Of a stretch of 64,000 bases of DNA, positions 1 to 64,000 are shown piece after piece. The DNA comes from Pseudoxanthomonas sp. SE1 (GTDB taxonomy: Bacteria > Pseudomonadota > Gammaproteobacteria > Xanthomonadales > Xanthomonadaceae), in assembly GCF_029542205.1 (NCBI RefSeq), contig NZ_CP113783.1:2409001-2473000 (forward strand). The letters run 5' to 3'. The notes below the pieces were generated by a model that was not told where the DNA came from, ran no database searches, and saw only the letters and a list, made by a program, of their open reading frames with translations. The position numbers and the translations under genes are program-made. Position 1 is the first letter of the stretch; each line of letters begins with the position of its first letter.

Positions 1-29
1 CGGTCTGCGCGGGCATGCCGTCGACATGC

Positions 30-47
30 AGGTAAGCGCGCTTACCT
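30..47. other. 18-bp perfect palindrome in left-edge non-coding stretch
   Basis: A perfect palindrome centred on GCGC is followed by TTTCC. It could be the end of the terminator of a gene left of the window, or an operator. Apart from it and the FliA promoter at 64-90, bases 1-182 hold no gene I can support. Confidence 0.4.
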
Positions 48-63
48 TTCCGCCGAGCGGTCA

Positions 64-90
64 TCAAGAACGGTCATATTCCGCCGTTAC
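64..90 (+). promoter_or_regulatory. FliA (sigma28) promoter of the first chemoreceptor
   Basis: The -35 box is TCAAGAAC, the spacer is 11 bp and the -10 box is GCCGTTAC, against the consensus TAAAGTTT-N11-GCCGATAA. Transcription would start near position 97, upstream of the ATG at 183. Confidence 0.7.
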
Positions 91-182
91 TCGGGGAGAG
101 ACACCGCACCAAGGGCATGGACCGCCACAGCATCAGCCTGATGCACTGGCCCCACCTACTGAACTCTACCGAGACCGCCTTC

Positions 183-2399
183 ATGTTCAAACACCTCAAG
201 ATCGGCAAGCGCTTGGCCATAGGCTTCGCCGTGCTCGTTCTGCTCATCGTCGCCACCGGGGCGTTCTCCGCGCAGCGGATGGGGGTGGCCCAGGACGTGG
301 TGCTCGACATCACCAAGAAGGAAGTACCGGCCATCCGCGACCTGGGCCGCATGGCGACCATGCTGGCCGAATACCGCGTCAGCGAGCGCGGCCTGGTCGC
401 CGGCTACGAGGATCCGGAAAAGGTCGCCGAATACACCGGCGAGCTGATCGCGGGTGGCAAGGCCTTCGACGAGCTTGCCAAGGCGTATGGGGCCGGCCTT
501 TCCGACAAGCAGGAGCAGGCCCTGCACCAGGAGATGACGGCAAGGGCCGCGCTGTACTTCGAGAACAGCCGCCGGCTGATCGAGTCGGTCAAGGTCGGCG
601 ACCTGACGCCTGCCAGTGGCGCCGGCGACCTGCGCCAGGCCACCGCCGACGCCGTCGCGCGGATGCTGGAAGCGAAGATGAAGGAACTGGACCAGGCCGT
701 GGCGGCCCAGGAAACGGGCTACAGCACCAACATCAAGGCCATCGGCCTGCTGGTGGCGGTGGCCTTGATGCTGGCCATCGCGGCTGCAGTGCTCATCACC
801 CGCTCGATCGTGCGCCCGATGGCCGAGGTCATGAGCGTCGCCGACGCCGTGGCGCGCGGCCAGCTGGATCGCCAGATCATCATCGACGACCGCAGCGAGC
901 TCGGCGACCTGCTCGGCTCCATGCAGCGCATGCAGACGCAGGTGAAGGCGGTCATCGCCGCCCAGAGCGAAATGGCGGCGCGCCATGACGAAGGCCGGAT
1001 CAGCTACCGCATCGACGACAGCGCCTTCCCCGGCGAGTACGGCCGCATGGTGCGCGAGACCAACGCACTGGTCGCCCAGCATATCGGCGTGAAGATGCGC
1101 GCCGTGGAAGTGATGCGCCGCTACGCCGTCGGCGACCTGTCGGAGGACATGGACCGCCTGCCCGGCGAAAAGATCGTCATCACCGAAGCGATGGACATGT
1201 GCAAGGCCAATCTGTCGGCGATCAATGGCGAGATCAAGCGTCTGGCTACCGCCGCCGCTTCCGGTGACTTCACCCATCGCGGCGATGTCGACAAGTACCA
1301 GTACGACTTCCGCGACATGGTGGAAGGTCTGAACCGCCTGATGGAAACCACCGACGGCAATCTGGCAGAAGTATCCGAACTGCTGCAGGCCATCGCCCGC
1401 GGCGACCTGACCGCGCGGATGGAAGGCGACTTCCATGGCGTGTTCGCCACCATGCGCGATGACGCCAACGCCACCGTCGCCCAGCTGACCGACATCGTCG
1501 GCGGCATCCAGATGGCGGCCACCAGCATCAACACCGCTGCCGGCGAGATCGCCTCCGGCAACAACGACCTGTCCCGCCGTACCGAGCAGCAGGCGGCCAA
1601 CCTGGAAGAAACCGCCGCTTCGATGGAGGAACTGACCTCCACCGTGCGCCAGAACGCCGAATCGGCCCGCCAGGCCAACCAGCTCGCCATCGGTGCGGCA
1701 TCCGTGGCCTCGCAGGGCGGCGATGTGGTCGGTCGCGTGGTCACCACGATGACCGACATCGAACAGTCGTCGAAGAAGATCGCCGAGATCATCTCGGTCA
1801 TCGACGGCATCGCCTTCCAGACCAACATCCTGGCGCTCAACGCGGCCGTGGAAGCCGCACGCGCTGGCGAACAGGGCCGCGGCTTCGCCGTGGTCGCCTC
1901 GGAAGTCCGCACGCTGGCCCAGCGTTCGGCCAATGCCGCGAAGGAGATCAAGGGCCTGATCGAGAATTCGGTGGACAAGGTGTCCGACGGTTCCAAGCTG
2001 GTGAACCAGGCCGGCGCGACGATGGCCGAGATCGTCGCCAGCGTGCAGCGCGTGACCGACATCATGGCCGAGATCTCCGCCGCCTCGCAGGAACAGTCGG
2101 CCGGCATCGAGCAGGTCAACCAGACCATCACCCAGATGGACGAGACCACCCAGCAGAACGCCGCACTGGTCGAAGAAGCCACCGCCGCCGCCCGTTCGAT
2201 GGAAGAGCAGGCCGGTGCGCTGACGGAGAGCGTGTCGGTGTTCAAGCTGCATGCCACCGTCAGTACCCCGGTCCGCCAGGCCATTGCAGCGGCGGCGGTC
2301 GCACCGCGGCAGGTAGCCACGCCCAAGGCCGTGGCCCGCAAGCCGGTTGCGCGCAAGCTCGAACCTGCCCTCGCCGACGGTGACTGGCAGGAGTTCTGA
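183..2399 (+). CDS. Methyl-accepting chemotaxis protein 1 (4HB-type sensor, WQEF tail)
   Basis: This is a transmembrane chemoreceptor of 738 aa that would signal to CheA through CheW. A first membrane helix lies near residues 11-29, followed by a roughly 155-residue periplasmic helical region of the 4HB_MCP type. A second helix lies near 187-207, then HAMP and further HAMP-like repeats (GDL...-type), and the MCP signalling hairpin with the conserved tip [18 protein letters not shown] near residue 550. The protein ends in DWQEF, matching the xWxxF pentapeptide that tethers CheR/CheB in E. coli Tar/Tsr (NWETF). An upstream in-frame ATG at 117 exists, but [11 protein letters not shown] is the receptor-like N-terminus, so I chose 183. 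The ligand cannot be told from the sequence. The 3' half is nearly identical to those of the four following receptors. Confidence 0.93.
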
Positions 2400-2431
2400 T
2401 CGCGCATCGCAACACGCGGCAGAAGCACCCT

Positions 2432-2458
2432 GCACGGCCCGGACTTTCCGGGCCGTGC
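2432..2458 (+). terminator. Hairpin after chemoreceptor 1
   Basis: A perfect 12-bp stem (2432-2443 with 2447-2458) has a 3-nt loop and sits 32 bp after the stop codon. No U-tract follows, so termination would be weak or factor-assisted. Confidence 0.5.
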
Positions 2459-2526
2459 CTGTCTGGAGCGCCCAACTCGCGCAAGTATCTGCATTTACCG
2501 TTCGTCGGGGAAATCCCCACAAGGGC

Positions 2527-2553
2527 TCAATGACCCGGCTGTAACGCCGATAT
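2527..2553 (+). promoter_or_regulatory. FliA promoter of chemoreceptor 2
   Basis: TCAATGAC, 11 bp, GCCGATAT. The -10 box lies 34 bp before the ATG at 2588. Confidence 0.72.
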
Positions 2554-2587
2554 CGGTTCAGCCTCCATCACGACATGCCCTGCCCCC

Positions 2588-5239
2588 ATGAATCGACTTC
2601 AGCGCCTTTCTCTCGGCAGTAAGCTTTCCCTCCAGGTCACGCTCGCCGTGGCCGTCGTCCTCACCCTCCTCGCTGTGATCGTGCAGCGGCAATCCAGTCG
2701 CGCCATCGAGGCGCGTGCACTGGGCGACCTCGACGTCGCGGCGCAGGTGATGCTGGAATCCATCGCCCTGTACGACAACACCCTGACCGACGCCACGCAG
2801 CGGATGGCCAGGAGCTTCCGCGCGGCACTGCCTCCGGGCGACGTCTCGGTCGATGCCGCACGCACCACGCCGATCGGCGACTTCGAGGTTCCCGAACTGC
2901 GTTTCGGCACGCAGGCGATCAACCTGGACTTCGCCACCGTCGACCGCTTCACCGAGGCCACCGACGTTGTCGCCACTCTCTTCGTGCGCCAGGGCGATGA
3001 TTTCATCCGTGCCACCACGTCGCTGCGCAACACCGAAGACGAACGCGTCATCGGCACCGCGCTGGACCACAAGCATCCCGCCTACGCCCTGATCCTCCAG
3101 GACAAGCCCTACACCGGCCGCGCGCGCCTCTTCGGCCGCGACTACATGACCCACTACGAGCCGCTGCAGGATGCGGAAGGCAACACCATCGGCATCCTGT
3201 TCGTCGGCCAGAACTACGGCGACGGCCTCGCGGCGCTGAAGGACAAGCTGCGCAACACGGCGCTGGGCGAAGCGGGCTATTTCTTCGTGGTGGATATCGC
3301 CGAAGGCGAGCACCACGGCAAGTTGGCGGCGCATCCCGCCAGCCAGGACGCGCTGTATTCCTCGGTGGTGGACGCCGACGCCGTGCCGGAGATGAAGGCC
3401 CTGCTGGCGCAGGACCATGGGCACGCGGTGCTCGACATCGCGCCCAAGGCCGGAGAAGACGCCGTGCCGGCGCTGGTCGCGGTGAAGCAGTTCGCCCCGT
3501 GGAAGTGGGCGCTGGTGGCGGTCGAACCGCGTTCCACCGTGCTGGCTTCCAGCCATGCGTTGACGGTCATCATCCTGCTGCTTTCGCTGCTGGCACTGGT
3601 GGTCATCGCGACGCTGGCCTGGTTCGGCGTGCGTCGCGTGGTCTCGCACCCGTTGCGCGGCGCCGTCGCCATCGCCGAGGCGGTGGCGGCCGGCAAACTG
3701 GACAGCCGCATCGACACCTCGCGCCACGACGAGGTCGGCCAGCTGCTGTCCGCCATGCACCATGTGCAGACCCAGGTGGTCTCCGTGATCAAGGCACAGA
3801 CCGAGATGACGCGACGACACGACGATGGCCAGATCAGCCACCGCATCGACGACAGCGCGTTCCCGGGCGAGTACGGCCGCATGGTGCGCGACACCAATAC
3901 GCTGGTGGCCTCGCACATCGCGGTGAAGATGCGCCTTGTTGAAGTGATGCAGCGCTATGCCATCGGCGACCTGTCGCTGGACATGGACCGTCTGCCCGGC
4001 GAAAAGGCGGTGCTGACACAGACGATGGACGCCACCAAGGCCAGCCTGTCGGCCATCAACGGCGAGATCAAGCGCCTGGCGCTGGCCGCGTCCTCCGGCG
4101 ATTTCAGCCAGCGGGGCGATGTCGACAAGTACCAGTACGACTTCCGCGAGATGATCGCGGGACTCAACCAGCTGATGGAGACCACCGACGGCAACCTGGT
4201 CGAGGTGTCCGAGCTGCTGCAGGCGATCGCACGCGGCGACCTGACCGCGCGCATGGAAGGCGACTTCCATGGCGTGTTCGCCACCATGCGCGATGACGCC
4301 AATGCCACCGTCGCTCAGCTGACCGAGATCGTCGGCGGCATCCAGATGGCGGCCACCAGCATCAACACCGCTGCCGGCGAGATCGCCTCCGGCAACAACG
4401 ACCTGTCGCGCCGTACCGAGCAGCAGGCGGCCAACCTGGAAGAGACCGCCGCTTCGATGGAGGAACTGACCTCCACCGTGCGCCAGAACGCCGAGTCGGC
4501 CCGCCAGGCCAACCAGTTGGCCATCGGTGCAGCATCGGTCGCCTCCCAGGGTGGCGAAGTGGTCGGTTGCGTGGTCACCACGATGACCGACATCGAACAG
4601 TCATCGAAGAAGATCGCCGAGATCATCTCGGTCATCGACGGCATCGCCTTCCAGACCAACATCCTGGCGCTCAATGCAGCGGTGGAAGCCGCACGCGCTG
4701 GCGAACAAGGCCGCGGCTTCGCGGTGGTCGCATCGGAAGTCCGCACGCTGGCCCAGCGCTCGGCCAATGCGGCCAAGGAGATCAAGGGTCTGATCGAGAA
4801 CTCGGTGGACAAGGTCGCCGAGGGTTCGGCGCTGGTGAACCAGGCCGGCACGACGATGGGCGAGATCGTCGCCAGCGTGCAGCGCGTGACCGACATCATG
4901 GCCGAGATCTCGGCGGCCTCGCAGGAACAGTCGGCCGGCATCGAGCAGGTCAATCAGACCATTACGCAAATGGATGAAACCACCCAGCAGAACGCTGCGC
5001 TGGTCGAAGAAGCGACTGCTGCCGCCCGTTCGATGGAAGAACAGGCCGGTGCGCTGACCCAGAGCGTGTCGGTGTTCAAGCTGCAGGCCAGTGCAAGTGC
5101 TCCGATCCGCAACGCCATCGTGGCCGCTGGCGCAGCCCGGCAGGTGGCGGCACCCAAAGTTGCAGTCCGCAAACAGCCCACACGCAAACCGGAACCCGCG
5201 CTTGTCGACGGAGATGGCGAGGGCTGGCAGGAGTTCTGA
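2588..5239 (+). CDS. Methyl-accepting chemotaxis protein 2 (Cache_3-Cache_2-like sensor, WQEF tail)
   Basis: This chemoreceptor has 883 aa. Membrane helix 1 lies near residues 17-36. The large periplasmic domain (about 37-318) has the layout of a Cache_3-Cache_2 double Cache fold, including [16 protein letters not shown] and [20 protein letters not shown] segments. Membrane helix 2 lies near 322-344, followed by HAMP, a stack of HAMP-like repeats and the MCP signalling hairpin. The C-terminus GWQEF is a CheR/CheB tethering pentapeptide. The signalling half is almost the same as in chemoreceptor 1, while the sensor half is unrelated, as expected for receptors that share one CheA/CheW array but sense different ligands. 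It has its own FliA promoter and is monocistronic by appearance. Confidence 0.93.
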
Positions 5240-5336
5240 GCGGTTCGTATGAAGCAGCCCGCAACAAGCACACGGCCAGGAAATTCCGGACCCTGTGCTT
5301 GCACGCGGAGCAACGAAACCCGTGAAGACTCACCCT

Positions 5337-5425
5337 GTAGGATGGGTTGAGCCGTAGGCGATACCCATCGAGCACGTGGTGCCTTCATCACGATGATGGG
5401 TATCGCTCCGCTCAACCCATCCTAC
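5337..5425. repeat. Dispersed inverted repeat, possible bidirectional terminator
   Basis: Two roughly 31-33 nt arms (5337-5369 and 5395-5425, starting GTAGGATGGGTTGAG and ending in its complement) are separated by about 25 nt. It lies between convergent genes (chemoreceptor 2 and the minus-strand small gene), so it may also act as a transcription stop. Confidence 0.75.
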
Positions 5426-5460
5426 GCGCTAAATCCTGGTAACTTCGAAAAGCAGGAAGA

Positions 5461-5781
5461 TTAATCTTCGAAATATGGATCCCCGTCCAGAAAGAACAAG
5501 TCGTACTTTTGGGTCAAACTTCGAAGAACTTGATCAACGCTGACTGCAAGTTGCAGTGCATGCAACGCATCCGCACCCTTAACTTCATAGTTGAGGTGCG
5601 GGAAAACGTCAAACACCACTTTGCAGCCAAACAGTCCAAGCCAACCGTTTGACGAAAACCTCTCATCGTCAAGCAGACGCGGCTGCATGATCTCTACTTC
5701 AAGAACTCCCTTATGGCTCCCATTCTTCTCCGAGAAGGCAATGCTCCGGGAGGCGATTGTGTAATCGGATTCTTTGCTCAC
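5461..5781 (-). CDS. Small hypothetical protein, DUF6968-like, in an AT-richer islet
   Basis: The 106-aa product has no signal peptide or membrane segment. Its layout (short basic start with IASRSIAF, an xxVEI strand, a WLGLFGCKV-type core and a C-terminal AL.AL.LAVSVDQVLRSL helix) recalls the DUF6968 family, but I recognise this only loosely. I chose the GTG at 5781 (reads MSKESDYTIASRS); a second in-frame GTG at 5796 would add five residues, and neither has a clear Shine-Dalgarno. The gene and its upstream region (to about 5880) use far more A/T than the flanking chemotaxis genes and it is read against them, which suggests a foreign insertion. No function can be assigned. Confidence 0.6.
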   Translation of the reverse strand: MSKESDYTIASRSIAFSEKNGSHKGVLEVEIMQPRLLDDERFSSNGWLGLFGCKVVFDVFPHLNYEVKGADALHALQLAVSVDQVLRSLTQKYDLFFLDGDPYFED

Positions 5782-6014
5782 TGATAGCCCATGCACTGCA
5801 TATAAGAAATTCTAGATATAAGAAACTCTAGCCGCATTAATACATCTAATCCCTTCCTGCCCGCTCAGACTGCTGAAGGGGGAAGACGACAAGCCGGGTA
5901 AGTAAATTTACGTCCCACCAACCCTCTCACAATAGGCATCCCTCCCGATCGGCAGCTACGCCACCAAGGGCCCGATCCGTCGGCCTCCATGCCGCACGCA
6001 TCCAGCCCTCCCCC

Positions 6015-6041
6015 TAAAGATGCTGCACCCCACGCCGATAC
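6015..6041 (+). promoter_or_regulatory. FliA promoter of the PilZ gene
   Basis: TAAAGATG, 11 bp, GCCGATAC is a very close match to the FliA consensus. It lies downstream of an in-frame ATG at 5989, which rules that ATG out as the start for transcripts from this promoter. Confidence 0.82.
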
Positions 6042-6081
6042 AGCCTGTGACGCCTTCCCTGCCCAGATGCTTCACGCCCGC

Positions 6082-6861
6082 ATGACCGAGCCCAGCGACG
6101 CCCCTCTGGCCGATCCCGTCAGGTACGACGAAGAAGAAAAGTACCTGGTGCATGGCGAATACGAGATCCGGCAGATCCTGCAGTCGCTGATCGCCAAGCG
6201 CGCGCTCGTCAGTGGTTGCGCGATGCCGCGCAACCACACCTTCCCCACCTCCATCATCGAGGTGCTGGAGGACGAAGACGGCGTGCTGATCGACGGCAGC
6301 GCATCCGAGACCATCAACCGCAGCATCGAGGAAGCGAGCCACGTCACCTGCGTGTCGCGACTCGACCGCATCCACGTGCAGTTCAAGCTCTACGACCTGC
6401 AACGCGTGCAGAAGGACGGCCAGGTGGCGTTCCGTGCCTCGCTGCCGGAAAGCATCCTGCGCCTGCAGCGACGCGAGTTCTACCGCCTGCAGGTGCCGGT
6501 GACCCAGCCCATGGAGTGCGCCGTCGCCGAGCGTCATCCCGATGGCGAGATCACCTACCGCAATTACCGCGTGCTGGACATCAGCGGCGGCGGCATCGCG
6601 CTGGCCGTGCAGGCCGAAGAACCCACGCTTCGCCCCTACAAGGAATTCCCCGGCAGCCTGCTCCACCTGCCCGACAGCGGCCCGCTGTGCGTGCGCCTGA
6701 TGGTCAAGAGCCTGCACCGCCAGCTCAGCCAGAACGGCACCGAAAGCTGGCGCGCCGGCTGCCAGTTCACCGACATGCCGCGCGGCGGCGATGCGCTGAT
6801 CCAGCGCTACATCTTCCGGCTGGAACGCCAGCGCAGTGCCCGCGAACGCGGCGCGGCGTGA
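6082..6861 (+). CDS. YcgR-type c-di-GMP-binding flagellar brake protein
   Basis: This 259-aa cytoplasmic protein has an N-terminal YcgR domain (about 15-120, starting EKYLVHGEYEIRQILQSL) and a C-terminal PilZ domain (about 128-250). The c-di-GMP-binding signature is intact: R131xxxR135 within RREFYR, then D166-x-S168-x-x-G171 in DISGGG. In enteric bacteria YcgR bound to c-di-GMP acts on the flagellar motor and slows swimming; the same role is expected here. Candidate starts are ATG 6067 and ATG 6082; I chose 6082, since both lie downstream of the FliA promoter and neither has a strong Shine-Dalgarno. FliA control puts the brake on the same schedule as the chemoreceptors around it. Confidence 0.88.
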   Translation: MTEPSDAPLADPVRYDEEEKYLVHGEYEIRQILQSLIAKRALVSGCAMPRNHTFPTSIIEVLEDEDGVLIDGSASETINRSIEEASHVTCVSRLDRIHVQFKLYDLQRVQKDGQVAFRASLPESILRLQRREFYRLQVPVTQPMECAVAERHPDGEITYRNYRVLDISGGGIALAVQAEEPTLRPYKEFPGSLLHLPDSGPLCVRLMVKSLHRQLSQNGTESWRAGCQFTDMPRGGDALIQRYIFRLERQRSARERGAA

Positions 6862-6910
6862 CCTGCATCGAACTTCCGGCCGCCGCCCGTCGCCCGTGAG
6901 CGGCATCCGC

Positions 6911-6937
6911 TCAACCTTGCGCCTTCGCCGCCGATAC
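6911..6937 (+). promoter_or_regulatory. FliA promoter of chemoreceptor 3
   Basis: TCAACCTT, 11 bp, GCCGATAC; predicted start of transcription near 6944. Confidence 0.7.
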
Positions 6938-7034
6938 CCCGCGTAACACCCCTGCGGTGCGGGCGCGGCAGCGCACCACCGCCACCATGCCGCAGGTGTC
7001 GCAAGCCGTACCGTCCAGTCCGCACGAGGCCAGC

Positions 7035-9740
7035 ATGTCATCCATTCCCTCCCGATCCACCTCCCGCAGCATCGCCACGCGCGTGATGTTCGGCACCGCC
7101 GTGGTGGCCCTGCTCGCCTTCGGCGTTGCCGCCGCGGCAAGCTACCTGCGCAGCAGCCAGGCGTTGCTGGCCGGGGCGCGGGCCACCATGGAGGGCCTCG
7201 CGAACCAGGAGGCGCAACGCATCTCGGGCGAACTCACCCGCGCCTTCGATGGCAACGACGCGCTCGCGCATGCGCTGCTCGCCCAGCGCGCAGGCGACGG
7301 CATCAGCCGCACCGCCGCCAGCGCCATCTTCAAGCGCCAGTTGGAAGCGCACCCGGAATGGGTCGGCGTCGGCACGTTGTGGGAGCCGGATGCCTTCGAC
7401 GGCAAGGACGCGGACCACATGGCCGCCGAAGGCCACGACGACACCGGTCGCTTCATGAGCTACTGGGCCTGGAGCGATGGCGCTCCCCTGCAGGAAGCCC
7501 TGCGCGACTATGAAGTCCCCGGTGCCGGCGACTGGTACCTGCGCCCGCGCGAGCTCAAGCGTCCGGTAGTCGCCGAGCCCTACACCTACAAGATCGCCGG
7601 CAAGGACGTGCTGATGACCACGCTGTCGACGCCGATCCTGCAGGACGGCGACTACCTCGGCGTGATGACCGTGGACTTCGCCCTGCAGTCGCTGCAGGAA
7701 CGCATCGCGAAACTCACCCCGATGGATGCCGGCTTCGTCCGCCTGCTCACGCCCGCCGGCGTGGTCATCGCGGACAAGGATGCCGCCTCGGTCGGCAAGC
7801 CCTATGCCGGCGCCCACGCTGCCGACGTCATCAAGCAGGTGGGGGCCGGCAAGCCGGTGTTCCGCGAGGCCATCGATGCCGCGGGCGAGACCGTGATGGA
7901 AGCCTACGTACCGCTGCAGATCGGCGCCGCGCACGAGCACTTCGCGCTGGGCGTGGTGGTGCCGCGTGCGGTGCTGATGCGCGAAGCGCGCGCCGTGCTC
8001 TGGACGGTGGTCGCGGTCGGCGCGCTTGGGGCTGCGCTGCTGTGCGGCGCCGTGTTCTGGTTGCTGCGCCGCCAGGTCGGTGTTCCGCTGGCCCGCGCCG
8101 TGCGCGTGGCCGACGATATCGCCAGCGGCAAGCTGGACAGCCAGATCGATGTCGGGCGCGACGACGAGATCGGCACCCTGATGAAGGCCATGCGCAGCAT
8201 GCAGGGCAACCTGCGCGAGCGCATCGAGCGGGACGCCGTGGTGGCGAAGGAAAGCCTGCGCATCCGCACCGCGCTGGAGGACGTGACCACCAACGTCATG
8301 ATCGCCGACGCCGACCGCACCATCGTCTACGCCAACCGGCCGCTGATGAAGATGCTGGCCGACGTCGAACAGGACCTCCGGCGCGACCTGCCCGCCTTCG
8401 ATGTGCGTACCGTCATCGGCAGCAGCATCGACATCTTCCACAAGAAGCCCGAGCACCAGTCGCGCATGCTGGCCCAGTTGCAGGGCACCCATCGCGCGCA
8501 GATCAGCGTGGGCGGCCGCATCATGCAGCTGATCATCAACCCCGTGACCGATGGCGAAGGCCAGCGGATCGGCTACGTGGTCGAATGGGCCGACCGCACC
8601 AACGAGGTGATGGTCGAACAGGAAGTCACCCGCATCGTGCAGGACGCGGCGCGGGGCGACCTGAGCGGGCGCATCACCGAAACCGGCAAGCAGGGCTTCC
8701 TGCTGGCGCTGTCGCAGCAGGTGAATGGCCTGCTGGCGACGATAGCGGGCAGCGTGGACTCGGTTTCCGGCGTACTGCGTTCGCTGTCGAAGGGCGACCT
8801 GACCGCGCGCATGGAAGGCGACTTCCACGGCGTGTTCGCCACCATGCGCGATGACGCCAACGCCACCGTCGCCCAGCTGACCGACATCGTCGGCCGCATC
8901 CAGGACGCCTCGACCAGCATCAACACCGCCGCCGGCGAAATCGCCTCCGGCAACAGCGACCTGTCGCGCCGCACCGAACAGCAGGCCGCCAACCTGGAAG
9001 AAACCGCCGCCTCGATGGAGGAACTGACCTCCACCGTGCGCCAGAACGCCGAGTCCGCCCGCCAGGCCAACCAGTTGGCGATCGGGGCTGCGGGCGTCGC
9101 TTCGCAGGGCGGCGAGGTGGTCAGCAAGGTCGTCAGCACCATGACCGACATCGAACAGTCGTCGAAGAAGATCGCCGAGATCATCTCGGTCATCGACGGC
9201 ATCGCCTTCCAGACCAACATCCTGGCCTTGAATGCCGCGGTGGAAGCCGCCCGCGCCGGTGAGCAGGGCCGTGGCTTCGCCGTGGTCGCATCGGAAGTCC
9301 GCACGCTGGCCCAGCGCTCGGCGAATGCGGCCAAGGAGATCAAGGGCCTGATCGAGAACTCGGTGGACAAGGTGGCCGATGGCTCGGCCCTGGTGCACCA
9401 GGCCGGCGCGACGATGGGCGAGATCGTCGCCTCGGTGCAGCGCGTGACCGACATCATGGCCGAGATCTCCGCTGCCTCGCAGGAACAGTCGGCCGGCATC
9501 GAACAGGTCAACCAGACCATCACCCAGATGGACGAGACCACCCAGCAGAACGCCGCACTGGTCGAAGAAGCCACCGCCGCCGCGCGCAGCATGGAAGAAC
9601 AGGCACAGGCACTGGCCGAGGCCGTCTCCACCTTCCGGCTGGACGGCCACGGCCGTGTCGCGCGGCTGGTGCACGAGCGCGTCACCCGCATCGCGGCCGG
9701 CACCGCGCCGCGGGGCGTTACCGAACCGCATCCGTACTGA
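7035..9740 (+). CDS. Methyl-accepting chemotaxis protein 3 (dCache sensor plus cytoplasmic PAS, no WQEF tail)
   Basis: This chemoreceptor has 901 aa. Helix 1 lies near residues 19-40. A double Cache periplasmic domain follows (about 41-320, with [10 protein letters not shown] and [12 protein letters not shown] segments), then helix 2 near 320-344 and HAMP. A PAS domain (about 405-525, from [21 protein letters not shown]) lies in the cytoplasm ahead of the signalling hairpin, so two inputs are likely. It is the only one of the first five receptors that ends without the xWxxF pentapeptide (it ends EPHPY), so it should not tether CheR directly. The start at ATG 7035 is favoured by GAGG at 7026-7029 over the GTG at 6957 and ATG 6987. 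The block [11 protein letters not shown] is shared with receptor 5 rather than with its nearer neighbours. Confidence 0.92.
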
Positions 9741-9744
9741 CCCC

Positions 9745-9771
9745 TAAAGAAACCCGTCCCGGGGCCGATCT
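9745..9771 (+). promoter_or_regulatory. FliA promoter of cheW
   Basis: TAAAGAAA, 11 bp, GCCGATCT: one of the clearest matches in the window, starting 4 bp after the stop of chemoreceptor 3. Confidence 0.85.
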
Positions 9772-9836
9772 AGGCCATGACAGGTTCCGTCCCGGGAACC
9801 CCGACACCTTCACCGGCTGCAACAGGAGCCCGACGA

Positions 9837-10325
9837 ATGAGCGACAAGAAGACCCAGGCCGCGGCGAGCGCGGACGAGTTCCTCAGCTTCACCCTGGGGG
9901 ACGAGCACTACGGCGTGGACATCCTGAAGGTCCAGGAAATCCGAGGCTACGACTCGGTGACCCGCCTGCCGGACGCACCGGACTACATCAAGGGCGTCAT
10001 CAACCTGCGCGGCACCATCGTGCCGGTGATCGACCTGCGCCTGAAGCTGCGCCTGAAGGAAGCGCGCTACGACGCCTTCACCGTGATGATCGTGCTGAAC
10101 GTGGAAGACCGCGTGGTCGGCATCGTGGTGGACAGCGTGTCGGACGTGATCGCGCTGAACGCCGAGCAGATCCGTCCCACGCCGGAATTCGGTGCCAGCG
10201 TCGATACCCGCTTCATTTCCGGCATCGGCACGGTGGACGAACGCATGCTGATCCTGCTCGATATCGAGACGCTCATCGACAGCGCCGACCTGGGTCAACC
10301 GGTGCCGGAGCAGGTCGCCGCCTGA
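9837..10325 (+). CDS. cheW: CheW chemotaxis coupling protein
   Basis: CheW links receptors to the CheA kinase. The 162-aa product is a single CheW domain of normal length, with FTLGDEHYGVDILKVQEIR at the N-terminus, the loop GVINLRGTIVPVIDLR, and VVDSVSDV. I placed the start at ATG 9837 because AGGAG lies at 9823-9827; the upstream in-frame ATG at 9777 would sit right at the predicted FliA transcript start. The gene is monocistronic, bounded by its own FliA promoter and a strong intrinsic terminator. No cheA is present nearby, so this CheW must serve an array whose kinase is encoded elsewhere. Confidence 0.96.
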   Translation: MSDKKTQAAASADEFLSFTLGDEHYGVDILKVQEIRGYDSVTRLPDAPDYIKGVINLRGTIVPVIDLRLKLRLKEARYDAFTVMIVLNVEDRVVGIVVDSVSDVIALNAEQIRPTPEFGASVDTRFISGIGTVDERMLILLDIETLIDSADLGQPVPEQVAA

Positions 10326-10362
10326 CGCACCGCGTTCACGGTACGCACCCTGCATTTCCCCG

Positions 10363-10397
10363 GGGACCGCAGGCCGCAAGGCCTCCGGTCCCTTTTT
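10363..10397 (+). terminator. Rho-independent terminator of cheW
   Basis: An interrupted GC-rich stem (GGGACCG, AGGCC paired across a GCAA loop with a single C-C mismatch) runs into TTTTT. Confidence 0.85.
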
Positions 10398-10456
10398 CTT
10401 GCGCGGCCCCCGCCCCTGCCGTGCCACGCCTTTCGTCGTAGGGGCGCGAAAAACAC

Positions 10457-10483
10457 TGAAATTCGTCCATCCGCGGCCGCTAT
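10457..10483 (+). promoter_or_regulatory. Probable FliA promoter of chemoreceptor 4
   Basis: TGAAATTC, 11 bp, GCCGCTAT. The -10 departs from consensus at one internal base, so this is weaker than the others. Confidence 0.55.
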
Positions 10484-10550
10484 CACCTACGAAGGCATTC
10501 CGCCCCGCATTCCGTACGCACAGGCCCCACCTGTCGCCAGAGACCCCGCC

Positions 10551-12800
10551 ATGACGTTCAACGCCAAGATCGCCGCCCTGCTCTCCAACCTGCCGCTGAA
10601 GCGCAAGTTCCTCATCCAGACCGCACTGGTTGCCATCGGCACCATCGGCCTGGCGGTGGTCGCGGCGCGCATGCAGTACCTGGATCTCACCGGGACGCGG
10701 CAGGCGGGCCTGAAGGCGCAGACGGAGATGGCGCTGGGGGTCATCGAGGGATATGCGAAACAGGTGGAAGCCGGCACCCTGGATGAAGCCCAGGCGAAGG
10801 AAAGCGCGCTGGCCACGCTCGCCTCGATGCAGGCGAACAAGGGCGTGGACTACTTCTTCGTCACCGACGAAGCACCGACCATGCTGATGCACCCTACCCG
10901 TCCCGATCTGATCGGCAAGCCGCTGGATGATGTGCTGAGTCCGGACGGCAAGCGCATCTTCCCCGAGTTCGTCCGCGTGGCGCGCGCGGGCGGCGGCCAT
11001 GTCGACTACAGCTGGGCCAAGGCCGGCGAAGAAGACCCCGTGCCGAAGACCTCGTATGCGGCGCTGTACCAGCCCTGGGGCTGGGTGATCGGCACCGGCG
11101 TCTATATCGACGACACCCAGGCACAGGCGCTGCAGTTCACCTTCATCATGACCATCGCCGGCGGCCTGCTGGTGTTGCTGAGCATGGCGATCGGCTGGGT
11201 GATCGGCCAGTCGGTGCTGGAACCGGTCTCGCGCGCACTGGCCGCCATCAAGGGCGTCTCGCGTGGCGACCTGAGCGTGCGCACCGGCCACCACGGCCGC
11301 GACGAAGTCGGCCAGATGCTCAAGGCCACCGACGAAATGGTGCACATGCTGGAACGTTTCTCGCAGGAAACGCATGTGATGATCCGCCTGCACGAAGCCG
11401 AAGACATCGGCCATCGCATGCCGGAGGATTTCCCCGGCGTGTACGGCGAACTGGCGGGCGGCATCAACACGATGATGTTCGAGCACCTGGATGCCTTCCG
11501 CGATGCCATCGGCATCCTGGAACGTTACGCCAGCGGCGACCTCAGCCAGGATGCGCGTCGCCTGCCCGGCACGCGCGCGTTCCTGCATGAAGCGATGGAC
11601 GCGGCCAAGCAGAGCCTGCTGGCCATCAACGCCGAGATCAAGCGCCTCGCACAGGCCGCCGGGGCCGGTGATTTCAGCGCCCGCGGCGACGAAGCGCGCT
11701 TCCAGCACGACTTCCGCCAGATGGTGCAGGGCCTCAACGCCATGATGGCGACCAGCGACCGCAACCTGGCGCAGCTGTCCGCCCTGCTGCGCGCGATCGC
11801 CGATGGCGACCTCACGGCCCGGATGGAAGGCGACTTCCACGGCGTGTTCGCCACCATGCGCGATGATGCCAACGCCACCGTCGCCCAGCTGACCGAGATC
11901 GTCGGCGGCATCCAGATGGCGGCCACCAGCATCAACACCGCTGCCGGCGAGATCGCCTCCGGCAACAACGACCTGTCGCGCCGTACCGAGCAACAGGCGG
12001 CCAACCTGGAAGAGACCGCCGCTTCGATGGAGGAACTGACCTCCACCGTGCGCCAGAACGCCGAGTCCGCCCGCCAGGCCAATCAGTTGGCCATCGGGGC
12101 CGCCGGCGTGGCTTCACTGGGCGGCGACGTGGTCGGCCAGGTGGTCACCACGATGCGCGACATCGAACAGTCGTCGAAGAAGATCGCCGAGATCATCTCG
12201 GTCATCGACGGCATCGCCTTCCAGACCAATATTCTGGCCTTGAACGCGGCGGTGGAAGCCGCACGCGCTGGCGAACAGGGCCGCGGCTTCGCGGTGGTCG
12301 CTTCCGAAGTGCGCACCCTCGCCCAGCGTTCGGCCAATGCCGCGAAGGAGATCAAGGGCCTGATCGAGAACTCGGTGGATCGCGTGGCCGACGGCTCGGC
12401 GCTGGTGAACCAGGCCGGCGCGACCATGGGCGAGATCGTCGCCAGCGTGCAGCGCGTGACCGACATCATGGCCGAGATCTCGGCGGCTTCTCAGGAACAG
12501 AGCGCCGGCATCGAACAGGTCAACCAGACCATCACCCAGATGGACGAGACCACGCAGCAGAACGCCGCACTGGTCGAAGAAGCCACCGCCGCCGCCCGCT
12601 CGATGGAAGAACAGGCCGGGGCGCTGACCCAGAGCGTGTCGGTGTTCAAGCTGCAGGCCAGCGCAAGCGTCCCGGTCCGCCAGGCCATCGTGGCCGCTGG
12701 CGCGCCGCGGCAGGTGGCGGCACCGAAGGCTGCAGTCCGCAAGCCGGTCGTGCGCAAGCCCGAACCTGCCCTCGCCGACGGTGACTGGCAGGAGTTCTGA
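10551..12800 (+). CDS. Methyl-accepting chemotaxis protein 4 (single Cache sensor, WQEF tail)
   Basis: This chemoreceptor has 749 aa. Helix 1 lies near residues 17-39. A compact periplasmic domain of about 155 residues follows, of the sCache_2 type: [16 protein letters not shown] and the closing [14 protein letters not shown] are typical of this fold. Helix 2 lies near 196-217, followed by HAMP, two or more HAMP-like repeats and the signalling hairpin. The C-terminus is DWQEF, the CheR/CheB tether. sCache_2 receptors often sense small organic acids, but the ligand here is unknown. The signalling part belongs to the GGIQMAAT subtype shared with receptors 1 and 2. Confidence 0.93.
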
Positions 12801-12843
12801 GCCGCCGGGCGCACCCGGCGTGCGCCCCTTTCCGTGATCGCCT

Positions 12844-12870
12844 TCAAGTAACCCGGACTCCGGCCGATAT
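12844..12870 (+). promoter_or_regulatory. FliA promoter of the PAS-GAF-GGDEF-EAL gene
   Basis: TCAAGTAA, 11 bp, GCCGATAT; about 100 bp ahead of the ATG at 12970. Confidence 0.8.
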
Positions 12871-12969
12871 GTCACCAGAAGGCCCTCTCCCCTGGCACCC
12901 GATGACCGTCGCACCCCCCGCCACCGACGACGCCACCCGCTGCCTGAAAAAGCGCCGCGAGGACAGTGC

Positions 12970-15582
12970 ATGCTTGGCCGCACGCTGACCTCGCTGACAT
13001 CGGTGCGCGACGCGCTGGCGTCCACGGATCTCCTGCCGGAGAGCCTCTGGCACGTACTGGAGCAGTCCGTCGATGCTGCGTTCGTCGTCGATGGGCGCCA
13101 CCGGGTGGTGCTGTTCAATCCGGCAGCGGAAGCGCTCTGGGGGTGCCCGCGCGAAGACGTGCATGGCATGCCGTTCACCCGCCTGCTGTCCAGTCCCCAG
13201 GCGGACGGCAGCCCCGACGCCACACTGGCGCAGCTGCTCGGCAGCCATCGTGATGCCGTGCTGCACCGGCCCGATGGCAGCGAGGTCGCCTGTTCGGTAT
13301 CCCTTTCCAGGGTGCGCGTGGGCCCGCAGGTCTTCCACACCGCCTTCGTGCGCGACACCAGCGACCAGAAGCGCCAGCTCGAGCGCCTGCGCCAACTGTC
13401 GATCGTGGTGGACAAGAGCGACAACGCCATCTTCGTGAGCGCACCGGACCGCGAGGTGGTCTACGTCAACAGCGGCTTCACCCGCATGCTGGGCTACCGG
13501 CTCGAGGAGCTGCGCGGCATCAAGCCCTCGCAGTTGCTGTCCGGCGCGCACACCGACGCCAACCTGGACGACCGCATCAGCCGCGCGATGCAGGCCGGCG
13601 AAGGCCTGCAGACCGAAGTCCTGCTGTATACCAAGTCGGGGCGCCCGCTGTGGCTGTCGGCCGCGATCAACCCCGTGCACGACGAAGATGGAACGCTGCT
13701 CGGCCTGGTCAGCGTGCTCAGCGACATCACCCAGACCAAGATGCACCAGGTACTGCACAACAAGGTGCTGGATGCGCTGGTGCACGAATGGAGCGTGGGC
13801 GACGTGATGACGCTGATCTGCCGCGAGGTGGAGCACATCGCGCCGGAACTGACGGTCTCCATCATCACGGTGGACAACGAAGGGCTGATGCATGCCCTCG
13901 CGTCGCCCAGCCTGCCGGAAGCCTGGGCACGCAAGATCGACGGCATGGCCATAGGTCCACGCGCCGGCGTGTGCGGCGCCGCCGCGTGGCGGGGCCGCGC
14001 GGTGCTGGTGAAGGACATCGCCAGCGATCCGCTGTGCGCCGGCACCCGCCACCTCACCACGCCGCTCGGGCTGCGCGCGTGCTGGACGCACCCCGTCAAG
14101 TCGAGCAGCGGCCGCGTGCTGGGCACGCTGTCGTTCTACTACCGCGAGAACCGCGGCCCGGACGAACTGCACGAACGCCTGGCCGACACGTGCCTGCACC
14201 TGTGCTCGCTGACGCTGGAGCGCGAGCAGACCAACGAACGCGTGCACCAGCTGGCGTTCTACGACACGCTGACCGGCCTGCCCAACCGCATCATGTTCAG
14301 TGCCAAAGCCGAACAGGCGCTGGCCAACGTCGCCCAGGTGAACGGCACCGCGGCCGTCCTCTTCATCGACCTGGACCGCTTCAAGCGCGTGAACGACGCC
14401 CAGGGACACGCCGCCGGCGATGGCCTGCTGCGCGATGTCGCCGCACGCCTGAGCGAGGAACTCGGCGGCATCAACATCGTCGGCCGCCAGGCCGGCGACG
14501 AATTCGTCGCGGTACTGCCGATGTGCAGCGCCGAACAGGCCGGCAGCGTGGCCGAGCGGATGCTCGGCGCCATCGCGGCGCCGACCACCGCAGGGCTGAT
14601 GACCCTGCATCCCAGCGCCAGCATCGGCGTGGCGATGTTTCCGGACGACGGTCGTGATATCGACCTGCTCGTGCGCCACGCCGACATGGCGATGTACCGC
14701 GCGAAAACCGATGGCGGCGGCAGCTTCCGCTTCTTCAGCCTGGACATGAACCGGCTGGCACAGGAGCGGGTTTCGCTCGAAACCGCCCTGCGCGAGGCCC
14801 TGCGGCTCGACCAGCTGAAACTGCAGTACCAGCCCCAGGTCGGCGGCTGCGACGGCAGACGGTTGTATGGCGTGGAGGCGCTGCTGCGCTGGCACCATGC
14901 GGAGCTCGGCATCATTCCCCCCGCACGCTTCGTGCCGGTGGCCGAAGAGTGCGGGCTGATCGCCGAGCTCAGCCTGTGGGTGCTGCGCCAGGCGTGCGCG
15001 CAGATGGCCGACTGGCGCCGGCGCGGCATCGACATCCCGCGCGTGTCGGTGAACGTCTCGGCGATCAATTTCCGCGACCCGCAGCTGTCGCTGCAGATCT
15101 CCGACCTGCTGGACGAGCATGGCCTGGAGCCGGGCGACCTGACGCTCGAGATCACCGAGAGCGTCATGCTGGACCCGGACCCGGACGTGCTCGAGAACAT
15201 CGAGGCCATCTACGTGCTGGGCGTGCGGCTGTCGCTGGACGACTTCGGCACCGGCTATTCCAGCCTCAGTCACCTGCATCGCCTGCCCATCAGCGAACTC
15301 AAGCTGGACCAGAGTTTCGTGCGCGACATCGACACCAGCGCCATCGCACGCACGCTGACGTCCTCGGTGCTGCGCATCGGCGAAAGCCTGGGCATGAAGG
15401 TGGTCGCCGAGGGCGTGGAAACCGAATCGCAGCACCGCTTCCTGACCGAACAGCGCTTTCCCGTGCTGCAGGGCTACCTGTTCTCGCCACCGCTGCCGCC
15501 CGGGCCGCTGGAACAGTGGCTGGACACGCATGGCTACACGGCTGCCCGCGAAGCCGAGACCGGCGCTGGCGCTACGCCATAG
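12970..15582 (+). CDS. PAS-PAS-GAF-GGDEF-EAL c-di-GMP turnover protein
   Basis: This 870-aa cytoplasmic protein has no membrane helix. In order it carries PAS 1 (about 25-130), PAS 2 (about 140-250, with VNSGFTRMLGYRLEELRG), GAF (about 275-410), GGDEF (about 415-575) and EAL (about 600-855). The GGDEF signature reads AGDEF, with the first glycine replaced, so cyclase activity is possible but uncertain. The EAL side looks intact: EALLRW near 635, EITES, DDFGTGYSS and KLDQSFV. Phosphodiesterase activity is therefore the more likely output, lowering c-di-GMP and opposing the PilZ brake encoded at 6082. It has a FliA promoter of its own, which places it in the motility regulon. Confidence 0.9.
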   Translation: MLGRTLTSLTSVRDALASTDLLPESLWHVLEQSVDAAFVVDGRHRVVLFNPAAEALWGCPREDVHGMPFTRLLSSPQADGSPDATLAQLLGSHRDAVLHRPDGSEVACSVSLSRVRVGPQVFHTAFVRDTSDQKRQLERLRQLSIVVDKSDNAIFVSAPDREVVYVNSGFTRMLGYRLEELRGIKPSQLLSGAHTDANLDDRISRAMQAGEGLQTEVLLYTKSGRPLWLSAAINPVHDEDGTLLGLVSVLSDITQTKMHQVLHNKVLDALVHEWSVGDVMTLICREVEHIAPELTVSIITVDNEGLMHALASPSLPEAWARKIDGMAIGPRAGVCGAAAWRGRAVLVKDIASDPLCAGTRHLTTPLGLRACWTHPVKSSSGRVLGTLSFYYRENRGPDELHERLADTCLHLCSLTLEREQTNERVHQLAFYDTLTGLPNRIMFSAKAEQALANVAQVNGTAAVLFIDLDRFKRVNDAQGHAAGDGLLRDVAARLSEELGGINIVGRQAGDEFVAVLPMCSAEQAGSVAERMLGAIAAPTTAGLMTLHPSASIGVAMFPDDGRDIDLLVRHADMAMYRAKTDGGGSFRFFSLDMNRLAQERVSLETALREALRLDQLKLQYQPQVGGCDGRRLYGVEALLRWHHAELGIIPPARFVPVAEECGLIAELSLWVLRQACAQMADWRRRGIDIPRVSVNVSAINFRDPQLSLQISDLLDEHGLEPGDLTLEITESVMLDPDPDVLENIEAIYVLGVRLSLDDFGTGYSSLSHLHRLPISELKLDQSFVRDIDTSAIARTLTSSVLRIGESLGMKVVAEGVETESQHRFLTEQRFPVLQGYLFSPPLPPGPLEQWLDTHGYTAAREAETGAGATP

Positions 15583-15678
15583 CCGCAACGCCGGGGGGCA
15601 GGCGGTTCGTGGGCGACCCGGAAAGTGTGACCCGCCTCCCAGTCGAAACAACGAACGATCCCGCGTTGCGGCATCGCC

Positions 15679-15705
15679 TCAAGTTTGGCGGCGGCGAGCC
15701 GATCT
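15679..15705 (+). promoter_or_regulatory. FliA promoter of the small secreted protein gene
   Basis: TCAAGTTT, 11 bp, GCCGATCT: a near-perfect FliA site 47 bp upstream of the ATG at 15753. Confidence 0.85.
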
Positions 15706-15752
15706 CTGGCAGTGAGCCGTTACCCCTCTTCTGTCCATCCGGAGTTACTGGA

Positions 15753-16157
15753 ATGAAAATCGCATCCGCCCTGACCCTGTCCATCGCCGTCGTCGGCGCC
15801 GCCCTGCTGATGCCCGCAACGCCGGCCAACAGCCAGTCCCAGGTCGACAACGCGATCCCCGCCGACATGGCGGCGCGCTTCGCCGGCAAGAACGGCACCG
15901 TCTGCGGCAAAGTGGGCAAGGCGCGCTTCGCCGAGAATTCCGAAGGCACCCCGACCTTCCTGTACATGGGCGGCAACTTCCCGCGCCACACGTTCACGGC
16001 ACGCATCCCGGGCGACGCCCGCGCCAAGTTCAAGCCGGCCCCGGAAGAGCTGGAAGGCAAGGACGTGTGCGTGATCGGCGCCATCGAGCGCGACAACTCG
16101 CGCGCCGAGATCGTGGTCAATTCGCCGGCCAACCTGAAGCTCGCAACGATCCGCTGA
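15753..16157 (+). CDS. Small secreted OB-fold-like protein under FliA control
   Basis: The 134-aa product begins with a signal peptide (MKIASALTLSIAVVGAALL, probable cleavage after ANS near residue 27), so it is periplasmic or exported. The mature part has short beta strands with two cysteines (in GTVCGKVGKARF and KDVCVIGAIE), an FLYMGGNFPRHTFTARI stretch and a C-terminal EIVVNSPANLKL. This layout resembles small OB-fold proteins often annotated as nucleic-acid-binding, though nothing here shows that it binds nucleic acid. GGAG at 15741-15744 fixes the start. It lies 91 bp ahead of chemoreceptor 5, and the pair is probably co-transcribed from the FliA site. A periplasmic partner of receptor 5 or of the flagellum is possible but unproven. 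Confidence 0.8.
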   Translation: MKIASALTLSIAVVGAALLMPATPANSQSQVDNAIPADMAARFAGKNGTVCGKVGKARFAENSEGTPTFLYMGGNFPRHTFTARIPGDARAKFKPAPEELEGKDVCVIGAIERDNSRAEIVVNSPANLKLATIR

Positions 16158-16248
16158 TCCGTTGCAACGGCAGGGCGCCATGCCCTGCCCTGTCCTGGTC
16201 GCACCCGAGAGCGGCGCGGCACGCCACCGGTAAAGGAAAACGATTCCC

Positions 16249-18477
16249 ATGCAGCGGATCAAGAACCTCAAACTGACGACGAAGATGATGCTTGCGTTCG
16301 GCGCCGTGCTGGCGCTGATGCTGGTACAGGGCATCGCTGCTTTCGTCGGCCTGAACTCGTTGAACGGCGCCACTACCGAGGTGACCGGCAACGTCCTGCC
16401 CAGCGTCAAGGCGGCCGGCGACCTGCGCGCGTTGCTAGGCGAGCTGCGCACGACCTCCTACCGCCAGCACGTGCGCGCGAGCGATGCGGTCAAGGCGGAA
16501 GCCAAGACCAATGCCGCCAAGCAGGAAAAGCAGATCGACCAGGCGGTGGAGGACTACGCCAGGCTGATCGCCACGCCGAAGGAAAAGGCGGTGTACGCCA
16601 CCTTCGTCAAGGAATGGAAGGCCACCAAGCAGTCCTACGCCGACGTGCAGGAAATGCTCGACCTGGGCCTGCCGGATGACGCCGTGGATACCTTCATCGG
16701 CGGCACGCGCGAGCAGCACAACAAGGCCGCCAATGCCCTGACCTCGCTCATCAACGAGGTCGACCAGCAGGCCAAGGGCGCCAGCGCCAGCGCCGACAGC
16801 ACCTTCGCCGCCTCCAGCACGCTGATGGTCATCATGTTGCTGGTGGGCATCGTGGGTGGCCTGGCCCTGGCCTGGTTCTTCGCCCGCGCCATCGCCGGTG
16901 CCGTCGGCGAAGCCGTGCGCGTGGCCAATGACGTCTCCGCCGGCAAGCTGGATGGCAAGATCGACACCAGCCGCCAGGACGAAGTCGGCCAGCTGCTGTC
17001 CGCCATGCAGCGCATGCAGGTGCAGGTGCAGTCCGTCATCTCCGCCCAGAGCGAAATGGCGGCGCGCCACGATGAAGGCCAGATCAGCTACCGCATGGAC
17101 GACAGTGCGTTCCCGGGCGAATACGGCCGCATGGTGCGCGACACCAACGCCCTGGTGGCCTCGCACCTGCAGGCCATCGGCGACGCGCTGAAGATCATGC
17201 AGCGCTACTCGGTGGGCGACCTGAGCCTGGACATGCCCAAGCTGCCCGGCGAGAAGGCCAACCTGACCGAAACGATGGACGCCACCAAGGCCAACCTGTC
17301 GGCGATCAACGGCGAGATCAAGCGCCTGGCCATGGCCGCTTCCTCTGGCGATTTCAGCCAGCGCGGCGACGTGGACAAGTACCAGTACGACTTCCGCGAC
17401 ATGATCGACGGCCTGAACCAGCTGATGGAAACCACCGACGGCAACCTCGCCGAGGTGTCCGAACTGCTGCAGGCCATCGCGCGTGGCGACCTGACCGCGC
17501 GCATGGAAGGCGACTTCCACGGCGTGTTCGCCAGCATGCGTGACGATGCGGATGCCACCGTGGCCCAGCTGACCGACATCGTCGGCCGCATCCAGGACGC
17601 CTCGACCAGCATCAACACCGCCGCCGGTGAAATCGCCTCCGGCAACAGCGACCTGTCCCGCCGCACCGAACAGCAGGCCGCCAACCTGGAAGAAACCGCC
17701 GCCTCCATGGAGGAACTGACTTCCACCGTGCGCCAGAACGCCGAATCGGCCCGCCAGGCCAACCAGCTGGCGATCGGCGCCGCCGGTGTCGCCTCGCAGG
17801 GCGGTGAAGTGGTCGGCAAGGTCGTCACCACGATGCGCGACATCGAGCAGTCGTCGAAGAAGATCGCCGACATCATCTCGGTCATCGACGGCATCGCCTT
17901 CCAGACCAACATCCTGGCCTTGAATGCCGCGGTGGAAGCCGCCCGCGCCGGTGAACAAGGCCGTGGTTTCGCGGTGGTCGCCTCCGAGGTGCGTACGCTT
18001 GCCCAGCGCAGCGCGAACGCCGCCAAGGAGATCAAGGGCCTGATCGAAACGTCCGTGGACAAGGTGGCCGATGGCTCCAAGCTGGTGAACCAGGCCGGCG
18101 CGACCATGGGTGAGATCGTCGCCTCGGTGCAGCGCGTGACCGACATCATGGCCGAGATCTCGGCGGCCTCGCAGGAGCAGAGCGCCGGCATCGAACAGGT
18201 CAACCAGACCATCACCCAGATGGACGAGACCACCCAGCAGAACGCCGCGCTGGTGGAAGAAGCCTCGGCCGCTGCCCGTTCGATGGAAGAGCAGGCACAG
18301 GCACTGAGCGAATCGGTGTCGGTGTTCAAACTGCATGCCAACGCGGCACCGACCCCCGTGGTCGCCAAGCCGGCCAAGGCCGCATCTGCCGCCCCTGTGA
18401 AGCCCGCGCCGCGCGCCGCCGCCCCTTCGGTGCTGGAGCCCGCGCTGGCCGATGGTGACGACTGGCAGGAATTCTGA
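16249..18477 (+). CDS. Methyl-accepting chemotaxis protein 5 (4HB sensor, WQEF tail)
   Basis: This chemoreceptor has 742 aa. Helix 1 lies near residues 10-32. A periplasmic four-helix-bundle domain (about 33-190, rich in K, E, Q and A and free of cysteine) precedes helix 2 near 194-217, HAMP, HAMP-like repeats and the signalling hairpin. It ends DWQEF. Like receptor 3 it carries the block [11 protein letters not shown] and the GNSDLSRR variant, although its sensor is of the same class as receptor 1. A strong Shine-Dalgarno (AAAGGAAAA) precedes the ATG. No promoter is visible between it and the OB-fold gene, so it probably depends on the FliA site at 15679. cheR, cheD and cheB follow after 107 bp. 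Confidence 0.93.
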
Positions 18478-18584
18478 GGCACGCGGTTTGCATCGCATCC
18501 CGGCAGCACGCCCCTTTCCCTGTCCATGCGGCGGGGAAAGGGCACCGCCACGCCCCTAGCCTCACCCGTCCCGTTGAGAATCCG

Positions 18585-19499
18585 ATGTCCGTCAGTACCC
18601 GCTCCCCTGCCCCGGCTGCCACGACAAGACGGACTTCCCCGCCGCTTCCCGCCGATGATGGCGCTGCCGGATCGGCAGGACGCGATTTCGAGTTCGACGA
18701 CCGCGACTTCCGCCGCGTGGTCGACTTGATCCGGCAACGGGCCGGCATCGCCCTGGCCGACGGCAAGCGCGACATGGTCTATGGCCGCCTGTCCCGCCGC
18801 CTGCGCGCATTGGGACTGCGCAGCTTCAAGGACTACCTGGACCAGCTGGAACGCGACGGCGGCGACGAATGGCAGGCGTTCACCAACGCACTGACCACCA
18901 ACCTCACCTCGTTCTTCCGTGAGCCGCACCACTTCGAGCGGCTGCAGGAAGAACTGGCGAAGCGCGTGCACGACGGCCCATTGAAGATCTGGTCGTGCGC
19001 CGCGTCCACGGGCGAAGAACCGTACTCCATCGCCATCACCGCCTGCGAGGCCTACGGCACGCTGACCCCACCCATCCGCATCCTCGCCACCGACGTGGAC
19101 ACGCAGGTGCTGGCCACCGGCGAACGCGGCGTCTATCCGGTCGAGCGTATCGCCGGGCTGGACGACGCGCTGAAGCGACGCTATTTCCAGCGCGGCAGCG
19201 GCCCCAACGAAGGCAAGTGCCGCGTGCATCCGGCATTGCGCCAGCTGATCGAGTTCCGCCCGCTCAACCTGCTGACCGCACGCTACGACGTGGCCGGCCC
19301 GTTCACGGCGGTGTTCTGCCGCAACGTGATGATCTACTTCGACAAGCCCACCCAGCGCGGCATCCTGACGCGGCTGGTGCCGCACCTGGCCGACGACGGC
19401 ATGCTGTACACCGGGCACTCGGAAAACTACCTGCACGCCGCCGACATCATCCAGCCCTGCGGTCGCACGCTGTACCGCCGCGCCGGGACCGGCGCATGA
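18585..19499 (+). CDS. cheR: CheR receptor methyltransferase
   Basis: CheR transfers methyl groups from S-adenosylmethionine to glutamates on the chemoreceptor helices. The 304-aa product has the all-alpha N-terminal domain (about 35-95, [15 protein letters not shown]), then the Rossmann methyltransferase domain with the SAM-binding motif [13 protein letters not shown], the acidic TDVDTQVL, and [10 protein letters not shown]. The N-terminal 30 residues are a low-complexity Ala/Ser/Pro tail. It should bind the WQEF tails of receptors 1, 2, 4 and 5. The stop codon overlaps the cheD start (ATGA), indicating translational coupling. Confidence 0.96.
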
Positions 19500-20098
19500 G
19501 TTCAGCCGCCGCCTCGTTCGTCGATGGCAGCGTGATGCGCTACCACGACGCCCGCTTCAAGACCGAAGCGGCCAAGCTGCTGCCCACGCAGTACCTGGTG
19601 GTGGACAACGACACCGCGCTGGTCACCGTGCTGGGATCGTGCGTGGCCGCCTGCATCCGCGACCCGTTGCTGAAGCTCGGGGGCATGAACCACTTCCTGC
19701 TGCCGGACGGCAACGTGGGCGACGGTGCGCCCGCGCGCTACGGCAGCTTCGCGATGGAACTGCTGATCAACGACCTGCTCAAGCGGGGTGCCGCGCGCAA
19801 CCGGCTGGAGGCCAAGGTCTTCGGCGGCGCCAACGTGCTGAAAGGCTTCACCAGCAATCCCGTCGGCACGCGCAACGCGGAGTTCGTGCGCAAGTACCTG
19901 GATGCCGAACGCATTCCCGTGGTCGCCGAAGACCTGCGCGGCATCCATCCGCGCAAGGTCTGGTATTTCCCCAACACCGGCCGCGTGGTCGTGCAGCGCC
20001 TGCCGCATGCCCATGATGCCGAGGTCCTGGCCGCCGAATCCGCCGCCCGCGCCCGCCTGTCCAGAGCGCCGGTCACCGGAGGCGTGGAGCTGTTCTGA
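19496..20098 (+). CDS. cheD: CheD receptor glutamine deamidase
   Basis: CheD deamidates glutamines in chemoreceptors to glutamates so that CheR can methylate them. The 200-aa product has the catalytic Cys49 (VLGSC) and His66 (GGMNHFLLP), and KVFGGANV. The start overlaps the cheR stop (ATGA) and its own stop overlaps the cheB start (TGATG), so cheR-cheD-cheB form a tightly coupled set. Its C-terminus reads GGVELF, and the receptor at 21440 ends in nearly the same residues (GTVELF). Confidence 0.95.
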
Positions 20099-21168
20099 TG
20101 AGTAGTCCTTCTCCCTGCAAGGTGCTGATCGTCGACGACTCGGCGGTCGTGCGGCAGATGCTGACCGAGATCCTCTCGCGCGATCCGGGCATCGAGGTCG
20201 TCGGTTCCGCCGCCGATCCGCTGCTCGCCCGCGACAAGATCAAGCGCCTGAATCCCGACGTGATGACGCTGGACGTGGAAATGCCGCGCATGGACGGGCT
20301 GGCGTTCCTGGAGAACGTCATGCGCCTGCGGCCGATGCCGGTGGTGATGATCTCCTCGCTGACCGAGCGCGGCGCCGACACCACGCTGCAGGCGCTGGCA
20401 CTGGGCGCGGTGGATTTCGTGTCCAAGCCCAAGCTGGACGTCGCCAGCGGCCTGCAGGCGTATGCCGACGAGATCATCGCCAAGGTCAAGGCCGCCGCCA
20501 AGGCACGTGTCCGCCCGCTGGCCCGCCAGGGCGCGCCGCGCGTGGCCCTGGACGCCACGCTGCCGGCGCCACCCGCGCTGCGCTTCCGCACCACCGACCG
20601 CCTGATCGCGATCGGCGCCTCCGCCGGCGGCACCGAAGCGCTGCGCGTGGTGCTGGAACAGATGCCTGCCGACGCGCCGGCCATCGTGCTCACGCAGCAC
20701 ATCCCGGCCGGGTTCAGCCGCGCCTTCGCGGAACGGCTGGACCGTCATTCGGCCATGGCCGTGCGCGAAGCCACGGATGGCGAAGCCATCCTGCCCGGCC
20801 ACGCCTACCTGCCGCCCGGTGGTCAGCACATGCGCGTCATCCGCGACGGCGCACGCTGGCGCTGCCGCATCGACGACGGTCCGGCGGTGAACCGGCACAA
20901 GCCGGCGGTCGACGTGCTGTTCCGCTCGGTCGCGCAAAGTGCTGGCGGCAACGCAGTCGGCGCCATCCTCACCGGGATGGGCGACGACGGCGCCCGCGGC
21001 CTGCTGGAAATGAGCCAGGCCGGCGCGCCGACCCTGGTGCAGGACGAAGCCACCAGCGTGGTCTGGGGCATGCCCGGCGCGGCGGTGAGGCTTGGCGCAG
21101 CGAAGGATGTCGTGCCGCTGGAACGCATCGCCCAGCGCCTGCTGGACCTGGCGGCGGCGATCGCCTGA
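20098..21168 (+). CDS. cheB: CheB receptor methylesterase
   Basis: CheB removes methyl groups from receptors when phosphorylated by CheA, giving adaptation. The 356-aa product has an N-terminal receiver domain (phospho-acceptor Asp59 in [11 protein letters not shown]), a linker, and the methylesterase domain with the triad Ser175 (GASAGGTE), His201 (TQHIPAGFS) and Asp297 (GMGDDG). All key residues are present and the length is normal. It is the last gene of the cheRDB set; a REP doublet follows. Confidence 0.96.
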
Positions 21169-21183
21169 AGCGCTGTCGTCCTT

Positions 21184-21326
21184 GTAGGAGCGACGTAAGT
21201 CGCGACCGCACGGCCGTCGCTGCCCTTACTCGCGATGCAGGCACGGTGCTGTGGCGGGCAAGGATCCCATTCCGTCAATGCCAATGGCCCCTCCCTCGCG
21301 TGGTCGCGACTCACGTCGCTCCTACA
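21184..21326. repeat. REP doublet (REPIN-like) after cheB
   Basis: Two inverted copies of a roughly 25-nt REP element (GTAGGAGCGACGTAAGTCGC at the left and its complement ending at 21326) enclose about 90 bp without a gene. The same element pair recurs at 25393 and 41980. Confidence 0.85.
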
Positions 21327-21383
21327 GGGGCGCTACGACGGTCACAGATCATCCGCAATCAGGAAACCCGCGGATTTCCTGCC

Positions 21384-21410
21384 TAAAGAGCCGAACCCCA
21401 CGGCCGATAC
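21384..21410 (+). promoter_or_regulatory. FliA promoter of chemoreceptor 6
   Basis: TAAAGAGC, 11 bp, GCCGATAC; 30 bp before the ATG at 21440. Confidence 0.82.
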
Positions 21411-21439
21411 TCAACAGTGAGCTTCATCAGAGAGCATCC

Positions 21440-22630
21440 ATGTACTCGCGCATCCTGGTTCGTCTTGCGGCACCCCTCATCCTCACCCTGCTGTTCCCGC
21501 TGTCGGTGGCTTTCGAGTGGCCGAACGCCCTGCAGTGGGCCCTGTTGACCTCACTGACCCTGGCCTGGCTGATCTTCGCCTGGCTGACGGTCACCAACTC
21601 GCACCAGATTTCGCCCGAGCACGCCAGCGTCGTACGCGAGCAGGACGCCCTGCTGACCGAGCTGCGCCGCTTCGTCAACAACGAGATCGAAGGCTCGCGC
21701 AGCGAGATCGACCGCGCCCGGGAACTGATCCGCGAAGCGGTCAGCAACCTTGGCGGCAGCTTCGATGCGATGAACCGCAAGTCGCGCGAACAGAGCGCGG
21801 CGATCTCCCGCATCATCGATCGCAACGGCGACGGCGACCGTGCCGGCGTGGACGTGGCGCGCTTCGCCCAGAACGCCAGCCAGCGCATGGAACAACTGGT
21901 GGAGGCGCTGGAGCAGGTCGCCGGCCAGAGTGGCACCACCGTGCACCACATCGACGACATGGCGCAGCACCTGGACGGCATCTTCTCGCTGCTGGAAGAC
22001 GTGAAGTCCATCGCCGACCAGACCAACCTGCTGGCGTTGAACGCCGCCATCGAAGCTGCCCGTGCCGGTGAAGCCGGTCGCGGATTCGCGGTCGTGGCCG
22101 ACGAGGTGCGCAACCTGTCCGAGCGTTCCACCGCCTTCAACGAACAGATCCGCAAGCTGGCGCACAGCTCGAAGGAATCCATCGCCAAGGTCCGCGATAC
22201 CGTGTCGAACATGGCGTCCCGCGACCTGGATCGTTCACGGGAAGCCCGCAGCGAAGCCGCCGGCATGCTGAACCAGGTGGCCGCGATCAACGCCTCGCTC
22301 GGCGACGGCATGCGCGAGGTCTCGATGTGCGGCCATGCCATCGACGCCAGCGTGGCCGATGCCGTCCGCTCGCTGCAGTTCGAGGACATCGCCACCCAGT
22401 CGCTGGGCAGCGCGAACACCCACCTGGACCGCCTGACCGCGATCAACAAGGAAGCCCTCGCCCTGCAGGAACTCCTGCACCGCTCCGGCGGCGCGACCGA
22501 CAACGAACTGCTCAGCGCGCTGCGCCTGATCGGCAACCGCCTGCGCGACCAGCGTACAGAGTGGGAGCGCCCGCCGCACAAGCCCGTCGCGCAGCAGAAC
22601 ATGGGTGCCGGCACGGTGGAACTGTTCTGA
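21440..22630 (+). CDS. Methyl-accepting chemotaxis protein 6 (no periplasmic sensor, VELF tail)
   Basis: The 396-aa protein has two membrane helices at the N-terminus (about 8-26 and 31-50) with only a few residues between them, so it lacks an external ligand-binding domain. There is no HAMP domain either. The cytoplasmic part is an MCP signalling hairpin of a different subtype from receptors 1-5 (tip [23 protein letters not shown]). It ends in GTVELF rather than WQEF. It may sense a membrane or cytoplasmic state, or act through partner proteins. It has its own FliA promoter and a strong terminator-like hairpin, so it is transcribed alone. Confidence 0.9.
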
Positions 22631-22661
22631 CGGCGACAGCATCCACACCCTGCTGAATCCC

Positions 22662-22700
22662 GACGGGGCGACCAGGATCTGGTCGCCCCGTCGCGTTTCT
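22662..22700 (+). terminator. Terminator of chemoreceptor 6
   Basis: A perfect 15-bp stem (22662-22676 with 22680-22694) with a GAT loop is followed by CGTTTC. Confidence 0.75.
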
Positions 22701-22766
22701 GCCGGCGGTACACCCGGCCGCGAATCGCCACTGGCATACTGCAGCCTGGTTGCCCCGCCACAGACG

Positions 22767-23408
22767 ATGTCGAACCCGCCCTCTTCCCCGCTGCTGTTGC
22801 AGTTGTTCCGGCTGCAGGAAGCCGAGCGTCTCCTGGTGGGGCACGCCCTGCACAACCAGGTCGGACAGGCACTGTCGGCGATCAAGATGGGCGCGCACCT
22901 GGTGCAGTCCGAGGACGATCCGGCACAGCAGCAGGAAGACCTGCAGGACATCATCCGCACCTGCGACGAGACCGTCGCGATCCTGCGCGACCTGCATGCC
23001 ACGCTGCACCCGCCCCAACTCGAAGCGATCGGGCTGGAGGCCGCGTTGCGCGCCGAGCATGAACGCGTGTTTCCCGGGGCCACGGTGACGCTCGCCCCGT
23101 TGCCGTGCACGCCTGCGACCGACACGGCGCTGGTGGCGTTCCGGATCGCGCAGGTCGCCATGCGCACGGTGGCGCGTGCCGGTGGGACACTGGCATTGGG
23201 ATTGACCGGCGATGCCGAAGCCGATGGCGGGCTCGCCGTCACCGTGGACGCCGATGTCGACGCGCCGGGCGACAAGCTGCCCCTGTTGCAGGCCCTGGCC
23301 GCAACGCTGGGCGGCAGCCTGGAATCCAGCGGTAGCGAGCGCGGCAGCCGATGGCAACTTCGCCTACCCTATGCGCCTGTGCCCGTGACGCCCATCGACA
23401 CCGCTTGA
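22767..23408 (+). CDS. Degenerate NarL-family histidine-kinase-like protein
   Basis: The 213-aa cytoplasmic protein starts with a helix pair like HisKA_3 (about 15-80). The phospho-acceptor motif would be L28-H29-N30 where active members read LHD. The C-terminal half has the length of a HATPase domain, but I see no N box and only a weak G-rich segment (LAATLGGSLESSGSERGS), so ATP binding is doubtful. There is no sensor domain. It overlaps the next gene (ATG 23351 or TTG 23405), and the two are probably translated together, which suggests it is a partner or phosphotransfer platform for the REC domain of that protein. In Xanthomonas a kinase and a GGDEF-EAL-REC regulator (RavA/RavR) are known near flagellar genes; whether this pair is orthologous is uncertain. 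Confidence 0.72.
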   Translation: MSNPPSSPLLLQLFRLQEAERLLVGHALHNQVGQALSAIKMGAHLVQSEDDPAQQQEDLQDIIRTCDETVAILRDLHATLHPPQLEAIGLEAALRAEHERVFPGATVTLAPLPCTPATDTALVAFRIAQVAMRTVARAGGTLALGLTGDAEADGGLAVTVDADVDAPGDKLPLLQALAATLGGSLESSGSERGSRWQLRLPYAPVPVTPIDTA

Positions 23409-25120
23409 ACACCGAGCACGCCCATCTGCCCCGCCTGCCCCGCCTGGGCGCCGGCGAACCCGACCTGCAGCGGATGATCGACACCGCGAATGCGGACGGC
23501 ACGCCGTTGATGCTGCTGTACCTGGATATCGACCACTTCCGCTCGATCAACGAGAACATGGGCGTGGAAGTCGGCGACGAAGCGCTGGCGATCCTCAGCG
23601 ACCGGCTGCAGCGTTCGCTCGGGCCTGAGGCACGCGCCTGGCGCCATGGCAGCGACGAATTCGTCGTGGCGGTGCCGCGCGTGCCGGGCACCCTGCCGCC
23701 GGAACGTTTCGGCGATGCCCTGCGCGAGCAGATCGAGCTGCCGATGACGGTCCTGCCGTACACGCTGTTCCTGACCGGCACGCTGGGCATCGCGCTGTGC
23801 CCGGAGCATGCGGACAACGCGTCCGGCCTGCTTCAGTGCGCGGAAAGCGCGATGGAACAGGCCAAGCATGAGGGCATGAACCTCGTGCGCCTGTACCGGC
23901 GCGGCGCCGCGATCACCGCGCGCAGCGACAGCATCATCGCCCGCCAGATCGTCAACGCCATCCATCACAACGAACTGCGTCTGTTCTACCAGCCGCAGAT
24001 CAACGCCCACGACGGCCGCGTGGTGGGCATGGAGACGCTGCTGCGCTGGTACTCCCCCGCGCTCGGCCTGCTGGTGCCCGAGCGTTTCATGCACGTGGCA
24101 GAGAAGCTGGGTGTCATCGTGCAGATCGGCGACTGGGTGCTGCGCAATGCCTTCAAGCAGGCGCGCGTCTGGCGCGACTGGGGCTTCGACGATTTCGAGA
24201 TCGCGGTGAACGTGTCGACGCTGCAGCTCCTGCGCCCCAGCTTCGTGTCCGAAGTGCTGGAGGCGATGCAGGAGGCCGGCATCCCGCCCCAGATGGTGGT
24301 GCTGGAAGTACGCCAGAACGCGCTGGCCAAGGACATGAACCTGGTCCACCGCACGCTGGCGCAACTGCACCACGAAGGCGTACGGCTGACGCTGGACGAT
24401 TTCGGCATGGGCGATTCCAACCTGGACTCGCTGGTCCGCTTCTCGGTGGACAAGATCAAGATCGACCGCAACTTCGTGAAGGGCGTGCCGTCCGGCAACC
24501 GCGAGGTGGCCATCACCTGCGCCATCATCGCGATGGGCCACCAGCTGGGCATGAAGGTGATCGCGCACGGCGTGGAGACCGACGTGCAGCTGGGATTCCT
24601 GCGCAGGAACCAGTGCGACATGTTCCAGGGCCACCTGTTCGGCGAACCGATGTCGGCCGAAGACGCCGGCGCCGTGTTGCGCCGCCGCTACCTGCGCGCC
24701 GATGCCTTCGCCGCCACCAAGCCGGACCGCACCCTGCTGCTGCTGGACGACGAGGAGAACATCCTGCGCTCGCTGGTGCGCCTGTTCCGTCGCGACGGCT
24801 ACCGCATCCTGGCCGCCAGCAACGTCACCGACGCGTTCGAGCTGCTGGCGACCAACGACGTGCAGGTGATCCTGTCCGACCAGCGCATGTCGGACATGAG
24901 CGGCACCGAGTTCCTGGGCCGCGTACGCATGCTCTATCCGGACACCGTGCGACTGGTGCTGTCGGGGTACACCGACCTGGCCACGGTGACCGAGGCCATC
25001 AACCGGGGCGAGATCTACCGCTTCCTGACCAAGCCCTGGAACGACGACGACCTGCGCGAACACATCCGCCAGGCATTCACCACCTACGAGCACCAGCCGC
25101 ACCATCGCGCGCATGCCTGA
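23351..25120 (+). CDS. GGDEF-EAL-REC response regulator with altered catalytic motifs
   Basis: The 589-aa protein carries GGDEF (about 40-190), EAL (about 200-450) and, unusually, a C-terminal receiver (about 460-575, phospho-acceptor Asp510 in LSDQRM, of the RpfG-like [14 protein letters not shown] type). The GGDEF signature is GSDEF. The EAL signature is ETL (METLLRW), the metal-binding EITE is replaced by EVRQ, and DDFGTGYSS reads DDFGMGDSN. Catalysis in either direction is doubtful, and a c-di-GMP-binding or scaffold role is plausible. The ATG at 23351 lies inside the preceding gene; a TTG at 23405 that overlaps its stop is an alternative start. Domain order matches the RavR type of Xanthomonas, but orthology is not shown. 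Confidence 0.88.
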
Positions 25121-25385
25121 GCGCCGCACCGCAACGCAGGATGGCTGGTGCGTGTACCTGCTGGAGTGCCGCAACGGCGCGTACTACGCGGGCATCACCA
25201 ACCGGCTGCACGCGCGCTACGCCGCGCATGTCGCCGGGACCGGCGCCAGGTACACGCGCGCGAATCCGCCGGTACGGGTAGTGGCAAGCCGCGCCTATCC
25301 GGATCGCAGCGCCGCTTCGCGCGCGGAAGCACAGCTCAAACGGTTGCCCAAGGCGAAGAAGCTGGCGTTTTTCGATCCCCGTTGA
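25113..25385 (+). CDS. GIY-YIG nuclease superfamily protein (UPF0213/YhbQ-like)
   Basis: The 90-aa protein is a stand-alone GIY-YIG domain. The signature appears as [19 protein letters not shown], followed by the conserved H-A-x-G-T-GARYT stretch and a C-terminal [12 protein letters not shown]. This is the usual size for the YhbQ group of small putative structure-specific nucleases. The ATG overlaps the stop codon of the GGDEF-EAL-REC gene by 8 bp, so it is the last gene of that three-gene unit, although its function has no evident link to signalling. Confidence 0.88.
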
Positions 25386-25392
25386 TGTGAAT

Positions 25393-25509
25393 GTGGGAGC
25401 GACGCAAGTCGCGAACGCGGAAATCAAACAATCTGCGAGTGGTTCATCGCACGAACCCCCGCTCGCGACCATCGCATTGTTCCGGTCGCGACTTACGTCG
25501 CTCCTACAG
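25393..25509. repeat. REP doublet (REPIN-like) after the GIY-YIG gene
   Basis: Inverted copies of the GGAGCGACG(C/T)AAGTCGCG element lie about 70 bp apart, with a third partial copy (GCTCGCGACC) between. The stretch 25386-25812 has no intact gene; it holds this doublet, a kinase-gene relic and a dispersed hairpin repeat. Confidence 0.82.
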
Positions 25510-25523
25510 TGCCCCTCTCCCAG

Positions 25524-25601
25524 GCCGCGTCGACCGCCAGCGACCGGATCGGCAGCCGATGATGCGGAAGCAGGCATCGGTGCTGAACTCGTTGCGCACT
25601 C
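25524..25601 (-). pseudogene. Relic of a histidine-kinase 3' end
   Basis: About 80 bp resemble the last 80 bp of the adjacent PAS histidine kinase gene. The minus strand reads VRNEFSTDACFRI, where the intact gene reads [13 protein letters not shown]; shortly after, a small indel shifts the frame. It is most simply a decayed partial duplication of the kinase 3' end. Confidence 0.5.
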
Positions 25602-25611
25602 CCAGCAACTC

Positions 25612-25709
25612 GCCGTCATTCCGGCGAACGCCGGAATCCACTTTGACTTTGCACGTACTGTTGCCTGGCAGAGAAGATCAACATGGGTCCCAGCGTACGC
25701 TGGGACGAC
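25612..25709. repeat. Dispersed two-hairpin repeat, single copy
   Basis: One hairpin (ATTCCGGC with GCCGGAAT) and a second (GTCCCAGC with GCTGGGAC) flank about 60 bp. It is the same unit, in reverse orientation, as the 148-bp tandem array at 49401. Confidence 0.75.
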
Positions 25710-25812
25710 GAAGAATGAGCGGGCCGGATCGGCACGCCCTCATCCGTCCCGGTATCAGGTAAGGAGCAAGCTATCTGGACACCTTTTCCCCGTCGCCCGG
25801 GGAGAAGGAAAC

Positions 25813-27147
25813 TCACGCCGCGTCGGCGGTCGGCTGCCGGATGGGCAGCATGATGCGGAAGCAGGCGCCGGAGCCGGGTTCGTTGCGTACTTCGATGCGG
25901 CCGTTGTGCTTCTTCACGATGCCGTAGGAGATCGACAGTCCCAGGCCCGTGCCGCTCCCCACCGGCTTGGTGGTGAAGAACGGGTCGAAGATGCGCTGCA
26001 GGATATCGTCGGGAATCCCATGACCGCTGTCCTGGATCTCGATCCAGACTTCATCGCCCTCCACCCCCGTACCCACGGTGATCGTCCCGCGTTCGTCGAT
26101 GGCATGGCTGGCGTTGAGCAGGATGTTCATGAACACCTGGTTCAATTCCGACGGCCGGCACTGCACCAGGGGCAGCTTGCCGTAATGCTTTTCCAGGGTG
26201 ACCTTGTACTTCAGCTCGTTCCAGATGATGTTGATGGTGGAATCGAGGCCGGCATGCAGGTCGGCGGACTTCCAGCTGTCGTCGCGGCCCGAGTAGGAGA
26301 AGTCCTTCAGGTTGCGCACGATCGCGGTGACCCGCTCGATCCCCTCGCGCGACTCGGACATCAGCTGCGGCAGGTCGCCGGTGATGAAGTCGATGTCGTA
26401 GCGCGCGCGCATCTCCTCGATCTCGGGCAGCATCGCCTTCGGGTCCGGCAGGCGCAGCGCGCGCTCGTAGACTTCGATCAGCGAGAACAGGCTGTGCAGG
26501 TATTCCTGCAGCGAGCCGAGGTTGGAGTGCACGTAGCCGATCGGGTTGTTGATCTCGTGCGCCACGCCGGCGGCGAGCTGGCCGATGGAGGCCATCTTCT
26601 CCGACTGCACGAGCTGCTCCTGCGTACCGGCCAGTCGCACCAGTGTCTGTCGCAGCTGTGCGTGGCGACGCTGGAGTTCCTGCTGGCGCGCATGCGCTTC
26701 GCTGACGTCGTGGAAGACGATCAGGCAGTGGCCACCGCCCGGGTTGTCGTGGAAGTACGCGCGTACCTGCAGCACCAGACCGTCGTCGAGCGCAAGGTCG
26801 CCGTTCCAGCGGCCGGACTGGCGCGCGGTGGGAATGGCGTCGGGCGGCAGCAGTCGCGACAGCGCGCCCAGCACATCGGGGGCGTCCTGCACCAGTGCGC
26901 GCGCCGCCGCGTTGGCGTGCAACGGACGGGCATCGCCACGGCACAGCAGGTAACCGTCGTCCATCAGTTCGGCCAACGCCTTCAGATCGGCGAAGGTCGG
27001 GACGTCATCCGCAGTGCAGGCGCTGGACGGCGGGTTCAAGGAAGGGGCGGTGGCCACGGACGCATCGGGCGGCGGCAACGGGGCGCCAGTATCCGGCGCG
27101 GCCACGGGAGCGGCAAGTTGCGGCGTCGCAGTTTGCGGATCCGGCAC
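25813..27147 (-). CDS. PAS-domain sensor histidine kinase in the flgMN operon
   Basis: The 444-aa protein has a low-complexity Pro/Ala N-terminus (1-45), a PAS domain (about 55-165), a coiled-coil with the H box around His197 (GVAHEINNP), and a HATPase domain (about 300-435) with the N box ([15 protein letters not shown]), DSGHGIP, FTTK and [13 protein letters not shown]. No membrane helix is seen, so it is a cytoplasmic kinase. It has no linked response regulator on its strand; the divergent GGDEF-EAL-REC protein is the nearest candidate partner. The start is GTG at 27147, six bases after the flgN stop, so it is probably co-transcribed with flgM and flgN. The genomic position recalls the Rav sensor kinases of Xanthomonas. 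Confidence 0.88.
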
Positions 27148-27152
27148 CGGGC

Positions 27153-27497
27153 TCAGGCAACCGCGAGCGGACGGGGGGCGGACAGGGTCGCGGTCTGGCC
27201 CTGCGCGTCGTAGGCGCCACTGCTCTCGGTGCGGCCCAGGTGCCGCAGGGCCCAGTTCACTTCGCGGCGGCGCCGGGCAAGCAGGATGCCGTTCGCGTGG
27301 TTCATCTCGGCAAGTTCGGCGAGCCGCCCCTGCAGTTCATCGGAAAAGCCGAAGCCGGCAGCGGCGGCTTCGAGCGCACGCAATGCCTCCAGCTTCTCCT
27401 GCGTGGCGCGCACCAGTGCCTCGACATCATGTTCGAGGATGGCGCGACGCTCCTCTCCCAGTGCCGCGGACAGTCGCTGGAGGGGGGCCGGTGTCAT
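27153..27497 (-). CDS. flgN: FlgN-type flagellar export chaperone
   Basis: FlgN binds the hook-filament junction proteins FlgK and FlgL and delivers them to the flagellar export gate. The 114-aa product is almost all helical with the usual layout (LSAALGEERRAILEHDVEALVRATQEK followed by a MNHANGILLARRRREV helix). Sequence identity in this family is low, so the call rests on size, helix pattern and position directly after flgM. I chose ATG 27497, five bases after the flgM stop; a TTG at 27506 overlapping that stop is an alternative. Confidence 0.85.
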   Translation of the reverse strand: MTPAPLQRLSAALGEERRAILEHDVEALVRATQEKLEALRALEAAAAGFGFSDELQGRLAELAEMNHANGILLARRRREVNWALRHLGRTESSGAYDAQGQTATLSAPRPLAVA

Positions 27498-27502
27498 CGC
27501 GA

Positions 27503-27811
27503 TCAACCGCCCAGCTGGTCGTCCAGTCGCAGCATTCCGTCGGCGATGGCCTCGGGATTGACCTTGTACGTGCCGGCCTGCAGCGCTTCGCGCACGGCCT
27601 GCACGCGGGCATTGTCGATGGCGGGGGCCGTGGACAGCTCGCGCTGCATGGCCTGGAGGCTGGCGGCCTCGCCGGTCAGGCGCAGGCTGTCACCACCGGT
27701 GCTGGCTTCCACCGGCCTGGAACGGTCGGCACCCGCGTTGGCAACACGGCCGCTGACGGGACCGGTGGTGCGTACGGCGGCGGGGGGAGTGCCTTCGATT
27801 TTCTGGCTCAT
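27503..27811 (-). CDS. flgM: FlgM anti-sigma28 factor
   Basis: FlgM binds FliA and holds class 3 flagellar genes off until it is exported through the finished hook-basal body. The 102-aa protein has the disordered N-terminal half and the C-terminal FliA-binding helices (ARVQAVREALQAGTYKVNPEAIADGML) typical of the family. It is preceded by two FliA-type promoters, giving the autoregulatory loop known for flgM in other bacteria. flgN and a PAS kinase follow on the same strand. Confidence 0.95.
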   Translation of the reverse strand: MSQKIEGTPPAAVRTTGPVSGRVANAGADRSRPVEASTGGDSLRLTGEAASLQAMQRELSTAPAIDNARVQAVREALQAGTYKVNPEAIADGMLRLDDQLGG

Positions 27812-27842
27812 GTCGGTTCACCTGTAACAGGGTTCATGGGAG

Positions 27843-27869
27843 ATATCGGCCGCGACTGATCCGACTTTA
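27843..27869 (-). promoter_or_regulatory. Proximal FliA promoter of flgM
   Basis: Read on the minus strand: TAAAGTCG, 11 bp, GCCGATAT; the -10 box ends 32 bp before the flgM ATG. Confidence 0.85.
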
Positions 27870-27933
27870 GTGACGGATGCCGCATTTCCGAGGAAGGACC
27901 CGATGCTGCCCGGTTTGCTTCCACCCGCGTTCG

Positions 27934-27960
27934 GTATCGGCCGCCCCCGGAACAACTTGA
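27934..27960 (-). promoter_or_regulatory. Distal FliA promoter of flgM
   Basis: Read on the minus strand: TCAAGTTG, 11 bp, GCCGATAC; located 91 bp upstream of the proximal site and downstream of the flgA stop. Confidence 0.75.
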
Positions 27961-27980
27961 GGGCGATGTTGCACTTTTTT

Positions 27981-28625
27981 TCATCGGTTGACCCAGACGT
28001 CGCCGCCCGGACCGACCACGCCCTGCACCACCCGGCGCGAGGACAGATTCTCCACGGTGACCCGCTCGTTCTCGCCGGCATCCGCCAGCGCCTTGCCGGC
28101 CACGCGCACCTCCACCCCGCCGCGACGCGACACCAGTGCCACGCTGTCGCCACGATGGACCAGCCGCTGCGCCACCAGGTCGGTCGACGACAACACGGCA
28201 CCGGCCGACAGCATGCGCCGCGCCACGCGGCCCAGGACCTGCGCAGGATCGGCGACGGCGGCGCCGACGATGCGCGACGCGTCGCGGGTCTCGGGAATGA
28301 ACGCGTCGGCGGTGATCGTTTCGCCCGGTGCGATGCCGCGGCTCAGGACCAGCACGGTCTGGCTGCGGCGCACGCGCACCGGCACGAACAGGCGCCAACC
28401 GTCCGGGCAGCTGACTTCCACACTGTTGCTGCCCTGCACGCGTGCCACCAGCGATGCATCGCAGCGTGGCAGGCGCAAGGCGGGATCCAGCGTGGCCTCG
28501 GCCTCGCTGCCGACTGGCAGCGCGCCCAGGGCGGCTGCCTTGATGCTGTCGACCGGTTGGAAGTCGGCTGCCAGCACGGTGCATGCGGTCAGGCCGCCGA
28601 TCAGGGCGAGGGTCAGGCGCAGCAT
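27981..28625 (-). CDS. flgA: FlgA P-ring assembly chaperone
   Basis: FlgA is a periplasmic chaperone for assembly of the FlgI P-ring around the flagellar rod. The 214-aa product begins with a signal peptide (MLRLTLALIGGLTACTVLA, then ADFQPVDS) and has the SAF-domain segments VPVRVRRSQTVLVLSRGIAPGETI and the C-terminal region with RVAGKALADAGENE. I chose ATG 28625, which has GGAG 7 nt upstream. The in-frame ATG at 28646 would fall at the predicted start of the sigma54 transcript and has no Shine-Dalgarno. Confidence 0.92.
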   Translation of the reverse strand: MLRLTLALIGGLTACTVLAADFQPVDSIKAAALGALPVGSEAEATLDPALRLPRCDASLVARVQGSNSVEVSCPDGWRLFVPVRVRRSQTVLVLSRGIAPGETITADAFIPETRDASRIVGAAVADPAQVLGRVARRMLSAGAVLSSTDLVAQRLVHRGDSVALVSRRGGVEVRVAGKALADAGENERVTVENLSSRRVVQGVVGPGGDVWVNR

Positions 28626-28659
28626 GGGCAGGCTCCAGCGGTTCATCGGCGGAGGAGGT

Positions 28660-28674
28660 GCAAGGGGTGTGCCA
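28660..28674 (-). promoter_or_regulatory. Sigma54 (RpoN) promoter of flgA
   Basis: Read on the minus strand: TGGCAC-N5-TTGC, with the GG and GC dinucleotides 12 bp apart as required. The transcript would begin near 28648. Confidence 0.85.
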
Positions 28675-28719
28675 GAAGGGTGTCTCCCTTAGAGCCTCAT
28701 CCGGGTTACGGGTGCTCCA

Positions 28720-29158
28720 GCATGGCGCCGCTCGCCGCGGGAGCCTTCTTTCTTTGCTTGTGCAAAGAAAGAAGCAAAGAAACACACCCCAGGCGGCACG
28801 CCCTCCGCGCTTCGCGCTCCGGGTTCGCGAGCGGTCCGGGAATTTTCGTAAGGCACATCCTTGTGCCATACGAAAACGCCGCCCATCCAGGGCGGCGCCC
28901 TTCGGGTTTTACCCGGCCCACTCGCCGTGCCTCATGGGGGGCCGAACGCAACATCAACAGCGAAGGCGCGCATCGACCTGTCAGGTGCGGCTCTTGGGGC
29001 CCCTGAGGTCCGGCAGTCACGGCGGGACAAACCCGCAGGGCGGCGCACAGGACGTGCGCCGTTTCTTTTGCCTACTTTTCTTTGCACAAGCAAAGAAGTG
29101 CTCTTCAACATCCAAATGGCTGGTCAAAGTAGGGCCCCCGCGGCGAGCGGCGCCATGC
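28720..29158. repeat. Foldback repeat element, copy A (between flgA and cheV)
   Basis: This 439-bp element has inverted ends (GCATGGCGCCGCTCGCCGCGG and complement), each followed by a palindrome of the type CTTTGCTTGTGCAAAG. It matches copy B at 34225-34718 over most of its length, but its right arm has lost an internal block and carries about 30 bp of extra sequence near 29098-29128. The next 130 bp (29159-29292) also match the right flank of copy B. Together these fill the roughly 670-bp stretch between flgA and cheV; no convincing gene lies in it. Confidence 0.82.
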
Positions 29159-29311
29159 ATCAACAAAGGAAGGCTCATCCCGCCAGACCGTCAAGCAGAA
29201 GCTCAAGCGGACGTGGCAGCCGCCGAGGAAAGTCGATGGCACGGACTTCGTTGCCCCTCTCCCCAACCCCTCTCCCGCAGGGAGAGGGGCTTGGAGCGAC
29301 AGCCCACCGGC

Positions 29312-29338
29312 TCAAGTGCCCTACCCCTCGGCCGATAT
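29312..29338 (+). promoter_or_regulatory. FliA promoter of cheV
   Basis: TCAAGTGC, 11 bp, GCCGATAT. The -10 box ends only 7 bp before the favoured ATG at 29346. Confidence 0.8.
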
Positions 29339-29345
29339 GCTGGAC

Positions 29346-30302
29346 ATGACCCAGGATCTGCTCAACCGCATCGACCAGCGCACCCGCCTGGCCGGCCACA
29401 ACCGCCTCGCCCTGCTGCTGTTCCGCCTGGGCGGGCGTCAGCTTTTTGGCGTCAATGTATTCAAGGTACAGGAAGTCCTGCGCCGCCCCGATCTGTTCCA
29501 GTTGCCCGGGCTGCCCACCGAATTCGTCGGCGTGGCCGACGTGCGCGGCCGCTCGGTGCCGGTGCTGGACCTGGGCCTGAGCATCCGCCACCCCGAACGC
29601 GATCCGAATCCCGAGAACACCCCCAACTACCTGGTAGTCACCGAGTTCAACCGCTCCGTGCAGGGCTTCCTGGTCAGCGGGGTGGAACGCATCGTCAACA
29701 TCGCGGTGGAAGACATCCATCCGCCACCGGAACTCGGCGCGGAAAACAGCTACCTGACGGCCGTGACGCGCTTCCAGGGTGAACTCATCCAGGTGATCGA
29801 CGTGGAAAGCGTGCTGGCCGACATCTGCCAGTCGCGCATGGATGCCACGCTGGCGCCGGAGATGGCCCTGCCTGCGGACGCACCGCCGCTGCAGGTGCTG
29901 GTGGTGGACGACTCGCGCGTGGCGCGCTCGCAGATCCGCAGCGTGCTGGAGCAATTGGGCGTCACCACCACCCTGCTGTCCGACGGCCGCCAGGCGCTGG
30001 ACCACCTCTTGCAGGTGCACGCCGCCGGCGAAAATCCGGCCGAGCGCTACGCCATGGTCATCTCGGACATCGAGATGCCCGCCATGGACGGCTACACCCT
30101 GACGACGGAAATCCGTCGCCACCCCGGCCTGGCCGGCCTGTACGTGCTGCTGCACACCTCGCTGTCGGGCGTGTTCAACAACGCCATGGTGGAACGCGTG
30201 GGCGCGAATGCCTTCGTGGCCAAGTACAGCCCGCACGAACTGGCCGAGCACGTGCTGTTCCGCCTGAACCAGGTGGTCGCGGCGCAGATGGCGGCGGCAT
30301 AG
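29346..30302 (+). CDS. cheV: CheV chemotaxis coupling protein (CheW-REC)
   Basis: CheV couples receptors to CheA like CheW and adds a phosphorylatable receiver used in adaptation. The 318-aa product has a CheW domain (about 10-165, LLLFRLGGRQLFGVNVFKVQEVL) and a receiver (about 180-310; VVDDSRVARSQI and phospho-acceptor Asp in SDIEMPAMDGY). The frame is open back to GTG 29316 and includes ATG 29337, but both overlap the FliA -10 region. ATG 29346 (MTQDLLNRIDQRT) is the CheV-like start and leaves almost no leader. The gene stands alone between the copy A repeat and the sigma54 promoter of flgB. Confidence 0.95.
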   Translation: MTQDLLNRIDQRTRLAGHNRLALLLFRLGGRQLFGVNVFKVQEVLRRPDLFQLPGLPTEFVGVADVRGRSVPVLDLGLSIRHPERDPNPENTPNYLVVTEFNRSVQGFLVSGVERIVNIAVEDIHPPPELGAENSYLTAVTRFQGELIQVIDVESVLADICQSRMDATLAPEMALPADAPPLQVLVVDDSRVARSQIRSVLEQLGVTTTLLSDGRQALDHLLQVHAAGENPAERYAMVISDIEMPAMDGYTLTTEIRRHPGLAGLYVLLHTSLSGVFNNAMVERVGANAFVAKYSPHELAEHVLFRLNQVVAAQMAAA

Positions 30303-30348
30303 TCTTATCGCCACGCGATAAGACCCCCAGGATTCGCTGCGCGAATCC
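30302..30348 (+). terminator. Two hairpins after cheV
   Basis: A stem GTCTTATCG/CGATAAGAC begins at the last base of the cheV stop codon, and a second stem GGATTCGC/GCGAATCC with TGC loop follows at 30330-30348. Neither has a U-tract, but together they probably end cheV transcription. Confidence 0.55.
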
Positions 30349-30387
30349 CGGGCCCCGCCGCAGACTGCCGAGCCCCCATTCGCGCCG

Positions 30388-30434
30388 CTGCCGGCCGCAT
30401 AGCCCCCTTGGCAAGGGGGCTATGCGGCCGGCAG
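30388..30434. other. Perfect 22-bp inverted repeat upstream of flgB
   Basis: Arms 30388-30409 and 30413-30434 are fully complementary with a 3-nt loop. It ends 22 bp before the sigma54 -24 element, so it could be a third transcription stop or the site of an activator of the flgB promoter. Confidence 0.75.
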
Positions 30435-30456
30435 TCACTGCATCGACCTCCCGTTC

Positions 30457-30471
30457 TGGCACACGCCTTGC
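30457..30471 (+). promoter_or_regulatory. Sigma54 promoter of flgBCDEF
   Basis: TGGCAC-ACGCC-TTGC with exact 12-bp GG-to-GC spacing. The transcript would start near 30483, giving a 23-nt leader that carries GGAG before ATG 30506. Confidence 0.9.
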
Positions 30472-30505
30472 AGCATCCCCGGCAACGGTCTGCCGGAGCG
30501 GTGCC

Positions 30506-30892
30506 ATGTCCAATCCCATCTCCAACTACCTGGGTGTCCACGGAGCGGCCCTGCCACTGCGCGAGCAGCGCATGCAGCTGATCGCCAGCAACCTGTCCAA
30601 CGCGGACACGCCGAACTACAAGGCGAAGGACCTGGACTTCCAGGCCGCGCTGGAGAGCGCGGCAGCCAAGGCCTCCCCATTGGCGACCACCCGCGAGCAG
30701 CACCTGACCCTGCTGGATGCCACCCCCCGCATCTTCGAGCGCGCAGGCGTGCAGCCCAGCCTGGACGGCAACACCGTCGATGCCGATACCGAACGCGCCG
30801 CCTACGGCCGCGCGGCGCTGGAATACCGCGCCTCGCTCAGCTTCATCGAATCCAAGGTGCGCACCATGCTCACCGCGATCACCGGCCAGTAA
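30506..30892 (+). CDS. flgB: FlgB proximal rod protein
   Basis: FlgB forms part of the proximal rod of the flagellar basal body. The 128-aa product carries the rod/hook N-terminal motif LIASNLSNADTPNYKAKDLDF and the C-terminal helix SFIESKVRTML. The frame is open upstream to 30422, but GGAG at 30495-30498 and the sigma54 start site fix ATG 30506. It is first in the flgBCDEF operon and is followed by flgC after 11 bp. Confidence 0.96.
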   Translation: MSNPISNYLGVHGAALPLREQRMQLIASNLSNADTPNYKAKDLDFQAALESAAAKASPLATTREQHLTLLDATPRIFERAGVQPSLDGNTVDADTERAAYGRAALEYRASLSFIESKVRTMLTAITGQ

Positions 30893-30903
30893 GGGGACGC
30901 GCC

Positions 30904-31311
30904 ATGAGCAACCTGCCCATCTTCGACGTCGCCGGTTCCGCGTTGCAGGCGCAGTCGGTGCGCCTGAACACCATCGCCAGCAATCTCTCCAACGCGGATT
31001 CCATCGCGTCTTCGCCCGAGGCGGTCTACAAGCCCATCGAGCCGATCTTCCAGGCGCGCTCGCTGAATGCGGACGGCTCGCTGACATCGGTGCAGGTGAA
31101 GGAGATCACCCAGAGCGAAGCGCCGCCGATCAAACGCTACGAGCCCGGCCACCCGATGGCCGATGGCGATGGTTACGTTTACGCGCCCGATGTCGATCCG
31201 GTCGCGCAGATGGTCAACCTGATCTCGGCCTCGCGCGGCTACCAGGCCGGCGTGGAAGTCCTGAACACCGCCAAGGAACTCGCCCTGGCCACCCTGACCA
31301 TGGGCCGCTGA
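30904..31311 (+). CDS. flgC: FlgC proximal rod protein
   Basis: FlgC is the second proximal rod subunit. The 135-aa product has the N-terminal motif LNTIASNLSNADS, the family-typical middle GHPMADGDGYVYAPDVDP, and the C-terminal NLISASRGYQAGVEVLNTAKEL helix needed for coiled-coil packing in the rod. An AAGGGGA Shine-Dalgarno lies just upstream. Length is normal. Confidence 0.97.
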   Translation: MSNLPIFDVAGSALQAQSVRLNTIASNLSNADSIASSPEAVYKPIEPIFQARSLNADGSLTSVQVKEITQSEAPPIKRYEPGHPMADGDGYVYAPDVDPVAQMVNLISASRGYQAGVEVLNTAKELALATLTMGR

Positions 31312-31337
31312 CGCCCCGCCACCGAGCGACCACGCAC

Positions 31338-32018
31338 ATGACCACCATCAATGGCGATCCCTTCGCCGCCATCAACAACGCCACCTCGGGCGCCGCCACG
31401 ACCAAGAAGGCCGACACGCTGGGCCAGGCCGACTTCATGCGCCTGATGACCGAGCAGTTGAGCCATCAGGATCCGCTCAAGCCGCTGTCCAACAGCGAGT
31501 TCGTCGCCCAGCTGGCGCAGTTCTCCACCGTGCAGGGCATCAGCGAACTGAACACCACCGTCGGCGGCTTCACCTCGGCGCTGACCGGCGACCAGGTGCT
31601 GAAGGGCGCCGCGCTGGTGGGGCACTCCGTCGTGGTGCCCTCCGATTCGGTCGCGTTGCCGGCCACCGGCAATGCCAGCGGCCTGGTGATGTCGCCCGGT
31701 GCAGGCAAAGTGACTTTCGAAATCACCGACGCCAGTGGCGTCGTGGTCGACACCATAGAGGTGGAATCCACTGGCAAGGGCGAAACCGCCTTCGCCTGGG
31801 ATGGCCTGAAGGCCAACGGCGAACGCGCTGCCGCCGGTGCGTATTCCATCAAGGCCACGCATACCGCTACCGACGGCACCGGCACCGCACTCAACACCTA
31901 TGTCGACGCCACCGTGGACAGCGTGACCATCGGCTCCGACGGGCTGTACCTCAACCTGCCCGGCCTGGGCACCGCCCCGCTCGACTACGTGCTGCGCATC
32001 GGCAAGTCGACATCCTGA
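31338..32018 (+). CDS. flgD: FlgD hook-assembly scaffold (hook cap)
   Basis: FlgD caps the growing hook and lets FlgE subunits polymerise. The 226-aa product has the conserved N-terminal part KADTLGQADFMRLMTEQLSHQDPLKPLSN-like region (residues about 24-52) and the C-terminal FlgD Tudor/FnIII-like domains (with FAWDGLKANGERAAAGAYSI). The true start is ATG 31338; the frame is open far upstream only by chance. It lies 26 bp after flgC. Confidence 0.96.
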   Translation: MTTINGDPFAAINNATSGAATTKKADTLGQADFMRLMTEQLSHQDPLKPLSNSEFVAQLAQFSTVQGISELNTTVGGFTSALTGDQVLKGAALVGHSVVVPSDSVALPATGNASGLVMSPGAGKVTFEITDASGVVVDTIEVESTGKGETAFAWDGLKANGERAAAGAYSIKATHTATDGTGTALNTYVDATVDSVTIGSDGLYLNLPGLGTAPLDYVLRIGKSTS

Positions 32019-32053
32019 CCTTCGCTCCCACCGCATAACGCAAGGAGTCTTCC

Positions 32054-33274
32054 ATGGCTTTCAACAGCTCGCTCTCCGGCATGAAGGCGGCCAACGCCGA
32101 CCTCAACGTCACCTCGCACAACATCGCCAACGTCAACACATCCGGCTTCAAGGAGTCGCGCGCGGAGTTCGCCGAGGTGTTCTCTTCCACCGGGTATGGC
32201 CTGCTGCGCAACGGCGTCGGCGCCGGCGTGCGCCTGACCAACGTGGCCCAGCAGTTCTCGCAGGGCGACATCAACCAGACCGGCCGCTACCTGGACATGG
32301 CCATCGACAAGGAAGGCTTCTTCACGGTCAGCAACAACGGCACCAACGTTTACACGCGTGCGGGCAACTTCCAGCGCGACCCGAACGGCTACGTCACCAC
32401 GCCGGAAGGCTACCGCCTGCAGGTATTCCCGCCGCGCGCCGACGGGGTGGGCTTCGACACCGGCAACATGGTGGACCTGCGCCTGCTGACCACCGACAGC
32501 CCGCCGTCGCCGACCACCAGCGTGGAACTGGGCGTCACCCTGCCAGGCAACGCCGCGGAACCGACGATCACGCCGTTCTCGCCGACCGACAGCGCCAGCT
32601 ACAACGAGACCACTTCGGTCACCGTGTACGACTCGCTGGGCGTGGCCCACCAGCAGACCGTGTACTACGTGAAAACGCCGAACCCGAACGAGTGGCAGAT
32701 GCACACGTACGTGGATGGCGCTTCGATGGGTGCGCCGACCACGGTGCAGTTCGACAACAACGGCACGCTGACCGCCCCGGCCAACGGCCTGGTGACGCTG
32801 GCGCCGTTCACGCCCAGCACCGGCGCCGGCGTGCTCAATATGACGATGAACATCAGCGGCACCACGCAGTACGGCGAGCAGTTCGCCAAGCGCATCCAGA
32901 ACCAGGACGGCTATGCCACCGGCAAGCTCAACGAATTCAGCGTGTCCGAGACCGGCGTGGTCTACGCGCGCTATTCCAACGGCGAGGACCGCGCACTGGG
33001 CCAGGTGGCGCTGGCGAACTTCAGCAACCCGCAGGGCCTGGTGTCGCAAGGCAACAACACCTGGACCCACAGCTACACCTCGGGCGAGCCGCGCATCGGG
33101 TCGCCGGGTACGTCGGACTTCGGCCTGGTCGCCTCGGGTGCCCTGGAAGCGTCAACGGTCGACCTGACCGAGCAGCTGGTCAACATGATCGTGGCGCAGC
33201 GCAACTTCCAGGCCAACTCGCAGATGCTGTCCACGCAGGACCAGATCACCCAGACCGTCATCAACATCCGTTGA
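32054..33274 (+). CDS. flgE: FlgE hook protein
   Basis: FlgE is the subunit of the flagellar hook. The 406-aa product has the N-terminal motif ADLNVTSHNIANVNTSGFKESRAEF, a central variable domain with VYDSLGVAHQQTVYYVK, and the C-terminal VNMIVAQRNFQANSQMLSTQDQI coiled-coil segment. AAGGAG lies before the ATG. Length is typical for short-hook FlgE. Confidence 0.97.
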   Translation: MAFNSSLSGMKAANADLNVTSHNIANVNTSGFKESRAEFAEVFSSTGYGLLRNGVGAGVRLTNVAQQFSQGDINQTGRYLDMAIDKEGFFTVSNNGTNVYTRAGNFQRDPNGYVTTPEGYRLQVFPPRADGVGFDTGNMVDLRLLTTDSPPSPTTSVELGVTLPGNAAEPTITPFSPTDSASYNETTSVTVYDSLGVAHQQTVYYVKTPNPNEWQMHTYVDGASMGAPTTVQFDNNGTLTAPANGLVTLAPFTPSTGAGVLNMTMNISGTTQYGEQFAKRIQNQDGYATGKLNEFSVSETGVVYARYSNGEDRALGQVALANFSNPQGLVSQGNNTWTHSYTSGEPRIGSPGTSDFGLVASGALEASTVDLTEQLVNMIVAQRNFQANSQMLSTQDQITQTVINIR

Positions 33275-33302
33275 TGACGGCACGGCCGACGGAGGCTGAC
33301 GC

Positions 33303-34055
33303 ATGGACAAGGCACTCTATGTCGCGATGACGGGCGCCCGCGCTTCGCTGCAGGCGCAGGGCACGGTGTCGCACAACCTGGCCAACGTGGACACCAAGGG
33401 TTTCAAGGCGGCGCTGGCCGGCACCGAGGCGTTCAAGATCCAGGGGCAAGGGTTTCCTTCGCGCGTGGACGCGATGCTGATCGATCCCGGCTTCGATTCG
33501 CGGACCGGTTCGCAGATGGTCACCGGCCGCTCCCTCGATGTCTCGCTGCAGCCGAACCGCTGGCTCGCCGTGCAAGCGGCGGATGGCGGCACGGCCTATA
33601 CGCGCAATGGCGAGCTCAGCGTCACGCCGAACGGCCAGTTGGTCACTGCTGGCGGTCGGGCGGTGCTGGACGACAACGGCAATCCGATTGCGGTACCGCC
33701 CGCGCAGTCCATCGACATCGGCGCCGACGGCACGGTATCGATCATTCCGCAGGGCGAAGGCCCGCAGACGATGGCCATTGTCGGCCGCATGCGCATGGTC
33801 GAGGCGACGCCGCAGCAGTTGGCGCGGGGTGGCGATGGCCTGATGCGGCCATCCGATCCGCAGGTACCGGCATTGCCGGTCGCCAATGGCAACAGTCTCA
33901 CCACGGGCGTGCTTGAAGGCAGCAACGTGGATGCGGCGGGCGCGCTGGTGCAGATGATCCAGATGCAGCGCCAGTTCGAGATGCAGGTGAAGGTGATCCG
34001 CACCGGCGACGAGATGGCGCAGTCGTCCAACCAGCTGCTGCGCCTCGGTGGCTGA
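33303..34055 (+). CDS. flgF: FlgF proximal rod protein
   Basis: FlgF is a proximal rod subunit. The 250-aa product starts MDKALYVAMTGARASLQAQGTVSHNLANVDTKGF-like (residues 1-34) and has the internal VTPNGQLVTAGG and the C-terminal LVQMIQMQRQFEMQVKVI motifs. It is the last gene of the flgB operon: about 1 kb of repeat sequence and a separate sigma54 promoter lie between it and flgG, although in most bacteria flgF and flgG are adjacent. Confidence 0.95.
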   Translation: MDKALYVAMTGARASLQAQGTVSHNLANVDTKGFKAALAGTEAFKIQGQGFPSRVDAMLIDPGFDSRTGSQMVTGRSLDVSLQPNRWLAVQAADGGTAYTRNGELSVTPNGQLVTAGGRAVLDDNGNPIAVPPAQSIDIGADGTVSIIPQGEGPQTMAIVGRMRMVEATPQQLARGGDGLMRPSDPQVPALPVANGNSLTTGVLEGSNVDAAGALVQMIQMQRQFEMQVKVIRTGDEMAQSSNQLLRLGG

Positions 34056-34063
34056 TGCTTCTT

Positions 34064-34108
34064 GAGCCCCTCTCCCCACGGGAGAGGGGTTGGGGTGAGG
34101 GGCAACGA
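34064..34108. repeat. CCCCTCTCC-type hairpin repeat after flgF
   Basis: A stem of CCCCTCTCCC with GGGAGAGGGG is followed by GGTTGGGGTGAGGGGCAACGAAG. An inverted copy of the same block lies at about 34806-34878 and another at 29245-29292, so the flgF-flgG spacer is bounded by inverted copies. It may also terminate the flgB operon. Confidence 0.7.
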
Positions 34109-34224
34109 AGTCAGCCCAGGCCGACAACGGGTGGCGCCTCACAACAACCGCGATTCATCGAAAACGCTCATCCGCGATGAACCTGTTGCCGTGCATCTTT
34201 CGGTGTGGGCCTGCTTGAGGTCAC

Positions 34225-34718
34225 GCATGGTGCCGCTCGCCGCGGGGCCTTACTTTCTTTGCTTGTGCAAAGAAAGTAAGCAAAGAAACACACCCCAGGC
34301 GGCACGCCCTGCGCTTCGCTCCGGGTTCGTGAGCGGGCCGGGAATTTTCGTAAGGCACATCCTTGTGCCATACGAAAACGCCGCCCATCCAGGGCGGCGC
34401 CCTTCGGGTTTTATCCGGCCCACTCACCGTGCCTCATGGGGGCTCGAAGGCAAGAGCAACAACCAAGCCCACTCGCGATGCTTCGCGTGCGGCTCTTGGG
34501 GCCCCTGAGGTCCGGCAGTCCCGGCGGGTCAAACCCGAAGGGCGGCGCACAGGACGTGCGCCGTTTTCGTATGGGCCAGGATGGCCCTTACGAAAATTCC
34601 CGCCGGGGCTGCGAACCCGCCGCTTGCGGCGGGCGGACCGCCGGGGTGTGTTTCTTTTGCCTACTTTTCTTTGCACAAGCAAAGAAAAGTAGGGCCCCCG
34701 CGGCGAGCGGCGCCATGC
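34225..34718. repeat. Foldback repeat element, copy B (between flgF and flgG)
   Basis: This 494-bp element has terminal inverted repeats of about 75 bp (GCATGGTGCCGCTCGCC..., each with a CTTTGCTTGTGCAAAG palindrome, then GAAACACACC). Complementarity continues inward (AAGGCACATCC against GGATGGCCCTT, GGGCGGCGCCCTTCGGGTTT against its complement), so nearly the whole element could fold into one long hairpin around a central loop near 34405-34530. Its right flank to 34878 is shared with copy A. Open frames through it are by-products of the repeat; I see no gene in 34109-35057. Confidence 0.85.
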
Positions 34719-34978
34719 ATCAACAAAAGAAGGCTCATCCCGCCAGACCGTTAAGCAGAAGCTCAAGCGGACGTGGCAGCCGCCGAGGAAAGTCGATGGC
34801 ACGGACTTCGTTGCCCCTCTCCCCAACCCCTCTCTCCCACAGGGACTTCCTTCGGTCGCCGCAGGGAGAGGGGCTTGAACAGGCCCTGCCGCCGGAAAAA
34901 TGCCGGTGCCTGGTCCAAGGCCATGACCCCGGTCCCAGTTCGACCCGAATCCAGGCGCCAGAACCACGACACCCATTC

Positions 34979-34993
34979 CGGCACAGGACTTGC
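34979..34993 (+). promoter_or_regulatory. Sigma54 promoter of flgGHIJKL
   Basis: CGGCAC-AGGAC-TTGC with 12-bp GG-to-GC spacing, about 65 bp before the flgG ATG. It gives flgG its own class 2-type promoter downstream of the repeat element. Confidence 0.82.
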
Positions 34994-35057
34994 CTGAGAG
35001 GAGGCGAGGAACCGCACCGCGCGGTCCCACCCCCTTCCACCAGCGAGGAACCACGCC

Positions 35058-35843
35058 ATGAACCAGGCCCTCTGGGTCGCCAAGACCGGACTGGATGCGC
35101 AGCAGACGCGCATGTCCGTGGTCTCCAACAACCTGGCCAACACCAACACCACCGGCTTCAAGCGCGACCGCGCCAGCTTCGAAGACCTGCTGTACCAACA
35201 GGTCCGCCAGCCCGGCGGCTCCACCTCCTCGCAGACGCAGCTCCCCTCCGGCCTGCAACTCGGCACCGGCGTGCGCGTCGTCTCCACGTCGAAGGACTTC
35301 CAGCAGGGCAACCCGCAGCAGACCGGCCGCTCGCTGGACGTGATGGTCAACGGCCGCGGCTTCTTCGAAGTGCTGCTGCCCGACGGCTCGCCGGCCTACA
35401 CGCGCGACGGCTCGTTCCAGATCAATGCGCAGGGCGAACTGGTCACCAACAGCGGCTACCCCGTGCAGCCCGGCATCCAGGTGCCCGAGGGCGCGCAGTC
35501 GATGACCATCGGCAACGACGGCACCGTCAGCGTGACCATGGCCGGCCAGGCGCAGGCGCTGGAGATCGGCTCGCTCACGCTCACCGACTTCGTCAATCCG
35601 TCCGGCCTGCAGGCCAAGGGCGAGAACCTCTACGTCGAGACCACCGCCTCCGGTCCTGCGCAGAACGGCACGCCCGGCCTCAACGGCCTGGGCAGCCTGG
35701 TGCAGGGTTCGCTGGAAGGCTCCAACGTCAACGTGGTGGAAGAGCTGGTCAGCATGATCGAAACCCAGCGCGCCTACGAAATGAACGCCAAGGCCATCTC
35801 CACCACCGACTCGATGTTGGGCTACCTCAACAACAACGTCTGA
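35058..35843 (+). CDS. flgG: FlgG distal rod protein
   Basis: FlgG forms the distal rod that passes through the L and P rings. The 261-aa product begins [19 protein letters not shown] and has [19 protein letters not shown], the [19 protein letters not shown] core and the C-terminal [19 protein letters not shown] motif. Length is the family standard. It heads the second flagellar operon; flgH follows after 22 bp. Confidence 0.97.
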
Positions 35844-35865
35844 TCCACCCATCCCGGGATCCGCC

Positions 35866-36552
35866 ATGAAGCGCACCACGTCCGCCACCACCCTCGCCTG
35901 TGCACTGATGCTGCTGCCGGGCTGTGCGCGCTACTACGGCGACGTGCGCCCGTACGCGCCGATGCAGCCCATCCAGCCCATCGTCGCCGCGCAGGCACCG
36001 GCCACCGCGGGCTCCATCTATCGCGCCGGTCCGGGCCTGAACCTCTACGCCGACCGCCGTGCGCGCGACGTGGGCGACCTGCTGACGATCAACCTGGTGG
36101 AAAACACCGCCGCGCAGACCTCGGCCACCACCTCGGTGGACAAGAGCAGCGAGATCAGTATGGCCGCGCCCAACATCGCCGGGGCCCCGGTCACCTGGAA
36201 CGGACGCGACATCCTCAGCGCATCGGTCAATGGCGACCGCGGCTTCAGCGGTGCAGGCAACAGCGCGCAGAGCAACCGCCTGCAGGGCAGCGTGACCGTC
36301 ACCGTCATCCAGCGCCTGCCCAACGGCAACCTGGTCGTGCAGGGCCAGAAGAACATGCGCCTGAACCAGGGCGACGAACTGGTGCAGATCCAGGGCATCG
36401 TGCGCCCGGCCGACATCGGCACCGACAACACCATCGCCTCCAGCAAGGTCGCCGACGCCCGCATCGCCTTCGGCGGCCGCGGCGCGATCGCGCAGTCCAA
36501 TTCGATGGGCTGGCTGGGCCGGTTCTTCAACTCCCCCGTCTTCCCGAACTGA
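35866..36552 (+). CDS. flgH: FlgH L-ring lipoprotein
   Basis: FlgH builds the L-ring bushing in the outer membrane. The 228-aa product has a lipoprotein signal peptide with lipobox LLPGC (lipidated Cys20), the [19 protein letters not shown] segment and [25 protein letters not shown] near the C-terminal half, all typical of the family. flgI follows after 10 bp. Confidence 0.97.
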
Positions 36553-36562
36553 GCATCGCGCC

Positions 36563-37744
36563 ATGGATACGCCCAACGCCGACCGCTCGAACCCCACGCC
36601 CGCGAAGAAGCCGCGCCGCATCGACACCTATACGCTGCTGGGCCTGCTGACGTGGATCGGGCTGGTGCTGATCTGCCTGGCACCAGCCGCGCGCGCAGAA
36701 CGCATCAAGGACCTGGCCCAGGTCGGCGGCGTGCGCAGCAATCCACTGGTCGGCTATGGCCTGGTCGTGGGCCTGGACGGCAGCGGCGACCGCACCAGCC
36801 AGGCGCCCTTCACTGTGCAGAGCCTGAAGAACATGCTGGGCGAACTGGGCGTCAACGTGCCAGCCAACGTCAATCCGCAGCTCAAAAACGTGGCTGCCGT
36901 GGCGATCCACGCCGAGCTGCCCGCCTTCGCCAAGCCGGGACAGCCGATCGACATCACCGTGTCTTCCATCGGCAACGCCACCTCGCTGCGCGGCGGCAGC
37001 CTGCTGATGGCGCCGCTGCGGGGCGCGGACGGTGAGGTCTACGCGATCGCCCAGGGCAACCTGGTGGTCGGTGGCTTCGGCGCGCAGGGCAAGGACGGTT
37101 CGCGCGTGTCGGTCAACGTGCCCAGCGTGGGTCGCATACCGAATGGCGCCACGGTCGAACGCGCAATACCGAATGCGCTCGACAGCGGCGACGGCACCAT
37201 CACCCTCAACCTGCACCGCGCCGATTTCACCACGGTCTCGCGCATGGTCGCGGCGCTGGAGCAGAACTTCGGTACCGGCAATGCTTACGCGCTGGATGCG
37301 GTCACGGTCGCCGTGCGTGCACCGGCCGACATGTCCCGCCGCATCAACTTCCTCGCCCAGCTTGAGAACCTGGAACTGACGCCCGGCAGCGCACCGGCCA
37401 AGGTCATCGTCAATGCCCGCACCGGCACCGTGGTGATCGGCGCGCAGGTGCAGGTGATGCCGGCCGCGGTCACGCATGGCTCGCTGACGGTGACGATCAC
37501 CGAATCGGCCAACGTCAGCCAGCCGAATGAATTCTCGCGCGGCGGCACCACCGTGGTGACGCCGCAGTCCAGCGTATCGGTCAGCCAGGAAGGCAATCGC
37601 ATGTTCAAGTTCGAGGGCGGCACCTCGCTGGACGAGATCGTCCGTGCGGTGAACGAAGTCGGTGCCGCGCCCGGCGACCTCATCGCGATCCTGGAAGCCC
37701 TGAAGCAGGCCGGCGCCTTGCGGGCAGAGCTTGAGGTGATCTGA
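36563..37744 (+). CDS. flgI: FlgI P-ring protein
   Basis: FlgI forms the periplasmic P-ring. The 393-aa product has a signal peptide with an unusually long polar N-region (about 20 residues before [18 protein letters not shown]; probable cleavage after ARA at residue 45), then the family start [21 protein letters not shown] and the closing [28 protein letters not shown] later in-frame start is not obvious, so I kept the ATG at 36563. The flgJ ATG follows after 1 bp. Confidence 0.96.
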
Positions 37745-37745
37745 T

Positions 37746-38810
37746 ATGGCCAGCACGCCCATCGGCGCACTGAATTCTCCCTTGCCGCTGGCCGATGCCA
37801 GTGGCAAGCCCGACAACGCGCGCATCCACGATGTCGCGCGGAAGCTGGAAGGCCAGTTCGCGCAGATGATGATCAAGTGCATGCGCGAAGCGGGCTTCGG
37901 CGATTCGCTGTTCCCCGGCGAGAACCAGGTGTTCCGCGACATGTACGACCAGCAGATCGCCAAGGCGATGAGCGAAGGTCGCGGTCTTGGCCTGGCGCCG
38001 ATGATTGCGCGCCAGTTGGGTGCAACCGACAGCAGCACGCCGGCCGTTCCCGCCACCACGGCGCTGTCCGCATACAAGCGCCTGCTGCCGGGCAACGAAG
38101 CCGATTCCATGCTCGACGCCATCGCAGGCCGCGGCATCGGCAGCAACGCCGCGCGCCACGATGCCGGCATGCCGTCCACGATCACGCTGGACACCATCAC
38201 CGTACGTCCGGACGCCGCCTGCGACGAGGTGGAACAGGTCGCGTCGGCGGATCCGTCGAAGTACGCGCGGAATACACCCGAGCGCTTCGTCGCCGAGATC
38301 TGGGACCACGCCAGGCAGGCGGCGAAGGAACTGGGCGTGGACCCGCGTGCCCTGGTCGCACAGGCCGCGCTGGAAACGGGCTGGGGCAAGCGCCAGATCC
38401 GGACCGGCGACGGCGACAGCGCGCACAACCTGTTCGGCATCAAGGCCACCGGCTGGAAGGGCGAGCGCGCTCGCACCGCCACCCACGAATACAGCAACGG
38501 CGTGAGGCACAGCGAGACCGCGGACTTCCGCGCCTATGCCTCACCCGCCGAGAGCTTCGCCGACTACGTTCGCCTGCTGAAGAACAACCCGCGCTACCAG
38601 CAGGCGCTCGCGGCCGGCAAGGACATCGCCGGCTTCGCCCGTGGCCTGCAGCGCGCCGGCTACGCCACCGACCCCACCTACGCCAACAAGATCGCCTCGA
38701 TCGCCAACGGGCCCACGCTGGGCAAGGTGCTGTCGGCGATCGGCGACACCGTCGGCGGCAAGGTCGGCGGTTTCGTCGGCAACGCCATCGGCAACGCACT
38801 GCAGCGCTGA
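37746..38810 (+). CDS. flgJ: FlgJ rod-cap protein and peptidoglycan hydrolase
   Basis: FlgJ assists rod assembly and opens the cell wall for the rod. The 354-aa product has the N-terminal rod-binding domain (about 25-100, KLEGQFAQMMIKCMREAGFGDSL) and a C-terminal glucosaminidase domain (about 180-315) with the catalytic Glu near 210 (AALETGWGKR) and the FGIKA segment. A glycine-rich tail (VGGKVGGFVGNAIGNALQR) extends beyond the enzyme domain. The two-domain form is normal for gammaproteobacteria. Confidence 0.96.
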   Translation: MASTPIGALNSPLPLADASGKPDNARIHDVARKLEGQFAQMMIKCMREAGFGDSLFPGENQVFRDMYDQQIAKAMSEGRGLGLAPMIARQLGATDSSTPAVPATTALSAYKRLLPGNEADSMLDAIAGRGIGSNAARHDAGMPSTITLDTITVRPDAACDEVEQVASADPSKYARNTPERFVAEIWDHARQAAKELGVDPRALVAQAALETGWGKRQIRTGDGDSAHNLFGIKATGWKGERARTATHEYSNGVRHSETADFRAYASPAESFADYVRLLKNNPRYQQALAAGKDIAGFARGLQRAGYATDPTYANKIASIANGPTLGKVLSAIGDTVGGKVGGFVGNAIGNALQR

Positions 38811-38824
38811 TCCAGGGAGCACGC

Positions 38825-40705
38825 ATGTCCAACCTTCTCGCCACCGGCAGCAGCGCCCTCCTCGCTTTCCAGCGCGCCCTGTCCACGGTCAGCCACAACG
38901 TGGCCAACATCAACACGCCGGGCTATTCGCGCCAGCGCGCCGAGTTCGAGGCGCGCGACGGCACTTACTTCGGCCAGGGCTACCAGGGCAATGGCGTGCA
39001 GATCGTCGACGTGCGCCGCATGGCGGACTCGCTGGCCACTTCGCGCCTGCTCGACAGTGGCGGCGAACTCTCGCGCCTGCAGCAGTTGTCTGTCCTCTCC
39101 ACCCGGCTCGACCAGCTGTTCTCCGAGAAGGCGACCGGCATCAGCGCACCGTGGTCCAGCTTCTTCGACTCGGTCAGCGCGCTGTCCTCCAACGCCGCCG
39201 GCTCCGCCGACCGTGAGAGCGTGCTGGCGCAGGCGAATGCGCTGGTCACCCGCTTCCGCCAGATCGACCAGCATCTCGACGGCCTGGATACCGAAGTCAA
39301 TGCGGGCCTGACCGCCGCCACCGGCGAAGTGAACCGGCTGGCGAAGGAGATCGCCCAGCTCAACGGGCAGATCGGCGGCAATACGAATCCCTCCGGCGAC
39401 CTGCTCGACCGCCGCGACCAGCTCATCAGCGAACTGGTCGCCTACACCGGCGGCAACGCGGTGACGCAGGACGGCGGACTGGTCAACGTGTTCAGCGCCG
39501 GCGGACAGCCGCTGGTGGTCGGCGCGAGCGCGAGCACGCTGGTCACCGTGCCCGACGCGTATCGTCCGGAGCGCCTGCAAGTGGCGCTGGAAACCAATGG
39601 CCAGCGCATCACCCTGGACAAGCGCGCGCTTGGCGGCCAGATCGGCGGCCTGATCGAGTTCCGTACCACGGTGCTCGACCCGGCCGTGGCCGAACTGGGA
39701 CGCGTGGCCACCTCGCTGGCGCAGACCTTCAACGAAGGGCACCGCGCCGGCATGGACCAGTACGGCCAGCTCGGAAGCGATTTCTTCAGCCTGCCCGCGC
39801 CGCGCATCTCGTCGAACGCCGGCAACACCGGCACTGCCGTCCTGCAGACGTCGGTCGGCAGCGTCTCCGCGCTCAATGCGCAGAACGTGCTGCTGCGCTT
39901 CGACGGCAGCGCGTGGGTGGCGACACATCCGGACACCGGCGCCGCCATCGCCACCACCGGCACCGGCACCGCGGCCGATCCGCTGGTGGTGAACGGCATT
40001 GAGGTGGTGCTGGCGTCGGGCACGCCGGCCACCAACGACCGTTTCCTGCTGCAGCCCACCGCGGGCGCGGCCGGCAACCTGGGCGTGGCGATCAGCGACC
40101 CTGGCCGCATCGCCGCCGCCACGCCGGTCAAGGCCACGACCGACATGGCCAACACCGGCAGCGGCAAGCTCAGTGGACTGAAGGTGACCGACGCGGCCAA
40201 CGCAGGCCTGCTGGCGCCGGTGGACATCGAATTCATCGACGCCACGCAATACACCATCAACGGCGCCGGCCCGTTCGCGTACACGCCGGGGCAGACCATC
40301 GCGTCGAACGGCTGGAGCCTGGTGCTGGATGGCGCGCCTGCGGCAGGCGACACCTTCAGTGTCGGCCCGACGGGCGCCAACTCCAGTGACAACGGCAACG
40401 CCAAGCTGCTGTCGAACCTGGACGATGCGCGCGCGCTCAACGGCGGCACGCTGACGCTCAACGGCGCGATCGGCGGCCTGACCACGCAGGTCGGCTCCGC
40501 GGCGCGCCAGGCGGACTACTCCGCGCAGGCGCAACAGGTCATCCACGACCAGGCGCAGGCCGCACGCGATGCGATTTCCGGCGTCAATCTGGACGAAGAA
40601 GCCGCCGACCTGATGCGCCTGCAGCAGGCCTACCAGGCTGCGTCGCAGATCATCGCCACCGCCGACACGCTCTTCCAATCCCTCCTGGCCGCGACCCGCC
40701 GATGA
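38825..40705 (+). CDS. flgK: FlgK hook-filament junction protein 1
   Basis: FlgK joins hook to filament. The 626-aa product has the N-terminal rod-type motif ALSTVSHNVANINTPGYSRQR, a long alpha-helical D1 region, two beta-rich variable domains (about 330-520), and the C-terminal GVNLDEEAADLMRLQQAYQAASQIIATADTLF-like region (starting near 580). The real start is ATG 38825; the frame runs open upstream through flgJ without meaning. The stop overlaps the flgL start (ATGA). Confidence 0.96.
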   Translation: MSNLLATGSSALLAFQRALSTVSHNVANINTPGYSRQRAEFEARDGTYFGQGYQGNGVQIVDVRRMADSLATSRLLDSGGELSRLQQLSVLSTRLDQLFSEKATGISAPWSSFFDSVSALSSNAAGSADRESVLAQANALVTRFRQIDQHLDGLDTEVNAGLTAATGEVNRLAKEIAQLNGQIGGNTNPSGDLLDRRDQLISELVAYTGGNAVTQDGGLVNVFSAGGQPLVVGASASTLVTVPDAYRPERLQVALETNGQRITLDKRALGGQIGGLIEFRTTVLDPAVAELGRVATSLAQTFNEGHRAGMDQYGQLGSDFFSLPAPRISSNAGNTGTAVLQTSVGSVSALNAQNVLLRFDGSAWVATHPDTGAAIATTGTGTAADPLVVNGIEVVLASGTPATNDRFLLQPTAGAAGNLGVAISDPGRIAAATPVKATTDMANTGSGKLSGLKVTDAANAGLLAPVDIEFIDATQYTINGAGPFAYTPGQTIASNGWSLVLDGAPAAGDTFSVGPTGANSSDNGNAKLLSNLDDARALNGGTLTLNGAIGGLTTQVGSAARQADYSAQAQQVIHDQAQAARDAISGVNLDEEAADLMRLQQAYQAASQIIATADTLFQSLLAATRR

Positions 40706-41904
40706 ACAATCGCATTTCCACCGGCATGATGTACCAGCAGTCGATCACCACGATGCTGGCCAAGCAGGCGAAGCTGGCGCACACGCAGCAGCAGCTCGCC
40801 AGCGGACAGCGGCTGGTGACGGCCAAGGACGATCCGGTCGCCGCCGGCACCGCGGTGGGCCTGGACCGTGCCGTCGCCGAGCTGGAGCGCTTCGGCATGA
40901 ACGCCAACGCCGTGCAGAACCGGTTGGGCCTGCAGGAGAACGCACTGACCCAGGTCGGCGATGCGATGGCGCGCGTCAACGAGCTCGTCATCCAGGCCAA
41001 CAATGCCGCGATGGGCGACGACAGCCGCCAGGCGATCAGCACCGAACTGAAGTCGATCTACGCCGGCCTGCTGGACCTGGCCAACAGCACCGACGGCGCC
41101 GGCCGCTACCTGTTCGGTGGCACCAGCGACGGCAGTGCACCGTTTGCGATCTCCGGCGGCAACGTGATCTACAGCGGCGACCAGACCCAGCGGCAGGTCG
41201 AAGTGGCGCCGGACATGTTCGTCGCGGACACCCTGCCCGGCAGCGAGGTGTTCCTGCGCCTGCGCACCGGCGATGGCCGCATCGACGGCCAGCCGGCCGC
41301 CGGCAACACCGGCACCGGCCTGCTGATGGGCTTCAGCGTCACCGACTCCACGGCCTGGGATGGCGGCACCTACACGCTCAGCTTCGGCGCGGGCGATACC
41401 TACCAGGTGACCGATGCCGGGGGCACCGTCGTCACCACCGGCACGTATGCAAAAGGCGAGAGCATCGCTTTTGCCGGCGTGCAGATGAAGATCGAAGGCC
41501 AGCCCGCCGATGGCGACAGTTTCACGCTGGGGCCGGCCGGCTCGCGCGACATCTTCGCCACCGTGCAGGGACTGATCGATACGCTGGAGACCAGCCCCAC
41601 CACCGACACCCAGCGTGCCGTGATGCAGAACAGCCTGCAGGCCGCCATGCGCGATATCGCCACCGCGCAGAGCAGGATGATCGACGCACGCGCCAGCGGC
41701 GGCGCCCAACTATCCGCCATCGACGACGCCGCCGCGCTGCGCGAAGCGAACAACGTCACCTTGCAGGGCACGCTGTCCACCCTGCGCGACCTGGACTGGG
41801 CCGAAGCCATCGGCCGCTACCAGATGGAAAGCACCGCCCTGCAGGCCGCGCAGACGGTGTTCATGCAGATGCAGTCGCTGTCGCTGTTCAAGCTGATGGG
41901 CTGA
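40702..41904 (+). CDS. flgL: FlgL hook-filament junction protein 2
   Basis: FlgL is the second junction protein, on which filament assembly starts. The 400-aa product has the flagellin-like N-terminus (MNNRISTGMMYQQSI, then QLASGQRLVTAKDDPVAAGTAV) and the C-terminal helix (ALQAAQTVFMQMQSLSLFKLM) of the family, with a beta-rich insert between. It is translationally coupled to flgK and is the last gene of the operon, followed by an intrinsic terminator. Confidence 0.96.
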   Translation: MNNRISTGMMYQQSITTMLAKQAKLAHTQQQLASGQRLVTAKDDPVAAGTAVGLDRAVAELERFGMNANAVQNRLGLQENALTQVGDAMARVNELVIQANNAAMGDDSRQAISTELKSIYAGLLDLANSTDGAGRYLFGGTSDGSAPFAISGGNVIYSGDQTQRQVEVAPDMFVADTLPGSEVFLRLRTGDGRIDGQPAAGNTGTGLLMGFSVTDSTAWDGGTYTLSFGAGDTYQVTDAGGTVVTTGTYAKGESIAFAGVQMKIEGQPADGDSFTLGPAGSRDIFATVQGLIDTLETSPTTDTQRAVMQNSLQAAMRDIATAQSRMIDARASGGAQLSAIDDAAALREANNVTLQGTLSTLRDLDWAEAIGRYQMESTALQAAQTVFMQMQSLSLFKLMG

Positions 41905-41944
41905 CGACGGCGCACACTCCCTTTCAAGCAGTCCTTGCCCTCCC

Positions 41945-41971
41945 GCCGCGACTCCCTCGCGGCGTTCTTTT
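41945..41971 (+). terminator. Rho-independent terminator of flgGHIJKL
   Basis: Stem GCCGCGA/TCGCGGC with a 5-nt loop is followed by GTTCTTTTT. Confidence 0.85.
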
Positions 41972-41979
41972 TGCCATTC

Positions 41980-42098
41980 TGTAGGAGCGACGTGAGTCGC
42001 GACCGCACGCCCGGTGAGCCATTACGCTTCGTTCGAGCGCGCTCCAGATGCGTTGCGGGCCACGACCATGCACGGTCGCGACTCACGTCGCTCCTACA
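41980..42098. repeat. REP doublet (REPIN-like) between flgL and the alkB-like gene
   Basis: Inverted copies of the GTAGGAGCGACGTGAGTCGC element are about 70 bp apart. It lies between two convergent operons. Confidence 0.85.
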
Positions 42099-42107
42099 GG
42101 GCTTCCC

Positions 42108-42701
42108 TCATGCCGGCCTCACCCGGAACACCACGCTGATCCGCGGCCCCTGCGCTCGCCGCGTCTTCGGAATCCCATGCTCGTGCGTGCTCTGCGAGGC
42201 ATCGCTCATCGACAGTACGCTGCCGGGTGCGAGATCCACCGCAACTGTCTCGCGCCGACCTTCGCGGGCGCGGATCAGCATGCGCCGCGGTGCGCCCAGC
42301 GAGACCAGCGTGATCGGATACCCGGCCGCCACGGTGTGCAGCTTGTCGCCATGCATGGCGACGCTGTCGTGGCCGTCGCGGTAGAGGTTCATGCCGATGC
42401 GCGAGTACGGCGCCGGCGCCCTCGCCTGCACACAGGCCAGCAGTGCCGCCAGCGGCAGGTCGTCCGGCAGGGCTTCCACGGCGTAGTTCGCCAGCAGCCG
42501 CGGCACGTCGACGATGCGGTCGTACATCGGGCGTTGCAGGTGCGTCCAGGCCGCGCGCGCATGCAGCAGGCCGAACCAGTGCTGCGCCGTCGCGGCGTCG
42601 ATGGCATCCGGCCAGTAGCGGATGCCGCCTTCGGCATCGTCCACCAGTTGCACCATTGCAGGTGCGAACAGGTCATCGGTCAGGGCAGGCAAGGCGCGCA
42701 T
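42108..42701 (-). CDS. AlkB-family 2-oxoglutarate/Fe(II) dioxygenase
   Basis: AlkB-type enzymes remove alkyl groups from DNA or RNA bases by oxidation. The 197-aa product has the iron ligands His117 and Asp119 (AMHGDK), a distal His175 (HGIPK), and the 2-oxoglutarate-binding arginines in the closing PRISVVFR, with NLYRDG just before the first ligand. It lies 7 bp after the dnaE2 stop on the same strand. This suggests it belongs to the lexA-imuA-imuB-dnaE2 operon and is SOS-controlled. ATG 42701 is favoured; a GTG at 42722 overlapping the dnaE2 stop is an alternative. It looks closer to the ABH2/ABH3-like group than to E. coli AlkB. Confidence 0.9.
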   Translation of the reverse strand: MRALPALTDDLFAPAMVQLVDDAEGGIRYWPDAIDAATAQHWFGLLHARAAWTHLQRPMYDRIVDVPRLLANYAVEALPDDLPLAALLACVQARAPAPYSRIGMNLYRDGHDSVAMHGDKLHTVAAGYPITLVSLGAPRRMLIRAREGRRETVAVDLAPGSVLSMSDASQSTHEHGIPKTRRAQGPRISVVFRVRPA

Positions 42702-42708
42702 CAGCAGC

Positions 42709-45700
42709 TCAGTGGAAATCACGCGAACTGGCCTGCAGTTCGCCCAGCAGATGGCTGAAATCATGCAGGTCGTGGGCAATCAGGTGCTGCACGCCATCCA
42801 CGTGTTCCCAGCGTCCGCGCACGCCCAGCAGGCGCGCACCGAGCAGGGCCTTGCGCCGCCGCTCGGCTATGCGCGGCCAGACCACCACGTTGACCACGCC
42901 GTGCTCGTCCTCCAGCGTGACGAAGATGACGCCACTGGCCGTGCCCGGACGCTGGCGCTGGGTGACGATGCCGGCCGCATGCACGCCGCGCCCGTGCGGC
43001 AGGTCCTGCAACTGGCGTGAATCCACCACGCGCTGCCGGCGCAGGCGTTCGCGCAGCAGCGACATCGGATGCGTGCCCAGCGTCAGCCCGGTCATGCGGT
43101 AATCCGACAGCAGGTCCTCGACCCGTGTCGGTGCGGGCAGTTCGATGATGTCCTCCTCCGGGCTGCCCGGCAGCAGCGGACGCTGGCGCTCGATGCCGGC
43201 GACGGCCCAGCGCGCCGCATGGCGATGGCCGGTCAGTGCCTGCAGCGCGCCGGCTTCCGCCAACGCATGCCGGGCCTTCTCGTCGAGATTGGCGCGCAGG
43301 CAGAGGTCGCGAACATCCGAGAAAGGCCGCTGTGCGCGCGCCACCATGATCGCCCGGCCTACCGCCTCCGACAGCCCGCCGATCTGGCGGAAGCCGAGAC
43401 GCAGCGCCGCCTGCCCGTCATCGTCGACACCACGTCTCGCATGACCGCCTTCCAGCGTGTTGTCCCACGCACTGCAGGTCACATCGACCGGCCGTACCTC
43501 GATGCCGACGCGTCCGCCCTGCCCCCGACGCGCGTCCTGCACGATCTGGCTCGCCGAATAGAACCCCATCGGCTGCGCGTTGAGCAGTGCGCACACGAAC
43601 GCTGCCGGCTCGTGCCGCTTCAACCAGCAGCTGATGTAGACCAGCTTGGCGAAAGACGCCGCATGGCTCTGCGGGAAGCCGTACGAACCGAAGCCCTTGA
43701 TCTGCTCGAAAATCTGGTCGATGAACTCGGAGGAGTAGTTCTTATCCTCCATGAGCCGGCGGATCTTCTCGCGATGCGGCTGCATGTCGCCGCCCCTGCC
43801 CCACGCCGCCATCGAACGGCGCAGACCATCGGCTTCCGACGGCGTGTAGCCGGCATGGATCACCAGTTCCATCACCTGCTCCTGGAACAGCGGGATGCCC
43901 AGCGTGTTGCCGAGGATGGCCTCGATGCCATCGGACGGATACGTCACCGGGTCCTTGCCCTGCCGCCGCCGCAGATACGGATGCACCATGCCGCCCTGGA
44001 TGGGGCCGGGACGGACGATGGCCACTTCGATCACCAGGTCGTAGAAGTTCTTCGGTTTCAGCCGCGGCAGCATGCTCATCTGCGCACGCGATTCGATCTG
44101 GAACACGCCGACGGTGTCGGCGGCCTGGATCATGGCGTAGGTGGGTTCGTCTCCTGCGGGCGGCTCGTGCGCCAGGTCGATCGTGTAACCACGATGCTTC
44201 GCCACCAGGTCCACGGCCTTCTGGATGCAGGTCAGCATGCCCAGCGCCAGGCAGTCGACCTTCAGCAGCTTCATCGTTTCCAGGTCATCCTTGTCCCACT
44301 GGATGATGGTGCGGTCGTCCATCGCGGCGTTCTCCACCGGCACCACCTCGGACAACGGGCCGTCGTTGATGACGAAGCCGCCGACATGCTGCGACAGGTG
44401 GCGCGGATGGCCGCGCAACTGCGCGGTCACCGTCAGCACGCGGCGGATCAACGGATTGTCCGGATCGAATCCGGCTTCGCGCAGGCGCTGCTCCATCGGT
44501 GTGTCGCCATTGCCCCAGCCGAAACACTCGGCCAGCAGCGCGATCTGGTCAGGCGGCAGGCCGAAGGCCTTGGCGACATCGCGCACGGCACTCTTGCCAC
44601 GGTAGCGGATGACCGTGGCCGCCAGTGCCGCGCGACGGCGGCCGTACTTGGTGTAGACGTACTGCAGCACTTCTTCGCGCCGCGCGTGCTCGAAATCCAC
44701 GTCGATGTCCGGCGGCTCGCCGCGTTCCTCGGAAAGAAAGCGCGCCATCAGCAGCCGGCTCTCCCCGGGGTTCACCACGGTGATGCCCAGGGCGTAGCAC
44801 ACGGCGGAATTGGCCGAAGAACCACGCCCCTGGCAGAGGATGCCCTGCGATTTCGCGAAACGAACGATGTCCTCGACCGTGAGGAAGAACGCTTCGTACT
44901 TCAGTTTGGCGATGAGGGCGAGTTCGTCGTCGATCTGCGCGACGATGGCCGGCGGCACATCGCCCTTCCAGCGTTCGCGCATCCCCCGCTCGGTCAGCTC
45001 GCGCAGCCAGCTGGCCGGCGTGTGGCCGTCCGGCACCAGTTCGGCCGGATAGCGGTATTTCACCTCTTCCATCGAGAAGGTGCAGCGCCGTGCCAGCGAA
45101 ACCGCGTTCTCCAGCAGTTCGCCCGGATGGATATTGCCCAGCGCCCGCCGCGTGCGCAGGTGACGCTCACCGTTGCGGAACAGGTGCCCGCCGCACTCGG
45201 CCAGCGGCAACGTATGGCGGATCGCCGTCATCGTGTCCTGCAGCACACGCTGCCGGCGCACATCCATGTGCACGTCGCCGGCGGCCACGGCCGGCATCGA
45301 CAGCCGCGCTGAGACATCGAGCAGGGCCTGCAAGCGCGCGGCATCGTCCTGTTCGCGGTGCAGTTCCACCGCCAGGTGCGCACGCGCGCCGAACACGCGC
45401 TGCAGCCAGCGCCCCTGCGCCTCCTCCGGCACGCGCGCCGGCAGCCACAGTGCGAACAGTCCGCCGGCTTCCGGATCGCCCTCGCCCAGCACCTGCTCCA
45501 TGTCCTGCCGCGTCAGCGTGTAGGTGCCCTTGGGCGCGGCGCGGCGTGCGATGGTGATCAGTTCGCACAGCCGCGTGTAGCCCACGAGGTTCTCCACCAG
45601 CAGCACGCACTTCAAGCCGCACTTCAGGGTGAATTCGCTGCCGACGATCAGCTTCAGCCCGGTGGCGCGCGATGCTTCCAGTCCGCGCACGATGCCGGCC

Positions 45701-45954
45701 AGCGAGCATTCGTCGGTGATCGCCAGGGCTTCGTAGCCGCAGTGCTTGGCGCGGACGAACAGGTCTTCCGCGCTGGATGCGCCACGCAGAAAGGAGAAGT
45801 CCGACAGGCAGTGCAGTTCGGCGTAAGCCGGCAGGCCGTCGTCGGCCAGCGCGTCGTCATTGGCGGCCGCATGCGCCCGCAGCCGATACGCGGTCTCCCA
45901 GGCGCGCGGCACGTGCGCACCCGGGTAGTCGCCGCGCTCCTCATCGCGACTCAC
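42709..45954 (-). CDS. dnaE2: DnaE2 (ImuC) error-prone DNA polymerase III alpha subunit
   Basis: DnaE2 is the translesion polymerase of the ImuA-ImuB-DnaE2 mutasome. The 1081-aa protein has an N-terminal PHP domain ([21 protein letters not shown]), the polymerase core with palm-domain residues in [10 protein letters not shown], and a C-terminal OB domain ([15 protein letters not shown]). The frame is open further upstream, but the GTG at 45954 overlaps the imuB stop (GTGA) and gives the usual DnaE2 length, so I chose it. It is the fourth gene of the LexA-controlled operon. Confidence 0.95.
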
Positions 45955-47369
45955 GCGAACCACCCGTGCAGCATCCAGCCGCCCTGCTCGCCCGGCGGCG
46001 CGAACGCCCAGGCGCGCTGGCCCTGCGAGGTTTCCAGCACGTAGTAGTCGCGGCGCGCGTCCTCGCCATCCCACCAGCCGCTTTCCAGCCGTTCCGGGCC
46101 GGACACGATGCGCGGATGCGGGTCGCGCAGCGGCACCGGCTGCGGCAGCAGCCACGTCGGCCGTGGCGGACGTGCCGGCGCCTGCTCGATGCGGCCGCCA
46201 TCGCCCTGCACGCGCCGCCACGCGCGCTCCGGGCGCGGATCGCCGGCCGGTGCCACGCGGTGCACCGCCTCGTCGCCCAGGCGTGCGCGCAGGCGTTCGC
46301 GCAGTTGCGGCCATGGCAGTTGCTGCTGCGGTCGCGTATCGAACAGGTCACGCGCCGCCGGCACGAACGGCGGCAGCTCGCGCGCCAGCAGGCGTACACC
46401 GACGACCGGGTGTTCGATCTGCACGCGCTCCAGCCGGTTGCGGGTCAGCTCGAACAGCATCGCCGGTTCGCGCTCGGCGGCCAGCAGACCCACTTCCACA
46501 TCGGTATGGCCTTCCTCATGCTCCAGCCGCAGCACGAAGCGCTGCACGCCGCCGTCGCGGATGGACAGGTAAGTGGACAGGTCGCCGATCAGCCGGCGCA
46601 GCGGAAACAGCAGCGCCATGTGGTTCTCGACTTCGTAGCCGAGCTCGATGCGTGCGTCGAAGTGATCCGGCGGCGCGTAATACGCCAGCGGATCGTCGGC
46701 CTGCCCGTACAGGCGGTCCATGTGCTCCAGCACCGGCAGGCCGAAGCGGCGGCGCACGCTGTCGCGCGGCAGGCCGCGCAGCGTGCGCAGGTCGCGGATG
46801 CCCATGCGGTGCAGGCGTTCGCCGGCCTCGTCCGGCAGACGCGCGCGCCGCACCGGCACGCGGTCCAGCATGTCCGCCATCGCAGCCGGCTGCATCACCG
46901 CCAGGCCGTCGCGCAGGCCGGCGAACACATGCGCCGCACGCGGCGTGGGCGCCAGTGCGAGGCGATGCTGGAAACCCAGCACGCCGAGTTCCTCGCGCAA
47001 CCGCGCCTCGATGCGCGGCCACGGTCCCAGCAGGCGGAAACTCGCACGCACCTCCAACACCAGGCAACCCGGCCACTGCGCGCTGACCAGCGAACTGTGG
47101 CGGTACGCCCAGGCGGCGAGGAAGCGCTGCCAGCGCGCTTCGGCCGGCGGGTCGTGTTCGACCATCGCGAAATCCGGCAGCAACGCATGTGCGGCGGTCA
47201 GGCGCATGCCGGCCCGCAGGCCCGCCTGCGCGGCCGACGCATTCACCGCATGCAGGGTGCGCAGTTGCGCGGCGCCACCGACCAGCGCGAGCGGCGCATC
47301 GGGATCAGGCAAACGCCGGAGGACGGCGTCCAGCGCCAGCTGCGGCAGCAGTACACAGGCCCAGAGCAT
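45951..47369 (-). CDS. imuB: ImuB, inactive Y-family polymerase-like mutasome hub
   Basis: ImuB links the replication clamp, ImuA and DnaE2 during translesion synthesis. The 472-aa protein has the Y-family fold without the catalytic acidic residues of DinB (N-terminus [19 protein letters not shown] where DinB carries the DxD motif), a helix-hairpin-helix region ([20 protein letters not shown]), and a C-terminal tail. A likely beta-clamp-binding peptide, QQLPW, lies at residues 349-353. The start is 9 bp after the imuA stop; the end overlaps dnaE2. Confidence 0.94.
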
Positions 47370-47378
47370 GCGCAGGCC

Positions 47379-48005
47379 TCAATGCGCAACCAGCGCGAAC
47401 GACTGCGCAGGCGCCGGGCCACCGCGGCATTTGCGCACCTGCCAGTGCGTGCCGCCCTGCGCATCGCGGGTGGCCTCCACGCGCAACGCGGCGGCCGACG
47501 GATTGGCCGCATGGCGGCGGTCGCGCAGCGCGAAGCCCAGACACTCACCGCTATCGGCGGCCACCTGCAGGCGTCGCAAGGCGGGTCCATCGGCATGCAC
47601 CGGCCAACCGAGCACGGCGGCACAGGCGCCGCTGCGCAGGCATTGTTCGAACGCCCACAGCGCATCGCGCGGCGCAGCTTCGATGATTTCCAGCGACGCC
47701 AGGTCCACGCCCGCGGCCTGCCAGGCGGGGGCATACGGGATGTATGGCGGTGCGATCAACGCGACGGTGCTACCCGCCTGCGTCATCCGTGCCAGCGTGG
47801 GCAGCAGCAGCGCCAGTTCGCCCACGCCGTCGGCGGGCAGCAGCAGTTCGGTCAACGCGCGGCGCGGCCAGCCGCCCTGCGGCAGCAGCGTGTCGAGCGC
47901 GGCGTGGCCGGTGGGCTCGCCATCGGCGGCGATGGCCGCGCTGCGCCCGGCATGCCACAGCGTGCGTGCGGCCAGCAGCGTGTCGAGGGCGACGACGGCG
48001 CCCAT
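47379..48005 (-). CDS. imuA: ImuA, RecA-like mutasome accessory protein
   Basis: ImuA is a RecA-like factor that works with ImuB and DnaE2 in damage-induced mutagenesis. The 208-aa product has the family features: an N-terminal LPQGGWPRRALTELLLP, a degenerate P-loop region, LARMTQAGSTVALIAPPYIPYAP, and GACAAVLGWP. ATG 48005 comes one base after the lexA stop codon, so the two genes are translationally linked. Confidence 0.93.
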   Translation of the reverse strand: MGAVVALDTLLAARTLWHAGRSAAIAADGEPTGHAALDTLLPQGGWPRRALTELLLPADGVGELALLLPTLARMTQAGSTVALIAPPYIPYAPAWQAAGVDLASLEIIEAAPRDALWAFEQCLRSGACAAVLGWPVHADGPALRRLQVAADSGECLGFALRDRRHAANPSAAALRVEATRDAQGGTHWQVRKCRGGPAPAQSFALVAH

Positions 48006-48006
48006 G

Positions 48007-48612
48007 TCAGCCGCGCCGGACCAGGCCGCAGTACACGCCTTCGATGGCGAAGTCCTGCCCGGGCTGCACGTCGATGGGCGCATGCGCGGGATTGCGTGGC
48101 AGCAGGCGGATGCGCTTGCGTTCGCGCTGCAGGCGCTTGATGGTCAGTTCGCCGTCGATGCGGGCCACGACGGTCTGCCCGTCGCGCGCGTCGGGCGTGC
48201 GATGCACGCCGACCAGGTCGCCGTCGACGATGCCGTCGTCGATCATCGAATCGCCCTGCACCTTCAGCAGGTAATCCGGCTGCGGCGAGAACAGCCGGCG
48301 ATCCAGCCACAGTTGCTCATCCAGGCCGATGTCGGCCCCGATCGGCTGGCCGGCAGCCACCCGGCCCAGCACCGGCAGCGGCAGCAGGTCGGCCATGCCG
48401 CCGGGCAGGCGCAGGCCACGCTTCTGGCCGGGGGCCTGTTCCAGCAGGCCGTCGGCCACCAGCGCCTGCACATGCTTCTGCGCGGCATTGCGGGAGGCGA
48501 AGCCGAACGCGGAGGCGATGTCCGCCAGGCTCGGCGCGCGCCCGGCCGCCAGTTCCCGGCGCAGGAAGGCCAGGACGGCGGCACGTTGGGGAGGAAGATC
48601 GACTGGGTTCAT
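48007..48612 (-). CDS. lexA: LexA-type SOS repressor heading the imuAB-dnaE2 operon (LexA2 type)
   Basis: This is an SOS repressor cleaved with the help of RecA. The 201-aa product has an N-terminal winged-helix DNA-binding domain (about 1-70), the cleavage site Ala87-Gly88 (VAAGQP), and the Ser122 (GDSM) and Lys159 (TIKRL) dyad. The DNA-reading helix region (FGFASRNAAQKHVQALVADG) fits the group that recognises a GTAC-type operator. ATG 48612 is chosen; the frame is open back to a GTG at 48630, but that codon is part of the operator itself. Many Xanthomonadaceae carry a second lexA elsewhere, which cannot be checked here. Confidence 0.94.
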   Translation of the reverse strand: MNPVDLPPQRAAVLAFLRRELAAGRAPSLADIASAFGFASRNAAQKHVQALVADGLLEQAPGQKRGLRLPGGMADLLPLPVLGRVAAGQPIGADIGLDEQLWLDRRLFSPQPDYLLKVQGDSMIDDGIVDGDLVGVHRTPDARDGQTVVARIDGELTIKRLQRERKRIRLLPRNPAHAPIDVQPGQDFAIEGVYCGLVRRG

Positions 48613-48613
48613 G

Positions 48614-48631
48614 GGTGTACATTTGTACACC
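48614..48631. promoter_or_regulatory. LexA operator of the mutasome operon
   Basis: The perfect palindrome GGTGTAC-ATTT-GTACACC ends one base before the lexA start codon. It matches the GTAC-N4-GT(A/G)C form known for the LexA2 group. Its position implies a leader of a few bases at most. Confidence 0.88.
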
Positions 48632-48690
48632 CTAAGGTCTCACATGGCGAGAAAGACGTGCGGCTTGCCTCCAAGCCCCACACGCTTCAA

Positions 48691-48706
48691 TATAACCACG
48701 GTTATA
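48691..48706. promoter_or_regulatory. Palindromic operator-like site upstream of the antitoxin gene
   Basis: TATAACC-AC-GGTTATA, a perfect 7-2-7 inverted repeat, lies 17 bp before the antitoxin ATG and just ahead of its AAGGAGG Shine-Dalgarno (48712-48718). AbrB/MazE antitoxins usually repress their own operon, so this is the expected binding site. Confidence 0.7.
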
Positions 48707-48723
48707 ACGCCAAGGAGGCGACC

Positions 48724-48945
48724 ATGAAGCTCAAGATCACCACAGTCGGCAACTCTGCCGGTGTCATCCTGCCCAAGGAGCTCCTGTCGCGCCTCCGCCT
48801 GGACAAAGGCGATGAACTCCACGCGCTCGAGACGCCCGACGGCATCCGCCTGACCGTCTACGACCCCACCCTGGCCGAGCAGATGGAGGTTGCCGAGCAG
48901 GTCATGCGTCGTCGCCGCACCCTGCTCAACAAGCTGGCCCAGTGA
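48724..48945 (+). CDS. AbrB/MazE-family antitoxin
   Basis: The 73-aa protein has the swapped-hairpin AbrB DNA-binding domain: MKLKITTVGNSAGVILPKE, then LRLDKGDELH and GIRLTVYDP. The C-terminal 25 residues (AEQMEVAEQVMRRRRTLLNKL) would form the toxin-neutralising segment. It is followed 10 bp later by a Doc-type toxin gene. AbrB-like antitoxin with Doc-like toxin is a known combination. The pair lies divergent from the lexA operon, with about 90 bp between the start codons holding both control sites. Confidence 0.9.
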   Translation: MKLKITTVGNSAGVILPKELLSRLRLDKGDELHALETPDGIRLTVYDPTLAEQMEVAEQVMRRRRTLLNKLAQ

Positions 48946-48955
48946 CGCGGCGCCC

Positions 48956-49384
48956 ATGATCGTCTGGATCAGCCGGGCCTTGGCCCTGGCCATCCATGAC
49001 CGCCAGTTGGCCGAGCATGGTGGCGCGACGGGCATCCGCGACGAGGGGTTGCTGGAATCGGCGCTCGCGCGTCCCAGACAGCTGCACGCCTACGGGCAGC
49101 CTGCGCCGGACCTGGCCGATCTGGCGGCCGCCACCGCCTTCGGCCTGGCGCGCAACCATCCTTTCGTGGACGGCAACAAGCGCATGGCGGCCGTGGCATG
49201 CGAAGTCTTCATCGTGCTCAATGGCGGCGCGCTGTCGGCCGAAGACCACGAGCTCTATCCGCAGTACCTCGGCTTGTCCGAAGGCAGCCTCGGCGAAGCG
49301 GAATTCGCCGCGTGGCTACGCCCACGGATCATCGCAAAGGCTCCGGGCAAGGTGCAGGAGCCCTCTCCCGCGTACGGCCGCTGA
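48956..49384 (+). CDS. doc: Doc/Fic-family toxin (death-on-curing)
   Basis: Doc toxins phosphorylate elongation factor Tu and halt translation. The 142-aa protein is a full-length Fic/Doc fold with the active-site motif HPFVDGNKR at 68-76 and the N-terminal LAIHDRQLAEHGG.GIRDEGLLESAL segment of the Doc group. ATG 48956 is taken as start since MIVWISRALALAIHD is the usual N-terminus; the open frame upstream overlaps the antitoxin gene. A 148-bp tandem repeat array follows directly. Confidence 0.9.
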   Translation: MIVWISRALALAIHDRQLAEHGGATGIRDEGLLESALARPRQLHAYGQPAPDLADLAAATAFGLARNHPFVDGNKRMAAVACEVFIVLNGGALSAEDHELYPQYLGLSEGSLGEAEFAAWLRPRIIAKAPGKVQEPSPAYGR

Positions 49385-49400
49385 CGGCGACGCACTCACC

Positions 49401-49951
49401 GTCGTCCCAGCGAAAGCTGGGACCCATCCTGCCGTTGCCTTCCCTGACGTACGGGAAGAATGGACATCACTGGCCGGCAATGGATTCCAGCTTGCGCTGG
49501 AATGACGGCAGAGCGGTGACGCACCTATCTCGGACACATCTCGATACCGTCGTCCCAGCGAAAGCTGGGACCCATCTGGCCGTTGCCTTCCCTGACGTGC
49601 GGGAAGAATGGACATCACTGGCGGGCAATGGATTCCAGCTTGCGCTGGAATGACGGCAGAACGGTGACGCACCTATCTCGGACACGTCTCGACACCGTCG
49701 TCCCAGCGAAGGCTGGGACCCATCTTGCCGTTGCCTTCCCTGATGTACGGGAAGAACGGACATCACTGGCGGGCAATGGATTCCCGCCTTCGCTGGAATG
49801 ACGGCAGAGCAGTGAGGCGCCGATTTCGGACATGTCTCGACACCGTCGTCCCAGCGAAGGCTGGGACCCATCTGGCCGTTGCCTTCCCTGATGTACGGGA
49901 AGAACGGACATCACTGGCCGGCAATGGATTCCAGCTTGCGCTGGAATGACC
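49401..49951. repeat. Tandem array of a 148-bp two-hairpin repeat (four units)
   Basis: Units begin GTCGTCCCAGCGAA at 49401, 49549, 49697 and 49845, an exact 148-bp period; the last unit is cut short near 49951. Each unit holds two hairpins, GTCCCAGC/GCTGGGAC and ATTCCAGC/GCTGGAAT (with variants), flanking a conserved TTGCCTTCCCTGA(C/T)GT segment. Open frames cross it in both directions but only because the period lacks stops. Nothing else is seen in 49385-50049. Confidence 0.95.
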
Positions 49952-50049
49952 GCCAAGACTTCCCGAGCGGCCGCGTTCCACGTGACAGAGGCATGGAATC
50001 GCAGGCGGTCATGTCGTGCGCAGGCGCGCACGTGGCATCGGATGAAGCG

Positions 50050-51171
50050 TCAGGCCGCCTGTTCTTCGGCTCGCTCGACCATGGTCTCGGCCATCTGCCG
50101 CCAGTTGGGCAACTGATCCAGTACACCCAGCGACTTCAGGTAGCCCTCGTCCACGGGTTCGTTGCTGGCCAGCGCGCCAGCCACGTGCACGGCGCCCGGC
50201 ACCCAGAAACTGCGCAGGCTGGAACGCTGCGGCTGGCGATGGAAGGCCACCGCCTCCACGATCGGCATCGGCAGGCCCCACAGGCCCAGCAGATAGGCGC
50301 CGGCTTCGGTATGGCCGGGGCGGTCGTCGTCCTCGGCAGCCGGCGTATCGCGCTCGTCACGCACACCCGGCAGCAGCAGGCCGATGTCGGCCAGCAACGC
50401 CGCCGTCGCGCCCAGTTCGGAGCTGGTACGCGGCAGGATCTTCGCCGCCAGCCGCGAGGCCAGCAATGCGCGTTGCTGCAGGACGCTGCGGTCGACGTTG
50501 GAAGCGGTCTTCATCGAGAACACCTCACTGGCCAGCACCAGGTCGCGCAGCGTGCCCAGGCCCAGTCGCGTGACGGCAGCGCGCAGGTCGGTGATGGAAC
50601 GGCCGTTGGAGAAATAGGCCGAGTTGCACAGCTGCAGCACCTTGGCGGCGATGGCGGGATCGCCGGCCACCAGCTTGGCGATGTCGTTGGCGGTGCCTTC
50701 ATCCTCTTCCAGCGCACGCGTCAGTGCGAAGTACAGGTGCGGCGGCGACGGCAGGTGTTCGACCCGGCCGATGGCGCGACGCAGGCGCGGACTGTCGAGC
50801 AGGTCGCGCAGTTCTTCCAGGCTGTGGATCGCTTCCAGCACCGTCTCGGATGACAGAGGCAGCGGCAGGAAGCGGTGTGCCACGCCGATCAGCTTGATCG
50901 GCGCGGCCAGGCTCTCCGCGGCGCCTTCCAGCAACGCGATGCGGATCGTCTCCGGGCGCAGCGTGCGGATCTGGCCGAGCAGCGTGGCGGGTGGCAGGTC
51001 GGCGAGCGCCGGGCCCACCATCACCACGTCCACGGGACCATTGGCGACGGTGTACATCGCCGACTTGCCGTCGGCGACGACCTCCACGGTCCATTCGTCC
51101 CCCATGTCGCCGATGTAGTCGGCCAGGTCGTCAGGCAGGCAGGCGGTGTCGCCAACATACAGAATGCGCAA
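50050..51171 (-). CDS. HDOD protein with a receiver-like N-terminus, FliA-controlled
   Basis: The 373-aa protein has an N-terminal receiver-like fold (about 1-115, LRILYVGDTACLPDDLADYIGD) in which the phospho-acceptor Asp is missing (VVMVGPAL), and a HDOD domain (about 150-340, with AAKVLQLCNSAYFSNGRSITDLRAAV-type residues). HDOD proteins act as non-enzymatic regulators, several in motility and c-di-GMP networks. I chose TTG 51171 because AAGGGGAAG lies 5 nt upstream and the family start LRILYVGD follows; longer starts lack a ribosome site. A FliA-type promoter on the same strand ends 83 bp upstream. Confidence 0.85.
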   Translation of the reverse strand: MRILYVGDTACLPDDLADYIGDMGDEWTVEVVADGKSAMYTVANGPVDVVMVGPALADLPPATLLGQIRTLRPETIRIALLEGAAESLAAPIKLIGVAHRFLPLPLSSETVLEAIHSLEELRDLLDSPRLRRAIGRVEHLPSPPHLYFALTRALEEDEGTANDIAKLVAGDPAIAAKVLQLCNSAYFSNGRSITDLRAAVTRLGLGTLRDLVLASEVFSMKTASNVDRSVLQQRALLASRLAAKILPRTSSELGATAALLADIGLLLPGVRDERDTPAAEDDDRPGHTEAGAYLLGLWGLPMPIVEAVAFHRQPQRSSLRSFWVPGAVHVAGALASNEPVDEGYLKSLGVLDQLPNWRQMAETMVERAEEQAA

Positions 51172-51254
51172 AGCACTTCCCCTTGGATCGTTCTTGCAAG
51201 CTTCAAAGCGCGCCCCTGCTTGAGGAGGCGCGGCCCGGATGAAATCTAGCAAGG

Positions 51255-51281
51255 ATGTCGGCCGCGGCCGGGAGTTCTTGA
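51255..51281 (-). promoter_or_regulatory. FliA-type promoter of the HDOD gene
   Basis: Read on the minus strand: TCAAGAAC, 11 bp, GCCGACAT. The -35 is the same as that of chemoreceptor 1; the -10 has one unusual base. Confidence 0.65.
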
Positions 51282-51348
51282 ATCGCGATGCGGGGAATGC
51301 GCAGTCCTTCACATTCCACTGTCGGTGGATCCCCGACAGCGCCGCGAC

Positions 51349-52170
51349 TCAGAAGCGGAACGTGCCCAGCAACTGCGGCCCGCGGTTGTTGAGGTTGATG
51401 TTGCCATCGAAGCGCGTGCGCCCGAAATCGAGGTCCACGTCGTTGTAGTTGTAGCGCAGCGAGAAGCCGAAATGCTCCCAGGGGAAGTATTCCAGTTCCA
51501 CCTGCGCATCCAGCGCCTCGCCGGTGACGTTGCCGCCGTTCTTCCGCGTATAGGCCAGCGATGCGCCCCAGCGCCAACGCGCCGACAGCACATGCGCGTA
51601 CGCCGCGCGCAGCATGGGCGCCCATTCGTCCTCGGACAGATCGTTCGCGTACGCCACCGGGACGCCAGCCACCGTGGCGGCGGCATCCAGGTCGGCGGCG
51701 ATGTCATAGCGCATGGCCCCCAACCCCACCCCCGCCGCGCGGATCCCGTCCTCATGGAAGAACCATGTGTAGGAAAGGCCGGTGACCTTCAGGTCCAGGC
51801 GACCGGCGAAGGCCGCATCCACCGGATACGCGTTGTCGCCGATCAGCAGCGTGCGGTCCAGCAGACGCCTGGTGTCATCGTCGTAGTCGTAGCCGAAGGC
51901 ATCGAGTTTGTGCCGCCGTTCCTTGCCAAAGCTGCCGCCGATGTTCCAGGCCAGCGCGTCCTGGCGGTCGATGAAGCCCAGGTCGCGCTGGAAATTGACG
52001 TGCGTGCCCCTGGAGCCATCGCTGGCATCCCAGCGCGTGTCCAGGTCGTGGTCGGCCCAGTAGCGACCGGCCCCGATGTAGAAGCGATCGACGGCCGGCA
52101 AGCGGCCCTGTGCAGCGACGGTGAACGAAGTGCCTGCGAGCAGCAGGCAGAGGACGACGGGACGGTGCAT
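51349..52170 (-). CDS. Outer-membrane beta-barrel protein of unknown role
   Basis: The 273-aa protein has a signal peptide (MHRPVVLCLLLAGTSFTVAA) and then alternating amphipathic strands ending in a C-terminal Phe (LLGTFRF), as needed for outer-membrane insertion by the BAM complex. Aromatic girdle residues and DxDxD loops are frequent. I do not recognise a specific family; it looks like a small porin-like or Omp-type barrel of 8-10 strands. AGGAG precedes the ATG. It is transcribed alone: 86 bp separate it from the exonuclease gene upstream and the HDOD gene has its own promoter. Confidence 0.8.
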   Translation of the reverse strand: MHRPVVLCLLLAGTSFTVAAQGRLPAVDRFYIGAGRYWADHDLDTRWDASDGSRGTHVNFQRDLGFIDRQDALAWNIGGSFGKERRHKLDAFGYDYDDDTRRLLDRTLLIGDNAYPVDAAFAGRLDLKVTGLSYTWFFHEDGIRAAGVGLGAMRYDIAADLDAAATVAGVPVAYANDLSEDEWAPMLRAAYAHVLSARWRWGASLAYTRKNGGNVTGEALDAQVELEYFPWEHFGFSLRYNYNDVDLDFGRTRFDGNINLNNRGPQLLGTFRF

Positions 52171-52256
52171 GGGACGGCTCCTGCGGCAGGGCGGACAGGC
52201 AGTGCGTCATCGTCGGCGCTCCGACCCGTCCAGCATCCGTCCGGCGCCGCGGGCGG

Positions 52257-53126
52257 TCAAGACGGGGCGCAGGTGAACGCTGGCCCCGCGGCCGCTGTCC
52301 CCGCATCCGGTTGCGCGAGATGCATCAGCAGCCGGGCCAGCGTCACCACGTCCTGGAAGTTGTGCAGCAGCACGCGCCTGAGCAAACCTGCGTCACCGCC
52401 ACGCAGATACTGCAGCCATGCACCCGGCGCTTCCGATCCCGGCAGGTCGTCCTCGCGCACGATGCCCAGCGCGTTGCGCTCGATGGTGGCCAGCCGGCAG
52501 TTCTCCCAGACGCCGCGATAACGTCGGCGCGTGGGGAACAGCAGGTCGAGGTGCTCGATGCCGGCCAGCGGCGTGCCCTGCCGCGCCAGGCGGTAGCGCG
52601 TGGTCAGCAAGGGGGCGTCGTAGCAGCGTCCGTTGTAGCTGATCAGCCGCATGTCTTCCGACAGCCAGCCAGCGAATGCCCGCAGCATCGCCGGCTCCGC
52701 CGACAGGTGGGTGATCAGCAGCTGGCGCACGCGCAGGCCGCCGGGCACGAAATCCGATGCGCCCACCATGAAGGCGCGCGTGCCGGTGCCACCGGACAGG
52801 CCGGTGGTCTCGGTATCGAAGAACAGCATGCCCTGCGTGGGCAAGTTGCCGACCCGCGCGAAGCTGCCGTCGACATGGGACGGCGCCTCGTCGAACGGCA
52901 GCACCTGCTCCAACTGCAGCAATCCAGGTGCGACCTCGTCGCCCGGCAACGCACGATCGCAGCTACGCGTCGTCACGGCGGGACGCGCGCGTTCACGGGT
53001 CCCCAGCATGCGCCGCAGCGCTGGCAAGGGATCATGCTCCGGCGGCAGCGGCACGGATGGCGACATGGCGCTGCCGTGCCCTGCCTGGCGTCGCAGCCGC
53101 TGCAGTTTTTCGAGGCTGACGCTCAT
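52257..53126 (-). CDS. MrfB/YprB-like 3'-5' exonuclease (RNase H fold)
   Basis: The 289-aa protein has a DnaQ/RNase-H-like exonuclease domain (about 95-270): Exo I FFDTETTG with Asp104 and Glu106, Exo II LISYNGRCYDAPLL and Exo III HNFQDVVTLARL. The N-terminus starts MSVSLEKLQRLRRQAG. In Bacillus subtilis the homologous pair MrfA (helicase) and MrfB (exonuclease) repairs mitomycin C damage. Here the exonuclease start overlaps the helicase stop (ATGA), so the same pairing is present. The frame is open upstream to 53294 but only as overlap with the helicase gene. Confidence 0.88.
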   Translation of the reverse strand: MSVSLEKLQRLRRQAGHGSAMSPSVPLPPEHDPLPALRRMLGTRERARPAVTTRSCDRALPGDEVAPGLLQLEQVLPFDEAPSHVDGSFARVGNLPTQGMLFFDTETTGLSGGTGTRAFMVGASDFVPGGLRVRQLLITHLSAEPAMLRAFAGWLSEDMRLISYNGRCYDAPLLTTRYRLARQGTPLAGIEHLDLLFPTRRRYRGVWENCRLATIERNALGIVREDDLPGSEAPGAWLQYLRGGDAGLLRRVLLHNFQDVVTLARLLMHLAQPDAGTAAAGPAFTCAPS

Positions 53127-55543
53127 GCGGCGTCCAGCAGGTGCAGCACGCGTACCGCCAGCGCGCGCGGCGTGGTCCCGGCGTCTTCGTCGTTCGCCAG
53201 CACCGGACCGACGCAGGCAGGACAGCCGGCCTTGCAGTCGCACGCGGACACCAGTTGCACCGCGCGCTGCACCAGTTCGCGCTGGCGTCGCCACAATGGC
53301 TCGCTCAGGCCGATGCCGCCGGGATAGTTGTCGTAGAGATAGGCGGTCGGCACGAAGCGCTCACCCGATACCGGCGACAGCACCTGGCTGTCTGTTCCGC
53401 GCAGCTGGCCGCGGCCCTGCGTATCCGGCAATGCGAACCACGCACCATCACCGTCGCCCACCGCCTTCTGCAGGTCGCGGCCTTCGGCCATTACGGCGAC
53501 GGTGGCCGCGATATGCAGCGCGTACGCTGCGCCGAGGAAGCCATCCAGCGCGTCCTGCCTTGATTCGAAGGCCGATTCCAGCAGCGCCGGCGGCAGCTGC
53601 CACCACAGGCTGGTGGTGTGCATCTCCTGGTCCGGCAGGTTCACCGGTCCGTAGCCGATGTTCTCGTGCGTGTAGTAGCGGATCTTCTTGTAGCCGGCCA
53701 CGCGCCGCACCACGTGTACCTCGCCGTGGTGGCAGGTGCCCTGCCCCGCGATGCAGCCGTCGAAGCGTTCCAACACTTTCAGTTTCGTGTAGTCGATGGC
53801 ATCGGTGTAGTAGTCCACGTGGGTGCGGGTGACGTAGGCCTTGCGCCCTTCCCAGTCCAGCCGCTCCACCTGGTACGGGGTGGACTGGATCATGTGGATC
53901 GCGCCTTCGTACAACGTCAGCGGCGCGGCGCTGAAATCGACCTCCGCGATGATCACCTGGCGCCCGTCGGTACGGTCGACGACCACGAAGTTGCCATCCG
54001 CCACCGAGCGCAGGCTGACCGCATTGGCCGGATAGCTGTCGGCGATCCACTCGTAACGGTCGCCTTCGCGATGCACCACGCTGTCTTCGTCAAGCAGTTG
54101 CAGGAACGGGGACGGATCCACCGGCCCGAACGGCTCGCCGGCGAGGAATGGCAGTTCGAAAGCAGCACAGCGCACGTGGTCCAGCAGGATCATCGGCTGG
54201 TCGGGTGCGATGCGCGCGTGTTCCGGTGGGCTGTCGGCGAAGAACTCCGGATGCCGCACCACGTACTGGTCCAGCGGCTGCGAACTGGCCACCAGGATGC
54301 CCAGCGATGCCTGCTGCCGACGCCCCGCCCGCCCGAAGCGCTGCCACGTCGCGGCGATGGAACCGGGATAGCCGTTCAACACCACCGCATCCAGGCTGCC
54401 GATGTCCACGCCCAGTTCCAGCGCGGAGGTGGAGACAATGCCGTCCACGCGTCCATCGCGCATCGCGCGCTCTGCCTCGCGCCGCTCGGTCGGCAGGTAG
54501 CCACCGCGGTAGGCGCGGATGCGCGCCGGCAGGCGCGGGTCGCTGTCGAACACATCCTTCAGGTATTTGGTCAGCACCTCGACCATCGTGCGTGACTGCG
54601 CGAACACCAGCGTCTTCAACCCCGCCTTGATCGCCAGCCGCGCGATGCGGTTGCTCTGCGAGCGCGCCGACGCACGCAGGCCCAGGTCGGGATTGACCAC
54701 CGGCGGATTCCACAACAGCACGTGCTTCTCGCCGGTCGGCGCGCCGGAGTCGGTGATCGCATGTACCGGCAGCTCCAGCAACGCCTCCGCGTGCGCCTGC
54801 GGGTTGCCGATGGTGGCCGAGCAGACGATGAACTGCGGCGTTGCACCGTAGAACGCGCATACACGCTTCAGCCGGCGCAGCACGTTGGCCACGTGGCTGC
54901 CGAACACGCCGCGGTATGTATGCACCTCGTCGATCACCACGTAGCGCAGGTTCTCGAAGAACTGCGCCCACTTGGTGTGGTGCGGCAGGATGGCCTGGTG
55001 CAGCATGTCCGGATTGCTGACCACGATGTCGCCGTGCAGGCGGATCGCCTGCCGCGCATCGCCGGGCGTGTCGCCATCGAAGGTGAAGGCTTTCAGGCCG
55101 AGGTCACCGGCCCTGCTCAGGTCCAGCAGCTCCGCGACCTGGTCCTGCGCCAGTGCCTTGGTGGGGAACAGGTACAGCGCCTTGCCCCGCTTCGCCAGCG
55201 CCGACGCCACCACCGGCAGCGTGTAGCACAGCGATTTTCCCGATGCCGTCGGCGTCACGACGGCCAGATGTCCACCCGCCTGCACATGCCGCCATGCCTC
55301 GGCCTGGTGCGAATACAGCTGGCCGATGCCGCGCGCGCGCAGCGCCTCGGCCAATTCCACGGGCAGATCCGCCGGCAGCGGCTCGTACCGCCCTTCACGC
55401 CCCGGAATGACGAACTGCCCGGTCACGCGATCGTGGTACTTGCCCGCGAGCCGCTCCGCCAGGGCACGGCCATCGGCTGCGTTCACGGGCAGCAGCGCTG
55501 CATCGGTGGCGTGACGGCGGATCAGGGATGTCTGGGCGGGCAT
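53123..55543 (-). CDS. MrfA/YprA-like DEAD/DEAH helicase with C-terminal DUF1998
   Basis: The 806-aa superfamily 2 helicase has Walker A TASGKS at 99-104, Walker B DEVH at 205-208, motif VI in QRFGRAGRR, and a C-terminal DUF1998-type region with a metal-binding cluster Cys768, Cys770, Cys774, Cys777 (CDCKAGCPAC). This is the MrfA/YprA arrangement. In B. subtilis MrfA is a zinc-dependent helicase that works with MrfB on mitomycin lesions. It is translationally coupled to the exonuclease gene. No LexA-like operator was seen upstream. Confidence 0.92.
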   Translation of the reverse strand: MPAQTSLIRRHATDAALLPVNAADGRALAERLAGKYHDRVTGQFVIPGREGRYEPLPADLPVELAEALRARGIGQLYSHQAEAWRHVQAGGHLAVVTPTASGKSLCYTLPVVASALAKRGKALYLFPTKALAQDQVAELLDLSRAGDLGLKAFTFDGDTPGDARQAIRLHGDIVVSNPDMLHQAILPHHTKWAQFFENLRYVVIDEVHTYRGVFGSHVANVLRRLKRVCAFYGATPQFIVCSATIGNPQAHAEALLELPVHAITDSGAPTGEKHVLLWNPPVVNPDLGLRASARSQSNRIARLAIKAGLKTLVFAQSRTMVEVLTKYLKDVFDSDPRLPARIRAYRGGYLPTERREAERAMRDGRVDGIVSTSALELGVDIGSLDAVVLNGYPGSIAATWQRFGRAGRRQQASLGILVASSQPLDQYVVRHPEFFADSPPEHARIAPDQPMILLDHVRCAAFELPFLAGEPFGPVDPSPFLQLLDEDSVVHREGDRYEWIADSYPANAVSLRSVADGNFVVVDRTDGRQVIIAEVDFSAAPLTLYEGAIHMIQSTPYQVERLDWEGRKAYVTRTHVDYYTDAIDYTKLKVLERFDGCIAGQGTCHHGEVHVVRRVAGYKKIRYYTHENIGYGPVNLPDQEMHTTSLWWQLPPALLESAFESRQDALDGFLGAAYALHIAATVAVMAEGRDLQKAVGDGDGAWFALPDTQGRGQLRGTDSQVLSPVSGERFVPTAYLYDNYPGGIGLSEPLWRRQRELVQRAVQLVSACDCKAGCPACVGPVLANDEDAGTTPRALAVRVLHLLDAA

Positions 55544-55718
55544 GGCGGACTCTCGGCGGCGTGTGCGCCATCAGAACCGTGCCGCGTCTCAATCCCTGAG
55601 ACTGACTGCCTGCTGACAGGCAGCCCCTGCCTCAGCTTTGTGATCGGACTCTGAAGGCATTTCTCACCCGTGGGTAACGCCTCCCGCGATACCACGTCAT
55701 CGTGATCAGGAGCTCCCC

Positions 55719-56072
55719 ATGAACCGCCACCTCTATCGCGAACAACTCGACACGCTTCGGCAGGCACCCCGCCATTCGAGCGCCATGACCGACGATGCCT
55801 TCACCGCATTCACGGCCTACGACTACGGCCGGCGCCGCCGCCTGCATCCGGATGTCGCCTGGGAAGATGCGTGCCGTGCCTATGCCTTCGCGGCGGCCTC
55901 GCATGCGGATCATGCCGGACAGCTCGACCTGGATACGGAACTCGAACTCGAGGACCACTGGGAACGCCTGCGTGGCGATGCCGGCCCCGACTGGCCGGTC
56001 GCACGTACGCTGCTGCGCGAGACATGGCGCTGGCTGGACGAACATGGGCCGGGTGCGACCCGCATGCATTGA
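55719..56072 (+). CDS. Small hypothetical protein, family member 1
   Basis: The 117-aa soluble protein has no signal peptide. CAGGAG precedes the ATG. Residues about 23-105 resemble the two following small proteins: an aromatic/acidic start (DYGRRRRLHPDVAWEDACRAYAF) and a closing DWPVARTLLRETWRWL that matches DWPLAHAVITRVWERL of the next protein. The function is unknown. It is divergent from the helicase gene, with 175 bp between them. Confidence 0.75.
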   Translation: MNRHLYREQLDTLRQAPRHSSAMTDDAFTAFTAYDYGRRRRLHPDVAWEDACRAYAFAAASHADHAGQLDLDTELELEDHWERLRGDAGPDWPVARTLLRETWRWLDEHGPGATRMH

Positions 56073-56348
56073 ATCAGCCCCTTGTTGCAGGTGACGACGA
56101 ACGGTAGGCCGGCCATGGCACGACCCACCGTCTTCAACAACGCAGGGGCACAATAACGACAAGATCCGGCAGGGCGTGAGCCATGCATCTCCTTCGGGGG
56201 AGAAAGGGGTGACACGTTGCCACAGGGGCCGTGCGCAGTCAGGGACTGTCGCGACGGAGGCGCGCAAGCGGCTGTCATGTACAGGTAAGCCGCGTTTCAT
56301 CCACAAGGTCCACGCTCGGCCATGGTCTTGCGCCATGGAGGGGACCTC

Positions 56349-56798
56349 ATGTCTTGCCTGCCTGATCCGTCCGCACCCGCGTGGATAGACGATGCGATGC
56401 CCTGTGCCGTCGTCGACATCCACTCGGAACTGCGCTTCTGGGAAGAAACCTACGCGCGCCAGAGCTTCCACCGCCCGGGCACGCCGTTCCGCCATTACGT
56501 GCCCACGCTGAAGTTCGCCTACGACATCTACCTGCTGTCGCACAGACGATCGCTCGAAGAACTGCTGCCTTCGTTGCCCTCCCGCTACGAGGCGTGCATC
56601 GTGCGTGGTGTCCGGCTGGACTGGCCGTTGGCGCACGCGGTCATCACGCGCGTATGGGAGCGGCTCAATGCGCCCCTGGAAGAGGATGCTCCGCTGTTCG
56701 CCCCGCCACGGGCCACCATCGTGGACGAACGCGCCCTGTTGGCAGAAGCGATGAACAAAGCGGGCACCCGCATCGTCACACAGCGAATGCAAAGGTGA
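56349..56798 (+). CDS. Small hypothetical protein, family member 2
   Basis: The 149-aa soluble protein has a very strong Shine-Dalgarno (GGAGGGGACCTC) before ATG 56349, which decides that start over the GTG at 56322. Its core (VVDIHSELRFWEETYARQSF, then YVPTLKFAYDIYLL, then LDWPLAHAVITRVWERL) is clearly related to member 3 and recalls a widespread group of small proteins with a Y-W...Y.P..(R/K)(Y/F)(G/A)...W...V..W.R pattern found in many Proteobacteria. A charged C-terminal tail of about 40 residues is unique to this member. No function is known. The 276-bp stretch before it (56073-56348) shows nothing I can name. Confidence 0.78.
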   Translation: MSCLPDPSAPAWIDDAMPCAVVDIHSELRFWEETYARQSFHRPGTPFRHYVPTLKFAYDIYLLSHRRSLEELLPSLPSRYEACIVRGVRLDWPLAHAVITRVWERLNAPLEEDAPLFAPPRATIVDERALLAEAMNKAGTRIVTQRMQR

Positions 56799-56913
56799 AC
56801 GCAAAAGACCGCGCGCGGTTAAACACCGGTTAAAACGTTCTTTATTTCACTTAAGCATCACCGGGCGGAACAAAAAATCCACGTCGCCACCACCACGCGA
56901 CCGGGGATCACCA

Positions 56914-57246
56914 ATGGCCAGCCTGCATCATCGCAATGCCCATGCCACCGCCCAGATCGTCGACATCGACGCTGAACTCGCCTACTGGAAGACACGCCTC
57001 AACGAAGACACATTCCAGGTGGTCGGAGCCACGGTAGGCGACCTGGAGCAATGCCTGAAGATCGGGTACGACGCCTATCTGCTGCACCATCGCCAGGACT
57101 TCGACGACATCGCGCCCTCGCTGCGCGACCGGCTGCAGCGCTACTGCCCCGATACGCCGATCGGCTGGTACCGCGCACAACCCATCATGCGCGCCGTATG
57201 GCAGCGGCTGAAGCCGGCCGTCGCCACGGCCGCAGGCCACGCCTGA
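56914..57246 (+). CDS. Small hypothetical protein, family member 3
   Basis: The 110-aa soluble protein aligns with member 2 over most of its length: VDIDAELAYWKTRL, LKIGYDAYLLHHRQDFDDIAPSLRDRLQR, and a closing IMRAVWQRL. It lacks the tail. The upstream 115 bp includes an AT-rich stretch near 56820-56850 (TTAAAACGTTCTTTATTTCACTT) that may hold its promoter. It is convergent with the REC-kinase-REC gene and shares a terminator with it. Function unknown. Confidence 0.78.
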   Translation: MASLHHRNAHATAQIVDIDAELAYWKTRLNEDTFQVVGATVGDLEQCLKIGYDAYLLHHRQDFDDIAPSLRDRLQRYCPDTPIGWYRAQPIMRAVWQRLKPAVATAAGHA

Positions 57247-57252
57247 CTGCAC

Positions 57253-57280
57253 AGCGTCCCTGCATGAGGCAGGGACGCTT
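57253..57280. terminator. Bidirectional hairpin between convergent genes
   Basis: A perfect 11-bp stem (AGCGTCCCTGC with GCAGGGACGCT) and ATGAG loop lies between the stops of family member 3 and the REC-kinase-REC gene, overlapping the latter's stop codon. Confidence 0.7.
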
Positions 57281-58787
57281 ACGCGCGCAGACCCAGGGCG
57301 TGCTCGATCGCCTCGAACAGCGCCTGGACCTGCACCGGCTTGGTCAGTGTCGCGGCGCAGTCGTGGCCGTCGTGCGGTCTGCCCGGCTCCCGCAGACGGA
57401 TCACCGGACCATCGAAGCCGGCTTCCTGCAGCACTGCAAGTACGTCGGCAGCGGACAGCAACAGGATGTCGTCGTCGATGATCGCCAGTTCCGGCAGACC
57501 ATTCCGCGCGATCTGCTGCAACGCATTCGCACCGTCCGGCGCCATGATCGGATCGTAGCCCTGGCTGGCCAGCGCGTTGCCGAGCAGTGAGAGGCGCGTG
57601 GCATCGCCATCGACCAACAGGATGCGGCGACCCTCGCCATCACGGAACGCCGCGTCTTCCGTGCCCGCCCAGTCGTCCACAGCAGGAGCCGGAAGGTGCA
57701 GTTCGAATGCGCTGCCCTGCCCGGGCGCGCTGTTCACTTCGATGCGACCGCGCACGGATTCGACGATGCGCTTGCAGGACATCAGGCCCAGGCCCGTGCC
57801 ACTGGCCTTGGTGGTGAAGAACGGCGTGAACAGCTGCTGGCGGGTAGCCTCGTCCATGCCGCTGCCTTCATCGGAAACACGCAGCACCACGTAGTCCTGC
57901 CCATCGTCGGCGACCGTCTGCACCGCCGACAGGGTCAGCTGGCCGCCGCGTTCGGCCATGGCCTGGATGCCGTTCAGGCACAGGTTGATCAGGCACTGCT
58001 GGAACTCCGTGTAGTTGCCTTCGATCAGCAGGTCTTCGGACGGTTGCTCCACCGTCAGCCGGACCTGCCGCGACAGGCTGCCCTGCAGCAGCAGTTGCAC
58101 CGCGCTGAACAACGCGGCCACGCTGATGGTCTCGCTGGCCTTGCGCGAACCGCGCACGAACGACAGCATCGAATCGGCCATCTCGTGTCCGCGCTTGCCG
58201 CTCTCCGAGATCACCGAACCCAGGCGTAGGATCTTCGGATCGTCGCTGTAGGTCGCCAGCAGGTCGGGCACGATCAACAACGGCTGCAGGATATTGCGCA
58301 GATCGTGGCTCAGGCCCGCCGCCAGCATCGCCAGGCAGTCGAGCCGCTGCGAGCGCATCAGCTCGCGTTCGGCATGCTCGCGTTCGCGCTCGCTGCGCGC
58401 CTCGCGGATGGCACGTGCCACCGCGGCCGGCAGGCGCACCGGGTTGTGCTTCAGCACATAGTCGCTGGCGCCTTCCTGCAATGCCTTGACTGCGGTTTCT
58501 TCACCGATGGTGCCCGAGAAGAACACGAACGGCAGCCGGGGATCATGCGTCCGCAGGATTTCCAGGGCCTCGTAACCGGAGAAACCGGGCAGTTCCATGT
58601 CCGAAAGCACCAGGTCGAACGGCGCACCCGCCAGCGCCGTGCGCAGGTCGTCGGCGGCGTCCACGCGCACGAAATCGGCATCCAGCCCGGCCTCGTGCAA
58701 CTGCTCGATCAGCAGTTCGGCATCGAGTTCGGAATCCTCGACCAGCAGGATGCGGACAGGTCCCAGCGGTGTTCCCGATTTCGGCAC
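57279..58787 (-). CDS. Hybrid REC-histidine kinase-REC protein
   Basis: The 502-aa cytoplasmic protein has an N-terminal receiver (about 11-130, Asp63 in LSDMELPGFSG), a dimerisation domain with the H box His161 (GLSHDLRNILQP), a HATPase domain (about 260-375; CLINLCLNGIQAM, DEGSGMD, FFTTKASGTGLGLMSC) and a C-terminal receiver (about 388-500). The second receiver has VDGD in place of the usual acidic pair and DDDILLLS around its acceptor, so its activity is uncertain. The start is GTG 58787, three bases after the stop of the lone receiver gene; both follow the membrane kinase on the same strand. Confidence 0.9.
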   Translation of the reverse strand: MPKSGTPLGPVRILLVEDSELDAELLIEQLHEAGLDADFVRVDAADDLRTALAGAPFDLVLSDMELPGFSGYEALEILRTHDPRLPFVFFSGTIGEETAVKALQEGASDYVLKHNPVRLPAAVARAIREARSEREREHAERELMRSQRLDCLAMLAAGLSHDLRNILQPLLIVPDLLATYSDDPKILRLGSVISESGKRGHEMADSMLSFVRGSRKASETISVAALFSAVQLLLQGSLSRQVRLTVEQPSEDLLIEGNYTEFQQCLINLCLNGIQAMAERGGQLTLSAVQTVADDGQDYVVLRVSDEGSGMDEATRQQLFTPFFTTKASGTGLGLMSCKRIVESVRGRIEVNSAPGQGSAFELHLPAPAVDDWAGTEDAAFRDGEGRRILLVDGDATRLSLLGNALASQGYDPIMAPDGANALQQIARNGLPELAIIDDDILLLSAADVLAVLQEAGFDGPVIRLREPGRPHDGHDCAATLTKPVQVQALFEAIEHALGLRA

Positions 58788-58790
58788 GGA

Positions 58791-59231
58791 TCAGTCCCGC
58801 GGCAGGGTTTCGTTGATGACCGCCCAGAACGTGCCCAGCGTCTTGACCGCCTGGAAGAACTGATCGATATCCACCGGCTTGACCACGTAAGCGTTCACTC
58901 CCAGGTCCCAGCTGCGCGCCAGGTCGCTTTCCTCGCGCGAGGACGACAGGATCACCACCGGCAGGTGTCTGAGCTTCTCGTCGCCACGGATGGTCTTCAG
59001 CACCTCCAGCCCATCCATGCGCGGCATCTTGATGTCCAGCAACAGCACCGAAGGAAGTCCATCTTCGCGCTGGGCATGCGCACCACGGCGCAACAGGTAA
59101 TCCAGCGCTTCCACGCCGTCCTCGACATGCACGATGGGATTGGCGAGGTTGGCCTCGCGCAGCGCGTCGATCGCCATTTCGGCGTCGGCCAGGCTGTCTT
59201 CGGCCAACAGGATGGTGCGGATGGCGCTCAT
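58791..59231 (-). CDS. Single-domain response regulator (Rcp1-like)
   Basis: The 146-aa protein is a lone receiver: AEDSLADAEMA at the start, phospho-acceptor Asp66 in LLLDIKMPRMDG, SSSREESD and the Lys of VVKPVD. The longer loop after helix 2 (LLRRGAHAQREDGLP) is typical of Rcp1-type partners of phytochrome-like kinases. It overlaps the upstream kinase gene by 4 bp (ATGA) and is probably the phosphate shuttle between that kinase and the REC-kinase-REC protein. Confidence 0.93.
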   Translation of the reverse strand: MSAIRTILLAEDSLADAEMAIDALREANLANPIVHVEDGVEALDYLLRRGAHAQREDGLPSVLLLDIKMPRMDGLEVLKTIRGDEKLRHLPVVILSSSREESDLARSWDLGVNAYVVKPVDIDQFFQAVKTLGTFWAVINETLPRD

Positions 59232-61033
59232 GCGTCTCTCTCTCTGGAAAGCGGAGCGTCGAGCGCCGCGGGAAGGGTGAAATAGAAGGTGGCGCCCTGG
59301 CCGGGCTCGGATTCGGCCCAGATGCGCCCACCGTGCCGGCCGAGAACGCGCCGGACGCTGGCCAAGCCGATGCCCGTGCCAGGGAAGTCGCTGGCCTTGT
59401 GCAGGCGCTGGAACACGCCGAACAGCTTGCCGGCATACGCCATATCGAAACCCGCGCCGTTGTCACGTACGCTGAACAGGTGGCTGCCGTCACCCTGCAA
59501 CTGGTGGCCCACCTCGACGATGGAACGATCGCGCTGGCTGCTGTACTTCAGCGCGTTGCCCAGCAGGTTGCTCCATACCTGCCGCATCATGTTCTCGTCG
59601 GCCAGCACGATGGGCTGCGGCGCGATGCGCCATTCCACCCGGTCGGCGCGGCCTTCGTTGGCCTCGTTGGCATCCAGCATGGCGCGCGCTTCGGCTACCA
59701 GCGACTGCATGTCCACCGCCTGAAGCCGCAGCGCGCTCCGGCCCAGACGCGAGTACACCAGCAGGTCATCGATCAGTTGCGACATGCGGCGCGCGGAATT
59801 GCCGATCACGTCCAGGTAATGACGGCTCTTGTCGTCGATGTCCTCGCCCAGGTGGCGGCCCAGCTTGTCCGAGAAACCGGCCACGTGCCGCAGCGGCGCG
59901 CGCAGATCGTGCGATACCGAATAGCTGAAGGCCTCCAGCTCGCGGTTCACTTCCGACACCTGCTCGACCTTGCCTTCCAGCTGGCGGTTCAGCGCGGCGA
60001 TCTCCTGCTGTGCGGTCTTCTGCAGCGAGATGTCGCTGACCGTCATCAGCACGGCATGCTCGTCTTCCCCCGGCAGCGGCATGCGGCGTGCATTGAGCAG
60101 TACGGTACGGCGCACACCATCGACGGTGTCCTGCTGCAGTTCGTAGTCCCACAACTCGCGTCCTCGTGCAAGCACGTCATCCAGGCGCTGCCGCATCACC
60201 TTGTCCTGCCAGGCGGTGCCCAGTTCGTCCAGACTGCCCGCCTTTGCGCCCTTGCCCATGCCGTAGAGCTCGCCGAAGGCGATGTTGTGCATCTTGATGT
60301 GCTGGTCGCCGTCCAGCAGCACGATGGGTTCCCGCACCGTGTCCAGCATGACCAGCGCACGCTCGCTGGCCTGTGCGATCCGCTTCTCCGCATTCAGCCG
60401 GCGCGCGACCTGGCGACCCAGCGACAGCAACACCAGGGCGAGCAGCAGCAACTGCGCGCCCATGGCCACGAGGGCCAACCATTCCGCGCGCTGGCGCTGG
60501 CGCTGCGCGTCGTAGTTGCGCTGGGCCAGCAACTGCCGTTCGTTGTCCAGGATCTGCGTCAACAGGCCACGGATGGGGAAGCGCGTCGCCAAGGGCGCCA
60601 CCACGGAGCCCCGGTACGCTTCGGGGGCCTGCATGAGTTGATCGATGACCTCCATGCGCGCCTCGACCAGTTCGCGCAGGCGGCCGATGAGCACGAGCTG
60701 CTCGGGGTTGTCGGCCGTGAGTTCGGTCAGCGTCGCGAACCGGTCGGGCAGCGTCTTCCTGCCGGAGGCCAGGCGATCGCGGGCCAGCGGATGGTCCGCG
60801 CCGAGCGCGATCATCATGCCGGAGGATTCGATCTCGCGAACCTCGACGACCATCGCCATCACCGCCGCTTCCACCTGGTGGGTGTGCGCCACGGCATCGG
60901 CGGCGTCGAGATTCGCCCGTGACAGCCGCTGCAGCAGCAGCACGGGGCCAACCACGATCAGCAGGACGGCCAGCCCCAGCAGCGGCAGTCGCCATGTGCC
61001 CCAACTTCGCCGGGCGCTGTCGTCGTCGTTCAT
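59228..61033 (-). CDS. Membrane histidine kinase (CHASE3-like, PAS, phytochrome-type kinase core)
   Basis: The 601-aa protein has a membrane helix near residues 15-33, a helical extracytoplasmic domain of CHASE3 type (about 34-185), a second helix (about 186-208), a PAS domain (about 225-340), and a kinase core with His375 (YSVSHDLRAPLRHV) and a HATPase domain (LLGNALKYS, DNGAGFDM, GTGIGLASVRRVL). The H box is the phytochrome-associated type that usually partners with Rcp1-like receivers, and one is encoded right after it. GGGGAA precedes the ATG. Confidence 0.92.
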   Translation of the reverse strand: MNDDDSARRSWGTWRLPLLGLAVLLIVVGPVLLLQRLSRANLDAADAVAHTHQVEAAVMAMVVEVREIESSGMMIALGADHPLARDRLASGRKTLPDRFATLTELTADNPEQLVLIGRLRELVEARMEVIDQLMQAPEAYRGSVVAPLATRFPIRGLLTQILDNERQLLAQRNYDAQRQRQRAEWLALVAMGAQLLLLALVLLSLGRQVARRLNAEKRIAQASERALVMLDTVREPIVLLDGDQHIKMHNIAFGELYGMGKGAKAGSLDELGTAWQDKVMRQRLDDVLARGRELWDYELQQDTVDGVRRTVLLNARRMPLPGEDEHAVLMTVSDISLQKTAQQEIAALNRQLEGKVEQVSEVNRELEAFSYSVSHDLRAPLRHVAGFSDKLGRHLGEDIDDKSRHYLDVIGNSARRMSQLIDDLLVYSRLGRSALRLQAVDMQSLVAEARAMLDANEANEGRADRVEWRIAPQPIVLADENMMRQVWSNLLGNALKYSSQRDRSIVEVGHQLQGDGSHLFSVRDNGAGFDMAYAGKLFGVFQRLHKASDFPGTGIGLASVRRVLGRHGGRIWAESEPGQGATFYFTLPAALDAPLSRERDA

Positions 61034-61142
61034 GATTCCCCGGCATCTGTGGACGGCAGCGGAGCAGCGCGTTTCGCGCGGCCACGCGGGTATCCAAGGA
61101 TGCTATCGCAGGGATGTCACATTTGGAATCACATCAAGACGT

Positions 61143-62282
61143 TCAGGAAACATCCGCCACATGCACGCGGTCACGCCCTTCGCGCTTGGCGTCATACAGC
61201 GCCTGGTCCGCGCGACGCATCTGGTCACGCAAGGACTCGCCCGGCCGGTGTTCAGCGATGCCGGCGGACAGCGTGGCGACGACGCCGCCCTGCTCCTTGC
61301 CGAACTCGCTTCGCACCCGCTCGGCGAACGCGCGCGCCGCCCGTGCGTCTTCACCTTCCAGCAGCACCGCGAACTCCTCGCCGCCGATACGCGCCGCGCA
61401 TCCGTGGGCGCCAACCCGCGCACGCATGATGTCGCCCAGCCGCTGCAGCACCAGATCACCGCCGTCATGGCCGTGGTGGTCGTTGATGCGCTTGAAGTAA
61501 TCGATGTCCAGTACCGCGACCACCACCGGGACACCTGCCACCACCGCACGCGCGTGCGCCGACACGGCGTGCTCGTTCCAACCGTTGCGATTGAGCAGGC
61601 CGGTCAGTTCATCGGTATGCGCCTGCCGCACCAGCCGGCGACGCATCTGCCAGGCCGATACCGCGAAGTCCGTCCGATAACCCGCCAGCACCAGGCCGAA
61701 GCCGATCGTGGTCAGCGTATACAACCAGTACAGCGCGCTGCCCGTACCCGGCGCCCCGTACAGGGCGATGCGCAGCAGTGCCATCACCACGATCAGCAGG
61801 GCGAGCGCCAGCAACGATACCGGACGCACCATCAGCGCCATCAGCGCCAGCGGCAGCAGTTGGAACAGGCCCGTCCGCAGCGCCAGTTGGCCGGTCGCTC
61901 CGGGCAACGGCATGCTCATGAAGATGCCGGTCAGCAGCGTGGCCAGCAGCATCAGGACCAGGCGATGTTGCCAGTTCACCATCCGCGATACGCCTGCCGC
62001 GCAACCCGCCACCAAGGCAGACGCCAGCAACTGCGACCACACCGGGTACCCGATCGATGGCGTCACGCCTGCCATGTCGAACAGGGCGGTGATCGCCAGC
62101 AGCACGGCGCCGCACAACAGCACGCCACTGACGATGGGCCGGGTGGCCCGCAGTTGCGCCAGCGCGAGGTCTTCCCGTTCCTCGGCGTTCAGCGCGCGGG
62201 TGGAATTGCGCGACAGCAGTCCGCGCAGGCTGTGCAGCAGGCCCGGGGCGGCGATCGGAGCATGGAGCAGTCGGGCGCGCAT
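61143..62282 (-). CDS. Membrane diguanylate cyclase (GGDEF), probably sigma54-dependent
   Basis: The 379-aa protein has five to six membrane helices (about residues 45-200) and a C-terminal GGDEF domain (about 215-375) with an intact GGEEF signature near residue 298 and DIDYFKRIND. It should make c-di-GMP. The frame is open to 62492, but those 70 extra residues are Arg/Pro-rich and unlike a domain. ATG 62282 lies about 20 nt after the predicted start of a sigma54 transcript, so I chose it. It has no I-site motif RxxD that I could confirm. Confidence 0.88.
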   Translation of the reverse strand: MRARLLHAPIAAPGLLHSLRGLLSRNSTRALNAEEREDLALAQLRATRPIVSGVLLCGAVLLAITALFDMAGVTPSIGYPVWSQLLASALVAGCAAGVSRMVNWQHRLVLMLLATLLTGIFMSMPLPGATGQLALRTGLFQLLPLALMALMVRPVSLLALALLIVVMALLRIALYGAPGTGSALYWLYTLTTIGFGLVLAGYRTDFAVSAWQMRRRLVRQAHTDELTGLLNRNGWNEHAVSAHARAVVAGVPVVVAVLDIDYFKRINDHHGHDGGDLVLQRLGDIMRARVGAHGCAARIGGEEFAVLLEGEDARAARAFAERVRSEFGKEQGGVVATLSAGIAEHRPGESLRDQMRRADQALYDAKREGRDRVHVADVS

Positions 62283-62314
62283 GCGCGGTTCCAGTACAGG
62301 ACTGCCGTCACGAT

Positions 62315-62329
62315 GCAACTTGCGTGCCA
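62315..62329 (-). promoter_or_regulatory. Sigma54-type promoter of the GGDEF gene
   Basis: Read on the minus strand: TGGCAC-GCAAG-TTGC, 12-bp GG-to-GC spacing, the same form as the flgA and flgB promoters. Confidence 0.75.
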
Positions 62330-62387
62330 CTACCCGTTCAGAATGCGCCCGTCGCCTGCAACGGGTCACGCGGGGCGCGCCCCGCTG

Positions 62388-62405
62388 CCGCCGGCATGCC
62401 GGCGG
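62388..62405. other. 18-bp GC-rich palindrome downstream of mtnA
   Basis: Perfect palindrome CCGCCGGCATGCCGGCGG between mtnA and the GGDEF gene. It may help end mtnA transcription; there is no U-tract. Confidence 0.45.
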
Positions 62406-62457
62406 AACTGACGTACGGGGGCGCTTTCCGCCCACAGGCGCTGGCGCATGACCCGCT

Positions 62458-63516
62458 TCATCCGCCGAACGCTTCCCGCATGCGTGTTTCATCCGGCCGC
62501 TCGATCACGCCCTTCTCGGTGACGATGGCATCGATCAGCGTCGCCGGGGTGACGTCGAAGACGGGATTCCACGCCGGCACGCCCTCGGCCACCGTGCGCG
62601 TGCCGCCGACGCCCAGAAGCTCGGCCGGATCGCGCTCCTCGATGTGGATCGCGTCACCGCTCGGCGTGGCCATGTCCACGGTGGACGATGGCGCCACCAC
62701 CATGAAGCCCACGCCGTGGTGGCGCGCCGCGATGGCCAGCTGGTAGGTGCCGATCTTGTTGGCCGTGTCGCCGTTGGCGCAGATGCGGTCCGCCCCCACG
62801 ACGACCCATTGCACCGCGCCGGTCTTCATCAGGTGGGCGGCGGCGGAGTCGGCGATCAGCGTTGCCGGGATGCCGTCCTGCAGCAGTTCCCATGCAGTCA
62901 GGCGCGCGCCCTGCTGCCAGGGCCGCGTCTCGCCCGCGTAGACCTTGCCGATGCGCCCCTGCGCCACGCCGGCGCGGATCACGCCCAGTGCCGTACCGAA
63001 GCCGGCCGTGGCCAGCGAGCCGGTGTTGCAATGGGTCAACACGCCACTGCCGGCGGGAATCAGCCCGGCACCCAATTCGCCCATGTGGCGGTTGGCAGCC
63101 AGGTCTTCCTCTGCGATGGCCAGCGCCTCCAGCTCCAGTACACCGCGCCATTCGTTGCCCGCCGTCTTCAGCGCGGCGCGCATCCGCGCCAACGCCCATG
63201 CCAGGTTCACTGCCGTGGGGCGCGCGTCATTCAATCGCTGCAACGCGGGCTCCAGCTTCTCCAGCGCTTCCGCGGGCGTGGTCGCCATCACCTCGCGCGA
63301 CGCGAGGACCACGCCCCATGCCGCGGCAATACCGATGGCCGGCGCGCCGCGTACCGCCAGGGCATGGATGGCGGCGGCCACTTCGTCGCTGGTGGCGCAA
63401 CTCAGGTACTCCACCACGAAGGGCAACCTGCGCTGGTCCAGCAACTCCAGGGCGTTGCCGGTCCAGCGGATCGGACGGACGTGATCGTAACGGGCGTAGT
63501 CGATGGCATTGGTCAT
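62458..63516 (-). CDS. mtnA: Methylthioribose-1-phosphate isomerase
   Basis: MtnA converts 5-methylthioribose 1-phosphate to methylthioribulose 1-phosphate in the methionine salvage pathway. The 352-aa protein has normal length, the [13 protein letters not shown] segment, the catalytic Cys163 ([11 protein letters not shown]) and Asp243 ([10 protein letters not shown]), and the NKIGTYQLA motif. No other salvage gene is in the window. It is set apart from the GGDEF gene by a palindrome and that gene's own promoter. Confidence 0.96.
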
Positions 63517-63564
63517 GCCGCCATTGTAACGACCCGCCGTGAAAGCCCTCTTCCTGCCGCGATA

Positions 63565-64000
63565 TCAGCGGCTGCGGAACTCCGCCCGGCAGCCTGCCGT
63601 GACCCACACCCCGCGGCCATCACGGCCCCAGGTGCGGCCTTCGATGCAGGGCGCGCTGGACAGCTGGCGCACCAACTGCACACCACCCCGGCCCTGCACG
63701 TCGCATACACGGGTGCGGTCGCGGTCGGACTCGCAACGGAATACCTGGCCGTAGCCCCCTCCGTTGTTCCAGCCGCCACCGCCCCAGCCGTTGCCGCGCC
63801 CCTGGACCTCGAACTCCGCACGGCACCCCTGCGACACCCATATCCCGTTACGGTCCTGGCCCCAGCTCCGCCCTTCGACGCAGCGCGCGCTGGAGAGCTG
63901 GCGCACCAGACGCACATCGCCACGCGTGGAGATCGCGCAGGTGCGCGTGCGGCCATTGTCCGATTCACAGCGGATGCGCTGCCCGCTGCTACCGCCATTC
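63565..64000 (-). CDS. DUF3011 repeat protein, 5' end cut off by the window edge
   Basis: The reading frame is open on the minus strand from the right edge to the TGA at 63565, giving the last 144 residues or so. It contains a nearly complete DUF3011 repeat and a second full one. Each has the pattern (I/F)RCES...RT(R)xC...V(R/Q)LVRQLSSAxC(I/V)EGR(S/T)WGxD..G(I/V)WV..GCRAEF with four conserved cysteines, separated by a Gly/Asn/Trp-rich linker. DUF3011 proteins of Xanthomonadaceae are usually secreted; the signal peptide would lie outside the window. Function unknown. Confidence 0.88.
   Translation of the reverse strand, partial: NGGSSGQRIRCESDNGRTRTCAISTRGDVRLVRQLSSARCVEGRSWGQDRNGIWVSQGCRAEFEVQGRGNGWGGGGWNNGGGYGQVFRCESDRDRTRVCDVQGRGGVQLVRQLSSAPCIEGRTWGRDGRGVWVTAGCRAEFRSR

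Follow-up and report, generated by a model that had tools for sequence, protein, structure and literature searches.

Background

Indirect chemosensing, as it is known so far, relies on solute-binding proteins that are shared with transporters. One account of such systems describes sensing via periplasmic binding proteins for Tar, Trg, Tap and Tsr, and for CtpL with PstS, the genes concerned being associated with transporters (PMC4926252). The pairs in question are MBP-Tar, GBP/RBP-Trg, DppA-Tap, LsrB-Tsr and PstS-CtpL; partners of the MBP type also feed the transporter, and Trg, Tar, Tap and Tsr possess a four-helix-bundle domain (PMC4926252). The malE mRNA is protected by an intercistronic structure that favors an excess of the binding protein, and such structures also follow other binding-protein genes (PMC5927463); in transporter operons of clostridia, low-U stem-loops located after the binding-protein genes are described as setting the excess of these proteins (PMC9045158). 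Small exported proteins with an OB fold are known from a different context, namely the BOF/YgiW/YdeI/SipA family (PF04076), of which SipA is reported as a periplasmic protein that binds antimicrobial peptides and an outer membrane protein (PMC6370654).

Here we examine a 64-kb window, by which we mean the whole stretch of DNA that was analysed, from a host genome of 4.23 Mb in one contig. It contains a gene for a small, probably exported OB-fold protein, OBX, directly followed by a gene for a chemoreceptor, MCP5. As in the MBP-type systems, a soluble and putatively exported protein is paired with a receptor that has a four-helix-bundle domain, and a hairpin comparable to that of malE follows its gene. 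Unlike the MBP-type partners, OBX is predicted to adopt an OB fold, lacks a transporter gene among its neighbors in 2588-22630, adjoins its receptor and is preceded by a FliA-type promoter. Our searches of the literature found no paper on this gene.

Results and Discussion

The locus and its product

The features to which we refer are the following.

12970-15582, + strand: gene for a PAS-GAF-GGDEF-EAL protein upstream of OBX, regarded as lying outside the unit
15679-15705, + strand: FliA (sigma-28) type promoter, TCAAGTTT-N11-GCCGATCT, agreeing with the consensus at 13/16 positions
15753-16157, + strand: OBX, predicted exported OB-fold protein of 134 aa, from its reading frame, signal peptide (about residues 1-27), OB domain (about 31-134) and conserved C51 and C106
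16169-16189, + strand: intercistronic stem-loop between OBX and MCP5 (stem 16169-16176 with 16182-16189), with no U tract
16249-18477, + strand: MCP5, chemoreceptor with 4HB_MCP_1, HAMP domains and MCPsignal, the conserved partner gene
16249-16863, + strand: MCP5 residues 1-205 (TM1, periplasmic four-helix bundle and TM2), which served as query for the ligand-binding domain (LBD)

The OBX reading frame opens with ATG. By rule-of-thumb criteria, a signal peptide consisting of a basic n-region and a hydrophobic stretch is present in 61/64 OBX sequences, suggesting export to the periplasm, and a lipobox occurs in 0/64. The mature domain contains a pair of cysteines spaced by 54 or 55 residues (C51 and C106 in the window) in 63/64 of the sequences read from the loci, the exception being L076, a doubtful paralogue with 28% identity. 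Five basic residues, R78, R84, R90, R113 and R117, are invariant among 65 sequences. As dN/dS in five comparisons of close orthologues is 0.12-0.24, OBX is a gene under purifying selection. The earlier note, made from the sequence of this window, had described an exported 134-aa protein with two cysteines, and the reading frame, signal peptide and C51/C106 agree with that description.

The AlphaFold2 model of OBX is an OB fold with the topology of a five-stranded barrel. Profile comparisons with hhalign indicate homology to the OB domains of DUF559 nuclease-like proteins and to a small nucleotide-binding protein of Ruegeria (PF01336-like), with probabilities of 97.8 and 98.1; the Ruegeria protein and OBX have in common the motif T-F-x-x-x-G-G-x-F-P-x-H-x-F. 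Model and profile homology together substantiate the OB-fold-like character that had been proposed for the protein. These relatives are found in plasmid or nuclease contexts, whereas OBX lies beside a chemoreceptor. A further small OB-type protein, the Klebsiella nucleic acid-binding protein of PDB 3f1z, was recovered by Foldseek (E 5.7e-3, TM 0.46 / 0.52 vs OBX); it is, by its title, an exported lipoprotein, in contrast to the lipobox-free OBX sequences.

At the level of family profiles, scans of OBX against Pfam and NCBIfam returned nothing at E<=1, and Pfam searches with 20 OBX relatives touched 8 families, each through 3 of these relatives at most (best E 0.0032). PDB sequence searches with OBX gave weak matches, which are probably due to chance. 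We considered whether OBX is a member of the BOF family, with which it has in common being a small exported OB-fold protein. It has no match to the PF04076 profile, its alignment to E. coli YgiW by hhalign has a probability of 14.9, and it differs in its two invariant cysteines and its chemoreceptor partner; PF04076 itself was absent from 13 genomes (the host's own and those of relatives) and was found in the E. coli control. Likewise, we rejected OBX as a solute-binding protein of the Pfam type, of which one published survey uses 45 families (PMC9602780), as it matches no solute-binding-protein profile and has no transporter nearby: the domains identified by Pfam in 11 neighbors within 2588-22630 are MCP, PilZ (YcgR-type), CheW, GGDEF-EAL, CheR, CheD and CheB, with no transporter gene among them.

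A conserved FliA-type promoter and association with motility

Scanning the 64 kb with what we take to be the FliA consensus, TAAAGTTT-N11-GCCGATAA, and allowing up to 3 mismatches, we found 4 sites against 0.02 expected, a number reached in 0/100 shuffles. The first base of the site upstream of OBX lies 74 nt from the start codon. When the upstream regions of loci L001-L079 were compared, counting identical coding sequences once, a FliA-type site scoring >=12/16 was present in 48/64 distinct regions, in all 48 of them 72-105 nt 5' of the OBX start. Random windows of 300 bases from the same loci reached a score of >=12 in 33/1200 cases, a control that is conservative because the OBX loci may hold other true FliA sites. 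The 16 regions without a site belong to 13 divergent copies (28-56% identity) and 3 copies of about 70%. A scan of 15500-16400 for sigma-70 promoters and terminators found none. The conserved promoter suggests that OBX belongs to the FliA regulon and is predicted to be transcribed by FliA, in line with the FliA-class promoter recognized in the earlier note. Xanthomonas flagellar genes depend on RpoN2/FleQ and FliA according to passages of two studies that make no mention of the OBX gene (PMC5550985, PMC7970052).

Elsewhere in the window, two tandem FliA-type sites (27843-27869 and 27934-27960, - strand) lie just 5' of flgM, whose product is FlgM by Pfam. A further site, 6015-6041, falls inside the longest reading of the ORF at 5989-6861 (+ strand), which codes for a YcgR-type PilZN-PilZ protein, and precedes the PilZN domain at residue 52; as the site lies inside that reading, the true start of this ORF is probably further downstream.

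OBX was detected in 102 of 297 Xanthomonadaceae genomes and FliA (TIGR02479) in 154 of the same set; 101 genomes have both, 1 has OBX only, 53 FliA only and 142 neither, all of these genomes being of one bacterial family, so that the counts are not phylogenetically independent. The single genome with OBX only, G228, owes its place to a weak match (E 1.3e-4), which tblastn of the region did not reproduce. Within the window's genus, all 13 genomes with OBX have FliA, and the 5 without OBX also lack FliA. Beyond this, a search of 369 genomes of the class found OBX in 4, all from its own family, and one of 151 genomes of the order returned 18 matches, 17 from its own family and one (G705) that is an OB domain at the end of a DUF559-type protein. 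Plasmid records contained three distant matches, one in Acinetobacter. Compared with named proteins, the OBX sequences of the different loci fall into several types: Xanthomonas (98% identity to X. vasicola and X. hyacinthi), Coralloluteibacterium (100%), Luteimonas (91-92% over 106-108 residues), Stenotrophomonas (80-89%) and Pseudoxanthomonas (up to 100%).

Pairing with one class of chemoreceptor

In most of the loci examined, a receptor gene follows OBX on the same strand, often in the order CheW-OBX-MCP-CheR-CheD-CheB, with further receptors interposed in some. The PAS-GAF-GGDEF-EAL gene is the upstream neighbor in the window's genus and in one further genus (L047), its place being taken by CheW in most other genera examined. 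Of the setting originally pictured, between a c-di-GMP gene and a receptor gene, the receptor side holds for most loci, and the c-di-GMP side was seen in these two genera.

The MCP5 LBD (first 205 residues) matches 103/297 family genomes, 101 of them shared with OBX. Within the 154 genomes encoding FliA, 101 have both OBX and the LBD, 0 OBX only, 2 the LBD only and 51 neither. Of the two with the LBD only, G069 has a distant match (24% identity), and G175 has a receptor whose start looks damaged and whose contig breaks off about 100 bases further upstream, so that an OBX gene may lie beyond its end. This MCP5-type receptor of G175 (L086 6688-7351, - strand; same genus as G265, see below) lacks about residues 29-55. 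OBX lies <1.5 kb upstream of an MCP5 LBD on the same strand in 100/102 genomes and at 107/112 places, with a median gap of 93 nt. In G100, the receptor adjacent to OBX falls under the cut-off of the LBD search, yet is present at the locus. Two OBX-like paralogues (G027, G188) lie away from an MCP5 domain. One orphan paralogue, at L068 9225-9599 (+ strand), has no receptor that we could find nearby, and by eye has ahpC-like and oxyR-type genes near it. Tandem OBX genes precede the receptor in 8 genomes; at L069, L070, L071, L073 and L075, representing divergent genera, the tandem copies lie directly before it and may form a pair.

We also scored the receptors of these loci against the MCP5 domain; 118 were used, the mis-framed ORF L054_10083 having been left out of 119 and scores being given to receptors not cut by a contig end. 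All 41/41 labelled as OBX-adjacent scored 39.9-416 bits. Among the 77 labelled non-adjacent, one (L067) proved to be adjacent, and the other 76 scored <=35.0 bits or nothing. Given the small margin at the low end of these scores, an LBD tree was built from 55 sequences, reduced to 50 by identity, with two second copies included, several long branches flagged and L067_8803, which is OBX-adjacent with an over-long start, relabelled from 'oth'. In this tree, 38 OBX-adjacent domains form one side of a single branch (support 100/97), a separation equalled in 0/500 label shuffles. The dedication to this receptor, which the earlier note had suggested, is supported by the adjacency in 100/102 genomes and by the single clade of receptor domains. 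The note had also named, as evidence against its proposal, homologues that mostly lack motility genes in their genomes or lie apart from the che genes; the genomic comparison found the opposite, with 101/102 OBX genomes encoding FliA, as expected of a gene associated with motility.

Conversely, 16 LBD-like places (46-84 bits) lack an adjoining OBX, and hence the MCP5 domain family can work without it; 14 of these are second copies in the Xanthomonas-type genus g7, and the others are in G069 and G100. In G111, one of the 14 g7 genomes with such a second match, the additional MCP5-like domain (L089 5328-5927, - strand) belongs to a different chemosensory cluster, which contains homologues of CheB, CheR and CheW but no OBX. 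Ahead of the signalling tip, the MCP5 of the window's genus has about 44 residues fewer than its counterparts in most other genera, with the signature at 553 instead of about 597.

CheD, which lies 3 kb from OBX, is present in 21/26 of the genomes examined (of 53) that have FliA but not OBX and that may either have lost the pair or never have had it. As CheD stays, the absence of the OBX-MCP5 pair is not an absence of the che cluster. These genomes were viewed in regions around CheD, the regions near fliA (L090-L093) being without a che cluster. In G265, a Xanthomonas-type genome, CheW, CheR, CheD and CheB are kept, no MCP5 domain was found and OBX is reduced to a remnant between CheW and CheR (L101 about 6575-6681, - strand), namely its tail, of which about 32 residues align at 53% identity; the best FliA score at the remnant is 10/16. 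G265 shares its genus with pair-bearing genomes; another member of that genus, G017, has an OBX with 98% identity to the X. vasicola protein. Such a remnant, a joint loss in one genome, is what a protein useless apart from its receptor would be expected to leave.

A conserved hairpin between the two genes

Across the loci, the stop codon of OBX is usually followed, at a distance of 4 to 23 bases, by a GC-rich perfect stem, mostly without a U tract (L060 has one). Leaving out L068 and L076 and keeping one OBX per tandem, a perfect stem of >=9 bp is present in 39/57 OBX-MCP gaps vs 189/2000 random windows and 154/2850 shuffled gaps; the figures after CheW and CheB are 7/37 and 6/31. All 92 scored cells pair in the 12 sequences of the window's genus, and compensatory double changes occur in 2/8 hairpin pairs, a level reached in 19/500 shuffles, although this test favors structure because the structure was read from the same 12 sequences. 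A match of Rfam SorX over the hairpin on the minus strand (18.6 bits vs a cut-off of 46.6) was judged to be due to chance. The hairpin could be an ordinary partial terminator; on the precedent of malE, it might instead favor OBX over the receptor mRNA.

The periplasmic domain of MCP5

A predicted model of the MCP5 domain (9 sequences; mean pLDDT 72.6) has helices at 2-69, 79-104, 110-139 and 143-214, with helix ends at 69-79 and 139-143. Positions of low entropy near these ends are R67, R76, S78, K82, A85, V133, E135, L141, A145 and D147, and conserved residues outside the distal part are W123, Y103, L38, L167 and A182. With 42 sequences reduced to 33, the membrane-distal part of the LBD is the more conserved (entropy 1.59 vs 2.10), ranking 9 of 148 circular shifts in what is a modest test. 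This pattern fits a docking surface, but it also fits a direct ligand site like that of Tar, as R67 and R76 recall R64 and R73 of Tar. The likeness of these arginines is one of spacing rather than of alignment, given that a PDB search turned up no protein convincingly related to the MCP5 domain in sequence.

Functional interpretation

Taken at the level of gene content and sequence, the case that OBX and MCP5 constitute a dedicated unit with a FliA-type promoter is strong. We propose, with a probability of roughly 60%, that OBX serves MCP5 as a dedicated periplasmic partner under the control of FliA, one that binds an extracellular compound, docks on the receptor and alters kinase output. Under this proposal, FliA would transcribe obx and mcp5 together as one late motility unit, and the stem-loop after obx would favor an excess of OBX over the receptor mRNA. 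The protein would be exported by the Sec pathway and probably stabilized by a disulfide that joins the two invariant cysteines. The cleft of the OB domain would then bind the extracellular compound, and OBX, whether loaded or empty, would dock on the four-helix bundle of MCP5 at its membrane-distal end, thereby changing kinase output and possibly swimming. By analogy with the binding-protein systems, presentation of a ligand by OBX appears the most likely mechanism. As to the ligand, the homology to nuclease-linked OB domains and the invariant basic residues allow, though they do not show, that what OBX presents to MCP5 is extracellular DNA, RNA fragments or nucleotides, so that cells might swim along nucleic-acid gradients, a reading that we regard as doubtful.

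The linkage evidence would be the same if OBX were a constitutive periplasmic accessory subunit of MCP5, acting as a folding aid, stabilizer or inhibitor of the distal bundle with no ligand of its own, while the receptor binds small ligands directly. The retention of two arginines of helix 1 close to its distal end, R67 and R76, is in keeping with such a direct site, and the invariant residues of OBX could equally form an interface or a ligand site. However, a hairpin favoring an excess of OBX is more in line with a shuttle than with a 1:1 subunit, and binding of ligands or nucleic acids is the usual role of OB folds, which leads us to regard an accessory subunit as possible, if rather unlikely.

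We consider it improbable that OBX is an envelope-stress or nucleic-acid-binding protein akin to YgiW/SipA, placed in the operon by virtue of being useful when cells are motile and making no contact with the receptor. Exported OB-fold proteins of such a kind do exist, as the description of SipA indicates (PMC6370654), E. coli ygiW adjoins the qseBC sensor genes, and two OBX-like paralogues lie away from MCP5 domains; but a role of this kind leaves unexplained both the absence of OBX together with one receptor domain while the che cluster stays and the single clade formed by the adjacent LBDs, and OBX is by sequence no member of the BOF family. That OBX is a passenger without function in sensing, its linkage reflecting vertical inheritance of a tight operon within the one family sampled, is very unlikely in view of the purifying selection, the invariant cysteines, the retention of OBX across differing gene neighborhoods, the tandem copies before the receptor and its decay in the one genome where the receptor is gone.

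Conclusions

Across genomes whose nearest named proteins are those of Xanthomonas, Stenotrophomonas, Luteimonas, Coralloluteibacterium and Pseudoxanthomonas, OBX is fixed beside one receptor. It would offer a direct handle on the ligand of MCP5, as OBX could be used in pull-downs or titrated in place of screening the receptor. If the proposed partnership holds true, it would mean that chemoreceptors can own private periplasmic adaptors of a fold other than that of the solute-binding proteins.
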